Shown here one piece after another: positions 1 to 64,000 of a stretch of 64,000 nt of DNA. A program made the translations under genes and the position numbers. This DNA comes from Paraconexibacter algicola. GTDB taxonomy: Bacteria > Actinomycetota > Thermoleophilia > Solirubrobacterales > Solirubrobacteraceae. Positions within the stretch are counted from its first letter, which is position 1, and every line of letters begins with the position of its first letter. The stretch lies in contig NZ_PYYB01000001.1 in assembly GCF_003044185.1 (NCBI RefSeq), positions 310,001-374,000 of the forward strand. Reading direction: 5' to 3'. The notes beneath the pieces are model-generated. The model had not been told where the DNA came from and made no database searches. It worked only from the letters and a program-made list of their open reading frames with translations.

Positions 1-29
1 ATCGTCAGGGCGATGCGGTCGGTGCTCAC
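1..29 (-). CDS. 5' end of an unidentified gene running off the left edge
   Basis: Only nine codons are visible, beginning GTG at 29 and reading V-S-T-D-R-I-A-L-T. The main support is upstream: a TACGCT hexamer (complement of 36-41) lies 6 nt before the GTG, the same arrangement seen before many other starts in this window. The gene would be divergent from the P450 and share its regulatory region, so it could be the regulator or a pathway enzyme. Too little is visible to name it. Confidence 0.4.
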
Positions 30-60
30 GACGCCAGCGTAGACGAGCGCGGACAATCCC

Positions 61-87
61 GAACAAGTTGTCCGGCCTACTTGTCCG
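61..87. promoter_or_regulatory. Candidate operator in front of the P450 (GAACA-N3-TGTCC dyad plus repeat)
   Basis: Positions 61-73 read GAACA-AGT-TGTCC, an imperfect dyad. The TTGTCC half is repeated 13 bp on at 81-86, and another GGACA half lies at 51-55. A TAGGTT hexamer at 95-100 is a likely -10 box. Near-identical sequence occurs at 14844-14872, and a perfect version of the dyad at 3697-3709. The binding protein is not identified. Confidence 0.5.
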
Positions 88-134
88 ATTCTGGTAGGTT
101 CGGCGCCCGTCACCCAGGCCGGAGGACCTGCCCG

Positions 135-1385
135 ATGAGCACCGCCCAGACCACCGACGTCGACCTCGACGCCATCGACGTCCTCGACGCGCGCTGGTTC
201 GCCGACGGCACGCCGCACGAGCTGTTCGCCCGCATGCGCGCCGAGGCCCCCGTGCGCTGGAACCCGCTGCCCGACGGCACCGGCTGCTGGTCGGTCACCC
301 GCCACGCCGACGTGTCCGCGATCAGCCGCGACACCGAGACCTTCTCCTCCTACAAGGCCGGCATCTTCCTGCACCCCGACCAGGTCGTCGGCCTGGACCT
401 GACGCGGAACCTGCTGCTCTACATGGATCCGCCGCAGCACACGAAGTACCGGCTGATCCTGCAGAAGGCGTTCACGCCGCACACCGTGCAGGCGCTCGAG
501 GACGGCATCCGCGCCCGCGTGACGAAGACGCTCGACCGGATCGTCGAGGCCGGTTCCTGCGACGTCGTCGACGACATCGCCGTGCCGATCCCGCTGGGCG
601 TGCTCACCGAGCTCATGGGCGTCCCCGAGGAGGACATCGCCGAGTTCTACACGTGGACCGAGGAGATCGAGGCCGCCCAGCGCGCCCCCGAGCCCAACGC
701 CGCCGCCGAGGTCTTCGTGAAGATGGCCGGCTACCTGCACGGGCAGATCGAGCGGCAGGCCGCCGAGGGCAACGAGGACTCCCTCGTGATGAAGCTCCGC
801 GCCGCCGAGGTCGACGGCGAGAAGCTCACGGACCCGGAGATCCTCGTCTTCTTCGGCCTGCTCGCGTTCGCGGGCAACGACACGACCCGCAACACGCTCG
901 CCAACGGGCTGCACGCGCTGCTCGAGCATCCCGACCAGCTGCAGGAGCTCGTCGAGGACCCGTCGCTCATCCCAGGCGCCGTCGAGGAGATCCTGCGCTA
1001 CACGAGCGTCGTGCGCTGGTTCGTGCGCACCGCGACCACCGACACGGAGCTCGGCGGGCAGTCGATCCGCGAGGGCGACCGCGTGGTCATGTGGTACGCC
1101 AGCGCCTCCTTCGACGACGAGGTGTTCGACGAGCCGACGCGCTTCGACATCCACCGCGTCAAGCCCGAGCACAAGGCGTTCGGCGGCGGCGGACGACACT
1201 TCTGCCTCGGCGCCGGCCTCGCCCGCGCCGAGCTGCGGATCGCGCTCGAGGAGATCACCCGGCGGCTGCGCGACCTCCAGCCCGCCGGCCCGGTCGAGCG
1301 CCTCCCCTCCTCCTGGGCCAACGGCCTCGTGCACTTCCCGGTGACGTTCACGCCCGGCGCGCGCGCCGGCGACACCGCGGCCTGA
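135..1385 (+). CDS. Cytochrome P450
   Basis: A soluble bacterial class I P450 of 416 residues that would hydroxylate a lipophilic substrate using ferredoxin and reductase, neither of which is encoded here. The I-helix motif AGNDTT is at about 246-251, the ExxR pair is EILR at about 285-288, and the heme loop FGGGGRHFCLG places the cysteine thiolate near 357. ATG 135 is chosen because GGAGG at 121-125 sits 9 nt ahead; an upstream in-frame start at 81 would add an unlike N-terminus. The overall sequence resembles the CYP124/125/142-like actinobacterial group acting on branched or steroid side chains, but this is an impression from motifs, not an alignment. Adjacent acyl-CoA dehydrogenases suit side-chain oxidation followed by beta-oxidation. 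Confidence 0.93.
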   Translation: MSTAQTTDVDLDAIDVLDARWFADGTPHELFARMRAEAPVRWNPLPDGTGCWSVTRHADVSAISRDTETFSSYKAGIFLHPDQVVGLDLTRNLLLYMDPPQHTKYRLILQKAFTPHTVQALEDGIRARVTKTLDRIVEAGSCDVVDDIAVPIPLGVLTELMGVPEEDIAEFYTWTEEIEAAQRAPEPNAAAEVFVKMAGYLHGQIERQAAEGNEDSLVMKLRAAEVDGEKLTDPEILVFFGLLAFAGNDTTRNTLANGLHALLEHPDQLQELVEDPSLIPGAVEEILRYTSVVRWFVRTATTDTELGGQSIREGDRVVMWYASASFDDEVFDEPTRFDIHRVKPEHKAFGGGGRHFCLGAGLARAELRIALEEITRRLRDLQPAGPVERLPSSWANGLVHFPVTFTPGARAGDTAA

Positions 1386-1395
1386 GCGCCGCGGG

Positions 1396-1420
1396 CGCGG
1401 CCGCCGCTCAGGCGGCCGCG
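1396..1420. terminator. Bidirectional hairpin between convergent genes
   Basis: Perfect 10-bp arms CGCGGCCGCC and GGCGGCCGCG around a 5-nt loop that carries the stop codon of the leftward gene. It lies between the 3' ends of the P450 and the small acyl-CoA dehydrogenase. There is no U tract, as is common for hairpins in high-GC actinobacteria. Confidence 0.5.
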
Positions 1421-2463
1421 AGCAGGGCGTCGGCGACCGCGGCCGCGGCCGCGTCGACGCCGCCGGCCAGGCGCCGGGAGGACTCGGCGCGCCGGTAGTA
1501 GAGCTGCGCGTCGTGCTCCCAGGTGGCGCCGACGCCGCCGTGGATGAAGATGTTCTCCGGTGCGGCGTAGCGCAGGGCGTCGTCGGCGGTGACGCGGGCG
1601 GCGTTCGCCGCGAGCGCGAAGCCGTCGCGGTCGTGCGCCCACGCCTCCCCCGCGGCGACGAGCAGCGAACGGGCGCCCTCGACGAGCCGCAGCATCTCGA
1701 CGATCTTGTGCTTGATCGCTTGGTAGGAGCCGATCGGCCGCCCGAACGCGAAGCGGTCGACGGCGTAGTCGCGCGCCATCCGCATCGCCGCGTCCGCCGC
1801 GCCGACCGCCTCGGCCGCCAGCAGCGCCCGCTGCAGGTCCACGCCGTCACGGCCGCGGCCCGCGGGCAGCTCCAGCCGGGTCCCCGCGGCGGTGCGCAGG
1901 ACGACGTCCGCGACCGCCCGGGTGCTGTCGTAGGCGCGCTTGCCGGCGACGACGACGCCGTCCGCGCCGGCCTCGACGACGAGCAGGGTGTCGCCGCAGA
2001 CCACGACGAGGACGTCGGCGCCGTCGGCGTCGAGCACCCCGGTGACCGCGCCGGAGGCGAAGTCGCCGTCGAGGCTGATCGCCCCGGGCCGGTCCCCGGC
2101 GCCGCCGTCGACGAGCGCGGCCCGACGCTCGCCCCGGGCCAGCGCGCCCCGCAGCTGCGCGTCGGCGCCGGCCGCCTCGAGCAGCGCGGTCGCGGGCAGG
2201 TGGCCCAGCAGCCGCGCGTCCGCCAGCCGTCCGCCGCAGGCCTCGAGGACGAGCAGCGCCTCGTAGGCACCGAGGCCGACGCCGTCGGCGTCCTCGCCGG
2301 TGAGCAGGCCGGTCCAGCCGGCCTCCGTGCCGGTCGGCCACAGGACGGGATAGACGGCGTCGTCGAGCGCCTCGCGGGCGGCCTCGACGGTGGCGTGGCG
2401 GGCCAGGGCGTCGAGCGCGGCCTCGCGCAGGAAGGTCTGCTCGTCGGTCAGGGGGAGGTACAC
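1408..2463 (-). CDS. Acyl-CoA dehydrogenase family protein, small-partner type
   Basis: A 351-residue acyl-CoA dehydrogenase-fold protein. The C-terminal half carries recognisable FAD-domain signatures (FAFGRPIGSYQAIKHKI near 240 and a GGVGATWEHDAQLYYRR segment near 310). The N-terminal and middle domains are short and poorly conserved. GTG 2463 is chosen because AGGAG overlaps the stop codon of the upstream gene (TAG at 2472-2474) with correct spacing. It lies 8 nt after the larger dehydrogenase, so the two are co-translated. In actinobacterial steroid side-chain degradation, such unequal adjacent pairs (ChsE1-ChsE2 type) form alpha2beta2 enzymes with a split active site; I infer the same here. 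The substrate is unknown. Confidence 0.88.
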   Translation of the reverse strand: MYLPLTDEQTFLREAALDALARHATVEAAREALDDAVYPVLWPTGTEAGWTGLLTGEDADGVGLGAYEALLVLEACGGRLADARLLGHLPATALLEAAGADAQLRGALARGERRAALVDGGAGDRPGAISLDGDFASGAVTGVLDADGADVLVVVCGDTLLVVEAGADGVVVAGKRAYDSTRAVADVVLRTAAGTRLELPAGRGRDGVDLQRALLAAEAVGAADAAMRMARDYAVDRFAFGRPIGSYQAIKHKIVEMLRLVEGARSLLVAAGEAWAHDRDGFALAANAARVTADDALRYAAPENIFIHGGVGATWEHDAQLYYRRAESSRRLAGGVDAAAAAVADALLAAA

Positions 2464-2471
2464 GGCGTCTC

Positions 2472-3674
2472 CTAGACGGTCGCGGGAGCGGGGGCGGGAG
2501 CAGGGGCGGCGGGCGCCGGCGGGGCGACGCGGGGCTCGGGCGGCAGCCCGAGGTGGCGCTCGCCGATGAGGTTGCGCAGGATCTCCTCGGTGCCGCCGGC
2601 CGAGCGGACGCCCGGCAGGGCGGAGACCTGGTGGCCCCACTCCCCGTCGACGAGCGCGTCGGGGCCGATGGCGTCGACGACGAAGCGGCACGCGTCGAGC
2701 GACGCGATCACCGACGTGATCTTGATGAGCCCGGCGTCCGGTCCGGGGACGCGGCCCTCGGCGATCTCGCGGACGACGCGCTCGCTCGTGTGGCGCAGGG
2801 CGAGGAGCTGGCTGGCGACCTGGCCCATGCGCACGCGGACGGCGTGGTCCTCGCGCGCCGCCGGGTCCTCGGCGATCGCGGCGACGAGCCGCTCCAGGCG
2901 GACCGCGTGCAGGCCCGAGCCGACGGCCACGCGCTCGAACCCGAGCATCGTCAGCGCGACCTTCCAGCCCTCGCCCTCGGCGCCGATCATGGCGTCGGCC
3001 GGCAGGACGAGGTCGTCGAGGAAGACCTCGTTGAACTCGGCGTCACCGGTGATCTGGCGCAGCGGCCGGATCGTCAGGCCGTCGCTGTCCATGGGGACGA
3101 GGAACATCGACAGGCCCTTGTGCTTGGCGACGGCCGGGTCGGTGCGGGCGAGCAGGATGCCGAACGCGGCGTGCTGGGCGAAGCTCGTCCAGACCTTCTG
3201 GCCGTTGACGACCCAGGCCCCGTCCTCGCGCCGCCGGGCGCGGGTCTGGACGGCCGCGAGGTCGGAGCCCGCGCCCGGCTCGGAGAGCAGCTGGCACCAG
3301 AACTCGTCGCCGCGCAGCAGCGGCGCGAGGTGGCGCTCCTGCTGCTCGGGGGTGCCGTGGGCCATGATCGTCGGGCCGACCATGCCGATGCCGATGAAGT
3401 CGAACGGGCCGGCGATGCCGCGGGCCTCGAGCTCCTGGTCGACGATGACGGCCTCGGCCGGCGTGCCGCCGGGACCGCCGAACCGCGCGGGCCAGGTGAC
3501 CCCGACGTAGCCGGCGTCGGAGAGGCGACCCTGCCACGCGCGCAGCCGCGCGACGGCCGCATCGTCCTGGGGCTCGAGGACGTGCCGACGCGGGGCGTCG
3601 GCGCCGTGCTCGTCCAGCCAGGCGCGCAGCCGGTCGCGGTAGTCGTGCTGATCGGCCGTGAGCTCGAGCGACAT
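2472..3674 (-). CDS. Acyl-CoA dehydrogenase, large partner
   Basis: A 400-residue acyl-CoA dehydrogenase that would oxidise an acyl-CoA to the 2-enoyl-CoA with FAD. It shows the N-terminal helical domain, the middle domain segment LLSEPGAGSDLAAVQTRA followed by WVVNGQKVWTSFA, and a C-terminal GGTEEILRNLIGERHLGLP. It is closest in style to FadE29/FadE17-like actinobacterial enzymes. ATG 3674 (MSLEL) is preferred; a start five codons upstream (MYDRG) is possible and neither has a strong Shine-Dalgarno sequence. It is the first gene of a two-gene unit with the smaller dehydrogenase. A perfect GGACA-N3-TGTCC dyad lies just upstream at 3697-3709. Confidence 0.92.
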   Translation of the reverse strand: MSLELTADQHDYRDRLRAWLDEHGADAPRRHVLEPQDDAAVARLRAWQGRLSDAGYVGVTWPARFGGPGGTPAEAVIVDQELEARGIAGPFDFIGIGMVGPTIMAHGTPEQQERHLAPLLRGDEFWCQLLSEPGAGSDLAAVQTRARRREDGAWVVNGQKVWTSFAQHAAFGILLARTDPAVAKHKGLSMFLVPMDSDGLTIRPLRQITGDAEFNEVFLDDLVLPADAMIGAEGEGWKVALTMLGFERVAVGSGLHAVRLERLVAAIAEDPAAREDHAVRVRMGQVASQLLALRHTSERVVREIAEGRVPGPDAGLIKITSVIASLDACRFVVDAIGPDALVDGEWGHQVSALPGVRSAGGTEEILRNLIGERHLGLPPEPRVAPPAPAAPAPAPAPATV

Positions 3675-3696
3675 GCCACGATCATACATCGTGAAC

Positions 3697-3709
3697 GGAC
3701 AGGCTGTCC
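3697..3709. promoter_or_regulatory. Perfect dyad GGACA-GGC-TGTCC in a divergent promoter region
   Basis: The 13-bp dyad (15 bp including flanking C and G) sits between the leftward acyl-CoA dehydrogenase (start 3674) and the rightward SUFU-domain gene (start 3738). The following TGTCCGAGTCTGGTGGG closely matches TGTCCGATTCTGGTAGG before the P450 at 82-98. TAGGGT at 3722-3727 is a plausible -10 box, 10 nt before ATG 3738. Consistent with a TetR-type operator. Confidence 0.5.
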
Positions 3710-3737
3710 GAGTCTGGTGGGTAGGGTCGCGCCAGGC

Positions 3738-4472
3738 ATGGGCGACGACGGGCAGCGCATCTACCGCTACGAGCAGCGCACCGACCGCGACCTCGAGCCC
3801 GCCCCGGGCGACGACGCCACCATCGCCGCCGTCGGCGCGCACCTCGAACGGCACATCGGCCCGGTCGAGACCGTCTTCCACGAGATCGTCAGCGACCTCG
3901 TCCACGTCGACATCCACATGGTGCTCCCGGCCCCCGACCGCCCGTACGCGGCGCTCATGACCTCCGGCATGAGCGACCGGCCGATGACCCTCCCCGCCGA
4001 GCTCGACGGCGAGCTGTCGCCGCACGCCGAGATCTGCCTGCTGCTCCCGCCCGACTGGCCGCTGGACGAGGACGCCTGGCAGGACGAGCGCCACTACTGG
4101 CCGATCCGCTGGATGAAGGTGCTCGCCCGCTTCCCGCACGAGTACGACTCGTGGCTCGGCGCCTGGCACACGATGCCCAACGGCGACCCGCCCGACCCCG
4201 TGGCGCCCGGCAGCCCGTTCGTCGGCGTCATGCTCGCCCCGCCGCTCACCCCGCCGCCGGAGTTCGGCACCCTCGAGCTGCCCGACGGCCGGGTCGTGAC
4301 CGTCCTGACGTTCCTGCCGCTGCACGCCGACGAGATGGAGCTGAAGGTCCGCTCCGGCGCCGATCCGCTGCTCGAGGCGCTCGACGCCGCCGGTGTCGGC
4401 GACGTCCTCGACGGCGCGCGCCCCTCCGCGCTGGGCGGGCGGCGCCGCCGCGGGCTGTTCCGCCGCCGCTGA
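3738..4472 (+). CDS. Suppressor-of-fused (SUFU) domain protein
   Basis: A 244-residue cytoplasmic protein that I assign to the bacterial SUFU-domain family from its characteristic order: an opening HLERHIGPVETVFHEI, then VDIHMVLPAPDRPYAALMTSGMS, an acidic aspartate/glutamate-rich centre with LLLPPDWPL, and a late LTFLPLHADEMELK. Bacterial members have no established general function; some occur near polymorphic-toxin immunity genes, but no toxin is seen here. ATG 3738 is supported by TAGGGT ten nucleotides upstream. The C-terminus ends in a basic tail (RRRRGLFRRR). It shares a regulatory region with the divergent dehydrogenase pair, so it may be co-regulated with the catabolic genes. Confidence 0.78.
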   Translation: MGDDGQRIYRYEQRTDRDLEPAPGDDATIAAVGAHLERHIGPVETVFHEIVSDLVHVDIHMVLPAPDRPYAALMTSGMSDRPMTLPAELDGELSPHAEICLLLPPDWPLDEDAWQDERHYWPIRWMKVLARFPHEYDSWLGAWHTMPNGDPPDPVAPGSPFVGVMLAPPLTPPPEFGTLELPDGRVVTVLTFLPLHADEMELKVRSGADPLLEALDAAGVGDVLDGARPSALGGRRRRGLFRRR

Positions 4473-4496
4473 CCGCGGGCCGCAGCCGGCGGTCAG
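4469..4496. terminator. Bidirectional hairpin overlapping two stop codons
   Basis: Perfect 8-bp arms CTGACCGC (4469-4476) and GCGGTCAG (4489-4496) enclose a GC-rich loop. The arms contain the TGA of the SUFU gene and that of the convergent hydrolase. Confidence 0.45.
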
Positions 4497-5440
4497 GCCG
4501 CCGCGCCCACCGGGGCCGTCGCGGCGGCCGCGCCCCCGCCGAGGTGGCGGCGCAGGAACGCGAGCTGGTGCTCGACGACGCGCTCGTGCGCCGATCCGCC
4601 CGGGTACACGTCGAAGTGGTCGCACGGGTAGTGCCGGACCTCGGCCCGCCCCTTCTCGGCGGCCTTCATCGACTGGGCCGGGGTGACCGTGCGGTCCTCG
4701 TCCCCGATCTGCACGAGCAGCGGCACCCGGAGCTTCGCGGCGTGCCGGCCGGGGGCGTAGGAGCCGACCTGCAGGAAGATGCGCGCCGCGACCTCGTTGC
4801 GCCACGTCGGCCCGGCGACGGCGTGCATCGCCGCCTCGGCACCGGGAGCGGTCAACGCGGCGACGGTGCCCGGCGCGCCGACCGACGGGGCGTACACCGG
4901 CGCCGCGCCCCGCAGGGCCCTGAGCGCGTCCTTCAGGCCGACCGCGGTGAGCCGGCCGGCGGCCAGCGGCCCGTTGCGGCGCACGAGGTCGACGAGCGTC
5001 GCCAGGCCGTCGGTCGCCGGCGTCAGCGCGATCACCGCGGCGATCCGCGGGTCCTCCGCCGCCACCTGGAGCACGTGCCCGCCGGCGAACGAGACGCCCC
5101 AGGCGACGATGCGGTCCGGATCGACGCCGGGCAGCGTGCGCGCGTACGCGATCGCCGCCGCGTAGTCCTCGCGCTGACGCCGCGGGGACAGCAGCTGGCG
5201 GGGCTCGCCGTCACTGGCGCCGAAGTGCCGGTAGTCGAACAGGACGACGTCGGCCCCCGCCGCCGCGAACGCCTGCGCGAACGGCGGCAGCCCGCTGTCG
5301 CGCGTGGCCGCGAAGCCGTGCGCCATGACGACGCAGGGCCGCCCGGCCGGCGAGGAGAGCGCGTCGCCCTCCCCGACGTGATGCCAGGCGGCGCACTGCA
5401 CGCCGCCGGACGGGAAGCGGATGTCGGTCGGCTCGGTCAT
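4493..5440 (-). CDS. Alpha/beta hydrolase
   Basis: A 315-residue alpha/beta-hydrolase of the dienelactone-hydrolase/acyl-peptidase-like type. The nucleophile elbow is WGVSFAGG (Ser near 142). The early VMAHGFAATRDSG gives the oxyanion-hole HG, LLVQIGDEDRTVTP carries the likely acid, and YPCDHFDVYPG the histidine. No signal peptide is present. Its ATG overlaps the stop of the upstream TetR gene (ATGA at 5437-5440), so the regulator and hydrolase are translationally coupled. It could cleave an ester or thioester in the pathway; the substrate cannot be told from sequence. Confidence 0.88.
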   Translation of the reverse strand: MTEPTDIRFPSGGVQCAAWHHVGEGDALSSPAGRPCVVMAHGFAATRDSGLPPFAQAFAAAGADVVLFDYRHFGASDGEPRQLLSPRRQREDYAAAIAYARTLPGVDPDRIVAWGVSFAGGHVLQVAAEDPRIAAVIALTPATDGLATLVDLVRRNGPLAAGRLTAVGLKDALRALRGAAPVYAPSVGAPGTVAALTAPGAEAAMHAVAGPTWRNEVAARIFLQVGSYAPGRHAAKLRVPLLVQIGDEDRTVTPAQSMKAAEKGRAEVRHYPCDHFDVYPGGSAHERVVEHQLAFLRRHLGGGAAAATAPVGAAA

Positions 5441-6060
5441 GCGGTGGGTCCTCCGAAGATGGCGGAAAGCCAGGTCGTGGTCAGGGCGTCGGCGAGCTGC
5501 TCGTCGGTGAAGGACGGCTCGTCCTCACCGCGCGCGTGGCGCTCGAGCGCCCGCTCGTTCATGGACAGCAGCAGGCGGGCGAGCAGCACCGGGTCCGGGC
5601 CGTCGGGCGCATTGCCCAGCGCGCGCTCGGCGGCGATCGTCGCGGCGACCGGGGCGACGAACCGGTCGATCCACGCGTTCCACAGCCGCCGGACCTCGGC
5701 GTCGTCGCGGGCGTCGATCGTCGCGAGGACGACGTGCCGGTGACGGCGCCAGGCGGCGACGGTGCTGCGCATCGTGCGGCCGACCGCGGCGACGTCGCGC
5801 CCGTGCGGCTCGTCGAGGAACGGGGCCGCGACCGCGAGCAGCTCGTCGGCGACGTCGCCGAGCAGCTCGGCGACCGCGGCCTCCTTGCTGGGGAAGTAGA
5901 AGTAGAACGCGGAGCGCACGACGCCGGCGTCCCGGGCGATCTCGCCGATGCCGACCGCCGACAGCGGCCGGTCGCGCAGCAGCCGCTCGAGCGCCTGCAG
6001 CAGCGCCGCGCGCCGGACGTCCCCCCTGCTCGGCGGCCGCTGCGCGACCGCCTCAGACAC
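5437..6060 (-). CDS. TetR-family transcriptional regulator
   Basis: A 207-residue TetR protein. The N-terminal helix-turn-helix is clear (LSAVGIGEIARDAGVVRSAFYFYF near 40-60), followed by FPSKEAAVAELLGD and a divergent ligand domain with a long alpha-helical run. GTG 6060 is chosen because GGGGAG lies 7 nt upstream; another in-frame GTG at 6078 is possible. Either start overlaps the 3' end of the monooxygenase gene, so monooxygenase, regulator and hydrolase form one leftward unit. It is a candidate to bind the GGACA-N3-TGTCC dyads of this region, which is inference from proximity only. Confidence 0.88.
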   Translation of the reverse strand: MSEAVAQRPPSRGDVRRAALLQALERLLRDRPLSAVGIGEIARDAGVVRSAFYFYFPSKEAAVAELLGDVADELLAVAAPFLDEPHGRDVAAVGRTMRSTVAAWRRHRHVVLATIDARDDAEVRRLWNAWIDRFVAPVAATIAAERALGNAPDGPDPVLLARLLLSMNERALERHARGEDEPSFTDEQLADALTTTWLSAIFGGPTA

Positions 6061-7420
6061 CGACGGGCTCCCCGGCACGCCCCGCGAGCGGGACCGGGCC
6101 GAGGCGCTGCGCGCGCTCGCGGCCCGCGGGCAGCTCCTTTTTGCGCATCTCGTACTCGTAGACGTGGTAGTCCATCTGCTGCGTGTGGCGCGGCGAGTCC
6201 TTGAAGTGGCCGGTGTTGCGCGCGTCGTCGGCCGCGATCACGCGGCGCATCTCCTCGGGCGCGGGCGGCCGGTAGGTGCCCGCGAGGTAGCGGGCCGCGA
6301 GCCGCGACTGGCACTCCACGAACGGGAACAGCGTCGGGACGGCCTGAGCGAAGCCGACGAAGACGACGTCGTCGTGGTCGGGGTGCAGCATCCGCTTGTA
6401 GAGGTCGATCCGGTTGCCCGGTGCGCTGATGAGGTCCTCGTCGAAGAACGGGAAGCTGATGTTGTAGCCCGTGGCGTAGACGATCGCGTCGAACTCGCCG
6501 CTGGTGCCGTCGACGAAGTGGACGGTGCGGCCGTCGAGGCGCTCGACGTTCGGCTTCGCGCAGGCGTCGCCGGAGCCGAGGCGCAGGAGCAGCTCGCTGG
6601 AGGCGGTCGGGTGGGCCTCGAGGAAGTGGTGGTTGGGCTGCGGCAGGCCGAAGTCGGTCGGATGCCCGGAGATGAGCCGGGGCAGGATCCGCGCCGCGCG
6701 GCGCTGCAGCGCCAGCGGCAGCCAGGGCGTGGTGGACACGACCTTGTCGACCGGCCGGCCGAACACGTACTTGGGGATGATCCACGCGCCGGAGCGGGTC
6801 GAGATCGTCACCCGGTTGCCCCACGCCTTCTGGGACAGCTCGCTGACGATGTCGGCGGCGCTGTTGCCGATGCCGACGACGAGCACGCGCTTGTCGCGCA
6901 GGTCGAGCGGGTCGGTCGGGGAGATGTAGTGGTGGGAGTGGATCGTCTCGCCGGTGAAGGTGCCGGGGAAGTCGGGCAGGCGCGCGTCCCAGTGGTGGCC
7001 GTTGGCGACGACGAGCGCGTCGAAGCGGCGCGTCTCGCCGTCCTGGGTGTCGACCTCCCAGCCGCCACCGGGCAGCCGCCGGGCGTGCTCGACGCCGTTC
7101 TCGAAGTGGATGCGCTCCTTGAGCGCGAACGCGTCGGCGTAGAGCTCGAGGTAGCTCTTGATCTCCGAGTGGTGCGGGAAGTCCGGGTAGGACTCCGGCA
7201 TCGGGAAGTCCTTGAACGACAGGAGGTCCTTGGACGTGTCGATGTGCAGCGACGCGTAGGCGCTCGAGCGGCCGTTGGGGTTCTTGAACGCCCAGTTGCC
7301 GCCGATGCGGTCCGAGGACTCGAAGCACTCGTACGGGACGCCGTAGTCCCCGAGGTTCTTGCCGGCGGTCAGGCCGCTGATGCCGGCGCCGATGACGCAG
7401 GTGGTCGGAAGCTCTCCCAT
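6053..7420 (-). CDS. Flavin-containing monooxygenase (FMO / Baeyer-Villiger-like)
   Basis: A 455-residue NAD(P)H-dependent flavoprotein monooxygenase. GAGISG at 11-16 binds FAD and GIGNSA at 183-188 binds NADPH. The fingerprint FTGETIHSHHY at about 155-165 matches the FMO/BVMO pattern FxGxxxHxxx(Y/F), and YATGYN marks the C-terminal FAD contact. The size fits class B FMOs acting on N/S atoms or on ketones as Baeyer-Villiger enzymes; motifs alone do not separate these. The start is supported by TACGGT 7 nt before the ATG and TTGACA 18 nt further upstream. The 3' end overlaps the TetR gene. Confidence 0.92.
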   Translation of the reverse strand: MGELPTTCVIGAGISGLTAGKNLGDYGVPYECFESSDRIGGNWAFKNPNGRSSAYASLHIDTSKDLLSFKDFPMPESYPDFPHHSEIKSYLELYADAFALKERIHFENGVEHARRLPGGGWEVDTQDGETRRFDALVVANGHHWDARLPDFPGTFTGETIHSHHYISPTDPLDLRDKRVLVVGIGNSAADIVSELSQKAWGNRVTISTRSGAWIIPKYVFGRPVDKVVSTTPWLPLALQRRAARILPRLISGHPTDFGLPQPNHHFLEAHPTASSELLLRLGSGDACAKPNVERLDGRTVHFVDGTSGEFDAIVYATGYNISFPFFDEDLISAPGNRIDLYKRMLHPDHDDVVFVGFAQAVPTLFPFVECQSRLAARYLAGTYRPPAPEEMRRVIAADDARNTGHFKDSPRHTQQMDYHVYEYEMRKKELPAGRERAQRLGPVPLAGRAGEPVGV

Positions 7421-7427
7421 GCGGCCG

Positions 7428-7457
7428 ACCGTACCCCGGGAACTTGACGGGTGTCAA
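7428..7457 (-). promoter_or_regulatory. Monooxygenase promoter with overlapping TTGAC-N4-GTCAA dyad
   Basis: Read leftward: TTGACA (complement of 7452-7457), an 18-nt spacer, TACGGT (complement of 7428-7433), then 7 nt to ATG 7420. The -35 box is one arm of the perfect dyad TTGAC-N4-GTCAA at 7444-7457, so a repressor bound there would block the promoter. It overlaps the stop codon of the upstream TetR gene. Confidence 0.55.
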
Positions 7458-8116
7458 CTTCGCCCGGTGCGGGCGGCCCGGCGGGCGTCGCGGGCCTCCA
7501 CCAGGCGCGCCGTCTCGCCCGACACCGGCGCGCCGAGGAGCCCCGCGACGAGGTCGACGAGGTGGCTCGTGAACAGCCGGTGGTCGGCGCGGACGCCGCG
7601 CTCGTGCGCGCGCCGGGCCAGCTCGACGTGGGTGAACTGCATGGCGGTGAAGCGGCGGTGCAGCTCGACCGCCCCGGCGGGCATGAACGGCGCGACCGCG
7701 GTGCGCCAGCGCGCGGTGCTGCTGCTCTCCACCCCGCCCAGGAGCCGCAGCGCCCGCTCGCCGGGGGCCGTGGCGAGGTCCGCGAGGACCTGCAGGTAGC
7801 CGGGACCGCCGTCGGCGTCGCCGAGCTTGACCGCCAGCGGGCGGACGTAGGCGGCGACGACCGCGCGCAGCTCGGGCTCGTCCTGGGCGGCGTCCAGCAG
7901 CGCGTGGCGCCGGGCCTCGACCTCGGGGGCGTGCTTCTCCAGGACGGCCGCGATGACGCCGTCACGGCCACCGAGGTGGTACTGGACGGCGCTGGCGTTG
8001 CGAGCCCCGGCGGCGGCGTTGATCTCGCGCAGCGAGACGCCGTCGAGGCCGCGCTCGAAGAACAGCTGCTCGGCGGCGGCGACGAGGCGCGTGCGCAGGT
8101 CCGGGGCGTCGGGCAC
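7454..8116 (-). CDS. TetR-family transcriptional regulator, divergent from an acyl-CoA dehydrogenase
   Basis: A 220-residue TetR protein with a typical HTH (GVSLREINAAAGARNASAVQ) followed by YHLGGRDGVIAAVL and an alpha-helical effector domain. GTG 8116 is preferred because TAGGGT (complement of 8125-8130) lies 8 nt upstream; starts at 8143 or 8149 would fall inside the operator palindrome. It is transcribed away from the acyl-CoA dehydrogenase at 8178 across a palindrome covering the -35 regions of both promoters, the classic layout of an autoregulated local repressor with an acyl-CoA-like ligand. Confidence 0.88.
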   Translation of the reverse strand: MPDAPDLRTRLVAAAEQLFFERGLDGVSLREINAAAGARNASAVQYHLGGRDGVIAAVLEKHAPEVEARRHALLDAAQDEPELRAVVAAYVRPLAVKLGDADGGPGYLQVLADLATAPGERALRLLGGVESSSTARWRTAVAPFMPAGAVELHRRFTAMQFTHVELARRAHERGVRADHRLFTSHLVDLVAGLLGAPVSGETARLVEARDARRAARTGRS

Positions 8117-8124
8117 GGCGCCGG

Positions 8125-8170
8125 ACCCTACAAGCACCCGCATTGACAATCAATGCGCCTGCATTAGACT
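8125..8170. promoter_or_regulatory. Divergent promoter pair with palindrome CATTGA-CAA-TCAATG
   Basis: The perfect 15-bp palindrome is at 8141-8155. Rightward, TTGACA (8144-8149) and TAGACT (8165-8170) lead to ATG 8178 after 7 nt. Leftward, TTGATT and TAGGGT (complement of 8125-8130), 17 nt apart, lead to GTG 8116 after 8 nt. The palindrome therefore overlaps both -35 boxes and is the probable operator of the adjacent TetR protein. Confidence 0.65.
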
Positions 8171-8177
8171 CGGTCGC

Positions 8178-9476
8178 ATGCCTTGGGATTTCTCGACCGA
8201 CCCGGAGTACCAGGAGAAGCTCGACTGGGCGCGGCAGTTCGTCCGCGAGGAGATCTGGCCGCTGGAGACCGTCTTCCACGAGCTCGACCAGGACCAGCTC
8301 GACCGCGCCTACGCCCCGCTGCAGGAGCGCGTCAAGGAGCAGGGCCTGTGGGCCGCGCACCTGCCGCCCGAGCTCGGCGGTCAGGGGTGGGGCCAGGTGA
8401 AGCTCGGCCTCCTGCACGAGATCCTCGGCACCTCGATGCTCGCGCCCAACGCGTTCGGCTGCCAGGCGCCGGACTCCGGCAACAGCGAGATCCTCGCGCT
8501 CGCCGGCACGCCCGAGCAGAAGGAGCGCTGGCTCGAGCCGCTCCTCGCCGGCGACATCAAGAGCGCGTTCTCGATGACCGAGCCGGGCGCGGGCGCCGAC
8601 CCGACGCTGCTGCAGACCCGCGCGGTCCGCGACGGCGACGACTACGTCATCAACGGCCACAAGTGGTTCACCTCCAACGGCTCGATCGCCGACGTGCTCA
8701 TCGTCATGGCGGTCACCGACCCCGACGCGCGGCCGCACCAGCGCGCCTCGATGTTCATCGTCCCGGCCGACACCCCCGGCGTGAACGTCCTGCGCGACGT
8801 GCCGACGATGGAGCACCCGGAGGGCGGCTTCGGCAAGCTCGGCGGGCACTCCGAGGTGCTCTACGAGGACGTCCGGATCCCGAAGGAGAACCTCCTCGGC
8901 GCGGAGGGCACCGGCTTCCTCATCGCCCAGCACCGCCTCGGGCCCGGCCGCATCCATCACTGCATGCGCTGGCTCGGCGTCAGCCAGCGGGCCTTCGACA
9001 TGCTCTGCGAGCGGGCGACCTACCGCTACGCGTTCGGCTCCACCCTGGCCGAGAAGCAGACCGTGCAGAACTGGATCGCCGACAGCGCCGCCCAGATGCA
9101 GGCGGCCCGGCTGATGACGCTGCACGCGGCGTGGAAGATGGACACCCAGGGCGCCTCCGCCGCCCGCACCGACATCTCGCTGATCAAGTTCTTCGGCGCC
9201 GGCGTCCTGCACGACGTCGTCGACCGCGCCCTCCAGATCCACGGATCGCTCGGCTACTCGACCGACCTGCCGCTCGAGGCGATGTACCGGATGGCGCGCG
9301 GCGCGCGGTTCTACGACGGGCCCGACGAGGTGCACCGCCAGTCGGTCGCGCGGCAGATCCTGCGCGGCTACGAGGCGCCCGCCGACGGGGTGCCCAGCGA
9401 GCACCTGCCCACGCGCGAGGCGCACGCCCGGCAGAAGTTCGCCGAGATCCTCGAGATGGTCACGGCCAACGACTGA
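8178..9476 (+). CDS. Acyl-CoA dehydrogenase (ACAD10/11-like)
   Basis: A 432-residue acyl-CoA dehydrogenase with the full set of FAD contacts: FSMTEPGAGADPTLLQTRA near 133-151, YVINGHKWFTSNG near 157-169, and a C-terminal ALQIHGSLGYSTDLPLEAMY. The segment YDGPDEVHRQSVARQIL is the version found in ACAD10/11-like enzymes, where the catalytic acid differs from the medium-chain Glu. The start codon is fixed by the promoter 7 nt upstream, so the message is probably leaderless. The next gene overlaps by one base (TGATG). Expression is probably controlled by the divergent TetR. Confidence 0.93.
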   Translation: MPWDFSTDPEYQEKLDWARQFVREEIWPLETVFHELDQDQLDRAYAPLQERVKEQGLWAAHLPPELGGQGWGQVKLGLLHEILGTSMLAPNAFGCQAPDSGNSEILALAGTPEQKERWLEPLLAGDIKSAFSMTEPGAGADPTLLQTRAVRDGDDYVINGHKWFTSNGSIADVLIVMAVTDPDARPHQRASMFIVPADTPGVNVLRDVPTMEHPEGGFGKLGGHSEVLYEDVRIPKENLLGAEGTGFLIAQHRLGPGRIHHCMRWLGVSQRAFDMLCERATYRYAFGSTLAEKQTVQNWIADSAAQMQAARLMTLHAAWKMDTQGASAARTDISLIKFFGAGVLHDVVDRALQIHGSLGYSTDLPLEAMYRMARGARFYDGPDEVHRQSVARQILRGYEAPADGVPSEHLPTREAHARQKFAEILEMVTAND

Positions 9477-10390
9477 TGGCACCCCAGCCGGACGCCGCCG
9501 ACGAGGGACGGCACGCGCCCGGCCCGGAGCCGCTGTGGAACGAGAGCTGGTACTTCGACGCGGTCTCGGCGAGCGGGGACCTCGGCGTCTACGCGCGCCT
9601 GGGGCGGCTGCCGAACCAGGGGGTCGCCCTCCTCACGGTCTGCGTGACCGGTCCCGGCCGCCCGTCGGTGATGCTCGCGCGCGAGGTGCCGCTGCCCGAC
9701 GCCGACGACGACACCCAGGCCGTCACGGTGGACGGCGCCCGCTACCGGCAGTCCTGCGAGGAGCCGCTGCGACGCTGGCGGCTCTCCGTCGACGGGATCG
9801 GCGAGGCGCACGCCGACCACGCCGCCCCGCTGCACGGCGGGACCGGTGTGCCGACCGCGGTCGCGCTGGAGCTCGAGTGGACGACCGACGGCACCCCGTA
9901 CCGCTGGCGGCACGGCAACCGCTACGAGGTCCCGTGCCGCGTCGCCGGCACGGTCCGCGTCGGCGAGGAGCAGCTCACGCTCGCCGGGGTCGGGCAGCGC
10001 GACCACTCGTGGGGCGCCCGGGACTGGTGGGCGGTCGAGTGGATGTGGAGCGCCCTGCACCTCGACGACGGCACGCACCTGCACGCCGTCGGCATCCCCG
10101 GGGTGCCGCAGTACAGCGTCGGCTACGTGCAGCGCGACGGCCTCGTGCACGAGCTGTCGACCGTCGTCGCGCAGGACGAGGTCGCGCCGGACGGGCTGAT
10201 CGTGCGCTGCGCCGTCGCGCTCGCGCCCGACGCCCCCGACCTCGCGGTCGAGCCGCTGGCGTTCGGCTGCGTGCGCCTCGATGCCCCCGACGGGCGCGTG
10301 TCGTGGTTCCCGCGGGCCCTCTGCCGCGTGCGCACCGACGACGGGCGCACCGGCCTGGGCTGGGTCGAGTGGAACCGCCTGCAGCGCTGA
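9476..10390 (+). CDS. DUF7064-like lipocalin-fold protein of unknown function
   Basis: A 304-residue soluble protein with no signal peptide. It contains LWNESWYFDAVSASGDLGVY near the N-terminus and GVGQRDHSWGARDWWAVEW near 180, the hallmark of actinobacterial proteins annotated as DUF7064/DUF7065 and distantly like AttH/CrtC lipocalin-type hydratases. The conserved RDHSWG looks like a functional site. It is translationally coupled to the preceding acyl-CoA dehydrogenase, and similar proteins often sit beside lipid or steroid catabolic genes, so a role in handling a hydrophobic CoA pathway intermediate is plausible but unproven. Confidence 0.75.
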   Translation: MAPQPDAADEGRHAPGPEPLWNESWYFDAVSASGDLGVYARLGRLPNQGVALLTVCVTGPGRPSVMLAREVPLPDADDDTQAVTVDGARYRQSCEEPLRRWRLSVDGIGEAHADHAAPLHGGTGVPTAVALELEWTTDGTPYRWRHGNRYEVPCRVAGTVRVGEEQLTLAGVGQRDHSWGARDWWAVEWMWSALHLDDGTHLHAVGIPGVPQYSVGYVQRDGLVHELSTVVAQDEVAPDGLIVRCAVALAPDAPDLAVEPLAFGCVRLDAPDGRVSWFPRALCRVRTDDGRTGLGWVEWNRLQR

Positions 10391-10434
10391 GCCCGCGCGC
10401 GGTTGCCCGCGCGGTCGCCGGGTAGCCCGACGGC

Positions 10435-10731
10435 ATGGACACCGACCCGATCACCCCCACCGAACGCGAGCACGAGCAGGAGGCCGCCGCCGAGGCGGCC
10501 GCCATCGGCGGGACCGGCACGTCCGAGGCCGACCCGGCCCAGCAGGCCGTCCGCGAGGCGGGCGGCGGCGAGGCCGAGGGCTTCGAGGACGCCGAGCGCG
10601 CCCTCGTCGACAACGCCTCGCACGGCGACCAGCACGCCGCCCACCGCGTCCTGCAGGACATGCCCGACCCCGAGCCGGAGCGCGAGGCCGCCGAGCACGG
10701 CGAGGCCGACCGCGAGGAGGACGCCGGATGA
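10435..10731 (+). CDS. Small acidic protein of unknown function
   Basis: A 98-residue, strongly acidic protein rich in Glu, Ala and Asp, and probably disordered for most of its length. The only part that looks foldable is ALVDNASHGDQHAAHRVLQD near 58-77. No domain is recognised and no signal peptide is visible. It begins ATG 45 nt after the preceding gene and its stop overlaps the start of the next short reading frame (ATGA). Codon usage is like that of its neighbours. Confidence 0.55.
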   Translation: MDTDPITPTEREHEQEAAAEAAAIGGTGTSEADPAQQAVREAGGGEAEGFEDAERALVDNASHGDQHAAHRVLQDMPDPEPEREAAEHGEADREEDAG

Positions 10732-10898
10732 CCGCCGCCCTCCCCCGTGCCGAGGTCCCGGCGCCGCCGGCGCCCGGCCCGCCCTCGCCCGGCCCGGAGC
10801 CGCAGCTCCCGCCGGATCCGGCGCCCCAGCCCCCGGTCGTGCCCGACGACCCGGCCCCGCCGACCGAGCCCGACCCGGCGCCGGTCCCGCAGATCTGA
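10728..10898 (+). CDS. Short proline-rich reading frame
   Basis: A 56-residue frame of mostly Pro, Ala, Asp and Glu, starting in an ATGA overlap with the previous gene and ending just before a strong hairpin. Low complexity makes coding status uncertain in GC-rich DNA; the overlap and the hairpin after its stop are the only positive signs. Confidence 0.3.
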   Translation: MTAALPRAEVPAPPAPGPPSPGPEPQLPPDPAPQPPVVPDDPAPPTEPDPAPVPQI

Positions 10899-10905
10899 TC
10901 CCGCG

Positions 10906-10927
10906 GGCGGCGCCGGAGGGCGCCGCC
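10906..10927. terminator. Bidirectional hairpin between convergent genes
   Basis: Perfect 9-bp arms GGCGGCGCC and GGCGCCGCC with a 4-nt loop, placed between the proline-rich frame and the end of the leftward aldehyde dehydrogenase gene. Confidence 0.5.
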
Positions 10928-12444
10928 TAGCGCTTGCGGTCGTAGGCCGCCTTGACGACGCGCCCGAGCAGCTTCGACTTCAGCGGCGTGTACGGGAACA
11001 TGTTCAGGTCCTTCTTGAGCGCGAAGCGCTGCGAGACGACCGTCTGGGTCTTGCAGTACTTGCGGATGCCGTTGGCGCCGTGGCGCGAGCCGACGCCCGA
11101 GGACTTCCAGCCGCCCATCGGGGCGCCCATCACCGCGTAGTTGAGCAGCGCGTCGTTGACGAGCACCGCGCCCGCCTCGACGCGCCGGGCGATCGCCTCG
11201 CCGCGGGCGATGTCCTTGGTCCAGACGCTGGCCTGCAGGCCGTACTCGGAGTCGTTGGCCATGCGGATCGCCTCCTCGGCGTCCTCGACCGCCATCACGG
11301 GGATCGTCGGGCCGAACGTCTCCTCGCGCATGCAGCGCATCTGGTGCGTGACGCCGGTCAGGACGGTCGGCTCGAAGAACCGGCCGGGACCCGCGCCGCG
11401 GCGGCCGCCGATCTCGACCTTCGCGCCCTGCTCGACGGCGTCCTTGACGTGCGCCTCGACGATGTCGATCTGCGGCGCGAACGTCAGCGCCCCGACCTCG
11501 GCGACGCCCGGGCCGTCGGAGACGCCCTGGCGCAGCTCGCGGACGTTGGCGACGAGCTTGGCGACGAACTCGTCGTGCACGGCACGCTCGACGTACACGC
11601 GCTCGATCGAGATGCAGACCTGGCCCGAGTTCAGCAGGCCGTAGTAGGCGGCGGCGTTCGCGGCGCGGTCGAGGTCCGCGTCGGCGAGCACGATCATCGG
11701 GTCCTTGCCACCGAGCTCCAGCGAGACCGGCGTGAGGGTCTTCGCGGCGCGCTCCATGACCTTGCGGCCGGTCGCGGTCGAGCCGGTGAACATCACGTAG
11801 TCGGCCGCGTCGACGACCGCGCCGCCGGTGCCGCCGTCGCCGGTGGCGACCGAGAACACGTCGGCGGGCATGCCGGCCGCGTCGAGCATCTCCTGGACGA
11901 GGAGCGCGGTCATCGGGGTGACCTCGGACGGCTTGAGGACCACCGCGTTGCCGGCCATGAGCGCGGGCACGCAGTCGCAGAACGCGTTGACCAACGGGTA
12001 GTTCCACGGGCCGACGACGCCGACGAGCCCGACGGGCTCGTAGCGGACGACGACCTTCTTGCCGACCGTGAACGGCGTGAAGTGGGAGATCGGCTCGTCG
12101 GCCAGGTACCGCTCGGACTCCTTCGCCCAGAAGCGGAAGCTCTGCGCGGCGATGCTGACCTCCAGCGAGGCGTCCTCGTAGGTCTTGCCGGTCTCGTCGC
12201 AGATCGTCTTGATCATGCGGTCGGTGTTCGCCATCAGCCAGCGGCGCGAGCGGTGCAGGACGTCGGCGCGCGCGTCGAAGCCCATCGCGTTCCAGCCGAC
12301 CTGCGCCATCCGGCCGCGCGTGGCGAGCTCCTGGACCGCACGCTCGTCCAGGACGGGGATCTGCCCGATCGTGCGGCCGCGCGCCGGGTCCTCGACGTCG
12401 ATGGTGCGGGTCGCGGGGGCGGAATCGGCGGTCACGTCGGCCAT
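10927..12444 (-). CDS. Aldehyde dehydrogenase family protein
   Basis: A 505-residue NAD(P)-dependent aldehyde dehydrogenase. Recognisable elements are VGVVGPWNYPLVNAFCD for cofactor binding, MFTGSTATGRKVMERAA, the general base segment SLELGGKDPMIVL, the catalytic cysteine in LNSGQVCISIERVYVE, and EETFGPTIPV. It resembles the succinate-semialdehyde/benzaldehyde-dehydrogenase-like group common in actinobacterial lipid clusters. ATG 12444 has an excellent GAGGAG. Just upstream is a TTCGACA-N3-TGTCAA element (12461-12476). The gene follows the acyltransferase and SDR in the same direction. Confidence 0.93.
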   Translation of the reverse strand: MADVTADSAPATRTIDVEDPARGRTIGQIPVLDERAVQELATRGRMAQVGWNAMGFDARADVLHRSRRWLMANTDRMIKTICDETGKTYEDASLEVSIAAQSFRFWAKESERYLADEPISHFTPFTVGKKVVVRYEPVGLVGVVGPWNYPLVNAFCDCVPALMAGNAVVLKPSEVTPMTALLVQEMLDAAGMPADVFSVATGDGGTGGAVVDAADYVMFTGSTATGRKVMERAAKTLTPVSLELGGKDPMIVLADADLDRAANAAAYYGLLNSGQVCISIERVYVERAVHDEFVAKLVANVRELRQGVSDGPGVAEVGALTFAPQIDIVEAHVKDAVEQGAKVEIGGRRGAGPGRFFEPTVLTGVTHQMRCMREETFGPTIPVMAVEDAEEAIRMANDSEYGLQASVWTKDIARGEAIARRVEAGAVLVNDALLNYAVMGAPMGGWKSSGVGSRHGANGIRKYCKTQTVVSQRFALKKDLNMFPYTPLKSKLLGRVVKAAYDRKR

Positions 12445-12460
12445 GCGGGCTCTCCTCGGG

Positions 12461-12476
12461 TTCGACAGGGTGTCAA
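12461..12476. promoter_or_regulatory. Dyad GACA-N3-TGTC upstream of the aldehyde dehydrogenase
   Basis: TTCGACA-GGG-TGTCAA, a near-perfect inverted repeat between the acyltransferase stop and the aldehyde dehydrogenase ribosome-binding site. Its TTGACACCC arm is also found in the monooxygenase promoter dyad at 7444-7457, hinting at a shared regulator. Confidence 0.35.
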
Positions 12477-12488
12477 GGGTGATGCTAC

Positions 12489-13946
12489 TCAGCTGATCGC
12501 GGCGTGCAACGCGGCGAACTCCTCGCGCACGTCCTCGACGAGCTCCCACAGGTCCGGGAGCAGCTCGCGGTCGCCGACCATCCCGATCTCCAGCGCGTCG
12601 GCGTAGCTGACGACGGTGACGTTCAGCCCCACGCCGCCGAAGATGAGGCTCGCCGGGTACTGGCCGACGACCTCGCGGCCGAACGCCGTGATCTGCACGG
12701 GCGGACCGGGCACGTTGGAGATCGTCAGGTTCACCGGCGGTGCGACCTGGCCGGAGTCCATGAGCTTCATCGCGACCCCGGCGACGGCGCCGAACAGGGG
12801 CGGCGGGATCAGGCCGTTGGTGTCGGCCAGCAGCGAGGTCGGGATCGCCCGGTGGCGTTCCTTGGCGGCGACCATCGCCCGGCGGGCGAACCCGATGCGG
12901 CGGTCGGGCTCCTCGAGGTGCGTCGGGATCGGCACGACGAACGAGGAGATCGCGTTGCCGAAGCCGCCCGCGGCGGTCGTGCCGCGCACGCTCGTCGGCA
13001 CGAACGCGACGAGCGGCGCGTCGGGGACGCCCCCGGTGGCCTCGAGCCGCCGGCGCAGACCGCCGGACACCCCGGCGACGACGACGTCGTTGAAGGTCAC
13101 GCCGTGCGCGTTCTTCAGGTCCTTCACGACCTGGACCGGCACGCGCCCGAACGCGACGATGCGCCGTGAGGAGAGCGGGCCGTTGATCCGCGTCCGCGGC
13201 GCCGCGACCACCGTCGGGCGGGCGCTCACCGGACCGCCGGTGGCCCACGCGGCGAGCCGTCCCGCGGTCCGCGCGGCGCCCGCCACCTGCGGGACCCCGG
13301 GGATCGAGCGCAGGCTCGGCGACTGGTCGAGGTGGGGCAGGACCTTCAGACCCGCCCGCGTGCCACGCACCGGGTGCAGCAGCAGACCACGGGTGCCGCG
13401 CGCCAGCAGCTCGCGGCGGCGCGGGACGAGCGCGGCGCGCCGGGCGGGGCGCACGGGCGCGTCGTGGTCGACCATCAGCGTGCCGAAGATGTGCGCGGCG
13501 GCGACGCCGTCGGCGGCGGCGTGGTGGAGCGTCGTGAGGATCGCGGAGCGCCCGTCGGCGAGGCCGTGGACGAGATCGATGCGCCACAGCGGCCGGTCGC
13601 GCGGCAGCTGGACCTCGAGGATCGACGCGACGGCGGCGCCGAGCTGCCGCTCGTCCCCGGGGGCGTCGAGCGTGATCTCCTGCACGTGCGCCGGGACGTC
13701 GGGGTCGACCTCGACGAACACCGGGTGGTCGAGGCCGAGCGGCACGGTGTGGAGCTTCCAGCGCAGCGGGGTCAGCAGGCCGATGCGCTGCTGGACGCGG
13801 GCGATGATCGCGTCCCGGGTGACCGTGCTGCCGTCGGGGGCGGGCGCGACGATCGTGATGCCCGTGTAGTGCGCGAGCGTCGTGTCGGTCTCGGCGAGGA
13901 ACTGCGCGTCGAAGGCGCTGAGCTGGTGCAGGGCGAGCTGGGACAT
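12489..13946 (-). CDS. Wax ester synthase / diacylglycerol acyltransferase (WS/DGAT) family protein
   Basis: A 485-residue WS/DGAT-type acyltransferase, joining acyl-CoA to an alcohol or diacylglycerol to make storage lipid. The catalytic HHxxxDG is LHHAAADGVAA near 145. The C-terminal half has NDVVVAGVSGGLRRRL, AFVPTSVR and NLTISNVPGPP, typical of the family. The start is 6 nt after the SDR stop, so the two are co-transcribed. Its presence among catabolic genes suggests that part of the acyl-CoA or an alcohol intermediate is diverted to wax ester or triacylglycerol. Confidence 0.93.
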   Translation of the reverse strand: MSQLALHQLSAFDAQFLAETDTTLAHYTGITIVAPAPDGSTVTRDAIIARVQQRIGLLTPLRWKLHTVPLGLDHPVFVEVDPDVPAHVQEITLDAPGDERQLGAAVASILEVQLPRDRPLWRIDLVHGLADGRSAILTTLHHAAADGVAAAHIFGTLMVDHDAPVRPARRAALVPRRRELLARGTRGLLLHPVRGTRAGLKVLPHLDQSPSLRSIPGVPQVAGAARTAGRLAAWATGGPVSARPTVVAAPRTRINGPLSSRRIVAFGRVPVQVVKDLKNAHGVTFNDVVVAGVSGGLRRRLEATGGVPDAPLVAFVPTSVRGTTAAGGFGNAISSFVVPIPTHLEEPDRRIGFARRAMVAAKERHRAIPTSLLADTNGLIPPPLFGAVAGVAMKLMDSGQVAPPVNLTISNVPGPPVQITAFGREVVGQYPASLIFGGVGLNVTVVSYADALEIGMVGDRELLPDLWELVEDVREEFAALHAAIS

Positions 13947-13952
13947 CGGACC

Positions 13953-14822
13953 TCAGGCCTCCGCGTCGTCGTCGGCCCCGCGGACGAGCTCGGGCTGCTT
14001 GGCGGCACCGATCCGGCGGTCGTAGCCGGCGCGCGCGGCCTGGTCGATCTCCAGGAACGTGCGGTCGGCCTTCAGCGCCCGCGCGGTCGCGTCGCGGAAG
14101 CGCCGGCCCAGCAGCTGGTTGGCGCGGACGGCCGAGCCGACGACGCGCGGCACGTACACGTCCGGGCGCGGGTCTGCGAGGGCGTCGACGATGCCCGCCG
14201 CCACGTCCTCGGGGGTGACCGTGCGGATGAACCGCGTGCCCGTGGTGCCGGCGATCAGGTCGGTCTGCGTGAACGAGGGCATCACACACGTGAACTCGAT
14301 GCCGCTGCCGCGGTGCTCGACGCGTGCGGTCTCGGTCATCGCGACGACGGCCGCCTTGCTCGCGCAGTAGGAGACCGCCCCGGGCGCGGGCGCCTTCCCG
14401 GCCACCGAGGCGATGTTGACGACGTGGCCGCGACGGCGGGGCAGCATCCGGCGCAGCGCGAGCCGCATGCCGGTCATGGCCCCGAGGACGTTGACCTGCA
14501 TGACCTTCTCGGCGGTGCTGTCGGCCTCGTCGACGAACGGGCCGAGCGGCATGATCCCGGCGTTGTTGACGAGCGCGTCGAGCGGGCCGAGCTCCTCCTC
14601 GACGCGGTCGATCGCCGCCGCGAACGAGCCCGGGTCGGTGACGTCGAGCGCGAGCCCGAGGACGTCCGGGCCGAGCGCCGCCGCGGCGTCGCGGGTCGCC
14701 TGCTCGTCGAGGTCGCCGATCGCGACGCGCGCCCCGGCGTCGCGCAGGGCCCGGGCGGTGGCGTGCCCGATCCCGCGGGCACCTCCGGTGACGAGGACGA
14801 CGCGGCCGGAGAGAGGAGACAT
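13953..14822 (-). CDS. Short-chain dehydrogenase/reductase
   Basis: A classical SDR of 289 residues. The cofactor motif TGGARGIG is at 12-19, NNAG at about 88-91, the catalytic Ser lies in NIASVAGKAP and the pair Tyr/Lys in YCASKAA near 155. A basic region after the glycine-rich motif is absent and DLD follows strand beta-2, favouring NAD(H). It heads a leftward unit with the acyltransferase and aldehyde dehydrogenase, so an alcohol-aldehyde interconversion is a reasonable role. A dyad lies about 20 bp upstream of the ATG. Confidence 0.92.
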   Translation of the reverse strand: MSPLSGRVVLVTGGARGIGHATARALRDAGARVAIGDLDEQATRDAAAALGPDVLGLALDVTDPGSFAAAIDRVEEELGPLDALVNNAGIMPLGPFVDEADSTAEKVMQVNVLGAMTGMRLALRRMLPRRRGHVVNIASVAGKAPAPGAVSYCASKAAVVAMTETARVEHRGSGIEFTCVMPSFTQTDLIAGTTGTRFIRTVTPEDVAAGIVDALADPRPDVYVPRVVGSAVRANQLLGRRFRDATARALKADRTFLEIDQAARAGYDRRIGAAKQPELVRGADDDAEA

Positions 14823-14843
14823 GCCCCGATCTTGACACGTTGC

Positions 14844-14872
14844 GAACAGTATGTCCGGCCTGACCGTCCGAT
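14844..14872. promoter_or_regulatory. Candidate operator upstream of the SDR, matching the P450 operator
   Basis: GAACA-GTA-TGTCC at 14844-14856 is followed by GGCCT, four variable bases and GTCCGAT. The copy before the P450 has the same elements with the same spacing, so 22 of 29 positions agree. Confidence 0.5.
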
Positions 14873-14887
14873 CTACGGGGTCCCGGC

Positions 14888-16471
14888 TCAGCGGTACCCG
14901 GTCCCGACGAACAGCCCGTCGATCACAGCCTGCCGGGTGTCCTGCGGCCGGATGACGTCGTGCAGGAACGACTGCGACGCGGCCCGCCAGGGGGCGAACG
15001 CGCTGTGCATCTCGCGCTCGAGCTCGGCGGCCAGCGCGCGCGCCGCCTCCTGCCCGCCCTCGGCGCGCGCCGCCTGCAGGCGGCGGTGGTGGACCACGTG
15101 GACGGCGTTGTCGGCGGCCATGAACCCGATCTCCGCGTTCGGCCAGGCGACGACGTAGTCGGTGCCCATCGACGGCCCGCCGAGCGCCATGTAGCCGAAG
15201 CCGAACGCCTTGCGCAGGATCACCGTCACCTTCGGGACGGGCGAGCGGGCGACCGCCGTGTAGAGGCCGATGAGCTTCTGGCCGACCGCGAGCCGCTCGG
15301 ACTCCTCCCCGATCATCACCCCGGGCATGTCCTGCAGGAAGACGAGCGGCAGCCCGAAGCCGGTGCAGAGGTCGACGAGGCGGTGGACCTTGACGGCCGC
15401 GGGGGCGTCGAGGACCCCGCCGCGGAACTTCGGCTGGTTGGCGACCACGCCGACGGGGCGTCCCTGCACCCGGCCGAGGCCGACGACGACGCTGCGCGCG
15501 TGCTCGGGGTGCAGCTCCAGGAACGAGTCGCCGTCGAGCACCGCGTCGAGCACGCGGCGCACGTCGTAGCCGCGCCGGCCGCGGTCGGGCACGATCGTCA
15601 GCAGCTCCTCGCTCGGCGTCGCGGGCGCGACCGGCGGGACGCTCGGCGGCTCGCGGGTCGCGTTGCTCGGCAGGTAGCCGAGGTAGCGACGGATCGTCTG
15701 CATCACGGCCTCCTCGGTCGGCTCGAGCCGCGTGACCATGCCGGTCTCGCGCACGGTGACCGCGGGACCGCCGAGCTGCTCGTGGGTCGTCTCGGCCCCG
15801 GTCGACGCGCCGACCAGCGACGGGCCCGACAGCGCGATCGAGCAGCCCTCCGCCATCACGACGAGGTCCGACGACCCCGCCCAGAGCGTCGGGTCGCCGT
15901 AGGCGTTGCCGAGGATCGCGGTGATGCGCGGGATGCGGTCCTCGGTGACGCGCAGGCCGAGGAAGTGCTCGCCCTCGTCGCCGCCCGCCGCGGCCGCGAA
16001 GTCGGAGCCGAGGAGGTCGGGCAGGCGTCCGCCGTTGGCGTCCCCGAGCATCACCAGCGGGTAGCCCTTGCGGCCGGCGAGGCTCATGATCTGGCCCTGC
16101 TTGCGCGACCCGACGCGGCCGGTCGTGCCGGCGAGCACGGACGCGTCGGTGGCGATCACGCAGACCTTGCGGCCCTCGACCGTGCCGACCCCGGTGACCA
16201 CCGCGTCGGCCGGGGCGCGCTCCCCGACCTCCTCGCGGTCGGAGTGGGCGAGCATGCCGAGCTCGACGAACGAGCCCGGGTCGACGAGCAGCGCGACGCG
16301 CTCGCGGGCGTTCAGCCGCCCGGCGGCCGCGCGCGCGGCGAGCCGCTCCTCCCCGCCCATCGCCAGCGCGGCCGCACGCCGACGCTCGAGCTCGGCCAGG
16401 CCCTCCTGCTTGGTGACCTCGCCGGGGGCGGGGGCGTCGCGGTCGTCACGGGTCGTGCCGGTGTCGGACAT
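14888..16471 (-). CDS. Acyl-CoA carboxylase carboxyltransferase subunit
   Basis: A 527-residue biotin-dependent carboxyltransferase of the acetyl/propionyl/methylcrotonyl-CoA type. Two crotonase-like halves are visible, with GRKVCVIATDASVLAGT and MALADANGG-like MLGDANGGRLPDLLG in the first, and GRPVGVVANQPKFRGGVLD, LVFLQDMPGVMIGEE and AFGFGYMALGGPSMGTD in the second. No biotin carboxylase or carrier gene is seen here, so it must use subunits from elsewhere. It is leftward and alone after the P450-like operator; a partial GGACA-N3-TGTCC element lies at 16479-16491. Confidence 0.93.
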   Translation of the reverse strand: MSDTGTTRDDRDAPAPGEVTKQEGLAELERRRAAALAMGGEERLAARAAAGRLNARERVALLVDPGSFVELGMLAHSDREEVGERAPADAVVTGVGTVEGRKVCVIATDASVLAGTTGRVGSRKQGQIMSLAGRKGYPLVMLGDANGGRLPDLLGSDFAAAAGGDEGEHFLGLRVTEDRIPRITAILGNAYGDPTLWAGSSDLVVMAEGCSIALSGPSLVGASTGAETTHEQLGGPAVTVRETGMVTRLEPTEEAVMQTIRRYLGYLPSNATREPPSVPPVAPATPSEELLTIVPDRGRRGYDVRRVLDAVLDGDSFLELHPEHARSVVVGLGRVQGRPVGVVANQPKFRGGVLDAPAAVKVHRLVDLCTGFGLPLVFLQDMPGVMIGEESERLAVGQKLIGLYTAVARSPVPKVTVILRKAFGFGYMALGGPSMGTDYVVAWPNAEIGFMAADNAVHVVHHRRLQAARAEGGQEAARALAAELEREMHSAFAPWRAASQSFLHDVIRPQDTRQAVIDGLFVGTGYR

Positions 16472-16478
16472 CTCGACC

Positions 16479-16491
16479 GGAGCATATGTCC
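16479..16491. promoter_or_regulatory. Weak match to the GGACA-N3-TGTCC dyad
   Basis: GGAGC-ATA-TGTCC, 8 bp upstream of the carboxyltransferase ATG. One half-site is intact and the other has two mismatches. Listed because the position fits the other copies. Confidence 0.25.
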
Positions 16492-16501
16492 GACCGGCGC
16501 C

Positions 16502-16957
16502 TCAGGGAGACGGAGCGGTGCGCGCGTCGCGCTCGCGGGCCAGCGCGCCGAGCGCCTGCAGCGGCCCGGGCTGCGCCCACGCGCGCAGCAGCCGGCCGGC
16601 GAGCAGCGCGACGAGGCGGGCGGCCGGGCCGTCGACCCGCATCCGCAGCGTCACCTCGCAGGCGTCGTCGCCGAGCGGGCGCAGCTCGTGCTCGTAGGTG
16701 CCGCGGGCGACCGGCAGCCCGTGGACCCCGACGAGCGTCAGGCGCCGCTGCGGCTGCACCACGCCGACCTCGAGGTCGACCGGTCGCGTGCGCTCGGGGT
16801 GCAGCCCGCCGCGCACGCCGGGCGCGAGCGGCCCGTCGAGCCACGCGCGCTGCAGGCGCGGATGCCATCGGGGGCGCGCCTCCACGTCCGCGAGGACGGC
16901 CCACACCGCCTCGGCGGAGGCGGGGACGGTGGCGGTGGTCTCGGCGAGCAGCGGCAC
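16502..16957 (-). CDS. SRPBCC-family (polyketide cyclase/dehydrase-like) protein
   Basis: A 151-residue START/SRPBCC-fold protein: TTATVPASAEAVWAVLADVE at the N-terminus, then PRWHPRLQRAWLDG, a beta-rich centre and a C-terminal helix with RLVALLAGRLLRAW. Members bind lipids or cyclise polyketides; many have no known ligand. It ends close to the carboxyltransferase start and reads in the same direction, so it may be the first gene of that unit. Confidence 0.82.
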   Translation of the reverse strand: MPLLAETTATVPASAEAVWAVLADVEARPRWHPRLQRAWLDGPLAPGVRGGLHPERTRPVDLEVGVVQPQRRLTLVGVHGLPVARGTYEHELRPLGDDACEVTLRMRVDGPAARLVALLAGRLLRAWAQPGPLQALGALARERDARTAPSP

Positions 16958-17112
16958 GGGCGATCACCCGGTCTACGGGCCGCGAGGCGCGCTGCGACCA
17001 CCGCGCACGACCGCGGACGCGCCCGTGCCGCCGGTCGCGTCCCGGTCTCAGTGCGGTCTCATGTGGGGCCGGGCGGCTTGTCCGCGGCCCGCCGGTGGGG
17101 TGGGATGAGCCG

Positions 17113-18942
17113 ATGCGCCTCCGCCTTCTGCCGGCCGCCCTCGCCGCGACCGTGCTCGCGACGCCGATCGGGGTCGCCCACGCCGGCTGGGAGTCGGTCG
17201 GGCCCATCACGCTCGGCGCCAGCCCAGCCCTCCTGCAGGCCGTGGAGCGCGCGAGCGACCGCAGCGTCGTCGTCGGCCAGCTGGACGGCGCCCTCGCGAC
17301 GTTCCAGCGCCTCGCCCCCGGCGCGGCCGCCGCAACACCCCCGGTGACGGTGTCGACCACCGCGACGCGGGCCGCGTTCGGCACCATCGCCGGGGTCCCG
17401 ACCTTCGCCGTGCGGGACAACGGGCCGGAGGGCGACGGCTACTACCTGCTGCGGGTCCGGGAGGACGGGAGCGGCGCCGACCGGATCACGCCCCGGCTGA
17501 GCGTCCCCACCGCGACCCGTGTCGGGATCGGGGAGGTCGGCGGCGTGCCGCACGTCGTCCTCGTCGACGTCAGCGGGACCGACGAGCGGCTGCGGCTGTT
17601 CCGCTTCGCCGCGGGCGCCTGGACGGAGATCGCCGACATCGTCGGCGCCAACGGCTTCAACGCGGTCTCGGGCAACTCGACGGTCGGCGGCCCCAACCCG
17701 TCGGTCGTCGACCTCGGCGGGCAGCCGGGCGTCGTGTGGATCGAGCGGGACGCGGATCCCGCGGACCTGAACATCGGCACGCTGTTCGTCGCCCGTCCCA
17801 ACGGCTCCGGCGACGTGCTGCAGGAGTCGGCGGGCCTGTTCCGCATCGACCAGCAGACCGCGATCGTCTTCGACGCCCCCGGTGGCCCGTACGTCGGCGT
17901 CACCAGCCAGCACTACGACATCGCCACCCCGGACGGGCCGTACGGTCCCACCAGCGTCACCCTGTACCGCCTCGCCTTCGAGGCCGGGCGCGCCGTGTTC
18001 GTCGGGGTCGGCGGCGGTCCCGCCGCGACCGGGGACTCGACGCCCCAGTCCGCGTTCGGGCCGCTCGGCACGGGTCCCGGCCTGCTCACCACCGGAGGGA
18101 CGGCCAACGCGGTCGCGCGACGGGTGCTCGACGGCGCCCTCGTCGACCTGGGGCTCGGGTTCCCGGGCACCGGCGAGCTGGCGGCCGACATCCCGATCTC
18201 GCTGCTGCACGTCGGCGGCGCGACCGGCTCGCCGTACGCGCTGCGCGCCATCGCGACCCTGTCGGGCCTGCGCCTGGAGCTGCTGCGGCTCGTGCCCGAG
18301 GGCCTGCCCGCGCACGTGGCGGCGAACGCCACCACCGCGCAGCTGCAGCTCCCCGTGCGGACCTTCGGCCTGCCCACGCGACTGGCCCTGGAGGTCGGCA
18401 CGACGCCCGCGCAGACGCTCGACCTCAGCACCCCCGACGACGCCGACCGGCTCGCGTTCCCGGTCGCCGCGGTGTCCGGGCTGGCGCCCGGGGCGAGCAC
18501 GCCGTTCCGGCTCGTGCACCGCGACGGTCAGGGCCGGAGCACCGACGTGACCACCGGCACGATCCAGACCCCGGCGGCTCCGGGGAGCGGTCCGGCGGGT
18601 CCCGCCGGACCCGCCGGACCGGCCGGCGCCGCGGGCACGACCGCGCGGGCGCGGATCGTCGTGGTCGCCTCCTCGAACCGCCTGCGCGTGCGCCGCGGTC
18701 GCCGGGCCGCGTTCTCGCTCGTCGTCACCGAGCCGGGCAGCCTGCGCCTCGTCGTGCGGCGCGGCAGCCGCACCGTGGCGACCGTGACGCGCACCGTGCG
18801 CGCGCCCGGCCGCGCGACGATCGCCTGGAACGGCCGCAGCGGGCGGTCCGCCGCCGCGAAGGGCACCTACACCGCGACGATCACGCTGACCGCCCGGGAC
18901 GGGGCGAGCGCCCGCCTGTCCGGCCGCGTGACCGTCCGGTAG
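17113..18942 (+). CDS. Large secreted protein with collagen-like linker and C-terminal FlgD-like domain
   Basis: A 609-residue exported protein. Residues 1-24 form a Sec signal peptide (MRLRLLPAALAATVLATPIG followed by VAHA). About 450 residues of repetitive beta-rich sequence follow, with recurring GVPTFAVRD- and GVPHVVLVD-type strands suggesting a beta-propeller-like fold. A short GPAGPAGPAGPAGAAG collagen-like run lies near 495. The end resembles FlgD/Big-type Ig domains seen on actinobacterial surface proteins (GRSAAKGTYTATITLTARDG). I recognise no catalytic motif. It stands alone with a hairpin at its 3' end. A structural or adhesive role at the surface is inference. Confidence 0.82.
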   Translation: MRLRLLPAALAATVLATPIGVAHAGWESVGPITLGASPALLQAVERASDRSVVVGQLDGALATFQRLAPGAAAATPPVTVSTTATRAAFGTIAGVPTFAVRDNGPEGDGYYLLRVREDGSGADRITPRLSVPTATRVGIGEVGGVPHVVLVDVSGTDERLRLFRFAAGAWTEIADIVGANGFNAVSGNSTVGGPNPSVVDLGGQPGVVWIERDADPADLNIGTLFVARPNGSGDVLQESAGLFRIDQQTAIVFDAPGGPYVGVTSQHYDIATPDGPYGPTSVTLYRLAFEAGRAVFVGVGGGPAATGDSTPQSAFGPLGTGPGLLTTGGTANAVARRVLDGALVDLGLGFPGTGELAADIPISLLHVGGATGSPYALRAIATLSGLRLELLRLVPEGLPAHVAANATTAQLQLPVRTFGLPTRLALEVGTTPAQTLDLSTPDDADRLAFPVAAVSGLAPGASTPFRLVHRDGQGRSTDVTTGTIQTPAAPGSGPAGPAGPAGPAGAAGTTARARIVVVASSNRLRVRRGRRAAFSLVVTEPGSLRLVVRRGSRTVATVTRTVRAPGRATIAWNGRSGRSAAAKGTYTATITLTARDGASARLSGRVTVR

Positions 18943-18951
18943 CGGCCGGAC
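18934..18951 (+). terminator. Short hairpin at the end of the secreted-protein gene
   Basis: GTCCGG and CCGGAC arms, 6 bp each, enclose the stop codon region. Confidence 0.3.
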
Positions 18952-18957
18952 CCGGCC

Positions 18958-19302
18958 TCAGGGCTGCGGGGCGAGCAGGTCCTCGACGGCCGGCCGCTCC
19001 GCGGCGGGCAGCGCGCTGGCCGGGGTCCCGACGTCGACGCGCTCGTTCACCTCGGTCTCGCGGACCGTCCCCCACCAGAGGCCGAACAGGCTCACGGCCG
19101 CGATCGCGGCGAACGTGCCGCCCAGCGGCAGGCGCAGCGCCCGGTCGCGCCGGCAGGCCAGCAGCACGGCGAGGCCCAGCAGCGCGAACCAGACCGTCGT
19201 GAGCGCGATGGCGGCGACCGTCGTGCGGGCGACGATCGCCCCGAGGAACCAGGTGCCCGCCGCGACGGCGGCGACGAGCGCCAGCGGCGCGGCGACGCGC
19301 AT
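18958..19302 (-). CDS. Small membrane protein coupled to DM13 gene
   Basis: A 114-residue protein with three predicted transmembrane helices (AAPLALVAAVAAGTWFLGAI; TTVAAIALTTVWFALLGLAV; LGGTFAAIAAVSLFGLWW) and a short external-looking acidic tail, VRETEVNERVDVG onward. No family is recognised. Its ATG overlaps the stop of the DM13 gene (TGATG at 19302), so the two are made together and probably work together in the envelope. Confidence 0.72.
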   Translation of the reverse strand: MRVAAPLALVAAVAAGTWFLGAIVARTTVAAIALTTVWFALLGLAVLLACRRDRALRLPLGGTFAAIAAVSLFGLWWGTVRETEVNERVDVGTPASALPAAERPAVEDLLAPQP

Positions 19303-19724
19303 CACGAGCGGCCCAGGTCGGCGCGGGCGAGGTTCGACGTGAACGGCACGCACCAGAACACGACCGAGCTGTAGCGCCGCAGGTCGATCGACTTCGGGAT
19401 CCGGTAGCTCTGGTTGCCCTTGGAGCCCTTCAGGCGTCCGAGGTCCTTGTAGTCGTCGTCGATGCGGCCGTCGCTGCGGGCGCTCTTCGGCACCAGCCAC
19501 ACGCGCACGACCGGGCCGGGATCGATGCGGAAGCGCCGCAGGTTCAGCGTGCGGCTGCCGTCGGGACGGGCGACGACGGTCGCGACGCCGCGGGCGTCGT
19601 GGGAGGCGGGCCGCACGGTGCCGCGCAGCAGCTCGACGTTGGCGGCCATCGCGGGCGGCGCGGCCGACAGGAGCGCCACGGCCGTGGCCGCGGTCGCCAG
19701 GAGGGCGGGACGGGATCGGGGCAT
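19302..19724 (-). CDS. Secreted DM13-domain protein
   Basis: A 140-residue exported protein. It has a signal peptide of about 28 residues ending in APPAMAA and then one DM13 domain: ELLRGTVRPASHDARGVATV, LNLRRFRIDPGPVVRVWLV, DLGRLKGSKGNQSYRIP and VVFWCVPFTSNLARADL. The single Cys in FWC is the residue proposed to be redox-active or heme-linked in this family. The downstream coupled membrane protein is a likely partner. It is divergent from the epoxide-hydrolase-like gene. Confidence 0.88.
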   Translation of the reverse strand: MPRSRPALLATAATAVALLSAAPPAMAANVELLRGTVRPASHDARGVATVVARPDGSRTLNLRRFRIDPGPVVRVWLVPKSARSDGRIDDDYKDLGRLKGSKGNQSYRIPKSIDLRRYSSVVFWCVPFTSNLARADLGRS

Positions 19725-19771
19725 GGGTCGAGGATGGCGGCCCGCCGTCCCACCGTCGATGACGAACTGCT

Positions 19772-19777
19772 TACGCT
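19772..19777 (+). promoter_or_regulatory. -10-like TACGCT before epoxide-hydrolase-like gene
   Basis: TACGCT ends 7 nt before GTG 19785, the leaderless spacing seen elsewhere in the window, and decides that start over the in-frame ATG at 19734. Confidence 0.4.
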
Positions 19778-19784
19778 GCGCCGT

Positions 19785-20666
19785 GTGCAGATCAACGGCA
19801 TCGACCTCGCGGTCGACGAGCACGGGCCCGCCGACGGTCCGGTCGTCGTCCTCCTCCACGGCTTCCCGGAGCTCGCGTACTCGTGGCGCCACCAGATCGG
19901 GCCGCTGACGGACGCGGGGTACCGGCTGCTCGTCCCCGACCTGCGCGGGTACGGCCGCTCGGAGGCGCCGGCGGCGGTGGAGGACTACGCGATCGACGTG
20001 CTCGCGCGCGACGTCACCGGGATCCTCGACGCGTTCGCGGTCGAGCGGGCGGTGCTGATCGGGCACGACTGGGGTGCGGACCTCGCGTGGAAGACGACGT
20101 GGCTGCACCCCGACCGCGTCATCGCGGTGGGCGGCCTGTCGGTGCCGTTCGCGCCGCCCGCGCCCGCCCCGCCCGTCGGGCTGATGCGCCAGGGGCTCGG
20201 CGAGGACTTCTACATGGTGTGGTTCCAGGAGCCCGGGGTGGCCGAGGCCGCCCTCGAGCGCGACGTGCGGCGCACGCTCGCGACGAGCCGGCAGTGGACG
20301 GCCGCGTGGGCGCAGGAGCAGGACGACGTGCCGCCGACGCCCTCGTTCCTCACCGACGAGGAGCTCGACGTCTACGTGCGGGCCTACGAGCGCACGGGCT
20401 TCCGCGGCGGGCTGAACTGGTACCGCAACCTCGACCGCAGCTGGGAGCGGACGAAGGACCTGGACCGCCGGATCGAGGTCCCGGCGCTGTTCCTCACCGG
20501 CGAGCGCGACCCGGTCCGCCGGTTCATGCCGTCGGTGGTCATGCAGGGCTGGGTGACGGACCTGCGGGTCGACGCGGTGATCCCCGAGGCGGGGCACTGG
20601 CTGCAGCAGCACGCGCCCGAGGCGGTCAACGAGCACCTGCTCGCCTGGCTCGCCGACGTCACGTGA
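19785..20666 (+). CDS. Alpha/beta hydrolase, epoxide-hydrolase-like
   Basis: A 293-residue hydrolase with epoxide hydrolase features: oxyanion motif LLHGFPE near 28, nucleophile elbow GHDWGADLAW with Asp near 93, a cap domain with RGGLNWYRNLDRSWE carrying a candidate Tyr, and C-terminal FLTGERDP and EAGHWLQQ supplying acid and His. The opening VQINGIDLAVDEHG is where family members normally begin, in agreement with the promoter. Opening an epoxide to a diol through a covalent Asp ester is the expected reaction; haloalkane dehalogenases share the fold but have other residues. Confidence 0.88.
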   Translation: MQINGIDLAVDEHGPADGPVVVLLHGFPELAYSWRHQIGPLTDAGYRLLVPDLRGYGRSEAPAAVEDYAIDVLARDVTGILDAFAVERAVLIGHDWGADLAWKTTWLHPDRVIAVGGLSVPFAPPAPAPPVGLMRQGLGEDFYMVWFQEPGVAEAALERDVRRTLATSRQWTAAWAQEQDDVPPTPSFLTDEELDVYVRAYERTGFRGGLNWYRNLDRSWERTKDLDRRIEVPALFLTGERDPVRRFMPSVVMQGWVTDLRVDAVIPEAGHWLQQHAPEAVNEHLLAWLADVT

Positions 20667-20677
20667 CCCATCGCACA

Positions 20678-20712
20678 TGACATCGATCGATGTCACATGG
20701 TGTGATGACATC
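20678..20712. promoter_or_regulatory. 18-bp perfect palindrome plus third half-site before the UbiB-like gene
   Basis: TGACATCGATCGATGTCA at 20678-20695 is perfectly palindromic. A third TGACATC lies at 20706-20712, directly before ATG 20714. The cluster fills the short gap after the hydrolase gene and is a strong candidate for repressor binding; no regulator gene is adjacent. Confidence 0.55.
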
Positions 20713-20713
20713 C

Positions 20714-22120
20714 ATGGAGAGGACGATCGACATCGACCGCGAGCGGGCCCGCGTGGCCCGCGAGGCCGGCGCCCTGGCCCGGCCCCGCATCTGGACCGAC
20801 ACCATCGGGGCGCTCGCCACGACGGCCTGGCGGGCGGTGAGCAGCGCCGCGCCCGACGCGCCGCTCGTGCTCCTCGGCGCGGCCGCCTCCGCCGCCGGCG
20901 CGCCCGCGATCGGCCCGGTCCGCAGCGAGCCCGCCGCGATCGCCGGCGCCCAGCGGCTCGTGCGCCGCGGCGGCCCCGCCTACATCAAGCTCGGCCAGTT
21001 CGTCGCCAGCGCCGACGGGATCCTCCCGCCCGCCTGGGTGCAGGCCTTCGCCTGGTGTCGCGACGACGCGCCGCGCCTGGACACCCGGATCGTCCGGGAC
21101 GTCATCGCCCGCGAGCTCGGCGAGGACGCTCTGGCGGTCGTCGAGGAGGAGGCGCTCGCCGCCGGGTCGATCGGCCAGGTGCACCGGGCGTGGCTGCCCG
21201 ACGGCACGCCCGTGGTCGTGAAGGTCCGCCGGCCCGGGCTGCGCCGCCGGCTGCGCTCGGACATCGGGGCGCTCGCCCTCGCCGCCGCCGGCGCGGAGCG
21301 GATGAGCGAGGACGTCGCCGCGCTCAACCTGCCGGGGTTCGTCGAGCTGTTCGCGCAGCTCACCCTCGAGGAGCTCGACTTCCGCCTCGAGGCCCACAAC
21401 CTCGTCCAGAGCGCCGCGATCTACCGCGACTGCGGCCTGGACTTCGTGCAGGTCCCGCGGCCGATCGACGGGCTCGTCACCTCGCGGGTGCTCGTCATGG
21501 AGCACGTCGCGGGCGTGCCCTACGACCGGGCGGGCGAGGAGCTCGACGCCGACGTCGACGGCGAGCGTCTGCTGCAGCTGGCGATCGGCGGCGTGCTGAC
21601 CAGCACGCTCCTGCACGGGGTCTTCCACGGCGACCTGCACGCCGGCAACGTGCTCGTCCGTCACGACGGGACGTTCGCCCTCGTCGACTTCGGGATCTGC
21701 GGACGGCTCTCCGAGGAGCAGCGCGCCGCGCTCGGCGCGTACCTCATGGGCTTCGCGGCGGGCGACGCCGCCGCCCAGATCCACGCGCTGCGCCGCTTCG
21801 GCGCGATCCCGGCCGACGCGGACGCCGACGCGCTCGTGGCCGAGCTCGGCGCGGAGCTCGAGCGGCTCGGCCACCGCGCCGACGGGGCCGTGACGTTCGA
21901 GCGGCTCGGCGACACCGTCGGCCGGCAGCTGGCGATCCTCTCCCGCAACGGGTTCCGGATGCCGAAGGGGCTCGTGCTGTTCTTCAAGAACCTGCTGTAC
22001 CTGTCGAGCTTCGCGGCGGCGATCGCCCCGCAGGCCGACCTGTTCAGCACGATCGAACGGGCGCTGGGCGACCTCGACGCCGAGCACGCCGCGCGCCTGG
22101 GCGCCGCCCTCGCCGCCTGA
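20714..22120 (+). CDS. ABC1/UbiB (AarF) family atypical kinase
   Basis: A 468-residue ABC1-family protein. The family's KxGQ motif appears as YIKLGQFVASADGILP near 92, the alanine-rich nucleotide loop as AAGSIGQVHRA, the ATP-lysine segment as VVVKVRRPGL, the catalytic loop as FHGDLHAGNVLV, and the metal-binding motif as LVDFGICG. Members support quinone biosynthesis or lipid homeostasis with ATPase rather than protein kinase activity. ATG 20714 (MERTID) is taken because earlier in-frame ATGs at 20690 and 20705 lie within the operator cluster. The C-terminus has the hydrophobic LFFKNLLYLSSFAAAI, a likely membrane contact. Confidence 0.9.
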   Translation: MERTIDIDRERARVAREAGALARPRIWTDTIGALATTAWRAVSSAAPDAPLVLLGAAASAAGAPAIGPVRSEPAAIAGAQRLVRRGGPAYIKLGQFVASADGILPPAWVQAFAWCRDDAPRLDTRIVRDVIARELGEDALAVVEEEALAAGSIGQVHRAWLPDGTPVVVKVRRPGLRRRLRSDIGALALAAAGAERMSEDVAALNLPGFVELFAQLTLEELDFRLEAHNLVQSAAIYRDCGLDFVQVPRPIDGLVTSRVLVMEHVAGVPYDRAGEELDADVDGERLLQLAIGGVLTSTLLHGVFHGDLHAGNVLVRHDGTFALVDFGICGRLSEEQRAALGAYLMGFAAGDAAAQIHALRRFGAIPADADADALVAELGAELERLGHRADGAVTFERLGDTVGRQLAILSRNGFRMPKGLVLFFKNLLYLSSFAAAIAPQADLFSTIERALGDLDAEHAARLGAALAA

Positions 22121-22132
22121 CCCCGAGCCGGC

Positions 22133-24490
<2,358 letters not shown>

Positions 24491-24494
24491 GCGC

Positions 24495-24899
24495 TCAGGC
24501 CTGGTTGAGCCGCACGAGCGTGCCGGCGGGGTCGCGCAGCGCGCAGTCGCGGACCCCGTAGGGCTGGTCGACGGGCTCCTGGACGATCTCGGCGTCGGTG
24601 GCCTGGAGCCGCGCGAACGTCGCGTCGAGGTCGGCGGTGGCGAGCGTGAGGCTCGCGTACGTGCCCTTGGCCATCATCTCGCGCACGGCGGTCCGCTCGG
24701 CGTCGGTGATCCCCGGGGTCGCGTCGGGCGGGTACAGGACGATCGAGGTGCCGCCCTCGGCGGGCCCGAGCGTGATCCAGCGCATCGTCCCGGAGCCGAC
24801 GTCGTTGCGGACCGCGAAGCCGATCGCGTCACGCCAGAACGCGAGCGAGGCCTCCGGGTCGGTGTGGGGCAGCATCACGTGGTGCACGGTGAGGTCCAT
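24495..24899 (-). CDS. VOC (glyoxalase/bleomycin-resistance-like) family protein
   Basis: A 134-residue vicinal-oxygen-chelate protein. It opens LTVHHVMLPHTDPEASLAFW and has the internal repeat YASLTLATADLDATFARLQ, ending CALRDPAGTLVRLNQ, the usual betaalphabetabetabeta pairs. His near 5 and Glu/Asp residues could bind a metal. Placed between an AraC regulator and a UvrA-like gene, it could bind or modify the same toxic compound. Function beyond the fold is unknown. Confidence 0.85.
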   Translation of the reverse strand: MDLTVHHVMLPHTDPEASLAFWRDAIGFAVRNDVGSGTMRWITLGPAEGGTSIVLYPPDATPGITDAERTAVREMMAKGTYASLTLATADLDATFARLQATDAEIVQEPVDQPYGVRDCALRDPAGTLVRLNQA

Positions 24900-24909
24900 G
24901 GGCGCCACG

Positions 24910-25368
24910 CTAGCCCGCCCGGCCACGATCGGCTTCTCGATTCCTGACCGGTCGGGTGACCTGCTTGGCGACGCACGCCGGCACCCCGGGCAGTCCGGGT
25001 CCGGCGCCGGCCCGGTACGCGCTGGGGGTCACGCCGACGAGCTCGGTGAAGCGGCTGCTGAAGGTGCCCAGCGACGAGCAGCCGACCGCGAAGCAGACCT
25101 CGGTGACCGTGCGGTCGCCGCGGCGCAGCAGCGCCATCGCGCGCTCGATGCGGCGGGTCATCAGGTACTGGTAGGGCGACTCCCCGTAGGCGGCGCGGAA
25201 GCGTCGGCTGAAGTGCCCGGGGGACATCGCGGCGTCGCGGGCGAGCGCCGCGACGTCGAGCGGCCGGTCGTACTCGCGGTCGATGCGGTCGCGGACCCGT
25301 CGCAGCCGCACGAGGTCGTCGAGGCGCTGCTGGTCGGCGGACGGGGTGGTGGGCGTTCGCGGGGCCAC
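24910..25368 (-). CDS. AraC/XylS-family regulator (DNA-binding domain only)
   Basis: A 152-residue protein made essentially of the AraC double helix-turn-helix: LDVAALARDAAMSPGHFSRR, then YQYLMTRRIERAMALLRRG, and VTEVCFAVGCSSLGTFSSRF. There is no N-terminal ligand domain. GTG 25368 is supported by TAGACT (complement of 25377-25382) 8 nt upstream. Short stand-alone AraC proteins next to VOC genes are common in actinobacteria. It probably controls its own operon with the VOC and UvrA-like genes. Confidence 0.87.
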   Translation of the reverse strand: MAPRTPTTPSADQQRLDDLVRLRRVRDRIDREYDRPLDVAALARDAAMSPGHFSRRFRAAYGESPYQYLMTRRIERAMALLRRGDRTVTEVCFAVGCSSLGTFSSRFTELVGVTPSAYRAGAGPGLPGVPACVAKQVTRPVRNREADRGRAG

Positions 25369-25376
25369 GCCCCGCG

Positions 25377-25382
25377 AGTCTA
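25377..25382 (-). promoter_or_regulatory. -10-like TAGACT before the AraC operon
   Basis: Lies 8 nt before GTG 25368, supporting that start and a leaderless transcript for the AraC-VOC-UvrA operon. Confidence 0.4.
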
Positions 25383-25399
25383 CGTCGCGCGTCGCGGGT

Positions 25400-26101
25400 T
25401 CAGGCGGCGGCGAGCTCCCGCGCGCGGAGGTCCCAGCGCAGCTCCTTGGCCCCGGACTCGTAGGCGTCGACCACCGTGACGGCGACCTCGGCGGCGGAGA
25501 GGCCCTCGGGCAGCTTGGGCGGCGTGCCCGCGAGCGCGTGGTCGGCGAACCGCGTGTCGAGATGCGGCAGCCGCGCGTCGAGGACCGAGATGTGGTCGCG
25601 GCGCAGCTCACGGCGCACCGCGGTCAGGTACGCGCTGAGCGCGGCCTTCGACGCGGAGTAGGCGGCCAGGCCGGCGGTCGGGTACTCGGCGACGACCGCG
25701 GTGACGGCGCCGAGCCGGCCGGGCCCGTCGATGTGGGCGGCGGCCGCGCGCAGCACGGCGATGGCCGACGTGGCGTTGACGGCCATGAGCTGCTCGGCGA
25801 TCTCGTCGTCGAGCTCGCGCGCGTCGCCGAACGCGGCGACCCCGTGGGCGATCATGCAGCCGTCGAGCCCGCCGAGGGCGGCGGCGAGCGCGTCGACGGC
25901 CGGTCGGCACGACCCGACCCGGGTCGCCTCGAAGCACGCGACGGGGGCGCCACCGAGCTCGTCGGCGAGCTCCTCGAGGCGGCCGCGGTCGCGGCCGAGC
26001 AGCGCGAGCTCTGCCCCGCGTGCCGACAGCTCGCGCGCGAGCTGCGTGCCCAGGGCGCCCGTGGCGCCGGTGATGAGGATCCGCTGCTCGTCCAGTCCCA
26101 T
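25400..26101 (-). CDS. Short-chain dehydrogenase/reductase
   Basis: A 233-residue SDR with TGATGALG at 11-18, a catalytic YSASKAALSAYLTAV segment near 150, and a short C-terminus. An alanine/aspartate-rich linker follows. The gene stands alone, reading leftward toward the AraC operon. Substrate not predictable. Confidence 0.88.
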   Translation of the reverse strand: MGLDEQRILITGATGALGTQLARELSARGAELALLGRDRGRLEELADELGGAPVACFEATRVGSCRPAVDALAAALGGLDGCMIAHGVAAFGDARELDDEIAEQLMAVNATSAIAVLRAAAAHIDGPGRLGAVTAVVAEYPTAGLAAYSASKAALSAYLTAVRRELRRDHISVLDARLPHLDTRFADHALAGTPPKLPEGLSAAEVAVTVVDAYESGAKELRWDLRARELAAA

Positions 26102-26132
26102 ACCGCAGGTACGGCCGACCGGGCGCGTCGGA

Positions 26133-26546
26133 CTACGACGCGCCGCGATAGGGCCCGGCGGGCGCGCGGTCCAGGAGCGCGTGCGCGGCGTCGAGGTCCT
26201 GCTGCACGTGCAGCGTGTCGACGAGGCCGCTGAGCTCGAGCACGCGCAGGACGGCGCCGGGCGTCGCGACGGCGACGCAGTGGTTGCCGGCGGCGATCGC
26301 GCGGCGCGCGCTGTTGAGCAGCACGGCGAGCCCGGTCGAGTCGACGAAGCGGGTGCCGCGCAGGTCGAGGATCACGTGCCGCTCGGAGCGGCTGAGCGTC
26401 CGGAAGGTGGCCGCGTGGGTGGGGGTGGTGGCCAGGTCGAAGTCGCCGCTGACCGTGAGGACGACGCGGTCGGCCCGCTCCTCGACGGTGACGGTCGAGG
26501 CGGGGACACCGGCGGCGTCGGACGGGGAGCTGGGCATCTCGCTCAC
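26133..26546 (-). CDS. STAS-domain anti-sigma-factor antagonist-like protein
   Basis: A 137-residue single-domain STAS protein: VVLTVSGDFDLATTPTHA, then HVILDLRGTRFVDSTGLAVLLNSARR with the phosphorylatable Ser in DSTG near 70. SpoIIAA-type proteins release a sigma factor by binding its anti-sigma partner when unphosphorylated. No anti-sigma kinase or sigma gene is next to it. GTG 26546 or ATG 26537 could be the start. Confidence 0.87.
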   Translation of the reverse strand: MSEMPSSPSDAAGVPASTVTVEERADRVVLTVSGDFDLATTPTHAATFRTLSRSERHVILDLRGTRFVDSTGLAVLLNSARRAIAAGNHCVAVATPGAVLRVLELSGLVDTLHVQQDLDAAHALLDRAPAGPYRGAS

Positions 26547-26645
26547 GGGGTGGGGAGGTCGCGGGGAGCCCGTGTGGGTGGATGCGCGGTGCGCGGCCGG
26601 GTCCCCGCCGGTCCTCCGAGTCTAGGCGCTCGGTGGCGGGAACGG

Positions 26646-26720
26646 GCGCGGGCCCCAGGACGGGGCCCGCGCCGGCACGACGAGGTGCCCGGCCGCCCCC
26701 GGGGGCTGGGGCGGCCGGGC
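26646..26720 (-). terminator. Two strong tandem hairpins after the fasciclin gene
   Basis: The 185-nt gap after the fasciclin stop contains two perfect stems. At 26687-26720 the arms GCCCGGCCGCCCC and GGGGCGGCCGGGC (13 bp) flank an 8-nt loop. At 26646-26672 the arms GCGCGGGCCCC and GGGGCCCGCGC (11 bp) flank a 5-nt loop. Neither has a U tract. Confidence 0.6.
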
Positions 26721-26731
26721 GGTGCCGAGGA

Positions 26732-27298
26732 TCAGCTCTGCGGGACGAGCACGCCGCCGATGACGTGCACGACGCCGTTGGAGGCCTCGACGTCGGGCAT
26801 CTCGACCGGGATGTCGTTGATGGTCACGGCGCCGTCGGCGACCTTGACGGTCAGCTTCCCGCCCTGGACGGTCGTGAGCTCGTCACCGTCCTTGAGGTCG
26901 GCGGCGGTGAGCTTGCCGGGCACGACGTGGTACGTCAGCACGTCGGCGAGCTGCGCCTTCATGTCCGGCTCCAGCAGCGGCGCGACGACGTCGTTGGCCG
27001 CCTCGAACGCGGCGTTGGACGGCGCGAAGACCGTGAACGGACCCTCACCCTGCAGCGTCTCGACGAGGTCCGCCGCGGTCACGGCCTGCACGAGGGTGGA
27101 CAGGTCGGGCGTGGCCTGGGCGAGCGCGACGATGTCCTGTGCACCGGCCTCGGGGGCGGTGGTCGCGGTGTCGGCGGGCGCGGCGGTCGTGGTGCCGGTG
27201 GACGCGCTCTCGTCCTCGTCGTCGCCGCACGCGGCGAGTCCGCCGATCGACAGGACGCCGACGATGACGCCGGCGGTGATGCGGGTGGGGAACTTCAT
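26732..27298 (-). CDS. Fasciclin (FAS1)-domain lipoprotein
   Basis: A 188-residue exported lipoprotein. The signal peptide ends in the lipobox GLAAC with Cys at 24, then comes an acidic DDEDES and Thr/Ala-rich spacer of about 30 residues, then one FAS1 domain: the H1 box FTVFAPSNAAFEA, the YH motif LTYHVVPGKLT, and the H2 box NGVVHVIGGVLVP. FAS1 proteins mediate adhesion; mycobacterial homologues (MPT70/83) are surface or secreted. GGAGG sits 7 nt before the ATG. A pair of hairpins follows the gene. Confidence 0.92.
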   Translation of the reverse strand: MKFPTRITAGVIVGVLSIGGLAACGDDEDESASTGTTTAAPADTATTAPEAGAQDIVALAQATPDLSTLVQAVTAADLVETLQGEGPFTVFAPSNAAFEAANDVVAPLLEPDMKAQLADVLTYHVVPGKLTAADLKDGDELTTVQGGKLTVKVADGAVTINDIPVEMPDVEASNGVVHVIGGVLVPQS

Positions 27299-27348
27299 GG
27301 AACGGCCTCCAGGGTCGGGGTGGTCTCCCCTGGTGCTCCGAGCGCACC

Positions 27349-27370
27349 ACGACGCACGGTTGAGCGTCGT
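27349..27370 (-). terminator. Hairpin after uppP
   Basis: ACGACGC and GCGTCGT, perfect 7-bp arms with an 8-nt loop, 25 nt past the leftward uppP stop codon and before the fasciclin gene. Confidence 0.4.
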
Positions 27371-27394
27371 CGCGCCAGCTCCCGTCGGGGTCGC

Positions 27395-28231
27395 TCAGGT
27401 CGCGGCGAGCGCGCCGGTCCCGAGCAGCACGACGAGCACCGATCCGAGGACCAGCCGGTACACGATGAACACGGTGTACGTGTGGCCGGCGACGAACCGC
27501 AGCAGCCAGGCGACCGCCGCGTACCCGACGACGAAGCTCACGACCGTGGCGGTGATCGTCGGTCCCCAGCCGACGCCGCTGGCGATCTCGTCGTACTTCG
27601 TGACGGTCTGCAGCGCGCCCGCGCCGGTGAGCGCGGGGATCGAGAGGAAGAACGCGAGCTTCGTCGCCGTGACGCGGTCCAGGCCGCGCAGCAGCCCGGC
27701 GGACATCGTCGCGCCGGAGCGTGACACGCCCGGGATCAGCGCGAGGCACTGCGTGAGGCCGATGATGATCGTGTCGGTGCGGGTGACGTCGCGCTCGCCG
27801 CGCTCCTGCGTGGCGGTCCGGTCGGCGAGGAGCATCACGAAGCTCCACAAGATCAGGGCGCCCGCGACGAACCAGAGGTTGCGCAGCGTCGTCTCGATCG
27901 TGTCCTTGAACGCGAGGCCGACGATCCCCAGGGGCAGCGAGCCGAGCAGGATCGCCCAGGCGAACCGGTAGTCGGGCTCGCCGCGCCGGTCCTGCCGGGT
28001 GAGCCCGGCGAAGAACGCGCCGAGGATCCGGCGGATGTCGTGGCGCAGGAAGATCAGCGTGGCGAGGACCGCGCCGACCTGGATGATCGCGGTGAACGCG
28101 GTGATGTCCGGGTCGTCGATCTCGTAGCCCAGGAGCTTCTCGATCACCGTCAGGTGCCCGGTGCTGGAGATCGGCAGGAACTCGGTGAGGCCCTCGACCG
28201 CCCCGAGCAGGATGGCCTCGAGGATGTTCAC
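27395..28231 (-). CDS. uppP: Undecaprenyl-diphosphatase (UppP/BacA)
   Basis: A 278-residue multi-spanning membrane protein that dephosphorylates undecaprenyl diphosphate for cell-wall and glycan carrier recycling. The family signatures are complete: EAILLGAVEGLTEFLPISSTGH at the N-terminus with the catalytic Glu and Ser-Thr-Gly-His, and GVSRSGATMSAGLLRGLDR near 175. About seven or eight hydrophobic helices are visible. The GTG start gives the usual opening MNILEAI. Its recycling function is relevant to the glycan island further right. Confidence 0.96.
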   Translation of the reverse strand: MNILEAILLGAVEGLTEFLPISSTGHLTVIEKLLGYEIDDPDITAFTAIIQVGAVLATLIFLRHDIRRILGAFFAGLTRQDRRGEPDYRFAWAILLGSLPLGIVGLAFKDTIETTLRNLWFVAGALILWSFVMLLADRTATQERGERDVTRTDTIIIGLTQCLALIPGVSRSGATMSAGLLRGLDRVTATKLAFFLSIPALTGAGALQTVTKYDEIASGVGWGPTITATVVSFVVGYAAVAWLLRFVAGHTYTVFIVYRLVLGSVLVVLLGTGALAAT

Positions 28232-28305
28232 GGCGTGGGTGTCCCGGTGCGCACCCCGGGATGTCTACCCCATCGCGACGGGCCGCGACCCGGTCGGGCC
28301 ACCCC

Positions 28306-28311
28306 TAGAGT
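28306..28311 (+). promoter_or_regulatory. -10-like TAGAGT before the Old Yellow Enzyme gene
   Basis: TAGAGT ends 10 nt before ATG 28322, in the intergenic region divergent from uppP. Confidence 0.35.
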
Positions 28312-28321
28312 GCACAGTCCG

Positions 28322-29431
28322 ATGCCCCACCCTGCCCTGACCGACCCGTTCACCGCCGGCGCGCTGGAGCTGGCGCACCGCGTCGTGATGGCGCCGCTGA
28401 CGCGCATGCGCGCGACCGGTGCCGGCAGCACCGCGCCGAAGCCGCTGAACGCGGAGTACTACGGGCAGCGGTCCTCTCCCGGCGGGCTGCTGATCTCGGA
28501 GGCGACCCAGGTCGCGCCCGACGGGCAGGGCTACCCGGACACGCCGGGCATCCACGAGCTCGAGCACGTCGCCGGGTGGCGCGGCGTGACGGACGCGGTC
28601 CACGAGCACGGTGGGCTGATCGTCGCGCAGCTGTGGCACGTCGGCCGGATCTCGCACTCGAGCTTCCAGCCGGGCGGTGGCCCGCCCGTCGCGCCGTCGG
28701 CGGTCACCCCCGCCGGCCGGGCGCTGGACGCGTCCTTCCAGCCCGTGCCGTTCGAGACGCCGCGCGCCCTCGCGCTCGACGAGCTGCCCGGGGTCGTGGA
28801 GCGCTTCCGGGCGGGAGCCCGCAACGCGCAGGAGGCCGGCTTCGACGGCGTCGAGATCCACGGCGCCAACGGCTACCTGCTGCAGCAGTTCCTCGAGCCG
28901 CACACCAACCTCCGCGACGACGCCTACGGCGGCTCGATCGCCAACCGCGCCCGGCTGCTGCTCGAGGTCGTCGACGCCGCGTGCGCGGTGCTCGGCAGTG
29001 AGCGCGTCGGCGTGCGCCTGAGTCCGTACGGGAGCGCCAACGACTCGTATGCGGGGACGGACGGGACGCTCGAGCTGTACGCGCACGTGCTCGCCGAGCT
29101 CGCCGCGCGCGACATCGCCTACCTGCACCTGATCGAGCCGCGAGGTCACGCCGACCGCCCCTCCCCGAGCGGGATCTCGTCGGTCGCGGCGCTGCTGCGC
29201 CCGCAGTGGCCCGGCACGCTGATCGCGGCCGGCGGCTTCACGCCGACCTCGGCCGCGGAGATCGTCGCGGCCGGCGACGCGGACGCGGTCGCGTTCGGCC
29301 GGGCGTTCATCGCCAACCCCGACCTGCCCGAGCGGATCGCCCGCGGCGCCGCGCTCAACGACCACGACCGCTCCACCTTCTACGGCGGCGACCACCGCGG
29401 CTACACGGACTACCCGACGCTCACGGGATAG
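28322..29431 (+). CDS. Old Yellow Enzyme-family NADH:flavin oxidoreductase
   Basis: A 369-residue FMN-dependent ene-reductase of the OYE class (NemA/OPR-like). The TIM-barrel elements are present: HRVVMAPLTRMRA near 20, LISEATQVAPDGQGYPDTPG near 60, AQLWHVGRIS, GFDGVEIHGANGYLLQQFLE with the His-Gly-Ala-Asn active-site pair near 180, and IAAGGFTPTSAAEIVAAG plus VAFGRAFIANPDLPERI at the end. Such enzymes reduce activated C=C bonds and nitro compounds. It is monocistronic, with a hairpin after it. Confidence 0.94.
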   Translation: MPHPALTDPFTAGALELAHRVVMAPLTRMRATGAGSTAPKPLNAEYYGQRSSPGGLLISEATQVAPDGQGYPDTPGIHELEHVAGWRGVTDAVHEHGGLIVAQLWHVGRISHSSFQPGGGPPVAPSAVTPAGRALDASFQPVPFETPRALALDELPGVVERFRAGARNAQEAGFDGVEIHGANGYLLQQFLEPHTNLRDDAYGGSIANRARLLLEVVDAACAVLGSERVGVRLSPYGSANDSYAGTDGTLELYAHVLAELAARDIAYLHLIEPRGHADRPSPSGISSVAALLRPQWPGTLIAAGGFTPTSAAEIVAAGDADAVAFGRAFIANPDLPERIARGAALNDHDRSTFYGGDHRGYTDYPTLTG

Positions 29432-29433
29432 AC

Positions 29434-29451
29434 CGGCCCCTCGGAGGGCCG
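29434..29451. terminator. Hairpin between convergent genes
   Basis: CGGCCC-N6-GGGCCG directly after the OYE stop codon; the carboxylase operon ends on the other side. Confidence 0.45.
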
Positions 29452-29524
29452 CGGCGCGGAACGCACCGCGCACCCGGTCAGGACCAGGGGTCCGGACCAG
29501 TCTGCACCGAGCCGGTCGCCGGGG

Positions 29525-30199
29525 TCAGCGCGCGGGCGCGAGCCGCTCGAGCTCCAGGTTCCCCGGGACCGGTCCGTCGGAGAGGACGAGATGCGGCGCG
29601 GCCCGCGCCGCCGCGAGCTCGGATGCCCCGATCGTCGACCACGACGCGGCCGGGAGGAGCTCCACCATCCCTGGTCGGACGAGTGCGACCCGGGCGTGGT
29701 CGAGCGCACGCACGACGGGGCCGTCCGCCCGCTGGTCCTCCCCGCGCAGGACCACCGTGTCGATCCCGACCGCCGCGCACGCGAGCAGGAGGTCCACGAG
29801 CTGATCGGCGCAGAGATCGGCGAGCTCGTCGTCGGCGGGGGCCCCGAGCCCGTCCGCCAGCGCGGCCGGACCGCGGACGGCGAGCGCCAGGCGTGGCCGC
29901 CCGCCGAACAGCTGCCTGAGCGTCCCGACGAGCGTCACGAGCGCCGCGCCCTGCGGCTGCTCGCACAGCGGGCTGTCGGCGTCGTAGATCGCGTCGAACG
30001 GATCGGCGGCCCCGCCGACCACGGTCGCGAGCGCACCGGTCTCGAAGCCGCCGTCCCACCCGAGGACGAGCATGTCCGGGCGGGCCAGGGCGACGGCCTC
30101 ACGCAGTGCGTACGCCCACCGCTCCGGCTCGACGAGCGCGACCGCCGGGTCCTCACCGGTCAGCCGCGCAGCGAGCGCGTCGAGGGACAGCGCCAGCAT
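29525..30199 (-). CDS. Unrecognised 224-residue protein, last gene of the carboxylase operon
   Basis: A soluble 224-residue protein with no signal peptide and no motif I can name with confidence. The order of hydrophobic strands (DMLVLGWDGGFE; RPRLALAVRGPAALADG; GIDTVVLRGED; ARVALVRPGMVELLP) and the ADDELADLCADQLVDLLLACA helix faintly recall the uroporphyrinogen-decarboxylase/methylcobamide-methyltransferase barrel, but it is shorter and lacks key motifs I could check. It begins 4 nt after the nitroreductase-like gene, so it belongs to the operon and may be an accessory or substrate-specific factor. Confidence 0.6.
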   Translation of the reverse strand: MLALSLDALAARLTGEDPAVALVEPERWAYALREAVALARPDMLVLGWDGGFETGALATVVGGAADPFDAIYDADSPLCEQPQGAALVTLVGTLRQLFGGRPRLALAVRGPAALADGLGAPADDELADLCADQLVDLLLACAAVGIDTVVLRGEDQRADGPVVRALDHARVALVRPGMVELLPAASWSTIGASELAAARAAPHLVLSDGPVPGNLELERLAPAR

Positions 30200-30203
30200 G
30201 GCC

Positions 30204-30992
30204 TCAGCCGGTGGCGGTGCCCGTGTAGCGGACGACGTCGGCGACCGGCCGGCGCGCCACCGGTCCGAACTTTCCCTCCGGCCAGCCGACCGGGACGACG
30301 CAGTAGATCTTCGTCCCGCGCTTGAGCCCGAGGGCCCGTCGCCAGTCCGGCTCGTAGATCGTGTGCCAGGTCGTCAGACACGCCGCGAGGCCGTGCGCCC
30401 GCGCCGCGAGGAGCGTGTTCTCGACCGCCGGGTAGATCGACGCGGCCTCGCCGGTCGAGAAGAACCGCACGAGGTTGGGGAGCATCTTCAGCGTCCCGAC
30501 CGGCCCGACCGCCGCGCAGCCCGCGAGCGTGTGCCGCAGCCCCTTCACCATCTTCGTGATCACCGTGCCGGTGAAGTCGTAGGTGAAGACGATCAGCGCC
30601 GGGGTGTCGTCGAAGTGCGCCGCCTGGTGGCGCAGCGCGTCGTGGACCTTCGTCCACTTCTCGGCCGTCGTGAACTCGGGGACGAGCGGCTCCTGCGCGC
30701 GCGAGTAGAACCGCTGCTGGCGCCGCCAGATCCTGCCGCACTTCGCCATCGTCTCCCGGTCGTCGACGATCACGAACCCGTAGGTCTGCGTGTTGCCGGC
30801 GCTCGGTGCCCAGGTGGCGGCCTCCACGAGCCGCTCGAGCAGCTCGCGGGGAACGGGATCGGGCTTCAGCTTGCGCATCGCGCGCATGGTCGACATGACC
30901 TCCATGATCGGCGCGTCCTCCCCGAGGACGACGCCGTGCTTGGCCGCGGCTGCGACGGCGGCCGGGTGCGGTTCAGCGGTCACGGCGCTCAC
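30204..30992 (-). CDS. Nitroreductase-family flavoprotein
   Basis: A 262-residue FMN-binding nitroreductase-fold protein. IMEVMSTMRAMRKLKPDPVP followed by LVEAATWAPSAGNTQTYGFV is the family N-terminus with FMN contacts, and the later AVENTLLAARAHGLAACLTT is the second FMN segment. GTG 30992 overlaps the stop of the HyuB-like gene (GTGA at 30989-30992), so the two are coupled. Members reduce nitro groups, enones or iodotyrosines, and some act in cofactor metabolism. Its place in a carboxylase operon suggests a redox step on the ketone substrate or product; that is inference. Confidence 0.85.
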   Translation of the reverse strand: MSAVTAEPHPAAVAAAAKHGVVLGEDAPIMEVMSTMRAMRKLKPDPVPRELLERLVEAATWAPSAGNTQTYGFVIVDDRETMAKCGRIWRRQQRFYSRAQEPLVPEFTTAEKWTKVHDALRHQAAHFDDTPALIVFTYDFTGTVITKMVKGLRHTLAGCAAVGPVGTLKMLPNLVRFFSTGEAASIYPAVENTLLAARAHGLAACLTTWHTIYEPDWRRALGLKRGTKIYCVVPVGWPEGKFGPVARRPVADVVRYTGTATG

Positions 30993-33127
30993 CACGACCA
31001 CCCCCCGAGGTAGTCGATCCCCACGGGCGGCTCGTCGCGCCGCCACTGCGCGACGAACTCGTCGTACGGGAGGGACCGGGCCCGCCGCGCGTCGCGCTCG
31101 GCCGTCCGCGCGGCCGTCGTCGCGTCCTCGTCGACGAGCAGCGTCTCCTCGTCGTAGACGACCTTGTAGAGCTCCCGCGCGCGCCAGTGGCTGATACGCG
31201 TCTCGCGGAGGTCGCGCATGACGTCCTGGGGGTCGCGCTCGAGCACGTCACCGTAGCCGCCGCCACCACCGACCTGGAGGATCCACATGTCCCCCGGCTT
31301 GTTCAGGTCGGCGGACTGCGTGCAGCGCTTGCTCTCCACCGTGCCGGGCAGGCCGCCGTCGCGGTGCAGTTCGTGCGCGGTGTAGGGGACGTCCGCAGCG
31401 TTGTCGCGCAAGGCCGCGACGACCGCTTCCGACGACGAGCCCTTGAACACGGTCAGCGGGTTGGCGCCCGACCCGTACCCGCCGAACAGTCCCGGCGTGG
31501 TGGGGAACTTGGAGCCGGTGCCCATGCAACCGTAGAAGAACTCGGGGACTCCCCAGACCATGTACATGCACTCGACGGACGAGCCACCGCGGTGGCGGCC
31601 CGGCCCGTGGTTGTCGACGGTCAGCCGCCGGCCGAGCGTGAGGACCGGCAGCTCGGTCTCGCGGTCCTCGATCTCCCCGTAGTCGGCCATCGAGGCGAAG
31701 AACGGGGCGCAGGCGTGCTCGCCGTCGCGGTCCGCGTGTGCGCCGCCGCCCATCGAGTTGATGTCGATCATGAGGTTCGCCACCGGCGCGCCCCACTGGT
31801 TCAGGCCGCCGTAGTAGAGCGACTGCGTCATCCCGTACCACGGGGCGATGATCTCGATGTCGCCCGGCCGGTTGTAGGCCATCTTCGACATGCACTGGTG
31901 CATCGCGGTCTGCCACGCGCAGGCGCCGATCATCCCGAGCCCATTGGGGACCTCGTTGCCGGCCGTGGAGATCGAGTCCTCCTCGAACTCGAAGTCCAGC
32001 GCGGCGACGTATCCCGCGTTGCGGGGCAGGTCGGCCCAGAAGAACATCTGCAGGCTGTTCATGAACAGCGCGCGGGCGAACGTCGGGGCGGTGTTGATCG
32101 CGCGGTCGGGGATCATCGGCGCGGTCCCGACGGACCGGCAGATGATCCGGTCGTGGCGCTTCTCGACCTCCAGGCCGAACTTGAGGAGCCGGTCCTCCAG
32201 CAGCGTCGTGTCGACGAAGTGCGTCGCGCGGTAGATGCCGTCGGGCAGCTCGCTGAAGCGGCGGCGGACCTCGGCCTCCGTGTTCTCCAGCGCGCCGCGC
32301 AGGACGGCGACGACCAGGTCGCGCCCCTTCTCCCGGACGAGCTCCAGGACCTGCTGCTCGATGCGCATGCAGGCGCTGAGCTTCGCCCGCATGTCGATCA
32401 GCTGCATGAGCGGATCGCGGACGTTGTTCTGCAACAGGTTCACGACGTCCCGGCGGAACGTGTAGTTCTCCGCGATCTTGATCGGGCTGATCTTCAGGCC
32501 CTCGTCGTAGACGCTCAGCGGCGAGGCGGAGAGGCCGCCCGGCTCGGTCGCGCCGTTCTCGCCCTCGTGGATCGTGGCGCCCGCCCAGCCGATGATGACC
32601 CCGTCCACGAAGATCGGGATCCAGAGGGTCTGGTCGGCGTTGTGGACCCCGCCGTAGCGGGCATCGTTGTGGTAGTAGACGTCGCCCGGACGGACCCCCA
32701 CGGTGGGCTCGTCGGCCCACTGCTTGACGATGTGCTTGAGCGGTGCCGAGGCGCACGCGGAGAAGACGACCACGCCGGAGGACGACGCCAGCGCCAGGTC
32801 TCCCGCCGCGCTGTAGAGCCCGGTCGTGAGGTCCCCCCACTTGGCGCCGGGAGCGGCGCCGGTCTGCTCGAGCATCTCCTTTGCGGACTCGAGGATGATC
32901 TCGAGCCGGTTCTGCGAGATCGTCGCGTCGACGGGATCGACGCCGCTCGCGAGCGCCTCGTCCTCGAGCGCGGTCCGGGGTGCAAGCGCGTTGCCGTCCA
33001 TGATGGAGGCGTCCGGTCCGTACATGACCGGCCGCGCGTGCAGCAGGTCGGTGAAGAAGGCGTCGGCGTCGATCGGCGCCGCGACCTCGGGGGCGTCCGG
33101 CGTCAGGGTCTGGGGCGGGGGGTTCAT
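30989..33127 (-). CDS. Hydantoinase B / acetone-carboxylase alpha-like subunit
   Basis: A 712-residue HyuB/AcxB-family protein. Typical regions are VDATISQNRLEIILESAKEM near 60, DVYYHNDARYGGVHNADQTL near 150, VDGVIIGWAGATIHEGENG, LSVYDEGLKISPIKIAENYT, and late GRHRGGSSVECMYMVWGV. The N-terminal extension and DEGLKISPIKI are more like acetone/acetophenone carboxylase large subunits than like hydantoinases or 5-oxoprolinase. AAGGAGGAG lies before ATG 33127, and the start overlaps the HyuA stop (ATGA). In acetone carboxylase this subunit carries the carboxylation site for enol-phosphate and CO2. Confidence 0.92.
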   Translation of the reverse strand: MNPPPQTLTPDAPEVAAPIDADAFFTDLLHARPVMYGPDASIMDGNALAPRTALEDEALASGVDPVDATISQNRLEIILESAKEMLEQTGAAPGAKWGDLTTGLYSAAGDLALASSSGVVVFSACASAPLKHIVKQWADEPTVGVRPGDVYYHNDARYGGVHNADQTLWIPIFVDGVIIGWAGATIHEGENGATEPGGLSASPLSVYDEGLKISPIKIAENYTFRRDVVNLLQNNVRDPLMQLIDMRAKLSACMRIEQQVLELVREKGRDLVVAVLRGALENTEAEVRRRFSELPDGIYRATHFVDTTLLEDRLLKFGLEVEKRHDRIICRSVGTAPMIPDRAINTAPTFARALFMNSLQMFFWADLPRNAGYVAALDFEFEEDSISTAGNEVPNGLGMIGACAWQTAMHQCMSKMAYNRPGDIEIIAPWYGMTQSLYYGGLNQWGAPVANLMIDINSMGGGAHADRDGEHACAPFFASMADYGEIEDRETELPVLTLGRRLTVDNHGPGRHRGGSSVECMYMVWGVPEFFYGCMGTGSKFPTTPGLFGGYGSGANPLTVFKGSSSEAVVAALRDNAADVPYTAHELHRDGGLPGTVESKRCTQSADLNKPGDMWILQVGGGGGYGDVLERDPQDVMRDLRETRISHWRARELYKVVYDEETLLVDEDATTAARTAERDARRARSLPYDEFVAQWRRDEPPVGIDYLGGWSW

Positions 33128-35250
33128 GCGGACTCCTCCTTGTCGAGCACGAGGAACCCGTGCTGGTTCATGGTCGCCGTCCACCGGGGCTCCACCACGA
33201 CCGTGGTGTCGCGTCCCTCCAGGACGGCGGGTCCCTGCACGGCGTCGCCGTCGCCGAGCAGGTCGTAGTCGTAGATCGGGCTGTCGGTGAAGCCCAGGCC
33301 GCGCCACCACACCTGACGCGAGCCCTTCAGGGCGGCCTCGACGCCGCCGGTGGACGGCGGGACGTCCTGCGGTTCCCAGTGCGCTCGCGGGACCGAGGCC
33401 CGCAACCGCAGGGTCTCGATCGAGACGCCGACCTCGCTGGTCAGCGCGAAGTCGCCGAAGCGGTCGGCGTACTCCTTGAAGTAGGCCTGGAGGACCGCGG
33501 CGAGGTCGGCCTTGTCACGGATGCGCAGGACCGGCGACTTGATCGTCGTCACGTACAGCTGTCCGCCCGACCGCAGGTCGAGCTCCAGCTGGTAGACGAT
33601 CTCGGTCGCGTCGTGCCCCTCGTCGGCGAAGTCGGCCTCGGCCTGCCGGGCGAAGTCGTCGAGCACCGCGTCGATCGCGGGGAAGTCCTCGAAGACCGTC
33701 CCGAACAGCGGGTTGTAGAGCGTGAAGTGCTCGGACTGCTCGTAGATGTGCAGGAGGTCCAGGCCGGCCGCGCCGGAGGCGCTGAACACTGGGGAGTGCG
33801 GCGGCACGACCACCCGGGGGATCTGCAGGACGTCCGCGTAGCCGCACGCGTGGAGCGGGCCGCCACCGCCGAAGCTGAAGATCGTGAACGACCGCGGGTC
33901 GTACCCCTTCAGGACGACCTCCTTGAAGATCGCGTCACCCATGTTGTTGTCGACGACCTGCCGGATCGCCGCAGCCGCCGTGACGACGTCGACGCCCATC
34001 GGCCGGGCGACGCGACGCTCGATCGCCCGCTCGGCCCGCCTGACGTCCAGCGCCAGCTCGCCGCCGTGGTAGTGGTCGGGGTTGAGGTACCCGAGCACCA
34101 CGTTGGCGTCGGTCGTCGTCGGCTCCGTGCCGCCCTGGGCGTAGCACGCGGGCCCGGGAGTGGACCCGGCGCTCCGCGGCCCGACCTGCACCCCCTTGTA
34201 CGGGTCGTGCGAGGCGATCGAGCCGCCGCCGGCGCCGACGGTCTTGAGGTCCATCATCGGCATCTGCACGAGCCACCGGTCGATCACCGGGTTGAACTCG
34301 TAGAACCGCACCGACCCCTTCACGACGACGCCGATGTCGAACGACGTGCCGCCCATGTCGGTGGTCACGACCTTGTCGTAGCCGAACGCGTCGGCCATGT
34401 GACGGGAGCCGTAGAGCCCGGCGACCGGCCCGGCGTGGATCGTCTTCAGCGGCGTGGTGCGGGCCAGCCCACCCATGCCGCCGGAGTTGTGGACCAGCAG
34501 CAGCGAGCCCGCGTATCCGTGACCGCGGAGCTCGTCGCGCAGCTCGCTCATCTTGTCGCCGGTGAAGCGGTGCAGGTACGCGTCGAGGATCGAGGTGCTC
34601 GTCCGGACGTACTCGCCCGAGCGCTTGCTCACCTCGTGACTGAGGATGACCGGGAAGCGGCCCAGGTACGCGCCCGGGAACTCCTCCTCGATCACCCGGC
34701 GGACGAGCAGCTCGTGCTCGGGGTTCTTGAACGCCCACAGGAACGACACGACGAAGCCCCGCACGCCGCGGTCGACGAGGTCGAGCACGCGGTCCCGCAC
34801 CTCGTCCTCGTCCAGCGGCATCACGACGTTGCCGGCGGAGTCCACGCGCTCCCGCAGCCCGACGATCATGTCGCGCGGGATCAGCGGCTCGGGACGCTGC
34901 GCCTTCGCGAGGTTGCGGTTCTCCTGGATGGAGAGGCCCTCGCCGTAGCCGCGACAGCGGGAGACGGGCACGACGTCCTCGAACCCCATGGTCGTGATGA
35001 GGCCGAGCCGCGGACCGGTGCGCTCGATCAGCGCGTTGGTGCCGAGCGTCGTCGCGTAGCGGATCGCGCTGGTGCGGCCGAGGAGATCCTCGGCGCTGGT
35101 GTCGAACGCCTGCGCGAGATCGCCGACCGCGGTCATGAACCCCTGGCTGAGGTCGTGGTGGGTGGTGAGCGCCTTCGCGGACGCGACGGTCCCGTTCTCG
35201 GTGGCGAAGCAGTCCGTGAACGTGCCGCCGATGTCGACGTTGATCTCCAT
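33124..35250 (-). CDS. Hydantoinase A / acetone-carboxylase beta-like subunit (second copy)
   Basis: A 708-residue HyuA/AcxA-family protein of the ASKHA ATP-binding type. The phosphate-1 loop is VDIGGTFTDCFATENG at 5-20, the second is VVTTDMGGTSFDIGVVV near 290, and the adenosine region GFGGGGPLHACGYA-like FSFGGGGPLHACGYADVL near 460. MDLKTVGAGGGSIA and the C-terminal GFTDSPIYDYDLL are the forms seen in acetone carboxylase beta subunits. It shares only the family plan with the other HyuA-like protein here. Its ATG overlaps the stop of the zinc subunit by one base. Confidence 0.93.
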   Translation of the reverse strand: MEINVDIGGTFTDCFATENGTVASAKALTTHHDLSQGFMTAVGDLAQAFDTSAEDLLGRTSAIRYATTLGTNALIERTGPRLGLITTMGFEDVVPVSRCRGYGEGLSIQENRNLAKAQRPEPLIPRDMIVGLRERVDSAGNVVMPLDEDEVRDRVLDLVDRGVRGFVVSFLWAFKNPEHELLVRRVIEEEFPGAYLGRFPVILSHEVSKRSGEYVRTSTSILDAYLHRFTGDKMSELRDELRGHGYAGSLLLVHNSGGMGGLARTTPLKTIHAGPVAGLYGSRHMADAFGYDKVVTTDMGGTSFDIGVVVKGSVRFYEFNPVIDRWLVQMPMMDLKTVGAGGGSIASHDPYKGVQVGPRSAGSTPGPACYAQGGTEPTTTDANVVLGYLNPDHYHGGELALDVRRAERAIERRVARPMGVDVVTAAAAIRQVVDNNMGDAIFKEVVLKGYDPRSFTIFSFGGGGPLHACGYADVLQIPRVVVPPHSPVFSASGAAGLDLLHIYEQSEHFTLYNPLFGTVFEDFPAIDAVLDDFARQAEADFADEGHDATEIVYQLELDLRSGGQLYVTTIKSPVLRIRDKADLAAVLQAYFKEYADRFGDFALTSEVGVSIETLRLRASVPRAHWEPQDVPPSTGGVEAALKGSRQVWWRGLGFTDSPIYDYDLLGDGDAVQGPAVLEGRDTTVVVEPRWTATMNQHGFLVLDKEESA

Positions 35251-35600
35251 CAGGCCACGCTCCCCTCACGCTCGCGCCGGGCCTTCAGCCAGTCGAGGTC
35301 GATCTCGATGTCCCGGTGCAGCGGATGCCCGGGCGGCAGGTACTCGGCCTCGACCTGCGTGCCGCAACCGGGGCAGCAGTACTCGACGATCCGGCACCAG
35401 GCCGGGTCCGGCGCGTAGCTGTACTCCGCGTCGATCTTCGCCTCGTAGACCTCGCGCGGGTCGCGGTCGTGCAGCAGCAGCCCGCGCTTGTAGTCGCCCC
35501 GGGCGTCGCCGAGGTCCTGCCCGCAGACACGGCAGTGCCAGCGCTCCGCGTCCAGGTCGATCTCCAGGTACTCCGTGATCCGCTCTCGCGTGGTGCTCAT
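35250..35600 (-). CDS. Acetone-carboxylase gamma-like zinc protein
   Basis: A 116-residue protein with two paired-cysteine knuckles: CRVC (23-26) and CCPGC (75-79), with an extra Cys at 69. DLGDARGDYKRGLLLHDRDP and PGHPLHRDIEIDLDWL complete the pattern of acetone carboxylase gamma (AcxC) and the small acetophenone carboxylase subunit, which bind zinc. It overlaps both flanking HyuA-like genes (ATGA upstream, TGATG downstream). Its presence is the main reason to read this operon as a ketone carboxylase rather than a hydantoinase or oxoprolinase. Confidence 0.88.
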   Translation of the reverse strand: MSTTRERITEYLEIDLDAERWHCRVCGQDLGDARGDYKRGLLLHDRDPREVYEAKIDAEYSYAPDPAWCRIVEYCCPGCGTQVEAEYLPPGHPLHRDIEIDLDWLKARREREGSVA

Positions 35601-37396
35601 CGGTCGTTCCTCGTCAGTCGTCCGTTGCCGTACTCGTCCACGGAGAACGCCCAGCCGGGCGGCACCGCGATGGTCGTGTCGCTCGCCTCGATCACCGCGG
35701 GTCCGTCGACGCGCGCGCCCGGGGCGAGCGCCGCCAGGTCGTGGATCGCGGTGGGCTCCGGGGCGCTGCGCCAGCGGACGTCCCGGGTGGCACGAGCGGT
35801 CGTGCTCGCGCCGTTCGTCGGCTGCGCGACGAACGCGTGGTGGGCGAGCCGGGCGACGGCCCGCACCTGCGTGCGGTCGACGCCGTGCCGCGTCACCGCG
35901 GTCGTCGCGATCTCGACGTCCTCGGCGCTGAACCCCTCGCCGCGCATGTCGCGCGACGCGCGGGCGCGGAGCTGCTCCTCCACCCCGTCCCCCGGGGCCG
36001 CCGCGTACGTGTGGGTGACGTCGGCGCTCTGCGCCCCGAACGCGGAGAAGACCGCGCTGAAGGGGAGCGTGATCACCTCGCGGACGCCCAGCCGCTCGGC
36101 GACTCCGGCCGCGTGCGTGGGGCCGGCGCCGCCGTAGGCGAGCAGCGTCGCGTCCGCGGGGGTGAGGCCCAGCTGCGCGAGCTCCTGCGCGATCCGCGCG
36201 CCCATGTTCTCGTGCAGTCGCGCGCGCACCTGCTCCGCGGCGGCACCCGGGTCGTCGGCGTCCAGGGTCTGCAACGCCGCGCGCGCCCGCTCGCCGTCGA
36301 GCGGCATGGTTCCCCCGAGGAAGCTGGACGGCTCGATGATCCCGAGGACGACGTCGGCGTCGGTCACCGTCGGTGCGGTCCCGCCGAGGGCGAACGCCGC
36401 GGGCCCTGGCCGGGCGCCGGCGCTCTGCGGCCCGACCTCGATCGTCCCGTCCTCGAGGCGGTGCGCGATCGATCCGCCGCCCGCGCCGAGCACGTGCAGG
36501 TCGGGCATCGAGAACGACAGCTCGACGCCCTCGACGGTGCCGTGCTCCCGCATCGCGACCCTGCCGTCGCGGACGACGCCGACGTCCAGCGAGGTGCCGC
36601 CGACGTCGAACGTGACCAGCGCCGGCACGTCGTAGAGCCGGGCGATGATCTCCGCACCCATCAGGCCCGCGGTCGGACCGGAGTTGTACGTCTTCCCCGC
36701 GATCGTCTTGGCGACGCGGGCGCAGCCGCCGTCGTTGTGGACCACCAGCAGTGGCCGGCGGTACCCGTGGTCACGCAGCCAGTCCTCGCAGCGGTGGAGG
36801 TACCTCGCCACCTCGGGGTGCACGTAGGCGTTGAACAGCGCCGTGGACGTGCGACGCGTGTCGTCGGGATCGTCGTCCACCTCGTGGGAGAGCAGCAGCG
36901 GCACGGCGTCGAGGCAGTGCTTGGGATAGTGGCGCTCGAAGCCCTCGCGAACCGCGCGCTCGGCGGCGGCGTCCCCGGCGGGGAGCGAGCAGACCAGCGC
37001 GCGGGCGCTGCCCGCGAGCAGGTCCTTCGTCGTGGCGACCAGGGCGTCGTCGGCGCCGACGGCGCCCACCATCCCGGTTTCCACGAACCGTCCCGCCGCG
37101 GCCTGGGCGGTCCCTTCGGCGCCGGGCGCGACCAGCAGGCCGATGCGCGGCCCGGTCCGCTGGATGACGGCGTTCGTGCCGACGGTCGTGGCGTAGCGCA
37201 CGCACGCGGTCTCGCGCAGCAGCGCGGGGACGGGCAGGTCCAGGCTCGCGGCGGCGCGCTCGACGACGTCCTGGAAGCAGACGGCGAGATCGTGTGGCGT
37301 GGTCAGCACCTTCACCGTGAGCGCCTGTCCGTCGCGGACGACGTAGGCGTCGGTGAACGTGCCACCCGTGTCGATGTCGATCGTGGTCGACGGCAC
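35597..37396 (-). CDS. Hydantoinase A-like subunit (first copy)
   Basis: A 599-residue HyuA-family ASKHA protein, about 110 residues shorter than its neighbour. IDIDTGGTFTDAYVVRDG at 5-22 and VTFDVGGTSLDVGVVRDG near 265 are the phosphate loops, and LLAYGGAGPTHAAGVAERL the later glycine-rich motif. It lacks the acetone-carboxylase-beta style C-terminus. GTG 37396 has AGGAGAGG upstream; a TAGGTT -10-like box at 37453-37458 gives a leader of about 50 nt. A second, smaller HyuA homologue is what distinguishes acetophenone carboxylase (two alpha-type subunits) from acetone carboxylase. Confidence 0.9.
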   Translation of the reverse strand: MPSTTIDIDTGGTFTDAYVVRDGQALTVKVLTTPHDLAVCFQDVVERAAASLDLPVPALLRETACVRYATTVGTNAVIQRTGPRIGLLVAPGAEGTAQAAAGRFVETGMVGAVGADDALVATTKDLLAGSARALVCSLPAGDAAAERAVREGFERHYPKHCLDAVPLLLSHEVDDDPDDTRRTSTALFNAYVHPEVARYLHRCEDWLRDHGYRRPLLVVHNDGGCARVAKTIAGKTYNSGPTAGLMGAEIIARLYDVPALVTFDVGGTSLDVGVVRDGRVAMREHGTVEGVELSFSMPDLHVLGAGGGSIAHRLEDGTIEVGPQSAGARPGPAAFALGGTAPTVTDADVVLGIIEPSSFLGGTMPLDGERARAALQTLDADDPGAAAEQVRARLHENMGARIAQELAQLGLTPADATLLAYGGAGPTHAAGVAERLGVREVITLPFSAVFSAFGAQSADVTHTYAAAPGDGVEEQLRARASRDMRGEGFSAEDVEIATTAVTRHGVDRTQVRAVARLAHHAFVAQPTNGASTTARATRDVRWRSAPEPTAIHDLAALAPGARVDGPAVIEASDTTIAVPPGWAFSVDEYGNGRLTRNDR

Positions 37397-37452
37397 TGGC
37401 GGTCCTCTCCTCGGTGGGGCTCGCGCGGCCGCTCCTCGTCGACCGCACGACC

Positions 37453-37530
37453 AACCTAGGCCGAGGCCGCGGGGGTCGCTCAGGAGGCTCGGCGGAACGA
37501 TCGGGCACGCGTTGTGGGACCTGCACAACG
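37453..37530 (-). promoter_or_regulatory. Carboxylase operon promoter and candidate PucR-protein site
   Basis: TAGGTT (complement of 37453-37458) precedes the first HyuA gene with a Shine-Dalgarno-containing leader. About 52 bp upstream of it lies the dyad CGTTGTG-N7-CACAACG (37510-37530, perfect 7-bp arms), where an activator would bind. The dyad also lies just past the regulator gene stop and could instead act as its terminator, although it has no T tract. Confidence 0.45.
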
Positions 37531-37534
37531 GCGC

Positions 37535-38785
37535 TCAGTCGCCCAGGGAGCCGAGCAGCCGCAGCGCGGTCTCGAGCTCGTACCGGCGGTCCGTGACCGA
37601 GCGACCCAGCAGCGCCTCGGCCTGTCGCACGCGGTACGTGACGGTGTTCTGGTGGATGCCGAGCCGCTTCGCGGTGACGCCCGTGCGCAGCTGCTCCTCG
37701 AGGTGCACCTGCACGGTCGCGCGGATCCGCGTGGTGGCGTCGTCGGCCGCGGCGAGCGCGCCGAGCTCACGCGCGACGAAGCGGCGGGCGCGGTCGGTGT
37801 CGGCGAGCAGCAGCGAGGACACGACCACCCTGCCGTAGCGGACGACCTGGCCGCGCCGGCCGGACCGCTCCGCCATCTCGCGTGCCCGGAGCGCCTCGGT
37901 GTGGGTGTCGACGAAGCCGCGGATGCCGTCCTCGACCTCGCCGGTCGCGGCGTGCAGGCCGCGCAGCGCGTCGCTGTCGCGGGCCGCGTGGTCCAGGAGG
38001 TCGGGATCCGGCTCGTCCTCGAAGCCGATCCACGCCCAGAGCGTCGTGCGGCCGTCGGGGACGAGCAGCGGCCGCGGTGCGCCCATCGAGGCGGCGAGCC
38101 GACGGGCACCCTGCTCCAGGCGGTGGATGACGTCCTCGGCCTCGTGCTCCGGATGGGTCCACAGCACGAGACCGAGGTGGCGCCGACGCAGGTCGTAGGA
38201 CAGTCGCTGGGTGGCGACGTCCAGGTCGATCCCCTCCCCCGACAGGAGCCGCACCACCGTCTCGTGGCGCAGCGCGGCCGCGGAGCGCGCCCACCGCTCG
38301 CGTTGGACGGCGTACTCCTCGGTGACCTCCTCGGCGATCGCGTCGACGTAGTCGAAGACGAACTGCATCGAGTGGTCGACCGCCTGCATCAGCTCGTCCG
38401 GGTCGTCGATCCGCGTGACGAACTCGCGCCGCCACAGCCGCCAGAAGTACATCGTCCCCAAGCGGTATGCGCGCAGCAGCGTCTGCAGCGGCTGGCCGCG
38501 CTTGACCATGATCTCCGCGTAGTCGATCGCGCCCGCCGGAGCGGAGGCCTCGAAGACCGGGCTGCCGTCGGCGAGCATCCGGAAGATCTGCTCGAAGTTG
38601 TCGTAGGCGCTGGACTGCAGGCCGGCGGCAAGCTCGGGGTCGGAGGCGAGCTCGGGCTGGTGCGCGTTGATGTAGACGACGCACTCGTCGACGAGGTCCC
38701 GCAGGCGCGGGAGCATCTCGGCGGCCGTCTGCCGCCGCACGTCGTCCCAGGCCGAGGGATCGGTCACTGGGTCGTGGTAGGGCAT
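37535..38785 (-). CDS. PucR/CdaR-family transcriptional regulator
   Basis: A 416-residue regulator. The N-terminal half is helical (RsbRD-like; LQSSAYDNFEQIFRMLADG and QTLLRAYRLGTMYFWRLWRR), the centre is a GGDEF-like/PucR middle domain, and the C-terminus is the PucR helix-turn-helix, GVTAKRLGIHQNTVTYRVRQ followed by AEALLGRSV. It sits between the ligase and the carboxylase operon, reading the same way, and PucR-type proteins usually activate adjacent catabolic genes when substrate is present. TACGTT lies 9 nt before its ATG, so it may be made from its own leaderless message. Confidence 0.9.
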   Translation of the reverse strand: MPYHDPVTDPSAWDDVRRQTAAEMLPRLRDLVDECVVYINAHQPELASDPELAAGLQSSAYDNFEQIFRMLADGSPVFEASAPAGAIDYAEIMVKRGQPLQTLLRAYRLGTMYFWRLWRREFVTRIDDPDELMQAVDHSMQFVFDYVDAIAEEVTEEYAVQRERWARSAAALRHETVVRLLSGEGIDLDVATQRLSYDLRRRHLGLVLWTHPEHEAEDVIHRLEQGARRLAASMGAPRPLLVPDGRTTLWAWIGFEDEPDPDLLDHAARDSDALRGLHAATGEVEDGIRGFVDTHTEALRAREMAERSGRRGQVVRYGRVVVSSLLLADTDRARRFVARELGALAAADDATTRIRATVQVHLEEQLRTGVTAKRLGIHQNTVTYRVRQAEALLGRSVTDRRYELETALRLLGSLGD

Positions 38786-38794
38786 GGCGTGGTC

Positions 38795-38800
38795 AACGTA
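38795..38800 (-). promoter_or_regulatory. -10-like TACGTT before the PucR-type gene
   Basis: Ends 9 nt before ATG 38785, in the 46-nt gap after the ligase stop codon. Confidence 0.3.
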
Positions 38801-38831
38801 CCGCTGGTCCGCTGGCCGCGCGACCCGTCGC

Positions 38832-40394
38832 TCAGCCCGCCGCCCCGGCCGCCGAGCGGTACTCGTCGCGCAGCGCGCGCTTGAGGACCTTCCCGGCGGG
38901 CGAGCGCGGCAGCTCGCGGAACAGCACGTGCTTGGGCGCCTTGACCGAGCCGAGCCGCGCCTTGCAGCGTGCCCGCACCGCGTCGACGTCGAGGACGTCG
39001 AAGCCCGGCTTCATCTGCACGACCGCGGTCACCGCCTCGCCCCACACCTCGTCGGGCAGCCCGATGACGGCGACGTCCGCGACGCCCTCCATCGCGTGGA
39101 TCGTCTGCTCGATCTCTGACGGCCAGACATTGAAGCCGCCCGTGATGATCATGTCCCGCTTGCGGTCGACGAGGTAGACGAACCCGGCCTCGTCCACGCG
39201 CCCGACGTCGCTCGTGCCGTGCCAGCCGCCCGGCCGATGGTTCGCGGCGCTCTGCTCGGGGTCCTCGAAGTAGCCCGGGGTCACGAGCGAGCCGCGCACC
39301 ACGATCTCGCCGACCTCGCCCGGCGGCAGCAGCGTCCCCTCGTCGTCCATGATCGCCACCTCGGCGACCAGCGACGGCCGTCCGGCGCTCGCCAGCCGCT
39401 CCGGGTGCGCGGCGACGGCGTCGGCGTGGTCCTGCGGGGACATCACGGTGAGGATCATCGGCGCCTCCGCCTGCCCGAAGGTCTGCGTCATGACCGGCCC
39501 GAAGACCTCGATCGCCTCGCGGAGCTTGCTGACGCTCATGGGCGCCGCTGCGTAGATGAAGTGTCGCAGCGACGAGTAGTCGTGGTCGCGCACTCCCGGA
39601 TGGGCCAGCAGCGCGTAGATCGCCGTCGGCGGGAGGAACAGCCGGGTGACCCGGTGCCGTGCGATCGACTCCAGCAGCCGTTGCGGGTCGACCCCGTCGT
39701 GCACGACGACCGTCCCTGCGCGGGCGAACACGGGAAAGCAGATCGGACCGGCGGCATGGGTCATCGGCGCCGCCATCGCCATCACCGGCGGCCGCTCGGG
39801 CTCCGGCATGTGGGCGGCGAACGCGAGGTTCATGAGCTCGACCATGCCGTGCGTGAGCTGCACGGCCTTCGAGCGGCCGGTCGTCCCGCCCGTCGGGAAG
39901 AGGACGGCCGGGTGGTCGCGGTCGTGGGGCGGGCGCGGCACCCGCGCCCCCTCGGCCGCCATCCACTCCGCGAGCACCGGGTCGCCGTCACGCCCTCCCG
40001 TGTCCAGGCAGACGGCCGTGTGGACCTGCGGCAGCTCCGCGCGGATCTCGTCGGTCAGCGCGACGAGCGACGGGTGGTAGAAGAGCAGCTCGCACCCGGT
40101 CAGCCCCAGCAACGCGACGAGGTCCTTGGCGACCGCCCGGGTGTTGAGCGGGACCCACGACGCGTCGGCGCGCAGCGCGCCGAGGATGCAGACGAAGGCC
40201 ATCGGCGCGTTGGGGGAGAGCACGCCGACCCGGTGGCCTTTGCCGACGCCGGCCGCGAGGAGCGAGGCCGCGATCCGGTGGGACGCCTCCTCGACCTGCC
40301 GGTAGGTCATCCGCCCGGCGCCGTCGGCCATGACGAAGCAGTCGCCGTCGGGTGCCTCGCGCACGCCGCGGTCGAAGGTGTCGATCAGGTGCAC
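38832..40394 (-). CDS. AMP-forming acyl-CoA ligase
   Basis: A 520-residue ANL-superfamily acid:CoA ligase. The phosphate-binding loop is LFPTGGTTGRSKAVQLTH near 170, the adenylate motif includes MTQTFGQAEAPMIL, the hinge segment GTSDVGRVDEAGFVYLVDRK is near 400, and the C-terminal lysine motif is SPAGKVLKRAL near 505. GTG 40394 is supported by TACGCT 7 nt upstream. If the downstream operon makes a beta-keto acid, this enzyme could activate it to the CoA thioester, as benzoylacetate-CoA ligase does after acetophenone carboxylation; substrate is inferred from context only. Confidence 0.92.
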   Translation of the reverse strand: MHLIDTFDRGVREAPDGDCFVMADGAGRMTYRQVEEASHRIAASLLAAGVGKGHRVGVLSPNAPMAFVCILGALRADASWVPLNTRAVAKDLVALLGLTGCELLFYHPSLVALTDEIRAELPQVHTAVCLDTGGRDGDPVLAEWMAAEGARVPRPPHDRDHPAVLFPTGGTTGRSKAVQLTHGMVELMNLAFAAHMPEPERPPVMAMAAPMTHAAGPICFPVFARAGTVVVHDGVDPQRLLESIARHRVTRLFLPPTAIYALLAHPGVRDHDYSSLRHFIYAAAPMSVSKLREAIEVFGPVMTQTFGQAEAPMILTVMSPQDHADAVAAHPERLASAGRPSLVAEVAIMDDEGTLLPPGEVGEIVVRGSLVTPGYFEDPEQSAANHRPGGWHGTSDVGRVDEAGFVYLVDRKRDMIITGGFNVWPSEIEQTIHAMEGVADVAVIGLPDEVWGEAVTAVVQMKPGFDVLDVDAVRARCKARLGSVKAPKHVLFRELPRSPAGKVLKRALRDEYRSAAGAAG

Positions 40395-40401
40395 GGACGC
40401 G

Positions 40402-40407
40402 AGCGTA
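40402..40407 (-). promoter_or_regulatory. -10-like TACGCT before the acyl-CoA ligase
   Basis: Ends 7 nt before GTG 40394 and decides that start. Confidence 0.4.
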
Positions 40408-40535
40408 GGAGCCCGCCTGCCGCACACGCTCCGTCGCGTCTCCCAATCCGGCGGTGACCGGTCGTGCGGGTTCCACAACGGCAGAGTCCGCGGGCCGCCA
40501 AAGCGCCTGTCTCCTGGGAGATCGCGGGACCACAG

Positions 40536-40624
40536 CGGAGAGGGAGGGATTCGAACCCTCGGTACGCCTTACGACGCACAACGGTTTTCGAGACCGCCCC
40601 GTTCAACCACTCCGGCACCTCTCC
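40536..40624 (-). tRNA. tRNA-Ser (anticodon CGA)
   Basis: On the minus strand the acceptor GGAGAGG pairs with CCTCTCC, with discriminator G. The anticodon loop is CT-CGA-AA on a GCGGT/ACCGT stem, the T-loop is GGTTCGAATCC, and there is a long variable arm of about 20 nt, as expected for serine. It reads UCG codons. CCA is not encoded. Confidence 0.97.
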
Positions 40625-40687
40625 ATGGGTCCGCTTCGCGGGGACGAAGGAGGGTACCGAGCCGGTCGCGCGGAGGTCGGCCGGTCC

Positions 40688-42346
40688 CTAGTCGTGGGCG
40701 CTGGGGCGCGCGCGCTCGCGCAGGGCGCCGCGGCGGGCGAGGTGCGCGCGCGGCAGGTGCAGGCGCCCGTGGTGGCCGAGCAGGTGCCGCACGACCGGTC
40801 GGTCGGGCCCCTCGTGCAGGGACCAGACGCGCTCGAGCTGCTCGAGGTCCGCGCGGACGCGGCGCTCCCCCTGGCGCTCGTGCTCGGCCCACGAGGAGAC
40901 GACGAAGGTCTCGACGTGGCACATCGCGTCGTCGAGGTCGCTGGCGACCGACCAGTGGATCGCCCCGTCGCGGCGCCGCAGGCGGGCCACGCGACGCATC
41001 TCGGTGAGGAACTCGTGCGCGCGGTCCTCCGCGACGCGGTACTCGATCGTCACGAGCACCGGCCCGTCGTCCGGCGCGATGCTCGCGCCCTGGTGTGCGC
41101 CGGGCCACGGGGCGGGATCGAGGTCCAGGCCCTCGACGGACCCCAGGCGCAGCCCGGCGGCGAGCGCGCCGGACAGCAGCACGCAGACCAGGACGGCCGC
41201 GGCGACCAGCGCGGTCGGCGTGCCCTGCGCGGTCGCCAGCTGCCCCCACACGACCGCACCCCCCGCGAGCCCCGCCTGGAAGACGAGCTGCGAGACCGCG
41301 AGCCCGCGGCCCCGCACCCACGCCGGGAGCACCTGCTGGGCGGCGGCCTGCAGCGAGCTGAGCACGATCATCGACCCGGCGCCGCCGAGCACCAGACCCG
41401 GCAGCGCGACCGGCAGCGACGGGGCGAGCGCCACCGTCCCCAGGGCGCCCGCCGCGAACAGCACGGTCGCCCCCGCGACGATCGCGTCGATCGGCACCGC
41501 GCGCGCCCGCAGCCGCGGCACCACGAGCAGGGCGCCGAGCACGCCGCCGACGCCGAACGCGCCGAACGCGAGGCCGTAGCCGCTCGCGCCCGCGCCCAGG
41601 TCGTCGCGGACGGCGACCGCCAGCAGCGCGGGGAACGCCGCGAAGCAGAAGACGTGCAGCAGCTGACGGGCCAGCACGAGCTGCAGCGGGGGCGCGTGCC
41701 GCACGTACCGCGCCCCGGCGCGCACCGCGCCCCAGACGTGCTCGGGCGGCAGGTGGCTCTCCGGCGTCTCACGCCGCCACGCGACCACCACCGCGACGAC
41801 GGCGAGGAACGACACCGCGTTGGCGGCGAACGCCCAGCCCGCACCCGCCGTCGCGACCAGCACGCCGCCGATCGCCGGACCGAGCGCCTGCGCGACCGTG
41901 AACGCGACGGCGTTCAGCGCGATCGCCTGCGGCAGGTCCTCGCGCGGCACGAGCTCCGGCACGATCGCCGACTGCGGCGGCATCCCCAGCGTCGACCCGA
42001 GGCCGTACAGGGCGGTGCCCGCGAGCAGCAGTCCCGGGGTCATGACGTCGGTGAGCGCGAGCACCGCCATCGTGCCGGACACCGCGATCTGCCACGTCTG
42101 GGTGGCGATGATGAGCCGGCGACGGTCCACCACGTCGGCGAGCGCGCCCGCCGGGAGCGCGAGCAGGAACACGGGGAGCGCCGCCGCGGTCGCCAGCAGC
42201 GCGACCAGCGCCGGGGAGCCGGTCAGCTCGGTCATCAGCCATCCGGCCGCGACCTGCTGCATCCAGAACCCGAGGTTCGAGACGACGTTGGCGCCCCACA
42301 GCCGGCGGAACACCGGGTGGCGCAGCGGTGCGAGCGAGGTCCCCAC
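40688..42346 (-). CDS. MFS exporter (MFS_3/EntS-like) with C-terminal cytoplasmic tail
   Basis: A 552-residue major facilitator protein with about twelve transmembrane helices, opening PLRHPVFRRLWGANVVSNLG with the loop motif ALADVVDRRRLII. After the last helix (about residue 400) comes a roughly 140-residue soluble part containing VLVTIEYRVAEDRAHEFLTE and VETFVVSSWAEHERQ, an ABM-like ferredoxin fold that is part of this family. GTG 42346 is supported by TAGCTT 8 nt upstream. Drug or siderophore efflux is likely; the substrate is unknown. Confidence 0.9.
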   Translation of the reverse strand: MGTSLAPLRHPVFRRLWGANVVSNLGFWMQQVAAGWLMTELTGSPALVALLATAAALPVFLLALPAGALADVVDRRRLIIATQTWQIAVSGTMAVLALTDVMTPGLLLAGTALYGLGSTLGMPPQSAIVPELVPREDLPQAIALNAVAFTVAQALGPAIGGVLVATAGAGWAFAANAVSFLAVVAVVVAWRRETPESHLPPEHVWGAVRAGARYVRHAPPLQLVLARQLLHVFCFAAFPALLAVAVRDDLGAGASGYGLAFGAFGVGGVLGALLVVPRLRARAVPIDAIVAGATVLFAAGALGTVALAPSLPVALPGLVLGGAGSMIVLSSLQAAAQQVLPAWVRGRGLAVSQLVFQAGLAGGAVVWGQLATAQGTPTALVAAAVLVCVLLSGALAAGLRLGSVEGLDLDPAPWPGAHQGASIAPDDGPVLVTIEYRVAEDRAHEFLTEMRRVARLRRRDGAIHWSVASDLDDAMCHVETFVVSSWAEHERQGERRVRADLEQLERVWSLHEGPDRPVVRHLLGHHGRLHLPRAHLARRGALRERARPSAHD

Positions 42347-42354
42347 GCACCGGG

Positions 42355-42360
42355 AAGCTA
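42355..42360 (-). promoter_or_regulatory. -10-like TAGCTT before the MFS gene
   Basis: Ends 8 nt before GTG 42346. Confidence 0.35.
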
Positions 42361-42418
42361 CTCCCGCGCGCGCGGGGCCGCGACCGGGACGGCGACGCCC
42401 CGGGCGCGGCGGGTCGGG

Positions 42419-42658
42419 CTACAGGTAGCCGGGCGTCTCGTCGCCCGGGAAGGCGGCGGCGAGCGCCGAGTCCAGCTCGGCGGGGCTCATCGCGACGTCC
42501 GGACGGACCGGGGTCGCCGGTCGGGGCGCGAACGGGGCCGGGACGACCGCGGTCGGGCGGACCTCGTGCGGGCGGCCGCGCAGGCGACTGGCGGTCACGG
42601 CGCCACCGACGGCGCAGGCGCCTCCGAAGAGCAGGGTGCGGGTGGGGACGACGGACAT
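42419..42658 (-). CDS. Small membrane-anchored protein of unknown function
   Basis: A 79-residue protein. A weakly hydrophobic N-terminal segment (LLFGGACAVGGAVTA) could be a signal anchor; the rest is Pro/Ala-rich with a conserved-looking tail MSPAELDSALAAAFPGDETP. GGAG precedes ATG 42658 at normal spacing. No family recognised. It lies between the MFS gene and the divergent reductase. Confidence 0.55.
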   Translation of the reverse strand: MSVVPTRTLLFGGACAVGGAVTASRLRGRPHEVRPTAVVPAPFAPRPATPVRPDVAMSPAELDSALAAAFPGDETPGYL

Positions 42659-42779
42659 GCGTGTCACTCCAGTGTGCTCGGGGGTGGGGCACCGACCATC
42701 CCACCCTCACCCGCGGGCACAAGCGATCCCCGGCACGGACCCGCCGTCCGGGGGGCGGCGGTCTGCGAGGATCGCGGCC

Positions 42780-43865
42780 ATGAGCGACAGCGCGTCCTGC
42801 TTCGTCACCGGCGGCACCGGGTTCCTCGGCCGCTTCGTCATCGCCGAGCTGCTGCGCCGCGGCGCGACCGTGCACGCCCTCGTGCGGCCGCAGTCCGCCG
42901 GACGGCTCCAGGCGATCGCCGACGACCTGCAGGCGGGCGAGCGCCTGATCGCGGTCCCGGGCGACATCGCCCGCGACGGCCTGACGCTCGAGCCGTTCGA
43001 CGCGCCGATCGACCACCTCGTGCACCTCGCGGCGATCTACGACATGGACGCCTCCGCGGAGGCGATGGCCGAGGCCAACGTCGAGGGCACGCGGCGCGTC
43101 CTCGCGTTCGCCGCCGCGCACGACGCGGGCCGCTTCCACATGATCTCCTCGGTCGCCTCGGCCGGCACGTACGCGGGCTCCTACCCGGAGGCGGACTGCC
43201 GCCTGGGCCAGTCGTTCACGCATCCGTACCACCAGTCGAAGTACGACTCCGAGGTGCTCGTCCGCGAGACGGCCGCGATGCCGTTCCGGATCTACCGGCC
43301 GGGCGCGGTCGTCGGGACCACGACGACCGGGGAGACCGACAAGCTCGACGGCGTCTACGCGCTGTTCCCGCTCGCGGCCGCGCTGCGGGGCGTGCCGTCG
43401 CTCGCGGTCGTCCCGGTCCCGAAGATGGGCCGGCTGCCCACCGTCCCCGTCGACCGGTGCGCGGAGGCGATCGCGCACATCGCGCTGACCGACGACCCCG
43501 CCCACGGCGACACGTTCGGCCTGACCGCCAGCGAGGACGAGCGCGTGCACGACATCCTCGCCGCGCTGTGCGCCCACGTCCGCGGGCCGCGGATCGTCGC
43601 GGCCCTGCCCGAGAGCACCGGGTCGGTCGCGTTCCTCGCCGGCCAGCTCGCCGGGCGCCTGCCCGTCGTCGGCGGCGTGCGCGACCGGACGCTCACGGCG
43701 ATCGGCGTCTCCCCCGGACTGATCGACGCCGCGCCGTTCCGCTGCCACTTCGAGACCTCTCGCACGCGCGCCGCGCTCGCCGGCAGCGGGATCGATCTGC
43801 CGCCGATCGCCGACTACCTGCCCGCCCTGTGGGACGGCTGGAAGCGGATGAGGCGCGCCGGCTAG
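42780..43865 (+). CDS. Extended SDR / NAD-dependent epimerase-like reductase (NAD_binding_4 type)
   Basis: A 361-residue extended SDR. TGGTGFLGRFVIAELLRRG at 10-28 binds NADP(H), with R next to the beta-2 strand (LVRPQ). The catalytic Tyr/Lys pair is HQSKYDSEV-like YHQSKYDSEVLVRE near 155. The long insert and YRPGAVVGTTTTGETDK are typical of the male-sterility/fatty-acyl-reductase-like branch (NAD_binding_4). It could reduce an acyl or carbonyl lipid. It converges on the next SDR across a poly-C tract. Confidence 0.87.
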   Translation: MSDSASCFVTGGTGFLGRFVIAELLRRGATVHALVRPQSAGRLQAIADDLQAGERLIAVPGDIARDGLTLEPFDAPIDHLVHLAAIYDMDASAEAMAEANVEGTRRVLAFAAAHDAGRFHMISSVASAGTYAGSYPEADCRLGQSFTHPYHQSKYDSEVLVRETAAMPFRIYRPGAVVGTTTTGETDKLDGVYALFPLAAALRGVPSLAVVPVPKMGRLPTVPVDRCAEAIAHIALTDDPAHGDTFGLTASEDERVHDILAALCAHVRGPRIVAALPESTGSVAFLAGQLAGRLPVVGGVRDRTLTAIGVSPGLIDAAPFRCHFETSRTRAALAGSGIDLPPIADYLPALWDGWKRMRRAG

Positions 43866-43885
43866 GGGATCACGCGGTCGCGGCG

Positions 43886-43895
43886 CCCCCCCCCC
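43886..43895. repeat. Homopolymer of ten C
   Basis: A run of ten C in the 37-nt gap between two convergent reductase genes. It is non-coding here; such tracts are prone to length variation and sequencing error. Confidence 0.9.
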
Positions 43896-43902
43896 GGCCC
43901 GC

Positions 43903-44952
43903 CTACCAGTGCGTGCCGCGCGTCAGGTTCGCGAACGCGACACCGGTCGTGTTCGCGTTGCCGTCGGCGTCGGTGCCCGGCGCCGCCGCCGCGTCCTCGG
44001 CGGACCGCTCCGCCGCCACCGCCCGCGCCGCGCGGGTGTCCGGGAACATCTTGAAGCCGCGGTTGCGCACCAGGTCCATCGTGTCCGGCGACAGCGTGTC
44101 GATGAACGCCGCCGCGCTGCCGAACGGCGGACCGAGCCGCCGCGGACGGTGCACGATCGCCCGCGTCACCAGCCCGCCCGCCTGCTCGGGCGTCAGCGCC
44201 GGGAACCGCTCGTACATCTTCGTCGGCGCGATCATCGGCGTGCGCACCAGCGGCATGTGGATCGTCGTGAAGCGGACGTTCTCGTCGCGCGTCTCCGCCT
44301 GCAGCGCGTCGCAGAGCGTGTCCAGCGCCGCCTTCGACGCGATGTACGCGCCGAACCGCGGCGTGCGCGTCTGCACCCCCGCCGAGGAGATGTTCACCAC
44401 GTGACCGCCGCGCTGCTCGCGCATCCCCGGCAGCACCCGCAGGATCAGCCGCACGGCCGCGAAGTAGTTCAGCTGCATCGTGCGCTCGTAGTCGTGGAAG
44501 CGGTCGTAGGAGAGCGCCACCGAGCGGCGGATCGACCGGCCCGCGTTGTTGACGAGCACGTCGACCGTGCCGTGGTCGGCGAGCACCGACTCCATCAGCG
44601 CGTCGATCGCGTCGAAGTCCGAGAGGTCGCAGGACCGCGGGTCCGCGGTCCCGCCCGCCGCCTCGATCTCCGTGGCGAGCGCCTGGAGCTTGTCGAGCGA
44701 GCGCGCGACGATCACGACCTTGCCGCCCGCCGCGCCGAGCTGCCGCGCCGTCTCCTCGCCGATGCCCGAGGAGGCGCCCGTCACGAGGATCGTCCGGTCG
44801 CGCACCGCGTCCTGCACGGAGCCCGCGCCACGCAGCAGGTCCATCGGCCGCAGCACGAGCGGACGGTTGGAGAGGTCGTTGACGAGCCCGACGGGCTTCG
44901 CGGCGAGCGCCGCGAGCTCCCTCAGGCCCGGGATGGGGGGAAGGCCGGCCAT
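43903..44952 (-). CDS. Short-chain dehydrogenase/reductase with N-terminal extension
   Basis: A 349-residue SDR. About 55 residues (AGLPPIPGLRELAALAAKPV, LRPMDLLRGAGS) precede the Rossmann motif TGASSGIG. NNAGRSIRRS and the catalytic region GAYIASKAALDTLCDAL (Tyr/Lys) follow. The C-terminal tail is Ala-rich after RNRGFKMFPDTRAARAV. This form resembles actinobacterial SDRs fused by context to lipid genes and sometimes annotated from acyl reductases. TAGGCT lies 8 nt before ATG 44952; the divergent hydrolase shares this promoter region. Confidence 0.9.
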   Translation of the reverse strand: MAGLPPIPGLRELAALAAKPVGLVNDLSNRPLVLRPMDLLRGAGSVQDAVRDRTILVTGASSGIGEETARQLGAAGGKVVIVARSLDKLQALATEIEAAGGTADPRSCDLSDFDAIDALMESVLADHGTVDVLVNNAGRSIRRSVALSYDRFHDYERTMQLNYFAAVRLILRVLPGMREQRGGHVVNISSAGVQTRTPRFGAYIASKAALDTLCDALQAETRDENVRFTTIHMPLVRTPMIAPTKMYERFPALTPEQAGGLVTRAIVHRPRRLGPPFGSAAAFIDTLSPDTMDLVRNRGFKMFPDTRAARAVAAERSAEDAAAAPGTDADGNANTTGVAFANLTRGTHW

Positions 44953-44960
44953 GGTCGCGC

Positions 44961-45013
44961 AGCCTACGCGAAGAACGCCGACGTTCACAGTGGTTCCTAC
45001 ACAGCAGTAGCAT
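44961..45013. promoter_or_regulatory. Divergent leaderless-type promoters
   Basis: Leftward TAGGCT (complement of 44961-44966) is 8 nt before ATG 44952. Rightward TTCACA (44985-44990) and TAGCAT (45008-45013), 17 nt apart, lie 6 nt before ATG 45020. Confidence 0.45.
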
Positions 45014-45019
45014 TCCCGC

Positions 45020-45874
45020 ATGCCCGAGATCACCCCCGCGCTCTACCGCGCCGGCAGCGGCGAGCCCGTCGTCCTGCTGCACGGCTTCACCGGTACCTGG
45101 AAGCACTGGCGCCCCGTGCTGGGCGAGCTCGTCGCCCGCTACGAGGTCATCGCCCCGACGCTCGCCGGGCACCACGGCGGCCCCGCCTTCGAGGCCGACG
45201 AGCTGACGCTCGAGGCCGCCGCCGACCACCTCTGCGGCCACCTCGACGACATCGGCGTCGGCACCGCCCACCTCGTCGGCAACAGCATGGGCGGCGCCCT
45301 CGCGATCGAGCTCGCCAAGCGCGGCCGCGCGCGCAGCGTCGTCGCGCTCGCCCCCGGCGGCGGCTGGGAGCCCGGCCACGCCGAGTCGCAGCGCCTCGCC
45401 CGGTTCTTCGCGCGCACGATCAAGCTCTCGCAGGCGGCGGCCCCCCGCGCCCCGCAGGTCATGCGCCGCCCCGGCAGCCGCCGGCTCGCGCTGCGCGACG
45501 TCATGCGCCACGGCGAGCTCGTGCAGCCCGCCGACGCCGTCGAGCTCCTGCGCGACTCGCTCGGCTGCACCGTCAGCGACCGCGTCATCACCGCCCTGCA
45601 GGCCGGCACCCCGGTGCTCAAGGAGCTCGGGCAGGTCAGCGCCCCCGTCCTCCTGGCCTGGCCGCAGCACGACCGCATCCTGCCGCTGCCGCTGCACTCG
45701 CCGCGGCTGCGCCGCGAGATCCCCGGCAACGAGTTCCGCGTCCTGCCCGGCTGCGGTCACGTGCCGATGTGGGACGACTCCCGGCTCGTCGTCGACACGA
45801 TCGTCGAGTGGGTCGACCGGCACACGCCGGCCGCCGGCGATCAGCCCGAGACCCTGGCCGCCAGCACCGCGTAG
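45020..45874 (+). CDS. Alpha/beta hydrolase
   Basis: A 284-residue alpha/beta hydrolase. VVLLHGFTGTWKHWRPVL supplies the oxyanion hole, VGNSMGGALAIELAKRG the nucleophile Ser near 92, LAWPQHDRILPLP the acid, and GCGHVPMWDDS the His. No signal peptide. It resembles lipases/esterases and meta-cleavage hydrolases of actinobacteria. The last 34 nt overlap the 3' end of the convergent CHAP gene. Confidence 0.9.
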   Translation: MPEITPALYRAGSGEPVVLLHGFTGTWKHWRPVLGELVARYEVIAPTLAGHHGGPAFEADELTLEAAADHLCGHLDDIGVGTAHLVGNSMGGALAIELAKRGRARSVVALAPGGGWEPGHAESQRLARFFARTIKLSQAAAPRAPQVMRRPGSRRLALRDVMRHGELVQPADAVELLRDSLGCTVSDRVITALQAGTPVLKELGQVSAPVLLAWPQHDRILPLPLHSPRLRREIPGNEFRVLPGCGHVPMWDDSRLVVDTIVEWVDRHTPAAGDQPETLAASTA

Positions 45875-46389
45875 CGCAGGCCGCGGGTCTTCAGCCGCAC
45901 GGTGTGGGAGATGTTCCCCTCCACCGTGCGGACCACCCCGCCGCGGGGCGCGCCGCGCACGAGCGCGATGTGCGACGCCTTCAGGCCCGGGCGGAAGGCG
46001 AAGAACAGCAGGTCGCCGGTGCGGACGCTCCCGATCGGGATGCGGCGCAGCCCCCGGCGGCCGGCGACCGCGTCCTCGTAGGAGCGGTCCGGGTCGATCA
46101 GGCGGGCCGACAGCCGCAGGCCCGCGCGCTTGAACGCCTGGTGCACGAACGCGCCGCACCACGGCCGGCACGGCGGCACGCGCAGGCCCATGTCGCGCTG
46201 CCAGCGCGTGATCCGCGACGAGCAGTTCGACGTGCCCGTCTCGCGGTGCCCGTTCTGCGTCACCGCCCAGGCGACCGCCTCGGCACGCACCGACGCGAGG
46301 TCCTGCGCCCCGACCGGCGCGGCGCCCGGCAGGGCGAGAGCCGCGGCCACGAGGGCCAGGGCGAGGGGCAGCGCACGCAACCGCGACAT
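45841..46389 (-). CDS. Secreted CHAP-domain amidase-like protein
   Basis: A 182-residue exported protein. The signal peptide (residues 1-28, LPLALALVAAALALPGAAPV then GA) is followed by a CHAP domain with catalytic Cys78 in WCGAFVHQAF, His140 in SHIALV and Asn159 in VEGNIS. Extra cysteines at 56 and 74 may form a disulfide. CHAP domains cut peptidoglycan peptide bonds. ATG 46389 is supported by TAGCGT 7 nt upstream. Confidence 0.86.
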   Translation of the reverse strand: MSRLRALPLALALVAAALALPGAAPVGAQDLASVRAEAVAWAVTQNGHRETGTSNCSSRITRWQRDMGLRVPPCRPWCGAFVHQAFKRAGLRLSARLIDPDRSYEDAVAGRRGLRRIPIGSVRTGDLLFFAFRPGLKASHIALVRGAPRGGVVRTVEGNISHTVRLKTRGLRYAVLAARVSG

Positions 46390-46396
46390 GGGCCGC

Positions 46397-46402
46397 ACGC
46401 TA
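46397..46402 (-). promoter_or_regulatory. -10-like TAGCGT before the CHAP gene
   Basis: Ends 7 nt before ATG 46389 and favours it over an in-frame GTG at 46398. Confidence 0.4.
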
Positions 46403-46419
46403 CTGGAGGGGTGCGGCCG

Positions 46420-46908
46420 TCAGCGCCGGCGGGCGCGGAAGAACGCGCGCAGCAGCTCCGCGCACTCGTCCGCCAGCACGCCGCCGACGACCTCGGGCCG
46501 GTGGTTGAGCGCCGGCTGGTCGAGCACGTCGAGGACCGAGCCCGCCGCGCCCGCCTTCGGATCGGTGCAGCCGTAGACCACGCGCGGGATCCGGCTCAGG
46601 ACGATCGCGCCCGCGCACATCGCGCACGGCTCGAGCGTCACGTAGAGCGTCGCGTCGAGCACCCGCCACGAGCCGAGCGCCGCCGCCGCGCGCCGCAGCG
46701 CCAGGACCTCGGCGTGCGCGGTCGGGTCCTCGTGCAGTTCGCGCTCGTTGTGGGCGGCCGCCAGGAGCGTGCCGTCGTGCGCCAGGACGACCGCGCCGAT
46801 CGGCACGTCGTCGTGCTCGAGGGCCCGGCGGGCCTCGTCGATCGCCAGGCGCATGCCGGGCGCAGGGTCGGGTGCAGGGGCGACGGGGTCCACGGGATGC
46901 GTCATCAT
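46420..46908 (-). CDS. tadA: tRNA-specific adenosine deaminase TadA
   Basis: A 162-residue cytidine-deaminase-fold protein that converts A34 to inosine in tRNA-Arg(ACG). The zinc site is complete: HAE at 65-67 and PCAMC at 94-98, with the family's DVPIGAVV before them and IPRVVYGCTDPKAGAAG after. An Asn in AAHNERE contacts the tRNA. It is the housekeeping enzyme by motif. Confidence 0.94.
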   Translation of the reverse strand: MMTHPVDPVAPAPDPAPGMRLAIDEARRALEHDDVPIGAVVLAHDGTLLAAAHNERELHEDPTAHAEVLALRRAAAALGSWRVLDATLYVTLEPCAMCAGAIVLSRIPRVVYGCTDPKAGAAGSVLDVLDQPALNHRPEVVGGVLADECAELLRAFFRARRR

Positions 46909-46981
46909 CGCTCAGGCCGCACAACTCCGGCAGGCGCGCGCTGTTGGGAGAGGTGCCGTCTCCCTGCCGGTCCAGCGCCCG

Positions 46982-48340
46982 ATGCCCTTCCCGCCCCGCC
47001 CCTCCGTCCCTCGCGCCCGCCGCCTCGCGGTCGCCGCCGCGACCCTCGGGGCGGTCGCGCTGACCGGCCCCGTCGCCGGCGCGCACGCGGTCGAGACCGT
47101 GCCCGGGGAGATCGTCGTCAAGGAGCACCCGACCGGGATGCTCGCGCGCGCGGCGACCCGGGCGCAGACCGCGCACCGGGTGATCCGCGTCACCGACGTC
47201 GACCGGGCGCTGCGCGCCGTGCGCCGACGGTCCTCGGTCGTCTACGCGGTCCCCAACGTGAAGGCCCGCGCCGCGGCGCTCGTGCCCAACGACCCGGGCC
47301 GCGGCACCACCGCCGGCGGCTGGCAGCGCGTGCAGTGGAACTTCGTCGGTCCCTTCTCCGTCAACGCCCCCGAGGCGTGGGCGAACCTCGCCGCCGTGAA
47401 GCGCAGCGGCGGGCGCGGCGTCACCGTCGCCGTGCTCGACACCGGGGTCGCGTACCGCGCGAAGGGCACGTACCTGAAGTCCCCCGACCTGCGCACCGAC
47501 CAGTTCGTGCGCGGCTACGACTTCGTCGACCGCGACCCCTACCCGTACGACCGCAACGGGCACGGCACCCACGTCGCGTCGACGATCGCCGAGGCGACGA
47601 ACAACGGGATCGGCCTCACCGGCCTGGCGTACGGGGCGCGGATCATGCCGATCCGCGTGCTCGACGACCAGGGCGAGGGCGACGCCAGCGACATCGCCGA
47701 CGGGATCCGCTTCGCGGCCCGCCGCGGCGCGCAGGTCATCAACCTCAGCCTCGAGTTCTCCAGCGACGTGCGGGCCGCGCAGATCCCCGAGATGCTCGAC
47801 GCGATCCGCTACGCGCACAGCAAGGGCGCGGTCGTCGTCGGGGCCTCCGGCAACGAGGGCCACCGCGCGATCGCGTACCCCGCGCGCGCGTCGAACGTGA
47901 TCTCGGTCGGGGCGACCACCGAGCACGGCTGCCTGTCGGACTTCTCGAACGTCGGCGCGGGCCTGGACCTCGTGGCGCCCGGTGGCGGCGCGGACGCGCA
48001 GCTGCTGGACGACCCCAACTGCAAGGACGACGCCAAGCCCGGCCGCGACATCTTCCAGGTGACGCTGCAGGGCCGTCAGCGGCGCAGCTTCGGCCTGCCC
48101 AGCGACTACGAGGGCACGTCGATGGCGACCCCGCACGTGTCGGCGACCGCGGCGCTCGTGATCGCCTCAGGCGTGCTGGGCCCGTCCCCGAGCCCGGCGC
48201 GGATCGAGCGGCACCTGAAGGCGACGGCGACCGACCTCGGGGCGCCCGGGGTCGACGAGCGCTACGGCCACGGGCTGCTGAACGCGGCGAAGGCGACGCA
48301 GCCGGTGCTGCCGCAGCCCGCGGCGACGCCGGGCACGTAG
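46982..48340 (+). CDS. Subtilisin-like (S8) serine protease, secreted
   Basis: A 452-residue exported protease. A signal peptide ends near residue 36 (AVALTGPVAGAHA), then a propeptide-like region of about 80 residues precedes the catalytic domain. The triad is Asp153 (AVLDTG), His194 (NGHGTHVAS) and Ser380 (GTSMATPH), with the oxyanion Asn in GASGNEG. Two Cys (HGCLSD and DPNCKDD) may pair. No extra domain follows. ATG 46982 gives the whole signal peptide. A hairpin follows the stop codon. Confidence 0.93.
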   Translation: MPFPPRPSVPRARRLAVAAATLGAVALTGPVAGAHAVETVPGEIVVKEHPTGMLARAATRAQTAHRVIRVTDVDRALRAVRRRSSVVYAVPNVKARAAALVPNDPGRGTTAGGWQRVQWNFVGPFSVNAPEAWANLAAVKRSGGRGVTVAVLDTGVAYRAKGTYLKSPDLRTDQFVRGYDFVDRDPYPYDRNGHGTHVASTIAEATNNGIGLTGLAYGARIMPIRVLDDQGEGDASDIADGIRFAARRGAQVINLSLEFSSDVRAAQIPEMLDAIRYAHSKGAVVVGASGNEGHRAIAYPARASNVISVGATTEHGCLSDFSNVGAGLDLVAPGGGADAQLLDDPNCKDDAKPGRDIFQVTLQGRQRRSFGLPSDYEGTSMATPHVSATAALVIASGVLGPSPSPARIERHLKATATDLGAPGVDERYGHGLLNAAKATQPVLPQPAATPGT

Positions 48341-48354
48341 CGGCGGTCGGGACG

Positions 48355-48373
48355 CCGCCGCCCACGGCGGCGG
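48355..48373. terminator. Hairpin between convergent protease and GGDEF-like genes
   Basis: CCGCCGCC-CAC-GGCGGCGG, perfect 8-bp arms with a 3-nt loop. Confidence 0.5.
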
Positions 48374-48381
48374 ACGGGGCG

Positions 48382-48912
48382 TCAGACGGCCAGCGCGGAG
48401 GCGCCGGCGCGCGAGAACTGCGCGAGCTTGCGCGCGGCCCGCCGGGAGGCGTCCTCGAGCGGCTCGGCGGCGCGGACGGCGGCGACGGCCGCGGTCACGG
48501 CGACAGCCGGGCCGGCCAGGCCGCGCAGCGCCTCGACCCGCTCGAACGCGGCGTCGAGCCCGCTGCCGGGCAGGAGCACGCCGATGGTGCCCGCGTCGAT
48601 GGCGACGAGGTGCTCGTCGACGGCGAGCGCGCCGCGCCAGACGCGGACGAGGTCGACGACCGACGGGGCGGGCGCGGGACGGCGGCGCAGCCGGGAGCTG
48701 CGGGCCTCGGCGCGCAGCAGCACGACGGCGACGGGCGCGTCGGCGCACAGAGCGCGCTCGACGGCGGCCTCGGCGCTCGTGGTCCACGGCGTCGTGCGGG
48801 CGGGCGGCCGCAGCGCGACGACCTCCGCGGTCGCCGACGACGAGCCGCGCTCCCGGAGCCCCGGGCGCGTCGCGGTGAACCCCTGCCTGACCGTCACTGC
48901 CATGCCCGACAT
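48382..48912 (-). CDS. Degenerate GGDEF-like protein
   Basis: A 176-residue protein. Its second half has the outline of a GGDEF domain: LVRVWRGALAVDEHLVAIDA, then GTIGVLLPGSGLDAAFERVE and a following helix. The position of the GGDEF signature reads IDAGT, so cyclase activity is not expected. The first 80 residues have no recognised motif. It may bind a nucleotide or protein. The upstream gap holds two separate inverted repeats. Starts at 48912 or 48903 are both possible. Confidence 0.6.
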   Translation of the reverse strand: MSGMAVTVRQGFTATRPGLRERGSSSATAEVVALRPPARTTPWTTSAEAAVERALCADAPVAVVLLRAEARSSRLRRRPAPAPSVVDLVRVWRGALAVDEHLVAIDAGTIGVLLPGSGLDAAFERVEALRGLAGPAVAVTAAVAAVRAAEPLEDASRRAARKLAQFSRAGASALAV

Positions 48913-48927
48913 GGTGCGACAGGCAGT

Positions 48928-48951
48928 GCGGTTCGACACTCCCCGAACCGC
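48928..48951. promoter_or_regulatory. Inverted repeat GCGGTTCG-N8-CGAACCGC
   Basis: Perfect 8-bp arms, 16 bp before the GGDEF-like gene start. It could be an operator or a hairpin in the leader. Confidence 0.4.
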
Positions 48952-48996
48952 AGGGTCCACCGGACCACGTGGCCTCACCCGGTCGACCAACGGGCC

Positions 48997-49012
48997 TCGT
49001 CCGATCGGACGA
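48997..49012. promoter_or_regulatory. 16-bp perfect palindrome
   Basis: TCGTCCGATCGGACGA lies in the 148-nt gap between the universal stress protein stop and the GGDEF-like gene. No further genes fit in this gap. Confidence 0.4.
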
Positions 49013-49060
49013 CCCCTCGCTCCCCCCGACCGGGAGAGACCCGTCGACTTTCCGGTGTTT

Positions 49061-49507
49061 TCAGCTGGTGCGCACGATCAGGACGCTGCACGGGGCGTGG
49101 TGGCTCACCTTGTTGGGCACCGAGCCCAGCAGGAACCGCTTCGCCCCGGTCATGCCCTTGTTGCCCACCACGATGAGGTCCGAGTCGAGCTCCTCGGCGA
49201 CGTCGAGGATCGCGTCGGCCGGGTCGCCCTGACGGGCGTGGACCCGCACCTCGGGCACGCCGGCCGCCCGGGCCTCGTCGGCGGCCGCGTCGAGCGTCGC
49301 GTCGACGTCCTCCCGCGGGGTCACCATCCACTGCAGATCCCCGGGCACCTGCTGCTTCTCCTCGCGCAGCCGCTGCTCGGACACCGGCTCGTACGCGCTC
49401 ACGATCTCCAGCGTGGCCTTCAGCTCGGCGGCCAGCGCGACCGCGCGGGCCACGGCCTTCTTGGCGGTGTCGGACCCGTCGGTCCCGACGACGATCGAAG
49501 TGAACAT
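49061..49507 (-). CDS. Universal stress protein (UspA family)
   Basis: A 148-residue Usp with the ATP-binding pattern: SIVVGTDGSDTAKKAVARAV at the N-terminus, and the GxxG(9)GS element VVGNKGMTGAKRFLLGSVPN followed by CSVLIVR at the end. ATP-binding Usps act in dormancy and stress. TAGGCT ends 6 nt before ATG 49507, so the message is probably leaderless. Confidence 0.93.
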   Translation of the reverse strand: MFTSIVVGTDGSDTAKKAVARAVALAAELKATLEIVSAYEPVSEQRLREEKQQVPGDLQWMVTPREDVDATLDAAADEARAAGVPEVRVHARQGDPADAILDVAEELDSDLIVVGNKGMTGAKRFLLGSVPNKVSHHAPCSVLIVRTS

Positions 49508-49513
49508 GGGCCC

Positions 49514-49519
49514 AGCCTA
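49514..49519 (-). promoter_or_regulatory. -10-like TAGGCT before the universal stress protein gene
   Basis: Ends 6 nt before ATG 49507. Confidence 0.4.
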
Positions 49520-49606
49520 ACCGCAACGCACCGGCCCGCGGGTGCGCCGACGCACACTCCCTCCGAGGGTCCCGGACCGCCCGGTGCTGTGGCAGGCTCT
49601 GCGGCT

Positions 49607-50389
49607 GTGCTGGACCTCCACTGCCACATCCTGCCCGGGATCGACGACGGGCCGCCGACGATGGACGACACGCTCGAACTCGCCCGGGCCCACGTCGCGG
49701 CGGGCACCTCGCTGGTGGTCGCGACCTCCCACGTCAGCTGGGACCACCCGGACAACGGCGCGCGGCTCCTGGGGCCGCTGGTCGAGCTCGTCCGCACGCG
49801 GCTCGCCGCCGCCGCGATCCCGCTGGAGATCCGCCCCGGCGCCGAGGTCGCCCTGACGCGCGTGGAGGCGCTCGACGACCCCGAGCTGCAGGCGCTGCGC
49901 CTGGGCGGCGGCCCGTGGCTGCTGCTCGAGTGCCCGTTCACGCCCAGCAGCGCCGGCTTCGACGCCGTCATCGACGACCTCCTCGCCCGCGGGCACCGGC
50001 TGCTCCTCGCCCACCCGGAGCGCTGCCCCGCCTTCCACCGCGAGCCCGAGCGGCTCGAGCACTACGTCCGCCGGGGCCTGCTGACCTCGATGACCGCGGG
50101 CGCGTTCGTCGGGCGCTTCGGCTCCACCGTGCAGGAGGTGGCGACCACGTTCCTACGGCGCGGGCTCGTGCACAGCGTCGCCAGCGACGCGCACGACCTC
50201 ACCCGCCGCCCGCCCGGGATCGAGGAGCCGCTCACGCGGGCCGGGCTCGACCCGCAGCTCGTCCGCTGGCTCGGCCACGACGTGCCGCGCGCGATCCTCG
50301 ACGGCACCCCCGTCCCGTCCGCCCCCGTGCCCTTCGACGCCACCCCGCCACGGCGGGGCCTGCGCGGCCGGCTCAGACGAGCTTCGTGA
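49607..50389 (+). CDS. CpsB/YwqE-like PHP-family tyrosine phosphatase
   Basis: A 260-residue metal-dependent phosphatase of the bacterial capsule-regulating type. The PHP metal ligands are visible: DLHCHILPGIDDGPPTMDDT at the start, VVATSHV for the second site, LLLAHPERCPAF for the third, and SVASDAHDLTRRPPG for the last. Such proteins dephosphorylate the bacterial tyrosine kinase controlling polysaccharide export. No kinase (Wzc/CpsD) is visible in the window. GTG 49607 gives the family's usual start at the metal motif. It opens the rightward glycan island. Confidence 0.9.
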   Translation: MLDLHCHILPGIDDGPPTMDDTLELARAHVAAGTSLVVATSHVSWDHPDNGARLLGPLVELVRTRLAAAAIPLEIRPGAEVALTRVEALDDPELQALRLGGGPWLLLECPFTPSSAGFDAVIDDLLARGHRLLLAHPERCPAFHREPERLEHYVRRGLLTSMTAGAFVGRFGSTVQEVATTFLRRGLVHSVASDAHDLTRRPPGIEEPLTRAGLDPQLVRWLGHDVPRAILDGTPVPSAPVPFDATPPRRGLRGRLRRAS

Positions 50390-50459
50390 CCGCGATCACC
50401 ATGCCGGCGAGCACGAAGACGACGATGAGCACCTGCATCCAGATCCAGAACGGGGACAC
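50373..50459 (-). CDS. Candidate 28-residue membrane peptide
   Basis: GTG 50459 opens a 28-codon frame, VSPFWIWMQVLIVVFVLAGM then VIAVTKLV, a single hydrophobic helix with aromatic residues at one end and Lys at the other. TACCCT (complement of 50466-50471) lies 6 nt before the GTG, the leaderless spacing used by many genes here. Its 3' end overlaps the CpsB-like gene by 17 nt on the opposite strand. No homologue is known to me. Confidence 0.45.
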   Translation of the reverse strand: MSPFWIWMQVLIVVFVLAGMVIAVTKLV

Positions 50460-50465
50460 CCCGTG

Positions 50466-50471
50466 AGGGTA
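50466..50471 (-). promoter_or_regulatory. -10-like TACCCT before the 28-residue frame
   Basis: Ends 6 nt before GTG 50459; this is the main support for that gene. Confidence 0.3.
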
Positions 50472-50473
50472 CC

Positions 50474-51706
50474 GTGAGCCGACGGCGTCTCAGCGCCTGC
50501 CTGATCACCCAGGACGAGGAGGAGCGGCTCCCCGCCGCGCTCGCATCGCTCGCGTTCTGCGACGAGATCGTCGTCGTCGACTCGGGGTCCACCGACCGCA
50601 CCGTCGAGCTCGCCCGCGCCGCCGGCGCCACCGTCGTCCACAACCCGTGGCCCGGGTTCGCCCGGCAGCGCAACGTCGCGCTGCGCCACGCCACCGGCGA
50701 CTGGGTCGTCGAGATCGACGCCGACGAGCGCGTGACCCCCGAGCTCGCCGCCGAGCTGCGCGCCTTCCTCGACCACCCCACCCTGCCCGACCGCTTTCCG
50801 CTGCTGTCGCTGCCGCGCCGCAACCGCTTCCTCGGCGGCTGGCTGCGCGACTCGATGAAGTACCCGAGCTACTGCCGGCGGATGTTCGCCCTCGGCGTCT
50901 ACGAGCACGACGAGACGCGCACCGTGCACGAGGAGGTCGTGCCGACCACACCCGCGTGGGCGGCCCGCGGCGACATCACGCACGAGCTCGCCGGCACGTG
51001 GCGCGAGGCGCTGCGCGACACCTGGGCCTACGCGAAGCTCGACGCCGCCCAGTTCCGCCCGCAGCTCTCCGTCACGGCGCTCGTGCGCGGCGTCGTGCTG
51101 CGACCGCTGGTGAAGGCCGCCTACCGGCTGACGCTCGACGGCGGCTGGCGCGACGGCTGGCGCGGAGCGGCGCGGATCGCCCTGGACACCGGGACCGACG
51201 CCGCCGTGTGGCTCCTCGCGGCCCGCGCGGCGCGGCGCACCGGGCCGGACGGTGCGGCCGACGCGACCGCCGGCCACTACAGCGAGCGGTTCCCCGCCGT
51301 GTCCGCCGTCCGGGTCGTCGGGGTCGCGACCAGCGCCGGCGGTGCGCAGCGCGTCACCGCCTGGCTCGCGCAGGCGGCCGCGGCGGGCGCCGACGCCACG
51401 CTCCTGGTGCCACCGTCCGTCGCGCCCGTCGACCTCGACGCCGCCGCCCCGCCCTGGGTCCGTGACGCCGTCCGCGTGCAGGCGCTCGCCGGACGCGGGC
51501 CCGTCGCGATCGGGCGCGCCCTGGACCGCGAGGAGCAGGTCCGCCCCGTCGAGCTCGTCGTCGCCGCCGACGACGCCCGACGGGCCACCCGGCTCGCCCT
51601 GCGGCTCGTCGCACGCGGCCCCGCGGCCGGGGACCTGGACGCGCCCGCCGCGCCGCAGGTCATGTCCGCGCGGCCCGCTGCCGACATCCAGACGACATGG
51701 CGATGA
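50474..51706 (+). CDS. Family 2 glycosyltransferase (WaaE/LpsE-like) with extra C-terminal domain
   Basis: A 410-residue GT-A glycosyltransferase. LSACLITQDEEERLPAALAS, EIVVVDSGSTDRTVELARAA, GFARQRNVALRHATGDWVVE and the metal-binding DADER are the family core (residues 1-110). Around 90-190 come LPRRNRFLGGWLRDSMKYP and an HDE-rich stretch as in LPS-core transferases. After about 260, a further segment (VRVVGVATSAGGAQRVTAWL and onward) has no family I know but recurs in the paralogue at 52767. The 3' end overlaps the acyltransferase gene by 10 nt. Confidence 0.9.
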   Translation: MSRRRLSACLITQDEEERLPAALASLAFCDEIVVVDSGSTDRTVELARAAGATVVHNPWPGFARQRNVALRHATGDWVVEIDADERVTPELAAELRAFLDHPTLPDRFPLLSLPRRNRFLGGWLRDSMKYPSYCRRMFALGVYEHDETRTVHEEVVPTTPAWAARGDITHELAGTWREALRDTWAYAKLDAAQFRPQLSVTALVRGVVLRPLVKAAYRLTLDGGWRDGWRGAARIALDTGTDAAVWLLAARAARRTGPDGAADATAGHYSERFPAVSAVRVVGVATSAGGAQRVTAWLAQAAAAGADATLLVPPSVAPVDLDAAAPPWVRDAVRVQALAGRGPVAIGRALDREEQVRPVELVVAADDARRATRLALRLVARGPAAGDLDAPAAPQVMSARPAADIQTTWR

Positions 51707-52770
51707 CCCACCAGCAGTTCCGCACGACGCGCTACTTCGCCCCCCTCGACGGGCTGCGCGCGGTCAGCATCGCGCTCGTCCTCGTCGCGCACTCGGGCGA
51801 CCGCACGTGGGACGCGATCCACGGATCACTCGGCGTCGCGCTCTTCTTCGTCATCAGCGGCTTCCTCATCACGACGCTGCTGCTGCGCGAAGAGGACCGC
51901 AACGGCCGCGTGTCACTGCGCGCCTTCTGGATCCGGCGCGCCTACCGGATCCTGCCGCTGTACCTGCTCGCGCTCGCCGTCTTCACCGTCGCCCGGCTCG
52001 GCCTCGGGCTCGGGGAGGGCCAGGACGACTACGTCGCGCGGCTCGTCTACTTCGTGACGTTCACCAACGAGCTCGCCCCCGACGGGACGTTCGGACACAG
52101 CTGGTCGCTCGGGGTCGAGGAGAAGTTCTACCTCCTGTGGCCGCTGCTGGCCTTCGCCGCGACGGCCGGCGCACGCCACCGCGGCGCGGCCGTGACCGCG
52201 CTCGTGGTCGCCGCGCTCACCGGCTGGCTGGTCGACCACGGCTCCTATCTCGCGCTCTACCTCCCGATCTTCCTCGGCTGCGGGCTCGCGCTCGTCCTGC
52301 ACGACCCACGCGGCTTCGCGGTGGCCCGGCGTCTCGCCTCGCCCGCTGTCGGCCTCTCGCTCGTCGCGGTCGCGATCGTCGGCGTCTTCGTGTTCGCGGC
52401 CCGCGGCAACGTGCAGGTCGGCTACGGCCTCGTGGCGGTCTGGGCGTTCCCGGCCGTGCTGCTCGGCGTCCCGGGGGTCACGCGCGGGCTGACCTCGCGG
52501 CCGCTCGTGCACATCGGGACGCGCTCGTACGCGATCTACCTCTTCCACCCGCTCGTCGGCGAGGTCGTCGACCGGGTCCTCGCGCCCGACCGGGGAACGG
52601 CGACCGCGACCATGCGACTCGCGCTCCTGCTGGGCGGCTCGCTCGTCGTCGCCGAGCTGCTCCACCGGACCGTCGAGCGGCCGCTGATCCGCCGCGGCCG
52701 GACGATCGCCGCCCGCGCCACACGCCCGTCCCCCGCTCCGTCGGCGCTCGTCCCGACCCCCGAGCCGTGA
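51697..52770 (+). CDS. Acyltransferase 3 family membrane protein (OafA/YrhL-like)
   Basis: A 357-residue multi-pass protein that would O-acylate a sugar or lipid. YFAPLDGLRAVSIALVLVAHSG carries the catalytic His, followed by SLGVALFFVISGFLITTLLL, the RAFWIRRAYRILPLYLLAL segment, and WSLGVEEKFYLLWPLL. About ten helices are visible. It lies between two paralogous glycosyltransferases and is overlapped by both, so it probably decorates the sugar they transfer. Confidence 0.93.
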   Translation: MAMTHQQFRTTRYFAPLDGLRAVSIALVLVAHSGDRTWDAIHGSLGVALFFVISGFLITTLLLREEDRNGRVSLRAFWIRRAYRILPLYLLALAVFTVARLGLGLGEGQDDYVARLVYFVTFTNELAPDGTFGHSWSLGVEEKFYLLWPLLAFAATAGARHRGAAVTALVVAALTGWLVDHGSYLALYLPIFLGCGLALVLHDPRGFAVARRLASPAVGLSLVAVAIVGVFVFAARGNVQVGYGLVAVWAFPAVLLGVPGVTRGLTSRPLVHIGTRSYAIYLFHPLVGEVVDRVLAPDRGTATATMRLALLLGGSLVVAELLHRTVERPLIRRGRTIAARATRPSPAPSALVPTPEP

Positions 52771-53990
52771 CGGCTCCACCCCGTCCCACCATCACCGCCT
52801 GCCTGATCGTCCGGGACGAGGAGCGGCTGCTGCCCCGGGCGCTCCGCAGCGTCGCGTTCTGCGACGAGGTCGTGGTCGTCGACTCCGGCTCCACCGACCG
52901 GACCGTGGAGATCGCCCGGGCCGCCGGCGCGGTCGTCGTGCAGCGCGGCTGGCCGGGGTTCGCCGCGCAGCGCAACGTCGCGATCGACCACGCGCACGGC
53001 GACTGGATCCTCGAGGTCGACGCCGACGAGCAGATCACGCCCGCGCTGGCCCGGGAGATCCGCGCGTTCCTCGACGCCCACGACCCGCGCCACGACATCG
53101 TCGCGCTGCCGATGCGCCACGAGTACCTCGGCGGCTGGCTCGAGCCGGCGATCAAGTACCCGTGCTACCGCTACCGCCTGTTCCGCCGCGGCGCCTACCG
53201 GCACGACGAGCGGCGCACCGTCCACGAGGGCCTGTGGGCGACGACGCCCGCGTGGGCGATGCGGCACGACATGGAGCACGAGCTCGCCCCGACGCTGCGC
53301 GCGGCGCTCGCCGACCTGCGCGCCTACACGCGCCTGGAGGCCTCCCAGTTCACCCCCTCGCGCACGCCCCGCGCGGTCCTCGTCGGGGTGCTCGCCCGGC
53401 CGCTGGCCAAGACCGCGTACCGGCTGCTCGTGGACCGCGCCTGGCGTGACGGGTGGCGCGGCGTGCTGAAGGTCGCGCTGGACGCCGTCGCCGACGCGGG
53501 CGTGTGGGTGCTCGCGCTGCGCCGCGAGGCCGGCCACCCCGACGGCTCCGGCGCGCACTTCTCGCTCGAGCCGCCGCCGCGCGGGCCGCTGCGGCTCGTC
53601 GGCGTGGCGACGGACGCGGCGAGCACCCGCGCCATCTGCGCCTGGCTGCACGAGGCGGCCGACCGCGGCGCCGACACCGCGCTCCTGACCCCCTGCCCGG
53701 AGACCGTCGTCGTCGGGCACGCCCCCGGCGACGGACCGGCCGTCACCGCCGCCGGCGTCCGCGTCCGGCCGCTGTCCAGTGCGGGGGCGCTCGCGCTGAC
53801 GCGCGGCCTCGACGCCGAGCGACAGGTGCGACAGGTCGACGCGCTCGTCGTCCCCGCCCGCCTGACCCCGCTCGCGCGACGCGCCGTCGCCCGGGTCGGC
53901 CACCATGCGCCCGTGCCCGTCACCACGCCCGTCGCCGACGCCCTCCACACCGTCCGCGCCCACCGCACGCGGGGAGGTGCCGGTGCCTGA
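52767..53990 (+). CDS. Family 2 glycosyltransferase, paralogue of the one at 50474
   Basis: A 407-residue GT-A protein closely similar along its whole length to the product of 50474-51706. The core is ITACLIVRDEERLLPRALRS, VVVVDSGSTDRTVEIARAAG, GFAAQRNVAIDHAHGDWILE and DADEQ, then LGGWLEPAIKYPCYRYRLFR. The C-terminal segment starting LRLVGVATDAASTRAICAWL matches the extra domain of the paralogue. GTG 52767 overlaps the acyltransferase stop (GTGA). The pair probably arose by duplication and may add related residues to one glycan. Confidence 0.9.
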   Translation: MTAPPRPTITACLIVRDEERLLPRALRSVAFCDEVVVVDSGSTDRTVEIARAAGAVVVQRGWPGFAAQRNVAIDHAHGDWILEVDADEQITPALAREIRAFLDAHDPRHDIVALPMRHEYLGGWLEPAIKYPCYRYRLFRRGAYRHDERRTVHEGLWATTPAWAMRHDMEHELAPTLRAALADLRAYTRLEASQFTPSRTPRAVLVGVLARPLAKTAYRLLVDRAWRDGWRGVLKVALDAVADAGVWVLALRREAGHPDGSGAHFSLEPPPRGPLRLVGVATDAASTRAICAWLHEAADRGADTALLTPCPETVVVGHAPGDGPAVTAAGVRVRPLSSAGALALTRGLDAERQVRQVDALVVPARLTPLARRAVARVGHHAPVPVTTPVADALHTVRAHRTRGGAGA

Positions 53991-55137
53991 GCGACGGACC
54001 CTGTTCGTCACCGAGGACGCCCCGCGCCTGGGCTCCGGCCGCGCCCTGCGCGTCCACGGCGTCGTCCGCGCCCTCGCGCAGCTCGGCCCGGTCGACGTCC
54101 TGTACCCGCAGCGCGGCGTGCTCGAGCCCGGCGAGGAGTACCGCGCGATGACCGGCGTGACCCTCCACGCGGCGGCGCCCTCGCGCGGCGCCCGGCGCGC
54201 GCTCGCCTACGCCGCCACCCGCGCCCGTGGCGTGCCCGACGGCTTCGCGCGCGGCGTCTCCCCCGAGCTCGTCCGCGCCGCCCGGCGGCTCGCCGCCACG
54301 CCCGACCGCGGGCACGTCGTCGCCGACGGGCCCGTCTGCGCCGCCGCCCTGCACGGCCTCGGCGCACGCGTGACCTACAACGCCCACAACCTCGAGTCGC
54401 AGCTGCGCGCCGACATCGGGGACATGGGCAGCCCGGCGCTGCTGCGACGCTTCGAGCGCCGGCTGCTCGCCCGCGTCGGCGAGTCGTGGATGGTCAGCGA
54501 GGCCGACATGGCCGGCGCGCGCGAGCTGTGCCCCGGCGCGACCCTGCGGCTCGTGCCCAACGTCGTCGACGCCGAGGCGATCAGCCCCGCCCCGCCGCCC
54601 GCCGGCGGGCCGGGGCGCGTGCTGCTGCTCGCCGACTGGACCTACCCGCCCAACGTCGAGGCCGGACGGTTCCTGCTGCAGGAGATCGCGCCGCTGCTGC
54701 GCGCCGCCCGGCCCGGCACCGTGCTCGTGCTCGCCGGCCGCGACGCCGCCGGGGCGCTGGGCCTCGACGCGACCGCCCCGCCGCCCGGGGTCGAGCTGCC
54801 GGGGTTCGTGCCGGACATCGGGCCGCTCTACGCGACGAGCACCTGCGTCGCCGTGCCGCTGCTGACCGGCGGCGGCTCGCCGCTGAAGTTCGTCGAGGCG
54901 CTCGCGCACGGGCGGACCGTCGTCGCCACCCCGCGCGGGGCCGCCGGGCTGCGCGGCACCCCCGGGGTGCACTACCGGGTCGCCGACGGGGCGGCGGCGT
55001 TCGCGGCCGCCGTCGGCGAGGTCCTCGCCGCCGGGGGCGACCCGGCGATGGCGACCGCCGCGCGCGAGCTCGCCCTGGCCGAGTACTCGATCACCTCCGT
55101 CGTGGAGCGGCTGCGCCCGTGGGCGACGAGCTCCTGA
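53983..55137 (+). CDS. Family 4-like glycosyltransferase
   Basis: A 384-residue GT-B glycosyltransferase. The N-terminal domain begins RRTLFVTEDAPRLGSGRALR with a sugar-acceptor-side GSGRALR loop and VTYNAHNLESQLRADIGDMG, and the C-terminal nucleotide-sugar domain has RVLLLADWTYPPNVEAGRFL, LPGFVPDIGPLYATSTCVAV and GGGSPLKFVEALAHGRTVVA with the conserved Glu. It resembles GT4 sugar-phosphate or mannose/glucose transferases of capsule loci. GTG 53983 has GGGGAGG 5 nt ahead and overlaps the previous gene by 8 nt. Confidence 0.88.
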   Translation: MPERRTLFVTEDAPRLGSGRALRVHGVVRALAQLGPVDVLYPQRGVLEPGEEYRAMTGVTLHAAAPSRGARRALAYAATRARGVPDGFARGVSPELVRAARRLAATPDRGHVVADGPVCAAALHGLGARVTYNAHNLESQLRADIGDMGSPALLRRFERRLLARVGESWMVSEADMAGARELCPGATLRLVPNVVDAEAISPAPPPAGGPGRVLLLADWTYPPNVEAGRFLLQEIAPLLRAARPGTVLVLAGRDAAGALGLDATAPPPGVELPGFVPDIGPLYATSTCVAVPLLTGGGSPLKFVEALAHGRTVVATPRGAAGLRGTPGVHYRVADGAAAFAAAVGEVLAAGGDPAMATAARELALAEYSITSVVERLRPWATSS

Positions 55138-55922
55138 TCGTCAACGCCGACGACTGGGGCGCCTCGGTGGCGGTCACCGACGCGATCGCGCGGGCCCACG
55201 CGGCCGGGGCCATCACCTCGACGACCGGCATGGTCTTCATGGCCGACAGCGTCCGCGCCGCCGCCCTCGCACGCGAGCGTGGCCTACCGACCGGGCTGCA
55301 CCTCAACCTCACCGAGGCGCTCGACGGCCCTGGCGTCGGCGCCGAGCACGCCGCCCGTCACGCGCGGCTGCGCGCGCACTTCGCCGACCTGCCCCGACGA
55401 CGCTGGCGGTACACGCGCGCGGTCCGGCGTGACGTCGCCGCCGAGATCGCCGTCCAGCTCGCCGAGCACCGGCGCCTCTACGGCGCGCCGCCCGGGCACG
55501 TCGACTCCCACCACCACGTGCACGTCTGCCCGGACGTCCTGCTCAGCCCCGCCCTCCCGCGGGGGACGCGGGTGCGGCAGACGCGCAGCGCCCCGCCCGG
55601 CGCGGGCGCGCCGCGCACCCCGCAGGCCCTCGCGTCGACCGCCAAGGCCACGCTGATGCGGCGACGGTTCACCACGACCAGCCGGTTCTGGGCGATCGCC
55701 GACGTGCACCCCGCCCTCGAGGGCGCCGGCCTCGACGCCGCGCTCGCCGCCGCGCGCGGACGGACCGTGGAGGTGATGGTGCACCCGGGCTTCCCCGACG
55801 AGCTGCCGCTGCTGCTGGCCGACGACTGGCGCGCCTTCGTCGCGGCGGCGCGCGCCGGGGACTACGGGGCGCTGCGACCGTCGTCGCGCAGGCGCGCCAG
55901 CGCGATGCGGTTGCCGGGGTAG
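55119..55922 (+). CDS. YdjC/ChbG-family carbohydrate deacetylase
   Basis: A 267-residue metal-dependent deacetylase. The start LLIVNADDWGASVAVTDAIA contains the first metal Asp, LPTGLHLNLTEA the second, and GHVDSHHHVHVCPDV the His cluster. The C-terminal VEVMVHPGFPDELP adds another His. The family removes N-acetyl groups from chitooligosaccharide-type sugars. GTG 55119 overlaps the glycosyltransferase stop by 19 nt. Its last 61 nt overlap the 3' end of the convergent methyltransferase-like gene. Confidence 0.87.
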   Translation: MGDELLIVNADDWGASVAVTDAIARAHAAGAITSTTGMVFMADSVRAAALARERGLPTGLHLNLTEALDGPGVGAEHAARHARLRAHFADLPRRRWRYTRAVRRDVAAEIAVQLAEHRRLYGAPPGHVDSHHHVHVCPDVLLSPALPRGTRVRQTRSAPPGAGAPRTPQALASTAKATLMRRRFTTTSRFWAIADVHPALEGAGLDAALAAARGRTVEVMVHPGFPDELPLLLADDWRAFVAAARAGDYGALRPSSRRRASAMRLPG

Positions 55923-56731
55923 AAGTGGCCGCGCGGGCGCTCCCGGAACACCGTGACCGGGACGCCCAGCTCGCGGCCGACGTCGTGCAGCGCGTCGAGC
56001 TGTCCCCACACCTGGATCACGTCGAGCGTCGGGGCGGCCCGGGCCAGGACGGCGTCGAGCTCGGCGCGCACGTGCGCGCTGTCGGGCAGCGAGTCGGAGA
56101 CGAACAGGTCCACGCGCTCCTCCCCGACCGCCGCGGGGATGCCGGTACGGGAGTCGGCGACGTGGAGCGTCCAGCGCTCGCGCAGGTGCGGCGCGACGAG
56201 CGACCCGGCGCCCGGCATGACGTCGAGGCTCACGAGCCGCCCCGGCGCGCCCTCCTGCGCGTTGCGCTCCAGCGCCCGCAGCACCACCAGGGAGGCGAGC
56301 CCGTCGAGCACCCCCGCCTCGACCACCAGGGCGGGCCGCCGGGCGCGCACCAGGACCCAGGCCGCGAGGTGGTGGCCGACCGGATGCAGTCGGCGCTTGA
56401 CGTCCAGGCGCCGGCGCGTGCGGCGCGCCAGGCCGCGGGTCAGCTCCTCGTCGGTCTCGACCTCCCGGGCGTGGGCGGCGAGCTGCGCCGCCGGCAGCCC
56501 GGTCTGCGCCGCGAGCACGGCGACGAGCTCGTCGACGTTGTCGAGCCGGTAGGTGAACGTGTCGACCTCCGGGTCGAGCAGTACGTAGCGCAGCCAGGTC
56601 GCCGGGCTCGTGCGCAGTCGCACCTCGTGGCGGCGCAGCACCCCCGCCTTCGTGATCCAGCGCAGGCGACCGAGGCGCCGCAGCCGTCGGCGCGCGCCCT
56701 CGCCCATCAGTGCCTTGAGCTGCTGCTTCAT
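55862..56731 (-). CDS. Class I SAM-dependent methyltransferase-like protein
   Basis: A 289-residue protein with an N-terminal basic helix-rich region (about 90 residues) and a Rossmann methyltransferase domain: PALVVEAGVLDGLASLVVLR for the SAM loop, GRLVSLDVMPGAGSLV for the acidic end of beta-2, HVADSRTGIPA and RVDLFVSDSLPDSAHVRAEL. VLDG replaces the usual GxG loop, so activity is likely but not certain. It is the only leftward gene in this part of the island and may methylate the glycan. Confidence 0.72.
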   Translation of the reverse strand: MKQQLKALMGEGARRRLRRLGRLRWITKAGVLRRHEVRLRTSPATWLRYVLLDPEVDTFTYRLDNVDELVAVLAAQTGLPAAQLAAHAREVETDEELTRGLARRTRRRLDVKRRLHPVGHHLAAWVLVRARRPALVVEAGVLDGLASLVVLRALERNAQEGAPGRLVSLDVMPGAGSLVAPHLRERWTLHVADSRTGIPAAVGEERVDLFVSDSLPDSAHVRAELDAVLARAAPTLDVIQVWGQLDALHDVGRELGVPVTVFRERPRGHFYPGNRIALARLRDDGRSAP

Positions 56732-56865
56732 CGGGAGCCCCCGCGAGCGGGCGGGTCGCGTACCCTAGCGTTCGACCGCCACGCAGGACATGTGTCGCAG
56801 CGCCAGGGGGTCGTCCATCCGTCATCCGGCCGCGCCCACGTGCGCACCGCCGGCGTCCAAGGTCC

Positions 56866-57594
56866 ATGAGCAGACGCGCGATCATCCTGGCCGGTGGCCT
56901 CGGCACCCGGCTCCGCCCCTACACCGTCACCCTCCCGAAGCCGCTGATGCCGGTCGGCGACCGGCCGATCCTCGACATCGTGCTGCGCCAACTGCGCCAC
57001 CACGGCTTCGAGCACGTCACGATCGCGACCGGCCACCTCGCCGAGCTCATCGAGGCGTACTGCCGCAACGGGGAGAGCTACGGTCTGCGGATCGACTACT
57101 TCCGGGAGGAGGAGCCGCTCGGGACCGTCGGCGCGCTCGCGCTGATCGACGGGCTGCGCGACGAGCCGTTCCTCGTCATGAACGGGGACGTCCTCACCGA
57201 CCTCGACTACGCGGCGCTGCTCGCGCGTCACGAGGCGAGCGACGCGGTCGCCACGATCGCCACCCGCGTGAGCACGGTCGAGGTGTCGCTCGGCGTCCTG
57301 CACTTCGACGCGGCCGACGACACGCGCCTGGCCGACTACTCCGAGAAGCCGACGCACCGCTACGAGTCCTCGATGGGCGTGTACTGCTTCTCCCCGAAGG
57401 CGATCGAGTACATCGAGCCCGGCGTGCGCCTGGACTTCCCCGACCACATGCTGCGGCTCGTCGCCGCCGGCGAGGTCGTCCGCGGCTGGCGCTCCGAGGA
57501 CTTCTGGCTCGACATCGGCCGGCCCGGCGACTACGAGCAGGCCCAGGAGGACTACGAGCGCCTCGTCGACCGCCTGCTGCCCGGGGGCGCCTGA
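56866..57594 (+). CDS. Sugar-phosphate nucleotidyltransferase
   Basis: A 242-residue NTP-transferase making an NDP-sugar from a sugar 1-phosphate. ILAGGLGTRLRPYTVTLPKP binds the nucleotide, with PLMPVGDRPILDIVLRQLRH, NGDVLTDLDYAALLARHE (metal Asp) and FWLDIGRPGDYEQAQEDY following. It has no C-terminal beta-helix, so no acyltransferase activity. It resembles mannose-1-phosphate guanylyltransferase or glucose-1-phosphate thymidylyltransferase-like proteins, which sequence alone does not separate. AAGG precedes the ATG at 56866 and the next gene begins 4 nt after its stop. Confidence 0.92.
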   Translation: MSRRAIILAGGLGTRLRPYTVTLPKPLMPVGDRPILDIVLRQLRHHGFEHVTIATGHLAELIEAYCRNGESYGLRIDYFREEEPLGTVGALALIDGLRDEPFLVMNGDVLTDLDYAALLARHEASDAVATIATRVSTVEVSLGVLHFDAADDTRLADYSEKPTHRYESSMGVYCFSPKAIEYIEPGVRLDFPDHMLRLVAAGEVVRGWRSEDFWLDIGRPGDYEQAQEDYERLVDRLLPGGA

Positions 57595-57597
57595 GCG

Positions 57598-58806
57598 ATG
57601 GACGAGGACCGGCCCCACGGGCTGGACATCGTCTGCGTCGGCTTCGCCGAGTGGGACAGCGAGCTGTGGACCAACCAGCACCACCTCATGTCCCGCCTGG
57701 CGGCGGACAACCGCGTCCTGTTCATCGAGTCGCTCGGGCTGCGCCGCCCGACGCTCACCGGCCGCGACCTGCGCCGCATGCGCCGCCGGTTCGTCCGCGG
57801 GCTGCGGCCCGCGCGCCGGATCGACTCGCCGCACGGCGGGCACGTCTGGGTGCTCTCGCCGATGGTCCTGCCGTTCCACGGCTCACGCGTCGCGCGCGCC
57901 CTCAACGGCCGGCTGCTCGCCCAGCTCGTGCGGCGGGCGGTGCGGCGCGCGTTCCCGGGCCCCCGCGGCCGCCGCGCGCTGTGGGGGTACGTGCCGCAGG
58001 CGGAGATCCTCCTGCACGTCGTCTCCCCCGACCTCGTCGTCTACCACTGCGTCGACGACATCGGCGCGCAGGACGGCATCGACGCGTCCGTCTACGTCGA
58101 CGCCGAGCACCGCTTCGCCGCCCGCGCCGACCTCGTCCTCGCCAGCTCCGCGATCCTCGCCGCCCGGATGCGCGACCTCAACGACCGCGTCGTCGACGCG
58201 CCGAACGTCGCCGACGTCGCCGCGTTCGCCGCCGCGCTCGGGCCCGGACCGGTCGACGGCCCGGTCGCCGCGCTCCCCGGCCCGCGCCTGGTGTTCACCG
58301 GGGCGGTCGCCGCCAAGAAGCTCGACGTCGACCTGCTCGCCGGGGTCGCCCGCGCGCGGCCGGGCTGGTCGATCGCGCTCGTCGGGCCCGTCGGCCTGGG
58401 CGACCCCGCCGCCGACATCTCGCGCCTGACCGACCTGCCCAACGTGCACCTGCTCGGCGCGCGCAGCTACGAGGAGCTGCCCGCGGTGCTGCGCGCCGCG
58501 GACGTCGCGCTGATCCCCTACCGGCGCTCGCCGCTGACCGACTCGATCTTCCCGATGAAGGTCTACGAGTACCTCGCCGCCGGCCTGCCGGTCGTGTCGA
58601 CGCCGCTGCCGTCGATCGCCGAGGTCCCCGACATCGCGTTCGCCGCCGACGTCCCCGCCACCGTCGCCGCCGTCGAGGCCGCCCTGGCCGCCGACGGGCC
58701 GCAGGAGCGGCGCGCCCGCTCCGCCGCGGCGGCGGGCCACTCGTGGGACGATCGGCTCGTGCAGATCCGCGACGCCCTCGACGACCTCCCCGGAGCCACC
58801 GCGTGA
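57598..58806 (+). CDS. Family 4-like glycosyltransferase (TuaH-like)
   Basis: A 402-residue GT-B protein. It opens LDIVCVGFAEWDSELWTNQH HLMSRLA, typical of TuaH-like transferases that sense a polymer acceptor. VVYHCVDDIGAQDGIDASVY and the C-terminal LVFTGAVAAKKLDVDLLAGV, VHLLGARSYEELPAVLRAAD and IFPMKVYEYLAAGLPVVSTP form the nucleotide-sugar site, with Glu in EYLAAG. It follows the nucleotidyltransferase by 4 nt and overlaps the next gene (GTGA). Confidence 0.88.
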   Translation: MDEDRPHGLDIVCVGFAEWDSELWTNQHHLMSRLAADNRVLFIESLGLRRPTLTGRDLRRMRRRFVRGLRPARRIDSPHGGHVWVLSPMVLPFHGSRVARALNGRLLAQLVRRAVRRAFPGPRGRRALWGYVPQAEILLHVVSPDLVVYHCVDDIGAQDGIDASVYVDAEHRFAARADLVLASSAILAARMRDLNDRVVDAPNVADVAAFAAALGPGPVDGPVAALPGPRLVFTGAVAAKKLDVDLLAGVARARPGWSIALVGPVGLGDPAADISRLTDLPNVHLLGARSYEELPAVLRAADVALIPYRRSPLTDSIFPMKVYEYLAAGLPVVSTPLPSIAEVPDIAFAADVPATVAAVEAALAADGPQERRARSAAAAGHSWDDRLVQIRDALDDLPGATA

Positions 58807-59840
58807 CCCAGGACGAATGGCGCTCCGCCTGCCTGCTGTTCGCCGCCGAGCTCGCGGACGGCACGCTCGCCCCGCGCGACCTCGACCACCCCGCCGTGCT
58901 CGAGGCCGTCCGCTCGATGCCGGTGCCGTCGCTGCCGAGCCGCACGCTGCAGCGCGTGCAGCTGCGCAACGGCAACCTCGGCTACGACGAGCACGTCGTC
59001 GCCCCGCTGCTCGCCGCCCGTGACGCGGTGCTCGGCAGCGACCGGCCGCGCGCGCCGCGGTTCCTCGTGCGCGTCGACGAGTTCCCCCACTACCGCGCGT
59101 GGGACCGGCCCGACACCTACGGGACCGACGTGTTCGCGCGCTTCCACCGCACGCTGCGCGACGCCGGCGTCGCCTACCTGCTCGCGGTCGTCCCGTGGGT
59201 CCCGCGCGAGCCGCTGGACCCCGACGTCGACGAGTGGCGCCCCCACACGCAGGACGAGCTCGACACGCTCGCCGCGCTGCGCCGCGAGGGCGTCGCGTTC
59301 GGCGTCCACGGCCTCGACCACCGCACCCGCTCGGCGAACCCCCGCAAGCACTCCGAGTTCCTCGGCCTCGACGACGACGACACCGTGCAGCGGCTGGAGG
59401 CCGCCGCCGGGGTGCTGCGCGACGAGGCGCTGCACGCCGACGTGTTCGTGCCGCCCTACAACCGCTTCGGCCGCCGCCAGTACGGGCTGATGGCCGACCG
59501 CTTCGACGTCGTCACCGGTGGCCCCGAGTCCGTCGCGCACCTCGGCTTCCACCGCACCCCGCTGTGGCGCGCGGACGCCGTGTACCTGCCCGCCTACGCG
59601 CCCCTGTACGGGCGCGCGAGCGAGGTGCTGCCCGCGGTCCGCGCGCTGCGCGAGCAGGGCGCCGACCTGTGGCACCCGATCGTGCTGCACTGGGGCTGGG
59701 AGGCCGACGACGGCTGGACCGCGCTGGAGGCGCTCTGCGCCGAGCTCGGAGCCGACGCGCGCCCGTGGGAGGAGTTCCTCGCCGCCGCCGACATGAGCGG
59801 CAAGGTCGGGGCGCTCGCCGCGCAGGGGGACGCCGGATGA
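58803..59840 (+). CDS. DUF2334-like polysaccharide-deacetylase-fold protein
   Basis: A 345-residue protein. After about 75 residues without a known motif comes a NodB-fold deacetylase-like core: FLVRVDEFPHYRAWDRPDTY with the first Asp, VPWVPREPL, AFGVHGLDHRTRSANP with a His pair, FVPPYNRFGRRQY, and HPIVLHWGWEADDGW near the end. The spacing resembles DUF2334/PDA proteins. Metal ligands for deacetylation are plausible (Asp, His, His). GTG 58803 overlaps the previous stop and its stop overlaps the next ATG. Confidence 0.78.
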   Translation: MTQDEWRSACLLFAAELADGTLAPRDLDHPAVLEAVRSMPVPSLPSRTLQRVQLRNGNLGYDEHVVAPLLAARDAVLGSDRPRAPRFLVRVDEFPHYRAWDRPDTYGTDVFARFHRTLRDAGVAYLLAVVPWVPREPLDPDVDEWRPHTQDELDTLAALRREGVAFGVHGLDHRTRSANPRKHSEFLGLDDDDTVQRLEAAAGVLRDEALHADVFVPPYNRFGRRQYGLMADRFDVVTGGPESVAHLGFHRTPLWRADAVYLPAYAPLYGRASEVLPAVRALREQGADLWHPIVLHWGWEADDGWTALEALCAELGADARPWEEFLAAADMSGKVGALAAQGDAG

Positions 59841-60958
59841 AGATCGTCTCGGTGATGACGACCACGTCCCCCGGCGGCGCCGAGTTCGCGGCCGTGGAGA
59901 TGCTCGACGCGCTCGTCGCCCGCGGCCACGACTGCGTGATGCTCAGCGACGACCCCGCGATCGGACGCGGCACCGGCGTGCGCGTCGAGCCGATCGCGAT
60001 CGGGCCGAAGCTGTCGGTGCGCACCTGGGGCTCGCTGATGCTGCGGTTCGTGCCGTACGTGCGGCGGCTGCGCCGCGCGCTCGAGGCGCAGGCGCCCTAC
60101 GACGTGCTGCTCGTCCACTACAAGAAGGAGCAGCTGATGGCGCGCTGGCTCCCCCGCGAGCTGCGCGCGACGCTCGTGTGGTGCGAGTGGGGGCCGGTCC
60201 CGTTCCCGCTGCGCAAGGGCCTGCCCCGACGGATGTACCTCGCCGCCGGGGAGCGCGCCGACCTCGTGCTCGCGATCTCGCAGGGGACGAAGGACTCGGT
60301 CTGCGCGGTCGGGATCCCGCCGCAGGAGGTCGTGGTCGTCCCCAACGTGCTGCGCACCGACGAGATCGACTTCTCGCCCGAGGGTCGCGCCCGCGTGCGC
60401 GAGCGGCTCGGCATCCCGGCGGACGCGTTCGTCGTCGGCTGCATCTCGCGCTTCCACGTCAAGAAGCGCAACGACGTCGTCGTCGACGCGGTCATGCGGC
60501 TGCCCGACGACGTCCACCTGATCCTCGCCGGCAGCGGCGAGACCGAGGCGCAGCTGCGCGCGCTCGGCGCGCCGCTCGGGGACCGGCTGCACGTCATCGA
60601 CACGCCGCGCGGCGACGTCGGCGACGTCCTCAGCGCCTTCGACGTCAGCGTCTTCTGCCCGTCCCCGACCGAGGGGCAGCCGCGCGCGGTGATCCTCGGG
60701 ATGCTCGCCCGGCGCCCCTGCCTGTCGACCGGGGCGGAGGGCGTGCACGACATGATCCACGCGGACTTCGGGGCGATCTCGTCCCCGGAGAACGACCCGG
60801 ACGCGCTCGTCGCGCTGCTGCGCCGCTACCTCGAGGACCCGCAGCTCGGGCCGCGCCAGGGGGACGCCGCGCGCGCCTACGCGGAGCGGACCTACGCGGC
60901 GCCCGTCGTCGCCGAGCTCCTCGAGGGGCTCATGCGCGACGCCGGCGCGAGCGGCTGA
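59837..60958 (+). CDS. Family 4 glycosyltransferase
   Basis: A 373-residue retaining GT-B transferase. MKIVSVMTTTSPGGAEFAAV with the acceptor-side GGAE loop, VWCEWGPVPFPLRKGLPRR, and the C-terminal FVVGCISRFHVKKRNDVVVD, DVHLILAGSGETEAQLRALG and FCPSPTEGQPRAVILGMLAR with the conserved ExxxxxxxE region. It is coupled to the DUF2334-like gene by an ATGA overlap. It is the last rightward gene; leftward sugar-modifying genes converge on it. Confidence 0.93.
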   Translation: MKIVSVMTTTSPGGAEFAAVEMLDALVARGHDCVMLSDDPAIGRGTGVRVEPIAIGPKLSVRTWGSLMLRFVPYVRRLRRALEAQAPYDVLLVHYKKEQLMARWLPRELRATLVWCEWGPVPFPLRKGLPRRMYLAAGERADLVLAISQGTKDSVCAVGIPPQEVVVVPNVLRTDEIDFSPEGRARVRERLGIPADAFVVGCISRFHVKKRNDVVVDAVMRLPDDVHLILAGSGETEAQLRALGAPLGDRLHVIDTPRGDVGDVLSAFDVSVFCPSPTEGQPRAVILGMLARRPCLSTGAEGVHDMIHADFGAISSPENDPDALVALLRRYLEDPQLGPRQGDAARAYAERTYAAPVVAELLEGLMRDAGASG

Positions 60959-60989
60959 CCGGCTGCCGGGGCGACGACGGCCGCGCCGC

Positions 60990-62117
60990 TCAGGCGAGGA
61001 TCTCGCGCAGCGCGCCGACGACGAGGTCGACCTCGCGCGCCCCGAACGACGAGGACAGCGGCAGCGCCGTGTGCCGCGCTGCGATCGTCTCCGCGCGCGG
61101 CCGCGATCCCGCGTCGGCGTAGCCGCTGAACATCGTCAGCGCCGGATACCAGGTGGTCTGGATGCCGCGCGCGGCGAGCTCCTCGCGGACCCGGTCGCGC
61201 GTGGCGAGGTCCTCGAGCAGCACCGCGAAGCAGAAGTGCGTCGCGCGCTCGACGAGCGCGTCGTCGTCCCAGGGGACGAGCACCCCGTCGAGCCCCGCGA
61301 GCGCCTGGCGGTAGGCCTGCGTCATCGCGCGGCGACGGTCGAGGTCCGCCTCGAGGCGGCCGAGCCGGCTGAGGCCGAGCGCGGCGCGCGGCTCGTCGAG
61401 GCGGTAGTTGAACCCCACGTCGAGGATGTCGTAGCTCTCGGCGTGCCCGCGGTGACGGTCCCACGTGACCGAGGTCATCGCGTGCGAGCGCAGCGACCGC
61501 ACCTTCGCGGCGAGCGCCTCGTCGTCGGTGGTGACCATCCCGCCCTCGCCGACGCACAGCTGCTTCTTGGAGAAGAAGCTGAAGCAGCCCGCGTCGGAGC
61601 GCGACCCGACCCGGGCGCCGTCGGCGTCCCGCGCCAGCACCGCCTGGGCGCAGTCCTCGACCACGCGCAGCCCGTGCTCGTCGGCGAGCGCGCGGACGGC
61701 CGCGAGGTCGCACGCGTAGCCCATGAAGTGCGTCGGCAGGATCGCGCGGGTGCGGGCGGTGACGCGCGCCGCCGCGTCCTGCGGGTCGAGGTTCGGGTCG
61801 TGCGGGCCGACGCTGTCGACGAGCACGGGCACGCCGCCGCACGCGCGGACCGCCGCGGCCCCGGCGACGAACGTCAGCGCCGGGACGAGCACCTCGTCCC
61901 CCGGCCCGATCCCCGCGGCGAGCAGCGCCAGGTGCAGCGCCGCGGTGCCCGACGAGACGGCGACCGCGTGCTGCACGCCGACGAGCTCCGCGAAGCGGCG
62001 CTCGAGCTCCTGGGTGCGGGGCCCCATCGTCAGCCAGCCGTCGCGGTAGCAGGCGAGGACCGCCTCGACGTCCTCCTCCGCCACGACGACGTCGGTCAGC
62101 GGGACGGTCCAGCTCAT
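60990..62117 (-). CDS. DegT/DnrJ/EryC1-family sugar aminotransferase
   Basis: A 375-residue PLP enzyme that would aminate a keto-sugar nucleotide. WLTMGPRTQELERRFAELVG and AVAVSSGTAALHLALLAAGI are the N-terminal signatures, VLVPALTFVAGAAAVRACGG follows, VVEDCAQAVL holds the PLP aspartate, and FSFFSKKQLCVGEGGMVTT the Schiff-base Lys near 185. ATG 62117 overlaps the stop of the upstream aminotransferase (ATGA). Confidence 0.94.
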   Translation of the reverse strand: MSWTVPLTDVVVAEEDVEAVLACYRDGWLTMGPRTQELERRFAELVGVQHAVAVSSGTAALHLALLAAGIGPGDEVLVPALTFVAGAAAVRACGGVPVLVDSVGPHDPNLDPQDAAARVTARTRAILPTHFMGYACDLAAVRALADEHGLRVVEDCAQAVLARDADGARVGSRSDAGCFSFFSKKQLCVGEGGMVTTDDEALAAKVRSLRSHAMTSVTWDRHRGHAESYDILDVGFNYRLDEPRAALGLSRLGRLEADLDRRRAMTQAYRQALAGLDGVLVPWDDDALVERATHFCFAVLLEDLATRDRVREELAARGIQTTWYPALTMFSGYADAGSRPRAETIAARHTALPLSSSFGAREVDLVVGALREILA

Positions 62118-63283
62118 CGCGACACCCCGGCGCGCAGCGCCCGCAGCTCCTGGTCGATCGACCGCACGACGTGGTCCTGCTGCTCCTCGGTGAGGTGCGG
62201 GAACAGCGGGATCGTCACCTCGCACCGCGACGCGAGCTCGGTCCGCGGCAGCGACACGCCCGCGAAGCGCTCGCGGTAGGCGGTGAACTCGTGCACCGAC
62301 GGGTAGAACAGCGAGGTCTGCACGCCGTGCTTCTCGCGCAGCGCGATCCGCAGCGGGCCCTGCACCTCGGGCGCCACCATGATCGGCAGCACGTAGCAGG
62401 AGGACGTGTCGACGTCCTCGTCGCGGTAGGGCAGCGTGACGCCCTCGACCGCGCCGAGCAGCTCGCGGTAGCGGCGCGTCAGCACGCGCCGGCGCGCGAT
62501 GTCGTCCTCGAGCCGCCGGAAGCGGCTCGACAGCAGCGCGGCGCGCGGCTCGTCCAGGCGGTAGTTGAAGCCCAGGCCGGTGACGTCGTAGGTCGTGGTC
62601 GCGCCGGTGTGCCGCGCCCAGGTCCCGGAGGTCATCGCGTGCGAGCGCAGCGCCCGGGCCTGCTCGGCGACCGCGTCGTCGTCGGTGGACAGCAGGCCGC
62701 CCTCGCCGACCGACAGGATCTTGTTCGAGAAGAAGCTGAACGCGCCCGCCAGGCCGAACGAGCCGAGCTTGCGCCCGCCCGCCGTCGCGCTGGGCGCGTG
62801 CGCGACGTCCTCGATCAGCGCGAGGCCGTGCTCGCAGCACAGGGCCTGCAGCTCCTGCACGGGGGCCGCGTACCCGGCGAAGTGCACGCACGCGACCGCC
62901 TTCGTGCGCGGCGTGATCCTGCGCGCGACGTCCTGCGGGTCGATCGACGGGTCCTCGAGCCCGCGGATGTCGGCGAAGACCGGGGTGCCGCCCGCGTAGA
63001 GCACGGCGGCGGCGGTCGCGGCGAACGTGAACGCGGGCACGATCACCTCGTCCCCGGGGCCGACCCCGGCGGCGAGGTAGGCGAGGTGCAGCGCCGCGGT
63101 GCACGAGCTGACCGCCACCGCGTGGCGGACGCCGAGGTGCGCGGCGAACGTCTCCTCGAACTCCTGCGTGCGCGGCCCGAGGGTCAGCCACCCGGAGCGC
63201 AGGGTCTGGGCGACCGCCTCAAGGTCCTGCGGCTCGAGGCGCAGGTCGAAGAGCGGGATCTCCGGGAAGCCGCCCGCGCTCAC
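62114..63283 (-). CDS. DegT/DnrJ/EryC1-family sugar aminotransferase, second copy
   Basis: A 389-residue paralogue of the preceding enzyme. WLTLGPRTQEFEETFAAHLG, AVSSCTAALHLAYLAAGVG, VIVPAFTFAATAAAVLYAGG, LIEDVAHAPSATAGGRKLG and FSFFSNKILSVGEGGLLST with Lys near 188 are all present. GTG 63283 overlaps the epimerase stop (GTGA). Two adjacent paralogues suggest either two amino-sugars or a two-step diamino sugar. Confidence 0.93.
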   Translation of the reverse strand: MSAGGFPEIPLFDLRLEPQDLEAVAQTLRSGWLTLGPRTQEFEETFAAHLGVRHAVAVSSCTAALHLAYLAAGVGPGDEVIVPAFTFAATAAAVLYAGGTPVFADIRGLEDPSIDPQDVARRITPRTKAVACVHFAGYAAPVQELQALCCEHGLALIEDVAHAPSATAGGRKLGSFGLAGAFSFFSNKILSVGEGGLLSTDDDAVAEQARALRSHAMTSGTWARHTGATTTYDVTGLGFNYRLDEPRAALLSSRFRRLEDDIARRRVLTRRYRELLGAVEGVTLPYRDEDVDTSSCYVLPIMVAPEVQGPLRIALREKHGVQTSLFYPSVHEFTAYRERFAGVSLPRTELASRCEVTIPLFPHLTEEQQDHVVRSIDQELRALRAGVSR

Positions 63284-64000
63284 GGGATGTTCTTGAACTT
63301 CCCGGCGAACGGGTCCCCGAAGACGCCCTCGTCGAGGCCGCGGAGGATCTCGCCGATGCCGTCGGGCACGGTCATGAGGGTCTCGAAGCCGAGCACCTCG
63401 CGGATCTTGTCGAAGCTCACCTTGTAGTCGCGCGGGTCCTCGTCGCGCTTGACGTAGCTGACCGTGCCGCGGTCGGTCTGCCGGCCGATCTCGTGCACGA
63501 GGTCGAGCTTGCGGTAGTTCTCGCCCGAGCGGCCGACGTTGAAGACCTGCTTGCCGGCGATCGCCGGGTCGGCGGTCAGGGCGGCGACGACCCCGCGCCC
63601 CGCGTCCTTGACGTGCACGTACGGCCGCCAGAACTGCTCGCCGAACACCTCGAGCTCGCGGTCGGCCCACAGGTCGCGGGTGAACTCGTTGACGGTCAGG
63701 TCGAAGCGCATGCGCGGCGCGACGCCGTACACGGTCGCGAACCGCAGGCAGGTCGGGATCATCTGCCCGAAGTCCTCGGTCATCAGCCGCTGCTCGACCC
63801 CGACCTTCTGGCGCGCGTAGAGCGAGACCGGGGCCAGCTCCCCCTCCTCGGTGATCGGCACGGTCGGGTCGGCCATGCGGCCGTAGTTCGAGCAGGTCGA
63901 CGCCATGATCCAGCGCTGCACGCCCGCGGCGGCCGCCTCGTCGATGAGGTCGTGGGAGGCCCGGACGTTCACGTCCTCGGAGAGCTCCGGGTCCAGCGCG
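63280..64000 (-). CDS. NAD-dependent sugar epimerase/dehydratase (5' end beyond the right edge)
   Basis: The C-terminal 240 or so residues of an extended SDR acting on nucleotide sugars. The visible part reads ALDPELSEDVNVRASHDLID at the edge, then RWIMASTCSNYG with the catalytic Ser/Thr, SLYARQKVGVEQ with Tyr/Lys, CLRFATVYGVAPRMRFDLTV, and WRPYVHVKDAGRGVVAAL for the substrate domain. The Rossmann start lies outside the window. It is the first gene of the leftward sugar operon visible here and probably feeds the aminotransferases. Confidence 0.92.
   Translation of the reverse strand, partial: ALDPELSEDVNVRASHDLIDEAAAAGVQRWIMASTCSNYGRMADPTVPITEEGELAPVSLYARQKVGVEQRLMTEDFGQMIPTCLRFATVYGVAPRMRFDLTVNEFTRDLWADRELEVFGEQFWRPYVHVKDAGRGVVAALTADPAIAGKQVFNVGRSGENYRKLDLVHEIGRQTDRGTVSYVKRDEDPRDYKVSFDKIREVLGFETLMTVPDGIGEILRGLDEGVFGDPFAGKFKNIP

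What the first reader, a model, noticed from the sequence alone, without database searches (positions are those of the whole stretch)
29525..40394. Candidate ketone-carboxylase system with two HyuA-type subunits, a zinc subunit, a nitroreductase-like protein and an acyl-CoA ligase
Seen: a leftward operon with overlaps at almost every junction encodes HyuA (599 aa), a paired-CxxC protein (116 aa), HyuA (708 aa), HyuB (712 aa), nitroreductase (262 aa) and an unknown 224-aa protein, with a PucR regulator and an AMP-forming ligase upstream. Known: acetone carboxylase has alpha, beta and gamma subunits (HyuB, HyuA, zinc protein); acetophenone carboxylase has two HyuA-like subunits, a HyuB-like subunit and a small zinc subunit, and its product is activated by a CoA ligase. 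Inference: this is an ATP-dependent carboxylase for a ketone other than acetone, followed by CoA activation, with two extra components not described for either enzyme.
Basis: partly seen in the sequence, partly recalled or inferred. Interest (0 to 1): 0.78.

Follow-up and report, generated by a model that had tools for sequence, protein, structure and literature searches.

The report
Five-subunit Apc-type ketone carboxylase operon
This soil actinobacterium carries a complete, distant relative of the known five-part enzyme that attaches carbon dioxide to the ketone acetophenone; the 'unknown' last gene is that enzyme's fifth part, so the system is a new member of a known kind, with an unknown substrate and one unexplained extra flavoprotein gene.

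Summary
The operon is real and the reading 'ATP-dependent ketone carboxylase' holds up. The gene order is exactly apcA-apcB-apcC-apcD of acetophenone carboxylase (Apc), and each of these four proteins has its matching Apc subunit as best relative in the PDB and NCBIfam. One, the 224-aa 'unknown', is the fifth Apc subunit, ApcE (epsilon): a profile of the genes filling that slot in other Apc operons finds it at 2.6e-19, and its confident model (pLDDT 92.6) has the ApcE structure 9fou as best PDB match. The other, the nitroreductase, is a real extra: it lies between apcD and apcE here, follows apcD in one relative, and is absent from the eight other readable members of the clade. The enzyme sits in a ten-member actinobacterial clade outside the branch of the acetophenone enzyme and keeps two of seven residues proposed to line its ketone pocket, so the substrate is probably another ketone. 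The operon type is widespread: 532 relatives in one scan; 77 of 81 readable loci carry an ApcE-family gene. Verdict: new member of a known kind, modest interest.

The parts
38832..40394 (-). AMP-forming acyl-CoA ligase (520 aa), first gene in transcription order
   Evidence: PF00501/PF13193; closest PDB entries FadD8 and feruloyl-CoA synthetase; homologues next to apc genes in L031, L032, L068, L070, L121
37535..38785 (-). PucR-type transcription regulator (416 aa)
   Evidence: HTH_30 and GGDEF_2; homologues near apc genes in L031, L068, L071-L074, L115, L137
35597..37396 (-). Apc alpha' subunit (ApcA type, 599 aa, shorter than the 658 aa of 5l9w_b)
   Evidence: 5l9w_b 2.5e-94; NF042960 359 bits; ATP motifs kept, no RERxDSxG fingerprint
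35250..35600 (-). Apc gamma subunit (ApcB type, 116 aa), four zinc cysteines C23, C26, C76, C79
   Evidence: 5l9w_C 8e-38; NF042974; four Cys invariant in 12 relatives
33124..35250 (-). Apc alpha subunit (ApcC type, 708 aa), proposed ketone kinase
   Evidence: 5l9w_B 1e-194; NF042975 695 bits; fingerprint RERVDSAG at residue 133; tree
30989..33127 (-). Apc beta subunit (ApcD type, 712 aa)
   Evidence: 5l9w_A 1.2e-84; NF042976 318 bits; the four metal-site residues kept
30204..30992 (-). FMN nitroreductase-family protein (262 aa), accessory, role unknown
   Evidence: PF00881 9e-25; nitroreductase fold by Foldseek on a model of moderate confidence; 62% identical gene after apcD in L031
29525..30199 (-). 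Apc epsilon subunit (ApcE family, 224 aa)
   Evidence: profile of the same slot in other operons 2.6e-19 against best decoy 0.33, hhalign 99.2%; model pLDDT 92.6; Foldseek best match 9fou ApcE, E 1.6e-7

Best explanation
The operon encodes a complete Apc-type, biotin-independent ketone carboxylase: alpha, alpha', beta, gamma and epsilon. By analogy with Apc of Aromatoleum aromaticum, alpha (33124-35250) phosphorylates the enol form of a ketone with ATP, alpha' (35597-37396) phosphorylates bicarbonate with a second ATP, beta with gamma around it forms the core, and epsilon (29525-30199) is needed to couple the two half-reactions. The beta-keto acid formed is then activated by the CoA ligase (38832-40394) and split by a thiolase encoded elsewhere. 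PucR (37535-38785) probably controls expression. Shown here: subunit identities, gene order, motifs and the epsilon assignment. Inferred from A. aromaticum: all of the chemistry. Unknown: the ketone (probably not acetophenone itself) and the role of the nitroreductase.
For: Each core protein has its own Apc subunit as best PDB match and best NCBIfam model. Gene order and the alpha fingerprint meet the published criteria. ATP motifs are present in both HyuA proteins. The Apc alpha/alpha' clade is separate from acetone carboxylase and hydantoinase. The 224-aa protein is ApcE by profile and by fold. CoA ligases adjoin apc genes in several relatives, and thiolases in L032 and L037.
Against: No activity is shown and only one Apc enzyme has been characterised. 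No NCBIfam equivalog cut-off is reached. Two of the three polar residues proposed for bicarbonate binding in alpha' differ (E248 to N, K281 to D, D274 kept; read from the alignment). Beta is 712 aa, nearer the published acetone carboxylase length than the Apc length. No thiolase lies in the operon or among the flanking genes examined.
Confidence: 0.85

Rival explanations
1. It is an acetophenone carboxylase in the strict sense: same substrate as the A. aromaticum enzyme, with the ligase as benzoylacetate-CoA ligase.
For: Same subunits, same gene order, a CoA ligase alongside.
Against: Only two of seven proposed pocket residues are kept and the replacements are shared by the whole ten-member clade. 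Alpha lies in a 49-member clade (support 1.0) that excludes the A. aromaticum enzyme. NCBIfam scores are about half of the equivalog cut-offs or less.
Confidence: 0.12
2. The HyuA/HyuB proteins form an ATP-dependent lactam or hydantoin hydrolase, and the zinc protein is incidental.
For: Shared superfamily; caprolactamase and hydantoinase score well against alpha.
Against: Alpha', gamma and epsilon are all present and absent from such hydrolases; scores and tree favour Apc. The genome has a separate hydantoinase-type HyuAB.
Confidence: 0.03
3. The nitroreductase is a working part of the pathway: an FMN reductase that prepares the ketone, for example by reducing an enone or a nitro group, or a partner of the complex.
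For: It overlaps apcD by 4 bases and follows apcD in a second genome. A nitroreductase-family fragment lies upstream of apcA in L059.
Against: Eight of ten clade members show no such gene near apc. Homologues occur away from apc genes (L154-L156). Its substrate cannot be read from its relatives.
Confidence: 0.3

Closest known systems
Acetophenone carboxylase ApcABCDE with Bal, Aromatoleum aromaticum (PDB 5l9w core, 9fou ApcE; PMC5214803, PMC4729919)
   Same: Subunit set, gene order A-B-C-D with E downstream, ATP motifs, four zinc cysteines, alpha fingerprint, neighbouring CoA ligase
   Different: Nitroreductase gene between apcD and apcE; five of seven proposed pocket residues changed; alpha' 59 aa shorter; epsilon 224 aa and far diverged; PucR regulator; alpha in a separate clade
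Acetone carboxylase AcxABC (PDB 5svb, 5m45)
   Same: HyuA/HyuB core and a zinc gamma subunit
   Different: Acx has one HyuA only, gamma gene after beta, a longer gamma (168 aa), no alpha' and no epsilon
ATP-dependent hydantoinase / 5-oxoprolinase / caprolactamase (PDB 7hk5, 6yra)
   Same: HyuA and HyuB folds, ATP activation of a carbonyl group
   Different: No alpha', gamma or epsilon; lower scores; outside the Apc clade
Apc core operon reported in Paraconexibacter AEG42_29 (PMC11737030)
   Same: Same order of bacteria (Solirubrobacterales), core subunits annotated
   Different: Only the four core subunits are mentioned; its sequence was not compared here

Membership tests
Apc-type ketone carboxylase (criteria of PMC5214803) | Gene order apcABCD(E) | tested here: met
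   Order alpha', gamma, alpha, beta, with epsilon downstream after one inserted gene
Apc-type ketone carboxylase (criteria of PMC5214803) | Two different HyuA subunits, fingerprint R/KERiDsxG in alpha only | tested here: met
   RERVDSAG at residue 133 of alpha, absent from alpha'
Apc-type ketone carboxylase (criteria of PMC5214803) | ATP-binding motifs (GGT, DxGGT, PGP) in both alpha and alpha' | tested here: met
Apc-type ketone carboxylase (criteria of PMC5214803) | Short gamma subunit with four conserved cysteines | tested here: met
   116 aa against 168 aa in Acx; C23, C26, C76, C79
Apc-type ketone carboxylase (criteria of PMC5214803) | Grouping with Apc in a tree | tested here: met
   Apc alpha/alpha' clade, support 0.96; the all-alpha node itself is weak (0.195) and no solved alpha' was in the tree
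Apc-type ketone carboxylase (criteria of PMC5214803) | Beta subunit about 50 aa shorter than in Acx | tested here: inconclusive
   712 aa, with about 34 extra residues at the N-terminus relative to 5l9w_A; the paper calls this criterion approximate
Apc-type ketone carboxylase (criteria of PMC5214803) | Epsilon subunit (ApcE) | tested here: met
   profile and fold matches
Apc-type ketone carboxylase (criteria of PMC5214803) | Carboxylation of a ketone with two ATP | not testable with these tools
   needs purified enzyme
Acetophenone carboxylase in the strict sense | NCBIfam equivalog cut-offs for ApcA-ApcE | tested here: not met
   359/1250, 146/250, 695/1500, 318/1500 bits; no ApcE hit for the window protein alone
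Acetophenone carboxylase in the strict sense | Ketone-pocket residues L81, F281, N282, P285, I333, Q344, T345 | tested here: not met
   T, I, H, P, I, D, L in the window; the pocket is itself a tentative proposal
Acetone carboxylase (Acx) | acxABC: single HyuA, gamma gene after beta, no alpha' or epsilon | tested here: not met
   compare Acx-type loci L159-L163
Hydantoinase / oxoprolinase | Two-subunit HydAB without gamma | tested here: not met
   gamma, alpha' and epsilon present

The most novel reading that the evidence does not exclude
The ten-member actinobacterial clade is an Apc branch for a different class of ketone, with a changed pocket (Thr, His, Asp), and in two genomes a flavoprotein acts in the same pathway on the ketone or its precursor: a carboxylation pathway not yet described.
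Probability: 0.25. Interest if true: 0.5.

Novelty: new member of a known kind. Interest (0 to 1): 0.3.

Why it matters
Only one Apc enzyme had been characterised when the 2017 structure paper appeared, and the role of epsilon was open. This work identifies the 'unknown' gene as epsilon and shows that an ApcE-family gene is nearly universal in Apc-type operons (77 of 81 readable loci), whereas the 2017 paper found close orthologues in only two other organisms. The clade, which includes named strains of Amycolatopsis, Prauserella and Nocardia, gives a test set for the proposed substrate pocket.

Tried and rejected
Acetone carboxylase and hydantoinase readings: rejected on gene order, scores and tree. 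The 224-aa protein as an unrelated unknown: rejected; searches with that one sequence found nothing, and only profiles from the same slot in other operons and the fold search resolved it. The nitroreductase as a standard part of Apc operons: rejected; one other full-length case among the loci examined. The nitroreductase model has only moderate confidence (pLDDT 69.3 from five sequences); its fold search shows an FMN nitroreductase fold with BluB, iodotyrosine deiodinase and NfnB among the best matches, and no function. The ligase substrate could not be read: it lies below every NCBIfam cut-off shown.

Full report
OBSERVATION. In transcription order: ligase, PucR, HyuA' (599 aa), zinc protein (116), HyuA (708), HyuB (712), nitroreductase (262), 224-aa protein. 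Junctions are +46, +138, -4, -1, -4, -4, +4. Pfam confirms every family except the last, for which it finds nothing. G+C is 70-71% from the gamma gene to the nitroreductase, against 74.5% for the window.

IDENTITY OF THE CORE. Against the PDB, each of the four core proteins has its own Apc subunit first: 5l9w_b for HyuA' (2.5e-94), 5l9w_C for the zinc protein (8e-38; acetone carboxylase gamma 2e-8), 5l9w_B for HyuA (1e-194; 652 bits against 355 for hydantoinase and 334 for acetone carboxylase) and 5l9w_A for HyuB (1.2e-84). NCBIfam agrees on all four, although no equivalog cut-off is reached. The order A-B-C-D is the one given for Apc operons in PMC5214803. Other criteria of that paper also hold: the fingerprint RERVDSAG is in alpha and not in alpha', the ATP motifs are in both, and gamma has its four cysteines. 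The four residues of the beta metal site (D65, H123, D126, H148 in 5l9w_A) are kept (alignment, read by hand). In a tree of HyuA-type proteins with four PDB references (197 tips), both window proteins fall in an Apc alpha/alpha' clade (support 0.96), apart from acetone carboxylase, hydantoinase and caprolactamase. Limits: the PDB references cover only about their first 500-520 residues, no solved alpha' was included, and the node uniting all alpha subunits is weak (0.195). The identity of alpha' therefore rests mainly.

THE 224-AA PROTEIN IS EPSILON. In other loci the gene right after apcD is almost always a protein of about 200-340 aa. A profile of these genes, made without the window's clade, finds the 224-aa protein at 2.6e-19, against 0.33 for the best unrelated, reversed or shuffled decoy; profile-profile comparison gives probability 99.2. 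Of 68 aligned family members, 34 hit the NCBIfam ApcE model at E <= 1, best 5.4e-25; the window protein alone does not. Several members also hit the URO-D family. The AlphaFold2 model has pLDDT 92.6. Its best PDB matches are three chains of ApcE itself, 9fou (E 1.6e-7, TM-score 0.72 by query), followed by uroporphyrinogen decarboxylases. An ApcE-family ORF is present in 77 of 96 loci (that profile was built from genes of the same loci, so the independent test is). Of the 19 without, 15 are cut off by contig ends before the slot, which leaves four (L031, L037, L126, L139) among 81 readable ones.

THE NITROREDUCTASE. This is the only real extra. A 62% identical gene follows apcD in G121, a genome of the same family. 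That locus has no epsilon gene, although G121 has ApcE-family genes elsewhere. No other full-length homologue was found near the Apc loci examined; a nitroreductase-family fragment, cut by the contig end, lies upstream of apcA in L059. More distant relatives stand where no Apc gene was seen nearby (L154-L156). It is an accessory gene; that it reduces the substrate or its precursor is a guess.

SUBSTRATE. Alpha belongs to a ten-member clade (support 1.0) of Solirubrobacterales, Pseudonocardiaceae and Nocardia, inside a 49-member clade (support 1.0) that excludes the acetophenone enzyme. Of the seven residues proposed to line the ketone pocket only P285 and I333 are kept in the window. Across the clade the pattern is Thr, Ile/Val/Met, His, Pro, Ile/Val, Asp, Ile/Leu. 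This argues for another ketone, but the pocket assignment is itself tentative in the source paper. The ligase resembles fatty-acid and feruloyl-CoA ligases and gives no sharper clue.

DISTRIBUTION. One scan of a collection of 84,980 species genomes gave 532 relatives of the zinc subunit, so the operon type is widespread. It was not found in seven other genomes of the window's genus, several of them incomplete. An Apc core operon has already been reported for another member of the order, Paraconexibacter.

VERDICT. A complete Apc-type ketone carboxylase operon with its epsilon subunit and a CoA ligase: a new member of a known kind. Anatomy and subunit identities are shown; the chemistry is inferred from a single characterised enzyme; the substrate and the role of the nitroreductase are open.

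Noticed in passing
L059:5430-5834 (-): A PF00881 nitroreductase fragment, cut by the contig end, lies upstream of apcA in a different subclade of Apc operons. A second association of the two families, or chance.
   Followed up: partly
L037, L126, L139, L031: Four Apc loci with readable downstream DNA have no ApcE-family gene; in L039 and L125 the gene lies upstream of the operon, and in L129 and L135 further downstream.
   Followed up: partly
L159-L163: Acetone carboxylase-like loci (HyuA-HyuB-zinc protein order) occur in the same order of bacteria, in two cases (L159, L162) with a PucR-type regulator gene next door.
   Followed up: no
G121:C1:1842302-1843192 (L165): An ApcE-family ORF far from both apc loci of that genome; its neighbours were not read.
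   Followed up: no
window 28316-29431 (+): An old-yellow-enzyme type FMN oxidoreductase (PF00724) lies convergent to the end of the operon; whether it belongs to the pathway is unknown.
   Followed up: no
L157 (G000 contig 2): The same genome carries a separate two-subunit hydantoinase-type HyuAB.
   Followed up: no
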